Virus record (IMG/VR): IMGVR_UViG_3300035698_003618
Location: 1 to 24,170 of that record
Length of the DNA: 24,170 nt
Source: a virus
Direction: 5' to 3' (one strand)
The position numbers and the translations under genes are program-made. The notes under the pieces were generated by a model. It searched no databases and was not told where the DNA came from. It was given only the letters and a program-made list of their open reading frames with translations. Of this stretch, positions 1 to 24,170 are shown in pieces. Position 1 is the stretch's first letter; each line of letters opens with the position of its first letter.

Positions 1-486
1 GCCGCGCATGCCACATTGCGAGATATTAAAATCCATGGATCCGACACCGGCAACAACACGGTCGACATAATTACCATAACGGCCGCCGGCGATGATTTTT
101 TGCTCGATGGTGTCCGAATTTATAACGATACGGTCGAGTGTGTCGGAGGTATTGTTTTAGAGGGGGCCGCCGATCGCGGAGAGATCAAAAATCTCTTTAT
201 GGCCGGCGCGTTTGGATATACGAACGGGGCTATTTATGACGAGGTCGCGCCATCGCTCGATCTATATATCCATGATAGTATTTTTATGAATGCAAAAGCC
301 GCGACCATCGTCGTCGATTTCGGAACGGATTCGACGGGTGTGATGGCGAATTGCCTTATCAATGGCCGGCACACGACCATCGCGTCGAACTATGACACGG
401 GTACCGGCATGGTATTTTTTGAAAACCGAGTCGTTGAGGAGGCCGCACTTAATGGCATGATATTGCCGGCGGCCGATAGCGAGTAA
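1..486 (+). CDS. Virion protein, beta-helix-like C-terminal part (5' end outside window)
   Basis: The frame is open from the first base, so the true start lies upstream and only about 161 C-terminal residues are seen. The text is rich in short alternating hydrophobic/polar stretches with recurring Asn and Gly turns (for example DGVRIYND, EIKNLFMAG, LYIHDSIFMNA). That pattern is typical of right-handed parallel beta-helix proteins of phage virions, such as tailspikes, decoration or collar-associated proteins. There is no catalytic motif. It ends at two consecutive ochre codons (484-489). The position upstream of the connector genes suggests a head-region structural protein. This is inference from fold-like pattern and gene order; I do not recognise the exact family. 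Confidence 0.6.
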   Translation, partial: AAHATLRDIKIHGSDTGNNTVDIITITAAGDDFLLDGVRIYNDTVECVGGIVLEGAADRGEIKNLFMAGAFGYTNGAIYDEVAPSLDLYIHDSIFMNAKAATIVVDFGTDSTGVMANCLINGRHTTIASNYDTGTGMVFFENRVVEEAALNGMILPAADSE

Positions 487-489
487 TAA

Positions 490-759
490 TTCAATTATAA
501 CGCGATCGGAAAGCGTTTAAATAAGATCGCCGGCGGGCATCGGATCCGCCGGCGATCGATTGGGACGCTCGCGACCGGTGGCGTTTCCTTATGGGATGAA
601 TTCGTCGCCGGCGATAAGTTTTCATCCGGATCAAGCGGCGCCGACCGTGACGAAATCATACTAAAACAAAACACAAAATATCAATTATCAATATTCGGAG
701 CGGACACGGATCCGGCAACACTACACATCGATTGGTATGAAAACACCGACAAGGCATAA
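490..759 (+). pseudogene. Orphan C-terminal fragment of a phage virion protein, no start codon
   Basis: After the TAA TAA that ends the preceding gene, the same frame is open again to a stop at 757-759. I find no ATG, GTG or TTG in frame. The last 60 or so residues look like real protein, ending in DEIILKQNTKYQLSIFG and then LHIDWYENTDKA. As I recall it, this 'RDEIxLKxNTxYxL...xWYEHT' ending is the C-terminus of a common family of phage virion proteins that are normally several hundred residues long. The N-terminal bulk is absent, and the 5' part of the open stretch (Arg-rich, overlapping a perfect hairpin) does not look coding. I infer a 5'-truncated remnant. Alternatives are expression by stop readthrough from the upstream gene, or a non-standard start such as ATT at 562. 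The whole 487-784 interval holds this fragment, the hairpin and nothing else that I can support. Confidence 0.5.
525..557. repeat. Perfect 12-bp inverted repeat (stem-loop)
   Basis: Arms at 525-536 and 546-557 (GATCGCCGGCGG and its exact complement) enclose a 9-nt loop. No T-run follows, so it is not a classical intrinsic terminator. It sits at the junction between the stop of the first gene and the coding-looking part of the truncated fragment. It may be an mRNA processing or attenuation element, or mark the edge of a deletion. Confidence 0.6.
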
Positions 760-784
760 TTATGCCGAGGGATGAGATTTAAAA

Positions 785-1135
785 ATGGCTATTACGTTGA
801 TTGAAATAGATGTCGCCGGCGCCGGATTTATTGTAAACGGTTTTTCTGCCGATTTATCCGGATGTGAAACATTAAAAGCGGGCGTAACGGGAAAAAGCAT
901 ATATGTCGAACGGCTTTATATAAATTGCTTAACTGCGGAATTAATCACGATCGGCGAGGGTGAAACGGGCGGCGCCGTGACGGCCGTCGTCGTCGGGCCG
1001 CTACACATACCGGCGAATGGCTTTTTTCCTATTACATTTTCACGGCCGGCAAAATTGGCCGCGGCCGCTGATTTAGTCGCCGATGCGGTGGGCGCCGCGG
1101 ATTCGACGATCATCGTGCAAGGGTTTATTCGATAA
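785..1135 (+). CDS. Small virion-associated protein (hypothetical)
   Basis: A 116-residue protein, mostly beta-strand-like with Gly and Val, no signal peptide and no membrane segment. The C-terminal half (about 75-116) reads 'GPLHIPANGFFPITFSRP...' and ends 'STIIVQGFIR'. This resembles small phage structural proteins found near the head-tail connectors, whose compact beta fold ends in a 'TVxVxGxx' strand. The ATG is preceded by a weak purine stretch (GAGGGATGAG) rather than the strong G-run seen elsewhere. It lies between the truncated virion fragment and the connector gene, about 25 bases before the latter. A role as head decoration or stabilising protein is inference; no catalytic residues are visible. 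Confidence 0.65.
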   Translation: MAITLIEIDVAGAGFIVNGFSADLSGCETLKAGVTGKSIYVERLYINCLTAELITIGEGETGGAVTAVVVGPLHIPANGFFPITFSRPAKLAAAADLVADAVGAADSTIIVQGFIR

Positions 1136-1160
1136 TAATTCGTTTTTTTAACAGGGGGCC

Positions 1161-2072
1161 ATGATGCCGACTGATATTTCAACCCGGGCATTGCCTAACG
1201 GCACATATGTCGCGACTTTATCATTCACGAATTTTGCCGGCGTGGCCGTGACGCCGAATGTGGGCACGACCTGGACATTAAAAACACTCGCCGGCGATAT
1301 CGTCAATTCTCGTGAGGATGTCGATATCACCGAAGATACAAGCGTCGATGTCACTCTCGAGGGCGATGATCTCGCCTCGAGCGGATGGGATGATCCAGGG
1401 ATCCGGATAATATTCGTCGATGGCACATATGATAGCGACGAGGGCGCCGGCGTGTCGCTCGGCAATTCATATCAATTTATTGTCGATACTCTTTTGCCTG
1501 TATCTCTTGCCGAAGCAAAAAGACATTTACGGATTGATCTCGACAACACCGACCATGATGTCTATTTGGCGCATGCTCTCACGGCCGCCCGGGAAACTGC
1601 CGAGAAAACCTTGCGCCGGCGGCTTATGACTCAAACGGTCACGGTCTATTTAAATAAATGGCCGGTCAAAAGCATGATATTATTGCCATATGGGAAACTT
1701 CAATCGGTAACATCAATCAAATATACCGACACCAATGGCGATCAAAAGACGTTTGCCGCGACGGATTATATCGTCGAGACTGCCCGCGAGCCCGGGCGAA
1801 TTGTGCTCGCATACGGCAAATCATGGCCATCCGCATCTCTTTATCCGTCAATGCCGATCGAGATTGTGTATATCTGTGGATATGGCGCCGATGCCGGCGA
1901 TGTTCCGGAAACAATAAAGCACATGATCAAATTGATCGTTTCCGATTTCAACGAAAATCGCGAGCCGGATTTTATCGGTCAAGGTTTCACATTGACGAAA
2001 ACGGGCATGGTGACAAGGCTTTCATATTTATATAAACTTTGGGGGTCGCACGATGCGAGCGGGACAGCTTAG
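1161..2072 (+). CDS. Head-tail connector (gp6/gp8-type) with N-terminal Ig-like domain
   Basis: The C-terminal part (about residues 113-303) matches the phage head-tail connector family (phiE125 gp8 / HK97 gp6-like). It opens with PVSLAEAKRHLRID, has a helical stretch (ALTAARETAEKTLRRRLMTQTV), then PVKSMILLPYGKLQSVTSI and an 'EPGRIVL' strand. These proteins form a ring under the portal. The family is usually about 100-200 residues. Here about 110 extra N-terminal residues (PNGTYVATLSFTNFAG... to NSYQFIVD) look like one immunoglobulin-like beta-sandwich. Either ATG, 1161 or 1164, could be the start; AGGGGG lies just upstream. The 3' end overlaps the next gene by 20 bases, indicating one operon with translational coupling. 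Confidence 0.8.
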   Translation: MMPTDISTRALPNGTYVATLSFTNFAGVAVTPNVGTTWTLKTLAGDIVNSREDVDITEDTSVDVTLEGDDLASSGWDDPGIRIIFVDGTYDSDEGAGVSLGNSYQFIVDTLLPVSLAEAKRHLRIDLDNTDHDVYLAHALTAARETAEKTLRRRLMTQTVTVYLNKWPVKSMILLPYGKLQSVTSIKYTDTNGDQKTFAATDYIVETAREPGRIVLAYGKSWPSASLYPSMPIEIVYICGYGADAGDVPETIKHMIKLIVSDFNENREPDFIGQGFTLTKTGMVTRLSYLYKLWGSHDASGTA

Positions 2073-2376
2073 ACATAAAATTCGGATCAATTATAATTCC
2101 GAGGCCGACGACGGCATCGGCGGGGTTACGGTTACGCCGGTAAAGTTTTCGGATGCGTGGGCAAAAATATCGCCGCTAAAGGGATATGAGTTCATGCAAC
2201 ACAAAAAGCTCAAATCCGAGGTTACACATAAAATTTACATTCGGCATCTCGCCGGCGTTAATTCAAAAATGCACATCGTTTTTGGCTCGAGATCATTTAA
2301 AATCATCGGGGCGCCGCGTGATTTTGAGGAAAGAAAAATTTACCTCGAGATCATGGCGACGGAGGTTATCGTTTAA
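2053..2376 (+). CDS. Phage head-tail joining protein (head closure)
   Basis: This 107-residue protein has the shape of the Phage_H_T_join / SPP1 gp16 family: an N-terminal RAGQLRHKIRI strand, a middle 'DAWAKISPLKGYEFMQHKK' segment, then 'VTHKIYIRHLAGV' and 'RSFKIIGAPRDFEERKIYLEIMATE'. The order (G.LR..I.....D....W..I.PL.G.E......V...I.IR) is the family signature. It acts at the head-to-tail interface after DNA packaging. It starts inside the end of the connector gene, and its stop overlaps the next start by one base (TAATG). Confidence in the family is high because sequence pattern, size and gene order agree. Confidence 0.85.
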   Translation: MRAGQLRHKIRINYNSEADDGIGGVTVTPVKFSDAWAKISPLKGYEFMQHKKLKSEVTHKIYIRHLAGVNSKMHIVFGSRSFKIIGAPRDFEERKIYLEIMATEVIV

Positions 2377-2738
2377 TGGCCGCTCGAAAAAAATATATCG
2401 ACATCGATGTCGACAAATTTATCGGGTTTGTCGACGTCGAATGCGACAAGGCGGCAAAAAAGGGCATCGATCACGTTCATGCTAAAAGCCTAGTGTTTTT
2501 AAAAACCCATGCAAATCATCCGACCGGAAATCTTGAGAGTCAAATCGAGATAACGAAAAGCCGATATCCCGGGGGCGGATGGGCGCTCGAGGCGCAGGGC
2601 CGCGGGTTTGTGGGTCACTTCTATGCCTTACACGTCGAGGTCGGATCCGTAAAAAACCCGGAGCCGATCCCGTATTTACGAAACCCATTAAAATCGAGCA
2701 AATCGTTTATAATGCGGCAATTCACCAACTTAGTTTAA
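2376..2738 (+). CDS. HK97 gp10-like tail completion protein
   Basis: This 120-residue protein has a charged helical N-terminus and a 'THANHPTGNLESQIEI' segment. It ends with 'HFYALHVEVGSVKNPEPIPYLRNPL'. The H/Y..xVExGt...P.PFLRPAL pattern is the hallmark of the HK97 gp10 / tail-component family, which joins the finished tail to the head. The start codon shares a base with the stop of the joining protein. About 15 bases separate its stop from the next gene, which carries a strong G-rich ribosome binding site. No unusual features. Confidence 0.8.
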   Translation: MAARKKYIDIDVDKFIGFVDVECDKAAKKGIDHVHAKSLVFLKTHANHPTGNLESQIEITKSRYPGGGWALEAQGRGFVGHFYALHVEVGSVKNPEPIPYLRNPLKSSKSFIMRQFTNLV

Positions 2739-2753
2739 AAAAAGGGGGGCACG

Positions 2754-3182
2754 ATGAAAATGGTCAAATTGATAGGCGTTTCAATTATTGTATTTTTGCT
2801 TTTGGGTGTGGGCACGGGGATCGGGCAAGAAATTTGCGCCGGCGGCGTTTCGGATCATAAGACGGTTCCAGGCAAGCCATTTAATGTATGTTGGGAAAAC
2901 ATCGGCGCGACGGATCCGGATATCGTCGGGTTTCGGCTTTATATGTCGCGAGTGTCGGGCGTTTTTGTCACGGGCCCGGGTAACGAATATTTGACGTTTG
3001 ATGTGGCCAATTGCACGGGGGTCGATTGCGAGGCGCCGATCACCGGATTGACCGAGCTCGGCGATTATTATTTTGCGGTGGCGGCGTTCGTTGACGATTC
3101 CATCGAGGCCGATACAAACGGTCAGGCGCACGTTAAATTGAGAAACAAACCGCGATCGACGGGATGCTCGATCAAGTTTTAA
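2754..3182 (+). CDS. Secreted fibronectin type III-like protein (moron)
   Basis: The 142-residue product begins with a clear Sec-type signal: positive start MKMVK, hydrophobic core about residues 6-23 (LIGVSIIVFLLLGVGTG), likely cleavage near GIGQ-E. The mature part looks like one fibronectin type III domain, with PFNVCWENIG, a GFRLYMSR strand and the closing LGDYYFAVAAF ... 'HVKL' strand. Several Cys (about residues 27, 46, 83, 87 and 138) could form disulfides after export. It sits between the tail completion and tail terminator genes, a place normally holding only morphogenesis genes. An AGGGGGG ribosome binding site precedes the ATG. It may be an exported accessory protein, for example acting on the cell surface or in superinfection exclusion. 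Function is inferred only from export plus fold. Confidence 0.65.
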   Translation: MKMVKLIGVSIIVFLLLGVGTGIGQEICAGGVSDHKTVPGKPFNVCWENIGATDPDIVGFRLYMSRVSGVFVTGPGNEYLTFDVANCTGVDCEAPITGLTELGDYYFAVAAFVDDSIEADTNGQAHVKLRNKPRSTGCSIKF

Positions 3183-3194
3183 AGGGGTCTATCC

Positions 3195-3599
3195 ATGCAA
3201 GAAGTTCAAGCGGCAATTATGACATTATTCGCGCCGGTGGGAGAAAAGCCGGCGATTTATACGTCATTGGGCGGTCGACTTAGGCACCATACAGCACGTC
3301 AAGGGGATCCGTTTCCATATTGTGTGTATGCCTTTTTAGGCCTCGGGCCGGATCATTGGATGGGCGGCGAGCTTCAAGAAGAAATCACCATGCAATTTAA
3401 TCTTTTCACGAACGAGTCGAGCGCCGTCAATTTAAATACCTATTACAAACAATTGACGGCGCTCTTTGATGAATGCACGCTCACGGTATCCGGATATGAC
3501 TTTTTAAGAATGGAGCGCACGTGGGCATATCCTTTGCGGGATGAGATAAACGAGGTTTGGCAATACACGATTCAATATAGGATTACTGTCGAAACATAG
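3195..3599 (+). CDS. Tail terminator protein (DUF3168-like)
   Basis: This 134-residue protein starts 'MQEVQAAIMTLF', followed by IYTSLGGRLRHHTARQGDPF and PYCVYAFLG. A central 'ITMQFNLFTNESSAVNL' strand, an 'LTALFDECTLTV' helix-strand and a C-terminal 'EVWQYTIQYRITVE' strand follow. This matches the DUF3168 / lambda gpU-like tail terminator pattern, in which a ring of subunits stops tail tube growth and binds the head connector. Its position just before the tail tube gene (apart from the two inserted enzymes) is where a tail terminator belongs. An AGGGG motif precedes the ATG. Confidence 0.8.
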   Translation: MQEVQAAIMTLFAPVGEKPAIYTSLGGRLRHHTARQGDPFPYCVYAFLGLGPDHWMGGELQEEITMQFNLFTNESSAVNLNTYYKQLTALFDECTLTVSGYDFLRMERTWAYPLRDEINEVWQYTIQYRITVET

Positions 3600-3607
3600 G
3601 GGGCGCG

Positions 3608-4057
3608 ATGAAAATAAATCTTGGTTGCGGGGCCAAAAAAATCAGAGGGTTTGAAAACATCGACATTCGAGCGGGAGTCAAGCCGGATGTCGTTTTGGAT
3701 GTTGAGAGAGGTTTATCTCTCTATCATAATAACACAATCGATATGGTTCGAGCGTTTGATTTCCTCGAGCATATCCGGCCGGAAAATGTCGTTTTCGTTA
3801 TCGATGAGATTTGGCGCGTTTTAATCACCGGTGGTCAGTTCGAATTTTCGATACCATCGACCGACGGCCGCGGTGCATGGCAAGATCCGACACATCGATC
3901 GTTTTGGAATTATAATTCGTGGCTTTATTGGACGGTCGAGATTCATCGCGTCGAAATAGGTGCCCGGGCAAAATTTAAGATCATAAAGCTCGAGGATCGA
4001 CTCACGTGCGGCGAGCTTCGAATCATTCACACTTACGGTTTATTAGTTAAATCATAA
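3608..4057 (+). CDS. SAM-dependent methyltransferase, class I
   Basis: The 149-residue product opens with the Rossmann SAM-binding motif I, KINLGCGAKKIRGFENIDI, with the INLGCG Gly-loop at residues 3-8. Next come DVVLDVERGL, the motif IV-like 'TIDMVRAFDFLEHI', and the 'DEIWRVLITGGQFEFSIP' strand typical of Methyltransf_11-type enzymes. The segment DPTHRSFWNY is seen in methyltransferases of surface-sugar clusters. It is short for the class but has the core fold. It lies directly before the glycosyltransferase gene with a 16-base gap, so the two probably act on one target. The substrate cannot be read from sequence; a glycan or a virion protein is the contextual inference. AGGGGG precedes the ATG. 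Confidence 0.75.
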   Translation: MKINLGCGAKKIRGFENIDIRAGVKPDVVLDVERGLSLYHNNTIDMVRAFDFLEHIRPENVVFVIDEIWRVLITGGQFEFSIPSTDGRGAWQDPTHRSFWNYNSWLYWTVEIHRVEIGARAKFKIIKLEDRLTCGELRIIHTYGLLVKS

Positions 4058-4073
4058 AAGGAGGGCGAAAATC

Positions 4074-5321
4074 ATGGGGCGGAAAGTAAGCATTTGTATT
4101 CCAATAATCAGACCAGAAAAGGCGCGAGATTGCGTCAACGCTATTATTGACAATGCCGGCGTGCCGGAAAGCGACTTTGAAATCGTGACGGAATTCGACG
4201 AGGAAATGATCGGATGCCCGAGGATGTTGAAAGGCCTCGTCGAGCGGGCCAAGTTCGATTTGATCGCATTTATCGGCGACGACTGTTTGCCGGAAAAAAA
4301 CTTTTTAAAATACGCGCTCGAGGCAATGGAAAACCTTCCTGACGGGTGGGGCGTCGTCGGTTTCAACTCGGGCGGCAATGATCACGCACATTGGCTCGCG
4401 GATCGGCGGATCGCGGAGCACATCGAGGGCGGCGATCTATTCTCGACCGATTATCATCATTGCTATTGTGACGACGAAATAAAGGATATCGCGACCGAGC
4501 TCGGGCGGTGGTTTTATGCCGAGGATGCACGCATCGAGCATCTACATCCAATATTTCAAACGGCCGATTATGACGAGCACTACAAACGCGCATATGAGAA
4601 CGGCGCTTTTCAAAACGATCAAAAAATATATTTTCGGCGCAAAATAGCTCGAACCATGCGACTCCATGGGCCGCGGGTGTGTGTGGCTTTTCCATTGATC
4701 GATGCAAAGGTCTATTCGTCTTTTATGTTTTCGTTCCTGGCGATGGATAAGCCGCAAGATTATACGATCGTGTTTCCGGATTTCCCGGGCAACCATGACG
4801 CCGTGCGGAATAATCTCGTTATGCAGTCCTTAAATTTTGGGTGCACTCATACGATTATGATGGACACCGATCAAATATATGGTGCTCGAGATATGATCCC
4901 GAGAATGATGTCGGCCGATAAAGATGTTCTCGGGTGTATGGTTCAAAGGCGATATCCGCCGTTTGATCCGGTCATTTTCCGGGGCAAAAAAGACGAGCTC
5001 GTGTCGGTTTCCGACGATGAGATCGAGGGGGCCATGCACTCGAAAGAATTGATCGAGGTCGACGCGACGGGGTGCGGGTGCATCATGTATAAAAACGACA
5101 TTTTTCTTGATATCGATTTTCCATGGTTTGAGCTCGTCGCCGACGAGAAAACCGGGGCGCCGATCGGCGAGGATATCGGATTTTGTTTCAAATTGAAGGA
5201 AAAAGGATATAAAATATTTGCCGATGTGACGGCGAATATTCAGCATTTAAGCCTTGTCGCGGTTGATTGGGATCTTTACAAGGTGTGGCAAAAATTGCAC
5301 GGCACGGCGGGGCGTGCGTAG
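4074..5321 (+). CDS. Tandem two-domain GT-A glycosyltransferase
   Basis: The 415-residue protein appears to hold two GT-A-like domains. Domain 1 (about 1-195) begins VSICIPIIRP, as GT2 enzymes do. It has a nucleotide-binding-type acidic site FIGDDCLP (D69, D70) and a Leu/His-rich end. Domain 2 (about 200-415) starts 'RVCVAFPLIDAKVY' and has a true DXD motif MMDTDQ (D264, D266). It continues with 'VDATGCGCIMYKNDIF', an acidic GEDIGFC motif (E366, D367) and a following QHL (H391) that could complete metal binding. Such enzymes move a sugar from a nucleotide sugar to an acceptor. A strong AAGGAGGG ribosome binding site precedes the ATG. The gene sits between the tail terminator and tail tube genes, after a methyltransferase. 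Virion or host-surface glycosylation is therefore likely, but the acceptor is unknown. Confidence 0.75.
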   Translation: MGRKVSICIPIIRPEKARDCVNAIIDNAGVPESDFEIVTEFDEEMIGCPRMLKGLVERAKFDLIAFIGDDCLPEKNFLKYALEAMENLPDGWGVVGFNSGGNDHAHWLADRRIAEHIEGGDLFSTDYHHCYCDDEIKDIATELGRWFYAEDARIEHLHPIFQTADYDEHYKRAYENGAFQNDQKIYFRRKIARTMRLHGPRVCVAFPLIDAKVYSSFMFSFLAMDKPQDYTIVFPDFPGNHDAVRNNLVMQSLNFGCTHTIMMDTDQIYGARDMIPRMMSADKDVLGCMVQRRYPPFDPVIFRGKKDELVSVSDDEIEGAMHSKELIEVDATGCGCIMYKNDIFLDIDFPWFELVADEKTGAPIGEDIGFCFKLKEKGYKIFADVTANIQHLSLVAVDWDLYKVWQKLHGTAGRA

Positions 5322-5353
5322 GTGCAAACATTTTAAAATAGGGGGTTTTTATC

Positions 5354-5806
5354 ATGGCAGGGGAATCAATAATAGGAATCAATTGTAAGGTAACATTAGG
5401 CGCGAATACTATCCTCGGCCTGGGCTCTTGGGAAATCGGAGGCGGTTCCGTCGCAGAGTTAGACGACACCGAATTTCTCGACGCTTATTATGACATGAAA
5501 CTCGGCTTGATCACCGGCGGGCAAGTGTCTTTTCGGGGGTTGTATAAACCAGACGACGCGACGGGGCAAGAATTGATCCGGGCGGCGTTTTTCTTCAAAT
5601 CCAATTTGACCGATTTGCGGTTCTATAACAATTTGGTATCTTATTGGACGCCTAACAGCACGACGGTCGCCGGGGGTGGGTTGCCGGCCGCGGTACCGGT
5701 ATCGCATATCAATATTACAAGCGAGCCCGGGATATCTGCCGATCGATCCGGATTGATGCAAATCAATTTTACGGGCCGAGTCGTCGGTGCAATGCGTTTG
5801 ATCTAA
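5354..5806 (+). CDS. Major tail (tube) protein
   Basis: A 150-residue, beta-rich protein beginning MAGESIIGINCKVTLGANTILGLG. It contains the 'ELDDTEFLDAYYDMKLGLITGGQVSFRGLYKPDDATGQEL' stretch, in which short exact pieces (VSFRGLYKPDDATGQ) follow the tail tube pattern of G.v...G..d..d..q..l. It ends 'INITSEPGISADRSGLMQINFTGRV', like the last strands of siphophage tube proteins. Position (after the tail terminator, before the tail chaperones and tape measure) is exactly that of the tube gene. An AGGGGG motif precedes the ATG. A stem-loop follows the stop, consistent with this being the most strongly expressed tail gene. It is the nearest candidate substrate for the upstream modifying enzymes. 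Confidence 0.8.
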   Translation: MAGESIIGINCKVTLGANTILGLGSWEIGGGSVAELDDTEFLDAYYDMKLGLITGGQVSFRGLYKPDDATGQELIRAAFFFKSNLTDLRFYNNLVSYWTPNSTTVAGGGLPAAVPVSHINITSEPGISADRSGLMQINFTGRVVGAMRLI

Positions 5807-5841
5807 TTGATGGCGCGGACGTTCCAGGGGTCGCGACTCTA

Positions 5842-5877
5842 AGGGGTCGACGGGAATTCGCCCTTTCGTCGATCCCT
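5842..5877 (+). terminator. Stem-loop after the tail tube gene (attenuator candidate)
   Basis: Arms at 5842-5852 and 5867-5877 pair over 11 positions including one G-U (AGGGGTCGACG with CGTCGATCCCT). Inside the loop, GGG and CCC can give a small alternative hairpin. No uninterrupted T-run follows; the next bases are GTCCACTATTTTGT. Placed in the 117-base gap between the tube gene and the chaperone gene, it could lower downstream expression or protect the 3' end of the tube mRNA. Confidence 0.5.
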
Positions 5878-5923
5878 GTCCACTATTTTGTATTACACTT
5901 TTAACAGGGGAAAGGGGCACATT

Positions 5924-6340
5924 ATGCGGATTAAAAAAAGCGAGTCAAGATGGTTTCCGATTCCGGATGATCCGGACGAATCGAGCGTTTTAGTCAAACA
6001 TTTAAGCCCGGGAGAGATTCAAGATATCTCGGACAATGTCGTCAAACACGAGGTCGAATATAAGCTCGATAAAAAGACAAAAAAACCCGAAACGGCCGTC
6101 ATGCGGCAAACATCAAATCGGGGCCAAGATATGCGCGAAACATTTCTCGCGTGCGTTGAGGATTGGAAAAATTTCTATAATCTTCAAAACAAAAAGATGA
6201 AATGCAATCCGGAAAACATCATAAAAGCGATGCGCGAGATCGAGGGATTTATCGAATTCGTCGCCGATTGCCGCGAGACTCTTTCGAAGGATTTAGCAGA
6301 CGAGGCAAAGGGACAGGAAAAAAACTTAAAGAGCACATAA
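5924..6340 (+). CDS. Tail assembly chaperone, upstream frame (gpG-like)
   Basis: This 138-residue product begins RIKKSESRWFPIPDDPD, followed by 'VLVKHLSPGEIQDISDN', a central DWKNF segment and 'NPENIIKAMREIEGFIEFV' near the C-terminus. It matches the pattern of the first of the two overlapping tail assembly chaperone frames of siphophages, which bind the tape measure during tail assembly. The ATG at 5924 follows AGGGGAAAGGGG with good spacing and is preferred to the TTG start 36 bases upstream. Its last codons contain a canonical -1 slippery heptamer, so a fraction of ribosomes should continue into the next frame to give a fusion of about 250 residues. Confidence 0.8.
   Translation: MRIKKSESRWFPIPDDPDESSVLVKHLSPGEIQDISDNVVKHEVEYKLDKKTKKPETAVMRQTSNRGQDMRETFLACVEDWKNFYNLQNKKMKCNPENIIKAMREIEGFIEFVADCRETLSKDLADEAKGQEKNLKST
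6319..6325 (+). other. Programmed -1 frameshift site A AAA AAC
   Basis: In the zero frame the codons are GAA AAA AAC, so A AAA AAC fits X XXY YYZ exactly, with correct phasing. A -1 slip moves ribosomes into the frame of the downstream chaperone, which is open from before the site to 6675. An imperfect hairpin at 6341-6368 (about 10 bp with a one-base bulge and one T-T mismatch, loop AAAAG) lies 15 bases after the heptamer and could stimulate slippage, although the spacing is longer than usual. The zero frame ends only five codons after the site. This arrangement is the known mechanism for making the gpGT-type fusion in tailed phages. Confidence 0.85.
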
Positions 6341-6345
6341 TCGCG

Positions 6346-6675
6346 ATGTCGGAAAAGCCGTCATGCGATCAATGCAAAATGACGTATGAGCTTTATGACG
6401 AGATTCCGCCTTGCGCTGATTGTGTGCCCCCTTTGGATCCCGAAAACATTTTGCCGGCCAAAATATTTGATATTATTGAATCACAAATCGGCGTTAATAA
6501 TGCGGCCGTTTTTCAAATTATTGATCGATACATTATGGGATATGATGATCGAGAGTATTGTTTCAGACTGTTATTGCGAGGAAAAGAGACTTTAAACCTT
6601 TATCGACAACAACAAAAATTATTAAAGGGCGCGGGCGTGGATAAAAAAGGGGCATCTAAAAAATGGCAAAATTAG
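6346..6675 (+). CDS. Tail assembly chaperone, downstream frame (gpT-like extension)
   Basis: Given from its first ATG, this frame encodes 109 residues. In vivo it is probably made mainly as the C-terminal part of a fusion through the slip at 6319-6325, reading ...EKN-LKEHIIAMSEKP. No good ribosome binding site precedes the ATG, and that ATG lies inside a predicted hairpin. The product has two CxxC pairs near its start (CDQC and CADC), a possible zinc knuckle, followed by 'PENILPAKIFDIIESQIG', a helical section and a basic tail. Cys pairs followed by 'PEN' are seen in second-frame chaperones of similar phages. Its end overlaps the tape measure start by 13 bases. The fusion runs 5924-6325 then 6325-6675. 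Confidence 0.75.
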   Translation: MSEKPSCDQCKMTYELYDEIPPCADCVPPLDPENILPAKIFDIIESQIGVNNAAVFQIIDRYIMGYDDREYCFRLLLRGKETLNLYRQQQKLLKGAGVDKKGASKKWQN

Positions 6676-9600
6676 GATCCGCTCTCGTTTACGTCCGAGC
6701 CGTCAAAGATAGCTTGCGTGGCGATTTAATGTCGGCCGAGCGCGACATCGATGGTTCGGCCGGCCGGATGAATCAAAGCATAGGCAAAGTAAATTGGGCA
6801 GCTGTTGGGATTGCCGGCGTCGCGGCGGCCGGCGTCGTTACGGCGGGGCTTATCAAGGCGATCGGCGCCGCGAGTGATTTGCAAGAAATAACCAGTAAAT
6901 TCGAAACGGTTTTCCAGGGTCAAGAAAAGCACGCGAAAAAATTTGTCGATGAATTGACGAGCGGTTACGCCATGAGTACGGGTTCCGCTCGTAAATTTTT
7001 GGGGGCCATGCAAGATTTGCTCGTGCCGTTGGGTTTGGGTGCCGAGGATGCGGCGCTATTATCCGGCGAAATCGTCAAACTATCGGCGGATCTCGGATCG
7101 TTCAATAATCAAGACACGGCGACGGTCATGGGCGACATTCAATCGGCACTCGTCGGCAATTATGAAACGATGAAAAAATACGGCGTTGTACTGACGGCCG
7201 CGAGCGTCGAACAGCGGATTTATAAAGATGGATTGGCCGAATCAAAAGATCAAATCACGGCATCGGATAAGGCGCTCGCCGCTTATAATATCATTGTGGA
7301 CGCGTCGACTTTTGCCATCGGCGATATGGAGCGGACGGCGTTAAGTTATGCAAATGTTATGAAAGCGAATGAGGCCGTCATGGGCGACTTGTGGGCGGAT
7401 CTCGGAAACGAATTCATACCGCTTGCGACTGAAACGATGATCGAGTTCAACAAGCTGATAAAAGACACGTCGCCGGCGTTAATCTCCTTTGCGAAAAACA
7501 CGGTTTATTTAATTGAGGATCTCGGATGGCTGTTTGAAACGACCGACACGAAATTACAATCTCTATATAATTTTTTAATCGGCGACGCGATAAAAGCGAC
7601 TCATAACATGGCCGATGCAACGGGGGTATGGTTACGCGAACAACTACTCGCGAATGATGCTCTCGAGAAAACCGACAAATTCCTACACGATGCCGCCCGG
7701 GCATCCAAGACTCAAATGGCCGAGATCGATGCAAACGTCGCCGATGCGTCAAGATCCATTAAAGACAATTGGTCGTCGGTTTTCACGGATCCGTCGGATG
7801 GATTCACGGCTCGAGTTAATGTCGCGAAATTCGAGAATCAAGCATCATTGCGCGAGATGCAAGCCGATTGGGATAATTTCACCGATAATTGGGAAAATGG
7901 ATTTACGACATCGGCCGACCATATCATGCGATCTAATGTCGGCATGGTCGACGATAACGTCATGGAGTGGAATCGTCTAAAATCCGAATGGGATCAACTC
8001 ACACCCGGGATGCACGACAATTGGGGCCAATTTACTGAGGGCACAAAAGACGACGTCAAGGATCAAGTCGATTTTGCGGCGACGTCCTGGGCCAGCATGC
8101 GAAATAATTGGGATGATGAAACGAGCACCATGGCGGATCTTTGGAATGGGCCGAATGGGGCTGTCAAGGGCATTCAAGAGGGATTCGCGGAAATTATCAA
8201 GGATGCGAATGATATGGCGGGCCCGGTAAAAGATTTCATCCTGGCATTGCACGACGGGGTCGTCGACGTTATTGGCGAGGCGGTCGACATGATGATCGAT
8301 GGTGCGATGGATATGGAAAAACTCGGCGAAACATTGCTACAAAACATGGAATCCGCACTCGCTCAATTTGCGACTAAAATGCTGACAAAGGTCATGGATA
8401 CCTTGATCGATTTGATCGTCGCGAATGTTACGCTCGGCGCCGTCGAATCCGGGGCATCCGCCGGATGGGGCGGAGCTCAAGCCGCGGCGATCCAAATGGG
8501 GGTATATATCGCGGCGGCCGCGGGGGCCATCGTCACGGCACAAGGTTTAAAAAACAATTTCGCCGAGGGTGGGTGGATCTCGAGGCATCCGTGCGGCGGC
8601 TCTATCTGCGAGGGATCCGGAATTGCCGACGATGTCTTTCTCGGTAGTACACCGGGGATCGATCACTATGGAATGGGCGGCGAGTTCGTGGTCAATAAAC
8701 GATCAACGGCAAAACATCTCGGCCAATTAAAGGCAATCAATGCCGACAAGGGATATGCCTCGGGCGGTCAAGTCAAACGACACTTTGACGGCGACGATCT
8801 CGCGCCGCCATGGGAAGGCGTCGCCGATTCGATGGCCTTGGGTACGACATTTGCTTTCGGCGCCGGCACGATGGCCGGGGGGCCGTGGTTCGGGCTCGGA
8901 TATGCGGCCGGCTTTCTTTTGAGCACGATCGCCGAGGCGTTTGTCGTAAAAGGCGCCGGCGATTTTCTGTCAAATAATGTTGATTGGGCGAATGGTGGCC
9001 AGATCAAACGATATTATGACGGCGAGGGGATTCAAGACTATCGAGATCCTTTGCAATATGCAGAGGGTCAAACGGGATGGGGCACGACGACCACGACGCC
9101 GGGGCCGGGGTTTGGGCCGTCGTTTTCCTTTTCGCCGCCGAATCTCGACGACATTGTCGGAGGTTTACCCGGGGGCGATACGATCGACGAGATCATCGGC
9201 GGCGCGGCCGGATGGACACAAGACCAGTTAAATAATTTAGGTCAAGTCATTGGCGGCGACATGACACTCGGCGACGCTCTCTCGTCCGGATGGGAAGGGA
9301 TGAAAGACAATCTCGAGGGCGTTTATGATATTTTGGGCGATTGTATGGATGATTTGATCGATTGGGATGCCTTTTGGGAATATGTGCAAAAACTCATTCG
9401 ACAACCATTAAAACAAGTCGCTAAAGACATCGCCGAGCCCGGGCAGTATTGGCCACAAACGTCGGGGATCCTCGAGGATATATTCGCCGATGGTCCGGGC
9501 ATGTTATGGGAATTCATTAAAACATCGATTCCAAATATCGACGATCTTTATGGATGCTTACATACCGGCACGGATTACGTGCCGCAAGACGGGCTTTATC

Positions 9601-9797
9601 GATTGCAAAAAGGCGAGTCGGTTTCGGCCGAGGGATCGGGCGGCGCTGGCACGAAAGTATATTTTATTAATAAAGGCGTGATATGCACATCCGACGTCGA
9701 TCAATGGTTTGCCGATCGGATGTCGGCATCTCAAAGCGGCCGGCATGGTGTGCAATATCAAGTCGTAAAAAATGATCAAATAGGGTTAGACGTATGA
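6663..9797 (+). CDS. Tail tape measure protein
   Basis: At 1044 residues this is the longest gene of the tail module, in the standard position after the chaperones. Residues about 5-35 are helical, followed by a Gly/Ala-rich hydrophobic stretch (about 45-68) and the tape-measure-type 'ATVMGDIQSALVGNYETMKKYG' region around 165. A Trp/Asp/Asn-rich zone (about 367-500) repeats DNW-like units. Further hydrophobic segments lie near 605-630 and 720-765. The C-terminal third is Gly-rich and contains a short duplicated unit, ASGGQVKRHFDGDD and ANGGQIKRYYDGEG. The protein sets tail length and is ejected into the cell on infection; by the usual rule of thumb its length implies a tail of roughly 150 nm. 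No peptidase motif was recognised. The stop overlaps the next ATG (ATGA). Confidence 0.85.
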   Translation: MAKLGSALVYVRAVKDSLRGDLMSAERDIDGSAGRMNQSIGKVNWAAVGIAGVAAAGVVTAGLIKAIGAASDLQEITSKFETVFQGQEKHAKKFVDELTSGYAMSTGSARKFLGAMQDLLVPLGLGAEDAALLSGEIVKLSADLGSFNNQDTATVMGDIQSALVGNYETMKKYGVVLTAASVEQRIYKDGLAESKDQITASDKALAAYNIIVDASTFAIGDMERTALSYANVMKANEAVMGDLWADLGNEFIPLATETMIEFNKLIKDTSPALISFAKNTVYLIEDLGWLFETTDTKLQSLYNFLIGDAIKATHNMADATGVWLREQLLANDALEKTDKFLHDAARASKTQMAEIDANVADASRSIKDNWSSVFTDPSDGFTARVNVAKFENQASLREMQADWDNFTDNWENGFTTSADHIMRSNVGMVDDNVMEWNRLKSEWDQLTPGMHDNWGQFTEGTKDDVKDQVDFAATSWASMRNNWDDETSTMADLWNGPNGAVKGIQEGFAEIIKDANDMAGPVKDFILALHDGVVDVIGEAVDMMIDGAMDMEKLGETLLQNMESALAQFATKMLTKVMDTLIDLIVANVTLGAVESGASAGWGGAQAAAIQMGVYIAAAAGAIVTAQGLKNNFAEGGWISRHPCGGSICEGSGIADDVFLGSTPGIDHYGMGGEFVVNKRSTAKHLGQLKAINADKGYASGGQVKRHFDGDDLAPPWEGVADSMALGTTFAFGAGTMAGGPWFGLGYAAGFLLSTIAEAFVVKGAGDFLSNNVDWANGGQIKRYYDGEGIQDYRDPLQYAEGQTGWGTTTTTPGPGFGPSFSFSPPNLDDIVGGLPGGDTIDEIIGGAAGWTQDQLNNLGQVIGGDMTLGDALSSGWEGMKDNLEGVYDILGDCMDDLIDWDAFWEYVQKLIRQPLKQVAKDIAEPGQYWPQTSGILEDIFADGPGMLWEFIKTSIPNIDDLYGCLHTGTDYVPQDGLYRLQKGESVSAEGSGGAGTKVYFINKGVICTSDVDQWFADRMSASQSGRHGVQYQVVKNDQIGLDV

Positions 9798-12682
9798 CAG
9801 TTAAAATAATTGCCGAGGATCAGATAAAAGACGATCATTTCGATAATGGAACGATCGACGAGCAAGATGGCATTTATATCGGGCAACCCGTGGCGGCTGT
9901 CACTAATACGGGCCAAATCCGACCTATCACTCTCGGAGATGAAAACGGCACCATTAACACTTTTACATATAATGGCGCGTGCACGGTCGGAAAGAATTCA
10001 ATCCCGAATGGCGCTTTTGAGGGTTCGTGGACGGCCGGCATCGCGCTCGGATGGCTTGCGACCGGTGCCTCGCAAACATACACCGAAGAATCGACGATCG
10101 TGCATGATGGCATCCGGGCTCAAAAAGTCGAATGTGTTGCGGATGGTGAGAGAATCGGCATCGGGGAATCGTTCACGACGGTAAACGCTGTCACATATAA
10201 GTTTGTAGGGTGGGTTTATTGCAATGAAGCGTGCACGGTTACGGTCACGCATGCGAATTTGACGGGTGTTTCTGAGACATTTGCCGTTGACGCGACAACA
10301 TGGACATTGCTCGAATGGACATCGGTCGCGACGGCAACGGGTGCGGCGAATCTGGAAATAATACGAGCTATCGCCGATTCGGATCCGGGGGATTATATAA
10401 TTATCGACGACGTCTTTATGTGGTCACTTGCGACAAATTCATTATTTGATACAAATTTAGAGGTTTTCGACGTGGATTCTCTCGTCGGCGCGAAAATTGA
10501 ATTTACTTCCGGCACGAACGACGGCGAGGTCGTTACCATTGTACACAATGAAACCGGATACGGGCTTATATACTTTTCTCCGAATGTAACATCGGCGCCG
10601 GTTAATGGGGACACATTTACTTTAACAATCCCGGCCGCCGATCTTGATTTTACGGTCGAGTTGATGAGCTCGGGCGATCTTGGAAGTGCGCTTTTTAAAT
10701 GGAGTTATACCGGCGGCACTACTGAATTGGGTCAAGAATATGCTCCTACAGAAATCCATCGTTATGAAATGAGAGGGAATGCGGGCGGCGCCGGCGCAAA
10801 GGTGATAGAGGCGCCGAATGGTACTTTGATTTGTTTTTTTTCTGACAATGGAAACGATCTCTCGTATAAAACGAGCGCGGATCAAGGTGTGACGTGGTCG
10901 GCACAAAACGATATCGACGAGGATGATAGTTATTATTTGACCGATGTTATCGTTCTTGATTCGGGTCGAATAATGGTCTTTGCATGGCTCGGAGGGGCGG
11001 CGGGAACGGAGATTTTTTATTCTGACGACAATGGCACAACATGGTCGGCCGGGGTGCTTGTGACGCCCAATATAAAATCCTGCATTCAACTGCCGAATGG
11101 TAATTTATTGGCGTTTAACGATGAAAACGACGATATCAGGTGTCAAATAAGCGATGATGGTGGGTTTACGTGGGGCTCTGAGATTACGGTCGTTCAAGAG
11201 GCAAACGATCAGGGAAGTCCATCGGCAACAATCGCCGCGAATGGCGACATCGTTTGTGCTTATGAAACCGACGAGGATGCCATCGGCGATACCGAGATAA
11301 AATGCAAAATATCCTCGGATGGCGGGGCGACGTGGGGGGCCGCGATATCTATTTCCGATTATGGTGGGGCGACCATGCGAAAAGAGCCGAATCTGATTAC
11401 ATATCCGGGCGGAAAAATATTTTGCTTTTATTTACAAGAATATCCGCTTTTGTCTGCTGATTTTGGGATAATAGTTCACACTTCATCGGTGGATAACGGT
11501 CTAACGTGGGTTGGATCGGTTGTTTTTAATTCAAGTCCGGATCCGGCTTATGATCGCCGCGATGTGCACGTTTCGGTCGTTTATGGTTCAAGGATTTGGG
11601 TTTGTTATCGCGACGTTGGTCAAAATATTTTAATGGCGCATGTATCGAATCGACATCGTCTTGCAAACCATATTTTATATGGAATCGCGACCGGCAAAAA
11701 CAACGTAAAGCAACATTTGATATGCGATGTCAATTTGAGATGGCACGGCGCATCGGGCGTCGTCGGCGATTCGTGGACGTTTAAGCCGCAATGGCAGTAT
11801 GCCGCGAAAAACATTATCGCGAACAGCGTCAATCAAGTTTATCGATCGATAGCGGATAACGTCGAACGAAGTATTTCCATCGGTCATGGCGCCGAGGAGG
11901 TTTATAAGGTTTCGGGTGTCGCGTTGTTCAATTGCAATTTTTGGGATGCAAATTTCCAAATGCACGCAACCGATGTATGGACGTCGCCGACCATCGACGA
12001 GGATATTCTTTTCACGCTCGCGAGCGGCACGATTGACGAGGTCGTCAAAAACCACATCTCCGACACTTCATTGCTTGCAAATTACAAAAATCACGAATTA
12101 AAAGGCAAGTTTTATATGGCCACATCCGGCACCGATTCCGGCGAGGCGTGGCGGATCCGCGACAATGTCGGCGATTATATCGTTTTAGACGAAACCGCGG
12201 CGCATAGTCTCGCCGCCCTGGACACGTTCCGGATTTATGGATCAAAAGCCGCGGCCGAATTCACGGGTTCATTAAAACGATTTCTCCGGCTTAATATTCC
12301 GGCTCAACACACACCGGACGATTATTATCAAGTCGGGGCGATGGTCGCCGGCGAGGTTATCACGCTCAATCGGGCATGGGCGATCGGATATGTCAAAGGC
12401 ATCAAAACGGGCGTCGAGCTCTTGCGGCCGACTCATGGCGGCATGTTTCCGATCGAGCGAAAGGATAATAAATATACATTTACGGTAAATTGGGCCGGAT
12501 CCGAGCACACAGTGCGGCAAGCCGAGGCGCTTTATAATTCATTGCGCGGCCGGAATCTCGCATTGATTCCGGATGCTGACAACATGAACGACGTTTATCT
12601 ATGCAAGATAATTGGCGGGCTTGATATGAAACATTGGTTTAAAACCATGTATAATTTTTCTTTGAATTTTGAGGAAATTTAA
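9794..12682 (+). CDS. Tail-tip protein with carbohydrate-binding and sialidase-like Asp-box domains
   Basis: A 962-residue mosaic. Residues about 1-60 look like a tail-tip N-terminus. About 68-215 (NSIPNGAFEGSW ... YIIIDDVFMWSL) resembles a CBM_4_9-type carbohydrate-binding jelly roll. About 330-620 is a sialidase-like beta-propeller with five Asp-box motifs of the S-x-D-x-G-x-T-W type near 361 (SADQGVTW), 410 (SDDNGTTW), 453 (SDDGGFTW), 507 (SSDGGATW) and 566 (SVDNGLTW). The last 250 or so residues return to a phage tail pattern (ELLRPTHGGMFPIE, TFTVNWAGSEHTVRQAE, SLNFEEI). I did not find a convincing arginine triad, so enzymatic sialidase activity is unproven and sugar binding is the safer reading. 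It begins at ATGA over the tape measure stop and ends at TAATG. Confidence 0.75.
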   Translation: MTVKIIAEDQIKDDHFDNGTIDEQDGIYIGQPVAAVTNTGQIRPITLGDENGTINTFTYNGACTVGKNSIPNGAFEGSWTAGIALGWLATGASQTYTEESTIVHDGIRAQKVECVADGERIGIGESFTTVNAVTYKFVGWVYCNEACTVTVTHANLTGVSETFAVDATTWTLLEWTSVATATGAANLEIIRAIADSDPGDYIIIDDVFMWSLATNSLFDTNLEVFDVDSLVGAKIEFTSGTNDGEVVTIVHNETGYGLIYFSPNVTSAPVNGDTFTLTIPAADLDFTVELMSSGDLGSALFKWSYTGGTTELGQEYAPTEIHRYEMRGNAGGAGAKVIEAPNGTLICFFSDNGNDLSYKTSADQGVTWSAQNDIDEDDSYYLTDVIVLDSGRIMVFAWLGGAAGTEIFYSDDNGTTWSAGVLVTPNIKSCIQLPNGNLLAFNDENDDIRCQISDDGGFTWGSEITVVQEANDQGSPSATIAANGDIVCAYETDEDAIGDTEIKCKISSDGGATWGAAISISDYGGATMRKEPNLITYPGGKIFCFYLQEYPLLSADFGIIVHTSSVDNGLTWVGSVVFNSSPDPAYDRRDVHVSVVYGSRIWVCYRDVGQNILMAHVSNRHRLANHILYGIATGKNNVKQHLICDVNLRWHGASGVVGDSWTFKPQWQYAAKNIIANSVNQVYRSIADNVERSISIGHGAEEVYKVSGVALFNCNFWDANFQMHATDVWTSPTIDEDILFTLASGTIDEVVKNHISDTSLLANYKNHELKGKFYMATSGTDSGEAWRIRDNVGDYIVLDETAAHSLAALDTFRIYGSKAAAEFTGSLKRFLRLNIPAQHTPDDYYQVGAMVAGEVITLNRAWAIGYVKGIKTGVELLRPTHGGMFPIERKDNKYTFTVNWAGSEHTVRQAEALYNSLRGRNLALIPDADNMNDVYLCKIIGGLDMKHWFKTMYNFSLNFEEI

Positions 12683-14346
12683 TGTCAATTCGAGATAAAT
12701 TCCGGGCATCGAGGGAAGTGTTTTTTTTAGTCGAATGTGATTTTGACGGCATGATTAAACGGTGGGCCGAAAAAGACATCGCCGTCGATTCGGATCATTT
12801 TTTCGAGGGTAGGATCTCGAGCATCGGTCAAGTCGGGTCGGCGCTCAATCTCGGCACGATGTCTCATTCTATGGGTAGTGTTCAAATCACTCTATTAAAC
12901 GTCGACCGGTTACAAGACATCGAAACCGCCCGAGTGCTCGACGGCGCATTATGTCGCATTTATGCCTATTGCGACGGCATGACATGGGCCGAAATCACGG
13001 CGCAATCGCTTTTATATACGGGATCATTTAAAAAAGACAGTCATACGCGGTCAAGGTATTCGTTCACGATCGAAGATGCCACATATCGCCGATTACGCGT
13101 GATTCCGGAATCATTTATCAGCGAGGACACTTTTCCATTGCATCGCATCGATGCGGGCGGCGGATCGGTCGCCGGCAAGGCGATGCCGATCGTTTTCGGC
13201 AATTTTGATCGAGGCATTCCGTTATTGTGCATCGATACAGCTGGATTTAAATATCTCGTTTCGCTCGGGCTCTTAAAATCGACCGATGCCGAATACACGG
13301 CGACGACCGAAAATGTATACGATAAAGAGGGGGCGGTGATTGCCGCGGCCGGATATTCCTTTCTTGACTCGATAACCGAGGGCCGATCGTATTCATATTT
13401 TGATTTTTCGAATGATCAAGTCGCGCTCGAAAAACTAACATGCTCGGGGCGGGGCGTTGTCGACGGCGCCGGCGGCATAACAGGAACGGCCGGCGAATTA
13501 ATCGAGCATCCATCCGAGATCGTACATTATTTGATCGATCGATTTGGGATAGGTATTTTACCGGATCTCGAATCGATCGGCACGAACAAAGTGCTTTTGC
13601 CTTTCATCAAGTGTGCATCCTATGTCAACGCGGCCGCGAATGCCGGCGATATCGCGAATCGAATCCTTTCACAAGTGCAATCATCTCTCGTTATGCGTAA
13701 CGGCAAATATGGCATTATAACATTTGATCCGACGGCCGATGCGGCCGAGCGCATGACGCTTTTAAACAATCATATCGGCGGTGAGATCGTCTTTTCGAAA
13801 ACTGATATCGGCAACGTGTGCAATTCTTTAATCGTTAATTACGGTTTAAACATGGCGTCGGGTAAATATGAGGGGCAACTTAAACGCGATCGTACAAACG
13901 ATGAGTCGTGTATGAGCTCTTTTTATCAATACGGCGAGCGGCCGGTCGTGATTTTGAATTTACCGGATGTCAATGATAAATCGAGCGCCGAGCAAATTTC
14001 AAATCGTTATCTCGCAATCCATGCACATCGACACGACATTCTCGACACAATGGTATCATATGGCGACGGTTTCGACCTGCTCGAGGGCGACGCGGCATTG
14101 TGGACGGTTCCAGAGGGGGCGAGCTCGGACGGTTCCGGGTGGGTCGATGAAAAATTCATCCTGTTACAAAGAGGATTTACGGCGACCGGCATTTTACAAA
14201 AATGGTGGCGGGCGCGATTTCCTTTGAACTATATCGGCGCCGGGGCGACGGATGCCGGTTATTTATTAGACACGAAAGGGCGTTTGATTCTATCGACATC
14301 GGGCCTCGGGATAAAAACGACACAAAAAAGGAGTTATCGACCATGA
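12682..14346 (+). CDS. Tail-tip / baseplate hub-like minor tail protein
   Basis: This 554-residue protein has an N-terminal beta domain (FFLVECDFDGMIKRWAEKDI) followed by an 'SVQITLLNVDRLQDIETARVLDG' part. Residues about 110-135 (LLYTGSFKKDSHTRSRYSF) and 150-165 (RIDAGGGSVAGKAMPIVFG) follow the pattern of phage tail proteins that shape the baseplate hub. The C-terminal third (NVCNSLIVNYGLN ... SSAEQISNRYLAIHAHRHDILD) is like the hub/tail-associated regions found downstream of tape measures. There is no signal peptide and no enzymatic motif. Start and stop overlap both neighbours (TAATG and ATGA), so it is translationally coupled. The assignment rests on order plus general pattern; the family name is uncertain. 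Confidence 0.65.
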   Translation: MSIRDKFRASREVFFLVECDFDGMIKRWAEKDIAVDSDHFFEGRISSIGQVGSALNLGTMSHSMGSVQITLLNVDRLQDIETARVLDGALCRIYAYCDGMTWAEITAQSLLYTGSFKKDSHTRSRYSFTIEDATYRRLRVIPESFISEDTFPLHRIDAGGGSVAGKAMPIVFGNFDRGIPLLCIDTAGFKYLVSLGLLKSTDAEYTATTENVYDKEGAVIAAAGYSFLDSITEGRSYSYFDFSNDQVALEKLTCSGRGVVDGAGGITGTAGELIEHPSEIVHYLIDRFGIGILPDLESIGTNKVLLPFIKCASYVNAAANAGDIANRILSQVQSSLVMRNGKYGIITFDPTADAAERMTLLNNHIGGEIVFSKTDIGNVCNSLIVNYGLNMASGKYEGQLKRDRTNDESCMSSFYQYGERPVVILNLPDVNDKSSAEQISNRYLAIHAHRHDILDTMVSYGDGFDLLEGDAALWTVPEGASSDGSGWVDEKFILLQRGFTATGILQKWWRARFPLNYIGAGATDAGYLLDTKGRLILSTSGLGIKTTQKRSYRP

Positions 14347-15398
14347 TTAATTTTCTAAGGGGTTTTATCCTATGCTTGATCGCCATGTTCGCGGGGTATG
14401 GTTTTTCGCAATGGCAGGATCAATTTCCTCTCGTCGCGACGCCGGCGTCGGATGATCTGATCGTTTTTCAAGACGTTTCGAACACGGCCGACACGGATCA
14501 GGGCACCACATCATATACAACGGTCGCGGGTGTCCTGGCGGCGGCCGCGGCGTCGGGTAATAGTGTTCACATTGACGACGATAATGGCTTGTATCTCGGC
14601 ACATCCGACGAATTTTCGGCGATCCATGGATCCGGAGGCAACACGAATTTTATCAACACGGTCGGAGATTGGCGAGTGAGAAACACATCCGGCGAGCATA
14701 TCTATATTATTAGTGAAAACGCGACCGGATCCATCGTGTTTGGCACGGGCGCGGCCGGCATAACGGCATTGACGATCGACGAAACCGGCGTCGCGACTTT
14801 CGTGCATGAGATATCATCGTCGACGGTTGCGTCTTATTTCCTCGACGGCACGGCATCGACCTCGACAAATCCGGTATATACATTTAACGCGGATCAAAAC
14901 ACGGGCATCGGGCGATCGTCGGGCGACACGCTCGTCGGGATCGCCGGCGGTTTTATGGGAGGGCGAACGGACGAGGTCGGATCAATCGTCATCAATCAAG
15001 ATTATGAAGAAGTGCAAATGTCTGTCGTCGAATGGTCGACCGAAGTCGCGACGGGCGATGGCGCGTTTTATTTTCATGTCGGGCAAAAGCTCGACAATCT
15101 ATTCTTAACGTATGCCCATGCGGAAAACATCACGGCCGCGACGGGCACCGGTGTGCAAACGACAACGATCAATATCTATAATGTGACGGATTCCGTCGAT
15201 CTCTTTTCGACGGCATTGACGATCGATGAGGACGAAACCGGATCCGATACGGCCGCGACGGCATATGTGATAAATGCCGCGAACGACGACGCCGACGCCA
15301 ACGATGTTTGGCGGGTCGATGTCGATGCGGTACCGGGAACGACGCCCGGGGATGGTTTGATCATCACGCTCGGGTTTAACCTTTTGGCTTTACCATAA
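14343..15398 (+). CDS. Fibre-like protein with N-terminal signal-like segment
   Basis: The chosen ATG (14343) overlaps the hub gene stop and follows an AAAAAAGGAG ribosome binding site. Longer readings from upstream would run inside the hub gene. The 351-residue product starts with a hydrophobic stretch (residues about 2-20, INFLRGFILCLIAMFAGYG) and a plausible cleavage near GFS-Q. The mature part has fibre-type motifs: 'SDDLIVFQDVSNTADTDQGT', then a Thr/Ser/Gly-rich beta region with 'NPVYTFNADQNTGIGRSSGDTL', a pattern common in trimeric phage tail fibres. A C-terminal beta-sandwich ends 'GLIITLGFNLLAL'. Fibre identity is well supported. The hydrophobic N-terminus is unusual for a fibre and could be a membrane/export signal or an anchor. 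Confidence 0.65.
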   Translation: MINFLRGFILCLIAMFAGYGFSQWQDQFPLVATPASDDLIVFQDVSNTADTDQGTTSYTTVAGVLAAAAASGNSVHIDDDNGLYLGTSDEFSAIHGSGGNTNFINTVGDWRVRNTSGEHIYIISENATGSIVFGTGAAGITALTIDETGVATFVHEISSSTVASYFLDGTASTSTNPVYTFNADQNTGIGRSSGDTLVGIAGGFMGGRTDEVGSIVINQDYEEVQMSVVEWSTEVATGDGAFYFHVGQKLDNLFLTYAHAENITAATGTGVQTTTINIYNVTDSVDLFSTALTIDEDETGSDTAATAYVINAANDDADANDVWRVDVDAVPGTTPGDGLIITLGFNLLALP

Positions 15399-15401
15399 AA
15401 A

Positions 15402-15437
15402 AAGGAAAATATTCATGCGAAGGAAAATATTCATGCG
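15402..15437 (+). repeat. 18-bp perfect tandem duplication of ribosome binding site and start codon
   Basis: The unit AAGGAAAATATTCATGCG occurs at 15402-15419 and again at 15420-15437 with no mismatch. Each copy carries an AAGGAAAA ribosome binding site and an ATG (15415 and 15433), both in the same frame. The gene after it can therefore start at either site, six codons apart. The extra N-terminal residues (MRRKIF) add positive charges to the signal peptide. Confidence 0.9.
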
Positions 15438-18204
15438 TTGGCATCGTGTCTGCTATTACAGTTTAATAGTTTTTTTCTTTTTGTCCGGACCCGCGTTCGC
15501 AATTCAAATGTTGCATTTTCCCGGGGTTTCGACCGACGACGTGATTTCGTATGATTGCGACTCGACATTCGATTATCTCTCATATTGGACGGGCGACAAT
15601 GAGCTCGAGGGCGCCGATACCGATACGATTTGTTATGATAGCGGGGTGGCCATCAAACAGGGCACGACAAACAATGCGAACATTGGGCTCGAGTATGGCG
15701 ATCAAGGGTGCAAAGCCGAATACGATGTTTGTCAAAATTTTGAGGGTACGGGTTATGATAATTGGGAAACATGGGTTGAATCCGGCGTTCCGAATGAAGA
15801 TTATACGACAACGGCATTAAGGGGCGATCAATCTTTATATATGAGTGTCAATGGACAGTCTACCTATGAGGCCTTTTCAAATGAACATCCAGACGGCACG
15901 AGCTCGTATTTTGCATTTAGATATATGTTGAAAACCCTTCCGTCGTCCGATGCTGACATACTCATTGTAAAAGACGGCTTGTCATGGGCGGGTATTTTTC
16001 ATCAACGAACGGATGGCGATATCAATTTCGGGCATGCGTCGATTTCCGGATCCGATTATAATATTTCGATCGATGTTTTGTATTATATATGGATCCAATG
16101 GGCGAGCGAAACGTCGACGAATGCAAACGGCATCTCTCGGATGTGGGTCGGCACGACCGGAGATTTCGAGTCGGCGGTGCTTGTTTCCGATCAGCACAAT
16201 GGAACCGATAATTTCCCGGGCATCGATCGGGCCGCTTGGCAAGTTGAAAATGACGTCGTTTACATTGTCGATCAATTTATCGCGTCAAACACGCCGATCG
16301 GGGATTTGCCGGCCGGCGACGGTTCGATCGGTTTTATGTCTAATTCGACCGACGATCGCATTCAATGGGCGAATTCAACGGATGATTTGATCGATTGGAA
16401 TCAAGGCACGATATGGATCAAAACTCGAGCAGAGGTTTCTATCACGACCGATTCGACGTTGTGGGAGGGGCATCTTGATATAAACAATACCATGCGCGGC
16501 CATCTCGAAATATCGCCGCTTTTGGCTTATCGTGGCACATACGAGGGAAATGCGACGGCCACAAACGTGACGACGAGCGACGCGATAACGGTCGGAGCAA
16601 CTTCCGGGTGGTGGTATCTTGGTTATTCGTGGGATCAGGACGCGGTCGGGGATGATAATTATATAACGGCCGTTCAATCGCCATCATGGGGCGACGCCGT
16701 CGGCGAGAATGACAGTCTAACGGCATGGACGGGCACGCCGCTCGAGTTGACACTCGGCACGGATTTTAGGGGCACGCAGGGCGACGAATTCAAGTCCGAT
16801 GAATTTATCGTCATAAACGATTTTCGGGCGCCGCATCCGGAATGGATCCCGCTCGAGGATCCGGCTTGTGTCGGGGCGTGGTTGATGAATGATCCTGTCG
16901 GCATGGGCGCCGCGGATGCGAGCGGCAATGGCGTCACGCTCAGCCATTTCGGAGGGGCCGACACGATGCCGACATCGTCGGACGTTCCGAGCGGATATTC
17001 CGGGTTCTCTCGTGATTTCGAGGATGCCGACGCCGAGGGGCTTTACGAGCTCGACGGCGGCGCGACGGATCTCTCGGGCGTCGATCAACAAATATCATTC
17101 GCCGCGTGGATAAAAATCGAGGATGATCAAGGCGCGGATACATACATAATTTCTAAAAATTCGGCCGGCCAAAGGCAATATCGTTTGTTTTATGATGATT
17201 CAAGCGATCATATTGTCGGGCTTGTCTCGAGCGATGGCGCGGCCGCGGTTTCGGTATATGGAACGACGTCCATCGATGATGGAAATTGGCACCATGTCGC
17301 ACTTACTTACAACGATGTCGAAATCAATTTATATGTTGACGGCGAGCTCGACGATTTGACGCCGGCGGCGCATACGGCGGGGCTCTTTGACGGCACGGCA
17401 TGGTTTATCGTCGGGAATTCTAGCAACGGCGGCGGGAACGGGTTTGATGGTCTTATCGACGAGGTAATTCTGTTTAGTCGCGGATTGTCTGCGGCCGAGG
17501 TTAAGTTTATTTATCAAAAAGGCATTACCGGCGACAAGGGCGCTCGAGATGCTTTTTGTTATGACACGCTTTTTTGTTATGAGGACAGCGATTTTTCATG
17601 GGATACGACGCCCGGGGCCGAGGATTGCGACGGGTACGACGCCGACGGTGATTGGTGTGATCAAGAGCCGACGATTTTCAAGGTCGGATCCTATGCGATT
17701 GGCGTTCGTGGTGCGAATACGGTTTATGTCGGCGAAACTGTTTCCGACGATCATCCGGGCTTGAATGAATTTTATCTCGAATATTGGGTTTATGGTGATC
17801 ATTCGTTAAATGAGGGCATGCACGGCGATAATGACGATAATTCGGAATATGTTTTTGATGTGTGGACGTATTCGGATCTCGAGCCCGAAATCTATTACGA
17901 CAACGGCGCCGCCTTTTATGCGTCGAACGAAACCCACACAACAAACGAATGGTATCGCCATTGCATATATATAAAAGTGGCATCCGGGCCCGGGGCGGTA
18001 AACGGGATAATTCGAATGTGGATCGACTCGGATCAAGACGGCATTTTCGAGGGGGATGAAATCTTTATAAATCAAACGGCGGTCGACACCGGATCCGATC
18101 ATATTTTGCAATCTCTCAAGGTTCAAGGGCCGGCCGCGACCGAGACTCAATATTATGACAATATACGATTACGATATGGCTCGCCGCCACATCCGACGAG
18201 CTAA
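15415..18204 (+). CDS. Secreted multi-domain LamG/jelly-roll fibre-like protein
   Basis: The 929-residue protein has a classical signal peptide: MRRKIFMRWHRVC, a hydrophobic core (YYSLIVFFFLSG) and cleavage at AFA-IQ. Starting at the second ATG (15433) would keep a working signal. Four concanavalin-like beta-sandwich parts follow, at about 105-292, 306-468, 484-702 and 726-925. The third is clearly LamG-like, with 'VGAWLMND', 'SFAAWIK', the 'GNWHHVALTYNDVEINLYVDG' core and 'GLIDEVILFSRGLSAAEV'. The fourth contains a loop DSDQDGIFEGDE (871-882) that matches the EF-hand pattern D1-D3-D5-G6-E12. It follows the fibre gene and precedes the lysis genes, the usual place for a receptor-binding protein. 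Export, if real, suggests a role outside the cell as well. No catalytic site was recognised. Confidence 0.7.
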   Translation: MRRKIFMRWHRVCYYSLIVFFFLSGPAFAIQMLHFPGVSTDDVISYDCDSTFDYLSYWTGDNELEGADTDTICYDSGVAIKQGTTNNANIGLEYGDQGCKAEYDVCQNFEGTGYDNWETWVESGVPNEDYTTTALRGDQSLYMSVNGQSTYEAFSNEHPDGTSSYFAFRYMLKTLPSSDADILIVKDGLSWAGIFHQRTDGDINFGHASISGSDYNISIDVLYYIWIQWASETSTNANGISRMWVGTTGDFESAVLVSDQHNGTDNFPGIDRAAWQVENDVVYIVDQFIASNTPIGDLPAGDGSIGFMSNSTDDRIQWANSTDDLIDWNQGTIWIKTRAEVSITTDSTLWEGHLDINNTMRGHLEISPLLAYRGTYEGNATATNVTTSDAITVGATSGWWYLGYSWDQDAVGDDNYITAVQSPSWGDAVGENDSLTAWTGTPLELTLGTDFRGTQGDEFKSDEFIVINDFRAPHPEWIPLEDPACVGAWLMNDPVGMGAADASGNGVTLSHFGGADTMPTSSDVPSGYSGFSRDFEDADAEGLYELDGGATDLSGVDQQISFAAWIKIEDDQGADTYIISKNSAGQRQYRLFYDDSSDHIVGLVSSDGAAAVSVYGTTSIDDGNWHHVALTYNDVEINLYVDGELDDLTPAAHTAGLFDGTAWFIVGNSSNGGGNGFDGLIDEVILFSRGLSAAEVKFIYQKGITGDKGARDAFCYDTLFCYEDSDFSWDTTPGAEDCDGYDADGDWCDQEPTIFKVGSYAIGVRGANTVYVGETVSDDHPGLNEFYLEYWVYGDHSLNEGMHGDNDDNSEYVFDVWTYSDLEPEIYYDNGAAFYASNETHTTNEWYRHCIYIKVASGPGAVNGIIRMWIDSDQDGIFEGDEIFINQTAVDTGSDHILQSLKVQGPAATETQYYDNIRLRYGSPPHPTS

Positions 18205-18222
18205 AAGAGATTCAACATTAAC

Positions 18223-18247
18223 TGACGCGGCTTTGATGGCCACGTCA
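18223..18247. repeat. Hairpin between fibre and lysis genes
   Basis: TGACGCGGC (18223-18231) pairs with GCCACGTCA (18239-18247) with one C-A mismatch and a 7-base loop. It is followed by seven A bases, so on the + strand it lacks the T-run of a terminator. On the complementary strand the same element would look like one, which could block antisense transcription into the fibre gene. Confidence 0.4.
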
Positions 18248-18263
18248 AAAAAAGGGCATGTCA

Positions 18264-18584
18264 ATGCAACACTCTGCTACCGGAATACTGATTCACATGG
18301 AGCTCGTTTATACAATATTTGCCTGCTTGGGCATACTTGGAACGGTGGGCGTAATGCTATTAAAAAACATTTTCGTAACTAAAAAAGGATGCGTCGCCAT
18401 GCAAGCCGACTGTCAAAACGATGTTTGCGTCGACATTAAGGCATTGACAAAAAAAGTCGGCGACGGCGAATTGATTCGAAATAGTGCGGTCAAGGAAAAC
18501 GGCAAATTTAATTTATGGGTGGCAGTAACTTTGACGCGGATCGCGACCGAGCTCAAGGTCGAGATAGAGGATGTTCCAAAGTGA
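18264..18584 (+). CDS. Small one-TM protein of the lysis region
   Basis: I prefer the ATG at 18264 because AAAAAAAGGG ends 7 bases before it; the ATG at 18258 would be only one base away. The 106-residue product has one hydrophobic segment (about 13-34, ELVYTIFACLGILGTVGVMLLK). A soluble tail follows with four Cys in the 'KKGCVAMQADCQNDVCVDIK' region and a helical C-terminus ending VEIEDVPK. It sits just before the endolysin, whose GTG start overlaps its TGA. This fits a holin- or spanin-like lysis partner, but no family signature was recognised; many phages have an uncharacterised one-TM protein here. Confidence 0.5.
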   Translation: MQHSATGILIHMELVYTIFACLGILGTVGVMLLKNIFVTKKGCVAMQADCQNDVCVDIKALTKKVGDGELIRNSAVKENGKFNLWVAVTLTRIATELKVEIEDVPK

Positions 18585-19063
18585 AAGCAAATAAAATAGT
18601 TATTCATCATAGCTTAACAAAAGACTCGCGCACGGTTTCATGGGGCGCGATCCGCAATTATCATATGTCGCATAAATTCCGGGGTAACATAAAAACCGAG
18701 CGTCAAGCGAACGAGCTCCGGATCCAGGGTTATCACGTCGAAAAGCCGTGGTCGGATGTCGGATATCATTTCGGCATCGAGCTCGCCGGCAATTATTATG
18801 AAACCTTCATCGGGCGGATGTTGGACGTCCAGGGCGCACACGCGAGAGGGCAAAACGGGGATTCGATCGGTGTGTGCTTTGTTGGTAATTTTGATACATG
18901 GGCGCCGCCGCTCAAACAATGGCAAAAAGGCCTCGAGTTGATCCGTTTTCTTTTAGGGCATCTCGGCTTGAATTTGTCAGACGTTTATCCACATCGAGCG
19001 TTTGCAAATAAGTCGTGCCCGGGGAAAAAGTTCGATTTTGCGCGTTTTATTGCCGAAATATAA
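18581..19063 (+). CDS. Endolysin, Zn-dependent N-acetylmuramoyl-L-alanine amidase (Amidase_2)
   Basis: The 160-residue protein begins at GTG (18581), overlapping the previous stop. The fold is that of T7-lysozyme-like Amidase_2 enzymes, which cut the bond between muramic acid and L-Ala in peptidoglycan. Visible parts are the N-terminal strand KIVIHHSLT (zinc His 9 or 10), VGYHFGIELAG (Tyr62, counterpart of T7 Tyr46), 'VQGAHARGQNGDSIGVCFVGNFD' with His87, and PHRAFANKSCPGKKF. The last holds the second zinc His (138), the Lys (144) equivalent to T7 Lys128, and the zinc Cys (146). All key residues are present. No cell-wall-binding domain is attached; the size is normal for a Gram-negative phage endolysin. 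No signal peptide, so it needs a holin. Confidence 0.9.
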   Translation: MKANKIVIHHSLTKDSRTVSWGAIRNYHMSHKFRGNIKTERQANELRIQGYHVEKPWSDVGYHFGIELAGNYYETFIGRMLDVQGAHARGQNGDSIGVCFVGNFDTWAPPLKQWQKGLELIRFLLGHLGLNLSDVYPHRAFANKSCPGKKFDFARFIAEI

Positions 19064-19075
19064 AAAGGGGGCACT

Positions 19076-19342
19076 ATGCAAAACCTGATTATTAAAAACA
19101 TCGTCGTTCCGTTTCTCATGAATTTTATCAATGAAATGTTGACCGGCGAAAATGTCAAAGTCGTTCTCGACAAGCTGTTTGATTTTGTCGAGGAAATGGT
19201 CATAAACTCGAAAACGTCATATGATGATATGACCGTTTTGCCGATCATCGCCCGGATTCGGGTTATGATGGATGTTCCGGATTTGCCGGATGGCGACGAG
19301 GTAATTCCGGCGGATCGAATGAGGGATCCGGCCGGCGGATAG
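19076..19342 (+). CDS. Small phage protein after the endolysin (hypothetical)
   Basis: An 88-residue product, starting after AAAAAGGGGG. The N-terminus is amphipathic and hydrophobic (LIIKNIVVPFLMNFINEML), then a helical 'VLDKLFDFVEEMVINSK', a short 'YDDMTVLPIIARIRVMMDVPDLPD' motif and an acidic/Pro-rich end. Small proteins with this 'DDxxVLPxxxxxRxxxxIPD' ending next to phage lysozymes are familiar to me but uncharacterised. It is the last gene before the late terminator. A membrane-associated lysis accessory role is possible but not shown by the sequence. Confidence 0.6.
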   Translation: MQNLIIKNIVVPFLMNFINEMLTGENVKVVLDKLFDFVEEMVINSKTSYDDMTVLPIIARIRVMMDVPDLPDGDEVIPADRMRDPAGG

Positions 19343-19446
19343 TTAAAATCAAGTGTGCTTTGGCCGGCGGGATCGGTCGCGTCAATCCCGCCGCAAACGT
19401 GCCCGCGTGACTGTAACGCCGGCCGAGGCCTTTATTTTCAGCCAAT

Positions 19447-19483
19447 AAAAAAAACGTGCTCGGGATCCCGGGCGCGTTTTTTT
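19447..19483 (+). terminator. Bidirectional rho-independent terminator of the late operon
   Basis: An A-run (19447-19454) is followed by CGTGCTCGGGATCCCGGGCGCG and then a run of seven T. A-run and T-run extend a GC-rich stem (CGCGC/CGGGATCCCG core). This is a strong intrinsic terminator in both directions. Just upstream, 19366-19373 (GGCGGGAT) and 19385-19392 (ATCCCGCC) form an additional 8-bp hairpin, and 19362-19369 can instead pair with 19417-19424. The 229-base interval 19343-19571 therefore holds hairpins, this terminator, an operator candidate and a promoter; I see no gene in it. Confidence 0.85.
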
Positions 19484-19502
19484 GTTATCTATGTGTTAAC
19501 AA
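19482..19502. promoter_or_regulatory. Candidate operator TTGTTA-N9-TAACAA
   Basis: A 6-bp inverted repeat with a 9-base centre ends 4 bases before the -35 box of the promoter at 19507-19535. TTAACAAT also occurs at 19496-19503 and again at 19547-19554, on both sides of the promoter, and TTAAC occurs inside the spacer at 19518-19522. Repeated half-sites around a promoter that drives an HTH gene suggest autoregulation. This is pattern-based inference. Confidence 0.45.
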
Positions 19503-19506
19503 TGTA

Positions 19507-19535
19507 TTGACAACCCATTAACGCGCTGATAATAT
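19507..19535 (+). promoter_or_regulatory. Sigma70-type promoter
   Basis: TTGACA (19507-19512, perfect -35), a 17-base spacer, then TAATAT (19530-19535, near-perfect -10). Transcription should begin close to 19542 and read the HTH gene and the following rightward genes. It is the best promoter in the window and lies directly after the late terminator, separating late from early/regulatory transcription. Confidence 0.85.
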
Positions 19536-19571
19536 ATAGGCATCTTTTAACAATAACACGGGGGGTCGGTC

Positions 19572-19784
19572 ATGGTAAAAGCGGCATTGAAAACACAAGA
19601 AGAAGTCGCGGAAAAACTCGGCATCACGGCGGGTTTTTTATCTTTTCTTCTGTCGGGCGATCGTAATTGTCAATATCCGGAGGCCTTGCGCATTTCTTTA
19701 ATTTTAGATTGCAATCCGGTCATGTGGTTGAAAGGCGGCGGCACACCGGCGGAACGGCGAGCGGCGACCGATAAAATTAGATAG
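19572..19784 (+). CDS. Small HTH transcriptional regulator (Cro/CI-type)
   Basis: The 70-residue protein has a helix-turn-helix at about residues 8-29: KTQEEVAEKLGITAGFLSFL with an SGDRN end, the typical 'S..LL.G.R' recognition-helix region. The second half (PEALRISLILDCNPVMWLKGG) is the helical remainder of an HTH_3-like domain, with the 'W...G' ending seen in Cro-like proteins. There is no C-terminal cleavage/dimer domain, so it resembles Cro rather than a CI repressor. Its own promoter with candidate operators lies directly upstream. The ATG follows GGGGGG. Probably an early regulator of this block. Confidence 0.75.
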   Translation: MVKAALKTQEEVAEKLGITAGFLSFLLSGDRNCQYPEALRISLILDCNPVMWLKGGGTPAERRAATDKIR

Positions 19785-19794
19785 GGGGCGAATT

Positions 19795-20058
19795 ATGCGG
19801 ACATTAATGGGAATCGAAATTGCAAGGGCCGACGAAATGGTCGCGCTCGGATTTGAATATTATGGAACGGGCGGCGGGTGCACCGCATGGCGCTTTATCT
19901 TTGACGACGGGCGCGAGTTCCTTGTCACGGATGGCGATAGTTCGGTGCCGTCAGATCCTAATAAAATGGTTTTGGCGGGTTTGGATTATCACGAAAACGA
20001 CCTATTCGAATACTTTCAATTTAATACCATCGATGAATTTATCGCGATTTGGGGTTAA
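19795..20058 (+). CDS. Small hypothetical phage protein
   Basis: The 87-residue product is acidic and contains 'YYGTGGGCTAWRFIF' followed by DDGREFLVTDGDSSVPSD and a C-terminal 'FNTIDEFIAIWG'. The GTGGGCTA plus D(D/E)GRE.L.TDGD arrangement is a recurring feature of small uncharacterised proteins in phages and plasmids; no function is known to me. No signal peptide or membrane segment. It lies 10 bases after the regulator gene with an AGGGGG ribosome binding site and is probably co-transcribed from the promoter at 19507. Confidence 0.65.
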   Translation: MRTLMGIEIARADEMVALGFEYYGTGGGCTAWRFIFDDGREFLVTDGDSSVPSDPNKMVLAGLDYHENDLFEYFQFNTIDEFIAIWG

Positions 20059-20079
20059 ATCCACTTAGCGGCGCTGAGA

Positions 20080-20142
20080 GGCTTTTCCCGGGCATTTCAC
20101 GACATAGGGAAAGAAAGCGTGTCCAGGGGATGCCGAAAAGCC
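20080..20142 (+). promoter_or_regulatory. Possible structured leader RNA upstream of the nuclease gene
   Basis: In the 154-base gap 20059-20212, GGCTTTTC (20080-20087) pairs with GAAAAGCC (20135-20142), and GGCAT (20091-20095) pairs with ATGCC (20130-20134). Only a 3-base bulge separates the two helices (13 bp in total). Inside, CACG (20098-20101) can pair with CGTG (20118-20121). The helix hides an ATG at 20130 preceded by AGGGG, which opens a 30-codon reading frame ending at 20222, ten bases into the nuclease gene. This could be a leader/attenuation device. Neither the peptide nor a riboswitch class was recognised. Confidence 0.35.
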
Positions 20143-20212
20143 GAATAAACAGCCTATCGCTTATCGTGTGGCCGGATTTGGGCCATGTCATAAGTCAAAA
20201 CAAGGGGGTTTC

Positions 20213-21049
20213 GTGGATATAATTCCCGGAATTTATAATTTAACAGACGAACAATATCACCATACCGATCCATGGTCGGATGCAATTTCATCGACTTTTC
20301 TTAAAAACCTTATCGGAAAAAGTCCACAACACGCCATTTTCGAGCGTTCAAATCCTACCGACAAAGCCGAATTAAGATTCGGAAAACTCTTTCACACCAT
20401 TTTACTCGAGCCGGATAAATTCGCCGACAAGGTCGTCTTTTGGAATGGGCGCCGCACGGGTAAAAAATATAATGAGCTCGCGGCGGTTGTCGGCGATCGT
20501 GCTATCGTCAACGAACGAGAACATGATCAATTAAGGCGCATGCGCGATGCAGTAATGAAAACGGAAACCGCGAAAGGATTGTTTTCCGCCGGCATGGCCG
20601 AGGAAAGTTTTTTCTTTGTCGATGGGCCGACCGGATTAATGTGTCGATGCCGGCCGGATTGGCAAGCGCCGAAAATCCAGATCATCGCGGATCTTAAAAC
20701 AACGTCAAATCCCGCGAGCAAACAATCATTTTCGCGAACGATCGCGCAATTCCATTATGATTTGCAAGCGGCTTTTTATATGGGCGGTGTGAATAGCACG
20801 CTTACAAAACGACCTAAAATTATCTTTGATACGTGGATTTGGATCGTCGCCGAAGTCAATCCGCCATATGGTGTCGGGATATACGAGGCCGAGCACAACG
20901 TGCTTGAGAATGGGCGGGCCAAAGTGCGATGGGCGCTCGATAAATGTTCCGAATGTTATGCGCTCGACGAATGGGGCGGATATGCCGACGAGGTCGTCAA
21001 GGTTGATATTCCAGGGTGGGCAAACTGGAAAAAGGCGGGGCATGAATAA
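20213..21049 (+). CDS. PD-(D/E)XK nuclease, RecE/DUF3799-like
   Basis: I choose the GTG at 20213 because AAGGGGG lies 5-6 bases before it; the upstream ATG at 20168 lacks a site. The 278-residue product has the layout of phage RecE-type exonucleases (PDDEXK, DUF3799-like): N-terminal 'YHHTDPWSDAISSTFLKNL', RFGKLFHTILLEPDKF (His about 60), CRPDW (Asp about 147), the catalytic ADLKTT (D160-x-K162), and the HYDLQAAFY helix (Gln about 184, Tyr about 188) that completes the active site. Such enzymes chew one strand of double-stranded ends to feed a single-strand annealing protein. Neighbouring recombination and replication genes fit this. The next gene starts inside its end. Confidence 0.8.
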   Translation: MDIIPGIYNLTDEQYHHTDPWSDAISSTFLKNLIGKSPQHAIFERSNPTDKAELRFGKLFHTILLEPDKFADKVVFWNGRRTGKKYNELAAVVGDRAIVNEREHDQLRRMRDAVMKTETAKGLFSAGMAEESFFFVDGPTGLMCRCRPDWQAPKIQIIADLKTTSNPASKQSFSRTIAQFHYDLQAAFYMGGVNSTLTKRPKIIFDTWIWIVAEVNPPYGVGIYEAEHNVLENGRAKVRWALDKCSECYALDEWGGYADEVVKVDIPGWANWKKAGHE

Positions 21050-21167
21050 GCTCGAGAAAGTGGTTTGTTATCTCGGGCTTGTGGTGGCGGTTTTGATAAA
21101 CGTCGCACTTTTCACGATCGGATTTATGGCGATATCAACACATATTTCTAATTTTTTTAATGGATAA
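21042..21167 (+). CDS. 41-residue one-TM peptide
   Basis: A very short gene starting 8 bases before the nuclease stop (ATG at 21042). The product is MNKLEKVVCYLGLVVAVLIN followed by a hydrophobic segment through about residue 32 and a polar end. One membrane helix (about 8-31) with a positive N-terminus is clear. The AAGGCGGGG upstream gives a ribosome binding site. The overlap with the nuclease gene argues for real coupled translation. Function unknown; small membrane peptides of early phage regions can affect host or superinfecting phage, but nothing specific can be read here. Confidence 0.55.
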   Translation: MNKLEKVVCYLGLVVAVLINVALFTIGFMAISTHISNFFNG

Positions 21168-21286
21168 AGGGGCGAGCTCGCGGTCGGGTGCCTTGGTCGG
21201 TGCCTATGTGATATTGGCTTAAAAGTCCGGAGGCCTCGGCCGCGTCTTGCATAATGCAGTACACTTTAAATTGAAAGGGGCGAAAA

Positions 21287-21820
21287 ATGACCAGATTATT
21301 GAAAAGACCGACCGAAAACGTGCTCGTCAAATACGTTTTCACATCTACCGAAAAAGTGAAAATCGCGGCGTCAATGGTCGAGTATATGGGCCGGTTTGAT
21401 GATGTCACGGCGGAAGCAAAAACGATCGCCGCCCAATACAAATCTAAACTTAGCACCATTGCGGCCGATATTCGCGAGCTCCGAAACGCATATCGCGACG
21501 GGTTCGAAATGCGGCACATGGATTGCGACGTTTATTTCGATTTTGATGATGGCATCGTTCGATATTTTAGAATTGACACTCTCGCGCCGGCGGATCCTGT
21601 CAAAGAGCGCGGCATGACTTACGACGAACAACACGATCAAGAATTGCCTTTTAATGGTGATGAAACCGAGGGCGACGAAACCGAGCCCGGGGATGCTCTT
21701 TCAGAGGCGATAGATAAAACCGGTGAAGAAATCCCGGGCCATCTCGGGGATGAGGTTCGGGGCGATGCCGAGGATGATGTCGAGAAATTGGTCGACGAGG
21801 AGGTCAAAAGCGATGCCTAA
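21287..21820 (+). CDS. Phage protein of the recombination block (hypothetical)
   Basis: The 177-residue protein has a helical 'AEAKTIAAQYKSKLSTIAAD' section, then 'YRDGFEMRHMDCDVYFDFDDGIVRYFRIDT'. The ending 'ERGMTYDEQHDQELPF' is followed by a highly acidic tail (about 121-177). A coiled helix followed by 'GYE.R..DCEV....' and 'R.MT.DE...ELPF' is a familiar pattern for an uncharacterised phage family found beside RecE/RecT-like genes. The acidic tail could bind proteins or mimic DNA, which is speculation. AAAGGGG precedes the ATG. The 119 bases before it (21168-21286) hold no gene I can support; they contain the palindromes GCGAGCTCGC and GAGGCCTC. Confidence 0.65.
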   Translation: MTRLLKRPTENVLVKYVFTSTEKVKIAASMVEYMGRFDDVTAEAKTIAAQYKSKLSTIAADIRELRNAYRDGFEMRHMDCDVYFDFDDGIVRYFRIDTLAPADPVKERGMTYDEQHDQELPFNGDETEGDETEPGDALSEAIDKTGEEIPGHLGDEVRGDAEDDVEKLVDEEVKSDA

Positions 21821-21864
21821 GTATAATGTCACATTAACGTACGACAAATAGAAAGGGGCGGATT

Positions 21865-23118
21865 ATGACAAATGATTTAATGAAACGACCGACGGCGCCG
21901 TCGGGGATGGTTTCAATCGAACAAGAGCGGGCGGTAATGGAAGTTCAAGCCGCTGTAATGGTCGCGAAAAGGTTTCCGCGGTTTCTTCCGGAGGTCAAAG
22001 AGCGCGTCGTCGCCGAATTTGGCAATAAAGATTTGGCCGAAAAGGCATTATATACATATCCTCGAGGCGATACGACGGTCGAGGGGATATCGATCCGGGG
22101 TGCCGAAGTCCTGGCGCGTAATTTCCAAAACATGCAATTCGGCGTGCGCGAGATCTCTCAACGATCTGGCGAGTCCGATGCCGAGGCCTTTGCATGGGAT
22201 ATCGAGAACAACGTCAAAGAGTCGCGTCAATTCATCGTGAAACATGAACGGCATTATAAAAACGGATCCGTCAAGATTCTCACGGATCCGCGGGATATTT
22301 ACGAGATGGTTGCGAATCAAGGGGCTCGTCGAATGCGTGCTTGCATCCTGGCGGTAATTCCCAAAGACATCCAAGATGCGGCCGTCGAGAATAGTCGAAA
22401 AACTCTTTTAGCCGACGAGGATCCGATCGAGGTCAAGATCCGGAAAATGGTCGCGGCGTTCAAAGAGATCGGCGTCACGACCGAAATGTTAAAAAAGAGA
22501 CTCGGTCACGTTATGAAAACGACGACGGTGCACGAGGTTCTCAAGTTGAAAACGATTTATCGATCTATCCGCGACAACATGGGATCGATCGATGATTATT
22601 TCGGCGAGGATCCCGGCGGTGCCTCCGGGCCGTCGACGACGGACAAACTCAAGGGCGCCGGCGGCGATCCGGAATTGCCTGTCGAGTGCACCATTTGCGG
22701 CTATAAGTGCAAATCCGCTCGAGGCTTGTCTGCGCATATGACGCGATCGCATAACGACGTGGTCGACCGAGTCGGCATCCGCAAACCCGATGATAGTGGC
22801 ACCGGTGAAAACGATGTCGACTTGTCCGGGGATGAGTCCGGGCCCGATGAGATCGACACATCCGGAGAGGCCGGCAACCATACCGGCGAGAATATTCAAA
22901 AGGTCGAGTCGGATCCGGAGGATTTAAACGAAAAGCGTCAACTCATAATGTCATGGGATCGAGGGCGGAAAGAATCGCCGGCGGCCAAAAAACCTTATAT
23001 CTCTATTGCGCGAAATTCCGTCGGAGTGAATAAACAGGCTTTAATTTTAGACGACGGCGAATGTGACCTAATTATCAATGAATACAAATCTTTGATTGAG
23101 CTCGAAAAGCAGTTATGA
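21865..23118 (+). CDS. Probable DNA recombination protein with C2H2 zinc finger
   Basis: Of the 417 residues, the first 200 or so follow a widespread phage family: 'EQERAVMEVQAAVMVAKRFP', then ALYTYPRGDTTVEGISIRGA, 'NMQFGVREISQRSGESDAEAF', 'FIVKHERH' and 'LTDPRDIYEMVANQGARRMR'. Family members are usually called hypothetical and lie beside RecE-type nucleases, so a strand-annealing or DNA-end role is inferred. A helical segment follows (to about 240). Residues 275-296 form a C2H2 zinc finger (C275, C278, H291, H296; 'CTICGYKCKSARGLSAHM'). An acidic linker (about 300-350) joins it to a conserved-looking C-terminal helix pair. The zinc finger is not part of the family as I know it. AAAGGGG precedes the ATG. 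Confidence 0.65.
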   Translation: MTNDLMKRPTAPSGMVSIEQERAVMEVQAAVMVAKRFPRFLPEVKERVVAEFGNKDLAEKALYTYPRGDTTVEGISIRGAEVLARNFQNMQFGVREISQRSGESDAEAFAWDIENNVKESRQFIVKHERHYKNGSVKILTDPRDIYEMVANQGARRMRACILAVIPKDIQDAAVENSRKTLLADEDPIEVKIRKMVAAFKEIGVTTEMLKKRLGHVMKTTTVHEVLKLKTIYRSIRDNMGSIDDYFGEDPGGASGPSTTDKLKGAGGDPELPVECTICGYKCKSARGLSAHMTRSHNDVVDRVGIRKPDDSGTGENDVDLSGDESGPDEIDTSGEAGNHTGENIQKVESDPEDLNEKRQLIMSWDRGRKESPAAKKPYISIARNSVGVNKQALILDDGECDLIINEYKSLIELEKQL

Positions 23119-23126
23119 ACAATTTC

Positions 23127-23152
23127 CCCGGGCGTCTATACGGGCGCCCGGG
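23127..23152. repeat. GC-rich stem-loop after the zinc-finger gene
   Basis: CCCGGGCG (23127-23134) and CGCCCGGG (23145-23152) form a perfect 8-bp stem with a 10-base loop. It begins 9 bases after the stop. Following bases are TAAAATAC, not a T-run. It could act as a weak terminator, mRNA 3' protector or attenuator between the recombination and replication genes. Confidence 0.5.
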
Positions 23153-23183
23153 TAAAATACCTACAGTTTAAAGGCGACTTCCT

Positions 23184-23921
23184 ATGAAATGGTTCAAGCA
23201 TATTTCCGACTCGATTAATGATCCTTTTATTCGCTATTTAATGCAAAAATTTGGGCCGTTCGGATATCTCGCATTCTTTGGAATATTAGAGATTTACGGG
23301 CGCGAATTCAAGATCGCCGATGATTGGAAATTAGAGGTTACAACGCGATTCATTCGAGATAGTTTGCATCAAAAAACGGCCAGAAAGTTAAACTCTTTTC
23401 TATCTAATGTTGAACTAAAAAAAAGATGGGCGATTATAAAGTCGTCGAAAGATGGCATCGAGTGGGTGTCGATATATGTGCCTAAGTTCCTCGAAATCAT
23501 TGACGATACGACTCGAAAAAAGTTTGCCGATTATGAGGAAGAAGTCCGGAATCGTTCCGGAATCATTCCTCCTAAGAAGAAGAAGAAGAAGAAGAAGAAA
23601 GAAAGTATAAAAGAAAAAGCCGCGTACGGCGAATTTTCAAAGGTAAAATTGACAGCCGATGAACATAAAAAACTATTAGATAAATATGGCACGGATCAAA
23701 CGCTCGACTATATTGGCAAGGTCGATCGGTATATAATGACAAAGGGCCGGAATTACAAATCGCACTATGCGACGATCTTGTCATGGATGAATAAAGATAA
23801 AATCGGATCCGTCAAGGATACGCGAACGAATACACATCCGACGTGCTCAAAATGCAAAATGTCGGCATCGAATATAACCCGGGGCAAAGCGTGCCCGTAT
23901 TGTGGGGAAATGATCAAATGA
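23184..23921 (+). CDS. Replication initiator-like protein with polylysine and zinc ribbon
   Basis: The 245-residue protein begins MKWFKHISDSINDPFIRYLM and 'GPFGYLAFFGILEIYG'. This is the start of phage replication proteins of the Lin1244/DnaD-like type, whose N-terminus binds origin DNA. Residues 131-139 are nine Lys in a row, encoded by an AAG repeat. The following part (KLTADEHKKLLDKYG ... 'YKSHYATILSWMNKDK') is the usual C-terminal helical region that contacts the helicase loader or primosome. A zinc ribbon ends the protein: C221-x2-C224-x12-C237-x2-C240. It lies in the early block and overlaps the next start (ATGA). Probably initiates phage DNA replication. The exact family is uncertain, but pattern and context agree. 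Confidence 0.7.
   Translation: MKWFKHISDSINDPFIRYLMQKFGPFGYLAFFGILEIYGREFKIADDWKLEVTTRFIRDSLHQKTARKLNSFLSNVELKKRWAIIKSSKDGIEWVSIYVPKFLEIIDDTTRKKFADYEEEVRNRSGIIPPKKKKKKKKKESIKEKAAYGEFSKVKLTADEHKKLLDKYGTDQTLDYIGKVDRYIMTKGRNYKSHYATILSWMNKDKIGSVKDTRTNTHPTCSKCKMSASNITRGKACPYCGEMIK
23574..23597 (+). repeat. (AAG)8 trinucleotide microsatellite
   Basis: Eight consecutive AAG triplets followed by AAA encode nine lysines in the replication protein. Slippage would change the lysine number without shifting the frame. Nothing similar occurs elsewhere in the window. Confidence 0.95.
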
Positions 23922-24127
23922 TAAAATATATATTATCCTTCCTATTGCTGATATCGGCCGATGTCCAGGCCGCCGATTTATATTGTTCTATTCTTTCAAC
24001 CGACACGCCGATACATTTCGAGGTATCGATCGACGAACAGGATATTGACGGTTGCCGGTTCCTGGAACTAATCAGTGAGATGTACAAACAAGATCTTGTC
24101 CTATCAGTAGAATACCTGGGAGGTTAA
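23918..24127 (+). CDS. Small exported protein (hypothetical)
   Basis: The ATG at 23918 overlaps the replication gene stop (ATGA); the longer reading from 23843 would lie inside that gene. The 69-residue product starts MIKYILSFLLLISADVQAAD, a complete Sec signal peptide with cleavage at VQA-AD. Mature length is about 50 residues, with two Cys (about 23 and 46) able to form a disulfide, and 'FEVSIDEQDIDGC' in the middle. It is probably periplasmic. Function unknown. Periplasmic small proteins in early phage blocks sometimes act in superinfection exclusion; that is only a suggestion from location. Confidence 0.6.
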   Translation: MIKYILSFLLLISADVQAADLYCSILSTDTPIHFEVSIDEQDIDGCRFLELISEMYKQDLVLSVEYLGG

Positions 24128-24129
24128 TT

Positions 24130-24170
24130 ATGAAAACGAGAGAGGAATTAATCTCCAGACTTGAACCCTA
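24130..24170 (+). CDS. Start of next gene (partial)
   Basis: The ATG at 24130, two bases after the previous stop, opens a frame that reads MKTREELISRLEP and runs off the window. A GGGAGG motif at 24118-24123 is a good ribosome binding site. The N-terminus is charged and helical. Nothing more can be said from 41 bases. Confidence 0.5.
   Translation, partial: MKTREELISRLEP

Follow-up and report, generated by a model that had tools for sequence, protein, structure and literature searches.

We identified a locus in a virus record in which the gene of a two-domain glycosyltransferase (GT) lies immediately 5' of the gene encoding the major tail (tail tube) protein. The window, meaning the whole stretch of DNA that was analysed, is 24,170 nucleotides long (IMG/VR record IMGVR_UViG_3300035698_003618, positions 1 to 24,170). 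A glycosyltransferase-type gene was always found just before the tail tube gene in this tube family, which belongs to a large group of uncultured tailed phages, suggesting that these phages coat their own tails with sugars. We consider it probable that the locus is a tail-tube glycosylation module, in which the second GT domain (gtC) O-glycosylates the tail tube protein in the cytoplasm and optional enzymes extend or methyl-cap the glycan.

The features of the locus are all located on the plus strand. Its left border is a tail terminator or completion gene (3195-3599; PF11367, 24.7 bits against a cut-off of 24.5; phrog_176 tail terminator, E 9e-4), and on the right it is bordered by the tail tube gene (5354-5806), the stop of which coincides with the end of the stretch highlighted by the original prediction (5806). 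The two enzyme genes claimed for the slot between these borders were located there: a methyltransferase gene (MT, 3608-4057, 149 aa) and the GT gene (4074-5321, 415 aa), which encodes gtN (approximately residues 1-196; 4074-4661) and gtC (approximately residues 197-415; 4662-5321) in one open reading frame. The motifs named in the original prediction were all found, INLGCG at residues 3-8 of MT and GDDCLP (68-73), DTD (264-266), GED (365-367) and QHL (390-392) in GT. Its statement that each gene has its own strong ribosome-binding site was slightly overstated: such a site precedes the GT gene (AAGGAGGG, 4058-4065) and also the tail tube gene (AGGGGG, 5340-5345), but MT has only a GGGGCG run near its ATG. 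A search for a promoter or terminator belonging to the MT-GT pair gave nothing above chance.

Several other genes in the window were noted. Directly 5' of the tail terminator gene, positions 2754-3182 encode a protein of 142 aa whose N-terminus resembles a signal peptide (hydropathy 2.37) and which has no family match. Positions 5927-6340 and 6202-6675 hold a probable tail assembly chaperone pair in overlapping frames (weak match to phrog_313), for which a programmed frameshift is possible. Sugar-related domains also occur in two large proteins of the tail region (9794-12682 and 15415-18204). These are BNR/sialidase-like repeats (PF13088, 1.4e-11) and, together with a possible signal peptide, a lectin-like Laminin_G_3 domain (PF13385, 1.3e-25). 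A DUF3799 PDDEXK-like nuclease (1.4e-26) is encoded at 20168-21049, likely within a replication/recombination region.

The AF2 model of GT (pLDDT 90.8, pTM 0.88) consists of two GT-A domains. Comparison of the two predicted structures with glycosyltransferase families, which had been proposed as a check, showed gtC to be A197/Mnn9-like and gtN to be GT2/GT27-like. The best structural match of gtC is A197 of STIV (PDB 2c0n; Z 19.2, 2.5 Å over 172 residues), with Mnn9 reaching Z 16.0, and profile matches were obtained to Mnn9 (E 4e-6) and A197 (E 4e-4), the latter alignment spanning the GED motif. gtN matches polypeptide GalNAc-transferases (Z 15-16; GalNAc-T2, Z 15.8, 2.7 Å over 186 residues), and its matches to PF13641 and PF00535 are under their cut-offs. 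In the PHROG collection, phrog_14945 (glycosyltransferase, E 1.5e-11) was matched by the N half of GT and phrog_1574 by the C half. Full-length GT relatives are 39-56% identical. Across 21 of these relatives, D264, D266, G365-E366-D367 and H391 of gtC (the kept DTD and GED motifs among them) and D42, D69, D70, H106, D133, E135 and H156 of gtN are invariant. As the donor/metal-binding and acidic residues are invariant in both domains, there is no support for either domain lacking a donor site, and the claim of two GT-A-like domains is borne out by confident models. By fold and motifs, gtC and gtN are both GT-A glycosyltransferases, predicted to transfer sugars.

STIV A197 is essential, with the glycosylated major capsid protein as its presumed substrate, and a D151E mutant is delayed (PMC10551542). 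Counted along the chain in the profile alignment, A197 D151 is equivalent to D367 in the GED motif of GT. Unlike GT, A197 is a single-domain protein of an archaeal non-tailed virus with a proposed capsid substrate, and the identity is 18%. The GT-A fold and DxD region are also common to Mnn9/Anp1 (GT62), LH3/procollagen glycosyltransferases and Mimivirus R699; the match of GT to the Anp1 Pfam profile (1.6e-6) is slightly below the cut-off. LH3 and R699 align over both GT domains, but with an rmsd of about 20 Å, indicating that the domain arrangement differs. Moreover, Mnn9, LH3 and R699 act in eukaryotic pathways, and the GT described here has no hydroxylase domain. The GT27 polypeptide GalNAc-transferases and GT2 enzymes resemble gtN in fold, but gtN has no lectin domain and the identity is about 14%.

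The linkage between the GT gene and the tail tube gene was analysed in IMG/VR with the tail tube protein as the sole bait, which yielded 151 loci, 150 with enough upstream sequence and one cut off. A predicted glycosyltransferase-type gene was present 5' of the tube gene in all 150 loci (gtC in 130, another family named gtX in 18 and both in 2). When the loci were clustered by tube identity, this was the case in 102/102 clusters at 95%, 56/56 at 70% and 15/15 at 50%. These counts concern this tube family and were obtained from metagenomic fragments with mechanically called genes; the tube bait was first taken from GT-bearing loci, and a second, wider scan did yield gtC-free loci. The gap between the glycosyltransferase-type gene and the tube gene is 60 nt or less in 104 of the 150 loci, and the genes overlap in 30. 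In the reverse test with gtC as the sole bait, a tube gene was found downstream in 74 of 74 untruncated loci. In loci where both borders are present, counted with redundant loci included, gtC was located within the slot between terminator and tube 187 times and outside it 7 times (gtN, 98 and 2; MT, 96 and 2). The distance correlation over 99 loci was 0.44 (rho) for gtC and tube and also 0.44 for gtC and chaperone, compared to 0.13 between tube and terminator and -0.04 between tube and g3, indicating that gtC, tube and chaperone tend to travel as a block.

Together, the slot and linkage counts indicate that gtC is a core part of the tail operon. The earlier description of the enzyme genes as inserted next to the tube gene therefore had to be abandoned, as gtC is a near-obligate neighbour of the tube gene and, throughout the lineage, belongs to the tail operon as a constant component. 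An insertion or moron was ruled out by the presence of a GT-type gene in every informative locus and by the G+C content, which is level across the region. The existence of full-length GT relatives at 39-56% identity, combined with the linkage in 150 of 150 loci, shows that the observation is not due to chance. The linkage indicates shared function or shared expression and does not in itself identify the tube as the acceptor.

The other enzymes of the slot are optional. Among 78 first-scan loci, gtN is fused to gtC in 55 and separate in 4, and was not found in 19. A survey of the co-occurrence of MT and GT at this site, as suggested by the original prediction, showed that only 24 of the 80 first-scan loci carry MT, which argues against an obligate MT-GT pair; the fixed pair is gtC and the tube gene. 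Further genes in the slot encode GT2, GT17 and GT29-like transferases, methyltransferases, radical SAM enzymes and GDP-mannose dehydratase/epimerase, as well as a few HNH endonucleases, and the slot looks like a glycan-diversifying cassette around a fixed GT. MT is a small Methyltransf_11-type enzyme, in line with the SAM methyltransferase read from its INLGCG loop: PF08241 is matched only just above the cut-off (21.3 bits against 21.2) and phrog_6636 with E 2e-12, N4, L5, G6 and G8 of motif I are invariant in relatives, and D19, FLEH and DPxH are conserved. METHYLTRANSFERASE: MT relatives are widespread, and a tail-module relative was undetected in 74 of 80 MT-seeded loci. The commonest family near MT in the MT-seeded loci consists of GT2-type proteins (12 of 51 scanned), so that a glycan is the likely substrate, and MT is proposed to be a glycan O-methyltransferase.

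All 18 gtC-free loci carry the same family, gtX, 5' of the tube gene, and in several loci gtX is fused to another domain, either GT4-like or a methyltransferase. Two distant gtX members match PF13712 (Glyco_tranf_2_5, best 1.7e-9) and most members have no Pfam match. Since hhalign of gtX gave no support against gtC (probability 1.6%) and a probability of only 20% against the whole GT alignment, gtX is called a glycosyltransferase solely via these PF13712 matches of distant members. By this homology, gtX is a putative glycosyltransferase that takes the place of gtC. The gtX profile (e.g., L239:2250-2999) also matches PDB 2nxv/2qgi, annotated as 'ATP synthase subunits region ORF 6' (E 1.7e-10).

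The sequence matches of the tail tube protein are weak (E 0.05-0.13). Its AF2 model (pLDDT 75.7) matches tail tube structures first, with the GTA tube 6tba (Z 9.3), the monocin tube and lambda gpV at the top, and in view of this pLDDT the fold is assigned with moderate confidence. Ser96 (codon 5639-5641) sits at the end of a predicted turn in this model. Of the 142 distinct gtC-linked tube proteins, 141 have Ser or Thr at this position, as do all 41 representatives below 60% identity. In the gtX-linked tubes, for which the alignment near the turn is uncertain, the aligned position is Ser or Thr in 0 of 13, and most of them have a Ser one residue earlier. Judged from these sequence comparisons, the pattern fits an O-glycosylation site read by gtC, making Ser96 a candidate site, but the residue could instead be conserved for a structural reason. 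In three loci (L034, L039 and L181) the tail tube gene is present in two tandem copies beside gtC.

In the proposed module, the soluble GT would be expressed late and would transfer a sugar from a host NDP-sugar onto newly made tail tube protein, the proposed acceptor, in the cytoplasm. The first transfer would probably be carried out by the gtC domain, probably onto Ser or Thr, with Ser96 as the candidate. A second sugar would be added by gtN and the glycan would be O-methylated by MT, after which it would be displayed on the numerous tube subunits of each virion. The benefit to the phage may lie in shielding, stability or assembly.

Virion glycosylation, including that of tail tubes, is already known in mycobacteriophages; what is new here is the lineage itself, the constant pairing of GT and tube, and the exchange of one GT-type gene for another. 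According to PMC12363180 and PMC12619734, which cite Freeman et al. 2023, the capsid and tail tube proteins of the mycobacteriophages Che8, Corndog and Myrna are glycosylated by phage-encoded GTs, and the mycobacteriophage glycans are reported at C-termini, whereas the candidate Ser96 is internal. Che8 gp110 is a possible distant relative of gtN (20.3 bits, with 7.9 as the best of 2000 shuffles; hhalign probability 51%), and no gtC match was found among Che8 gp108-110. The Che8 GT genes lie at the genome's right end, far from the tail genes, whereas GT adjoins the tube gene here. In the Rhodococcus cluster CB phage Peregrin, GT gp60 and methyltransferase gp49 were read as a sign of virion glycosylation (PMC13313380); judging by gene number, the two are separated from one another as well as from the genes of the tail tube. 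Among the GT and MT matches in named phages, which also included Synechococcus loci, those in Paenibacillus PG1 and Streptomyces Wofford lie in other contexts. No match to this tube family was found in 50,697 records of annotated or named phages, and the open-access journal literature searched yielded no account of a GT gene adjoining that of a tail tube.

In several other phages, most of them podophages, a gtC relative was found a short distance downstream of the major capsid gene; in Microcystis phage Mel-JY34 and three Manatee Spring phages (L333, L334, L335 and L193), this arrangement suggests capsid glycosylation. The podophages with such a gtC relative beside the capsid gene do not have this tube, indicating that the gtC family is not bound specifically to tubes. 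The capsid-side position suggests that GTs of the gtC type frequently have their place next to a gene that encodes an abundant virion protein. The main acceptor could be another virion protein (capsid, tail tip or several), with the tube gene merely co-transcribed. The podophage gtC relatives directly after the major capsid gene argue for this, as do the mycobacteriophage GTs, which act on capsid and tube though they are unlinked to tail genes. We regard it as unlikely, but as the most serious alternative: gtC lies beside the tube gene, and not the capsid gene, in every informative locus, and in L192 MT and gtN have moved upstream of the terminator while gtC stayed beside the tube gene.

Temperate phages often carry genes that modify host surface glycans, and eight of the cargo GTs match the GtrB-like profile phrog_841, as would be expected if the enzymes served serotype conversion, exclusion of other phages or modification of glycolipids. 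We give this reading little credence, since no membrane segments were detected in GT and MT whereas GtrA/B-type systems use membrane proteins, and since the genes occupy a late tail operon position with fixed linkage to the tube gene. It is about equally improbable that the GT-fold protein mainly helps the tube to assemble, as a structural chaperone or assembly factor, and could do without catalysis. The gene does adjoin the tube gene and the tail chaperone, and gtC is co-inherited with the chaperone too, but the donor/metal-binding and acidic motifs are all invariant at 40-56% identity, gtC is replaceable by a GT-type family, and the same slot holds sugar-modifying genes. Glycosylation or methylation of phage DNA is the least credible alternative, for although DNA-glycosylating phage GTs exist (cited in the mycobacteriophage virion glycosylation literature) and some slots contain radical SAM and methyltransferase genes, the enzymes match GTs that act on proteins and polysaccharides, both by structure and by profile, and the genes lie in a tail operon.

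The preferred reading remains glycosylation of the tail tube. The module was also found on cellular contigs of Desulfovibrionaceae (L189), Deltaproteobacteria, Pseudomonadota, Lutibacter and Methanoperedens MAGs, for which binning errors are possible. For the lineage as a whole we propose, tentatively and with slightly less than even confidence, that tail building necessarily includes glycosylation of the tube, with a tube-dedicated GT that is inherited with the tube and replaced only by another GT, and with a variable enzyme cassette that would give each phage its specific tube glycan. To our knowledge, virion tail glycosylation has so far been shown only in a few mycobacteriophages. If the proposal is true, glycosylated tails would be a fixed trait of a broad environmental lineage instead of an oddity of a few mycobacteriophages, and the GT and the tube would form a dedicated enzyme-substrate pair with a named candidate site. 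It would also raise the question which pressure besides animal antibodies selects for sugar-coated tails.
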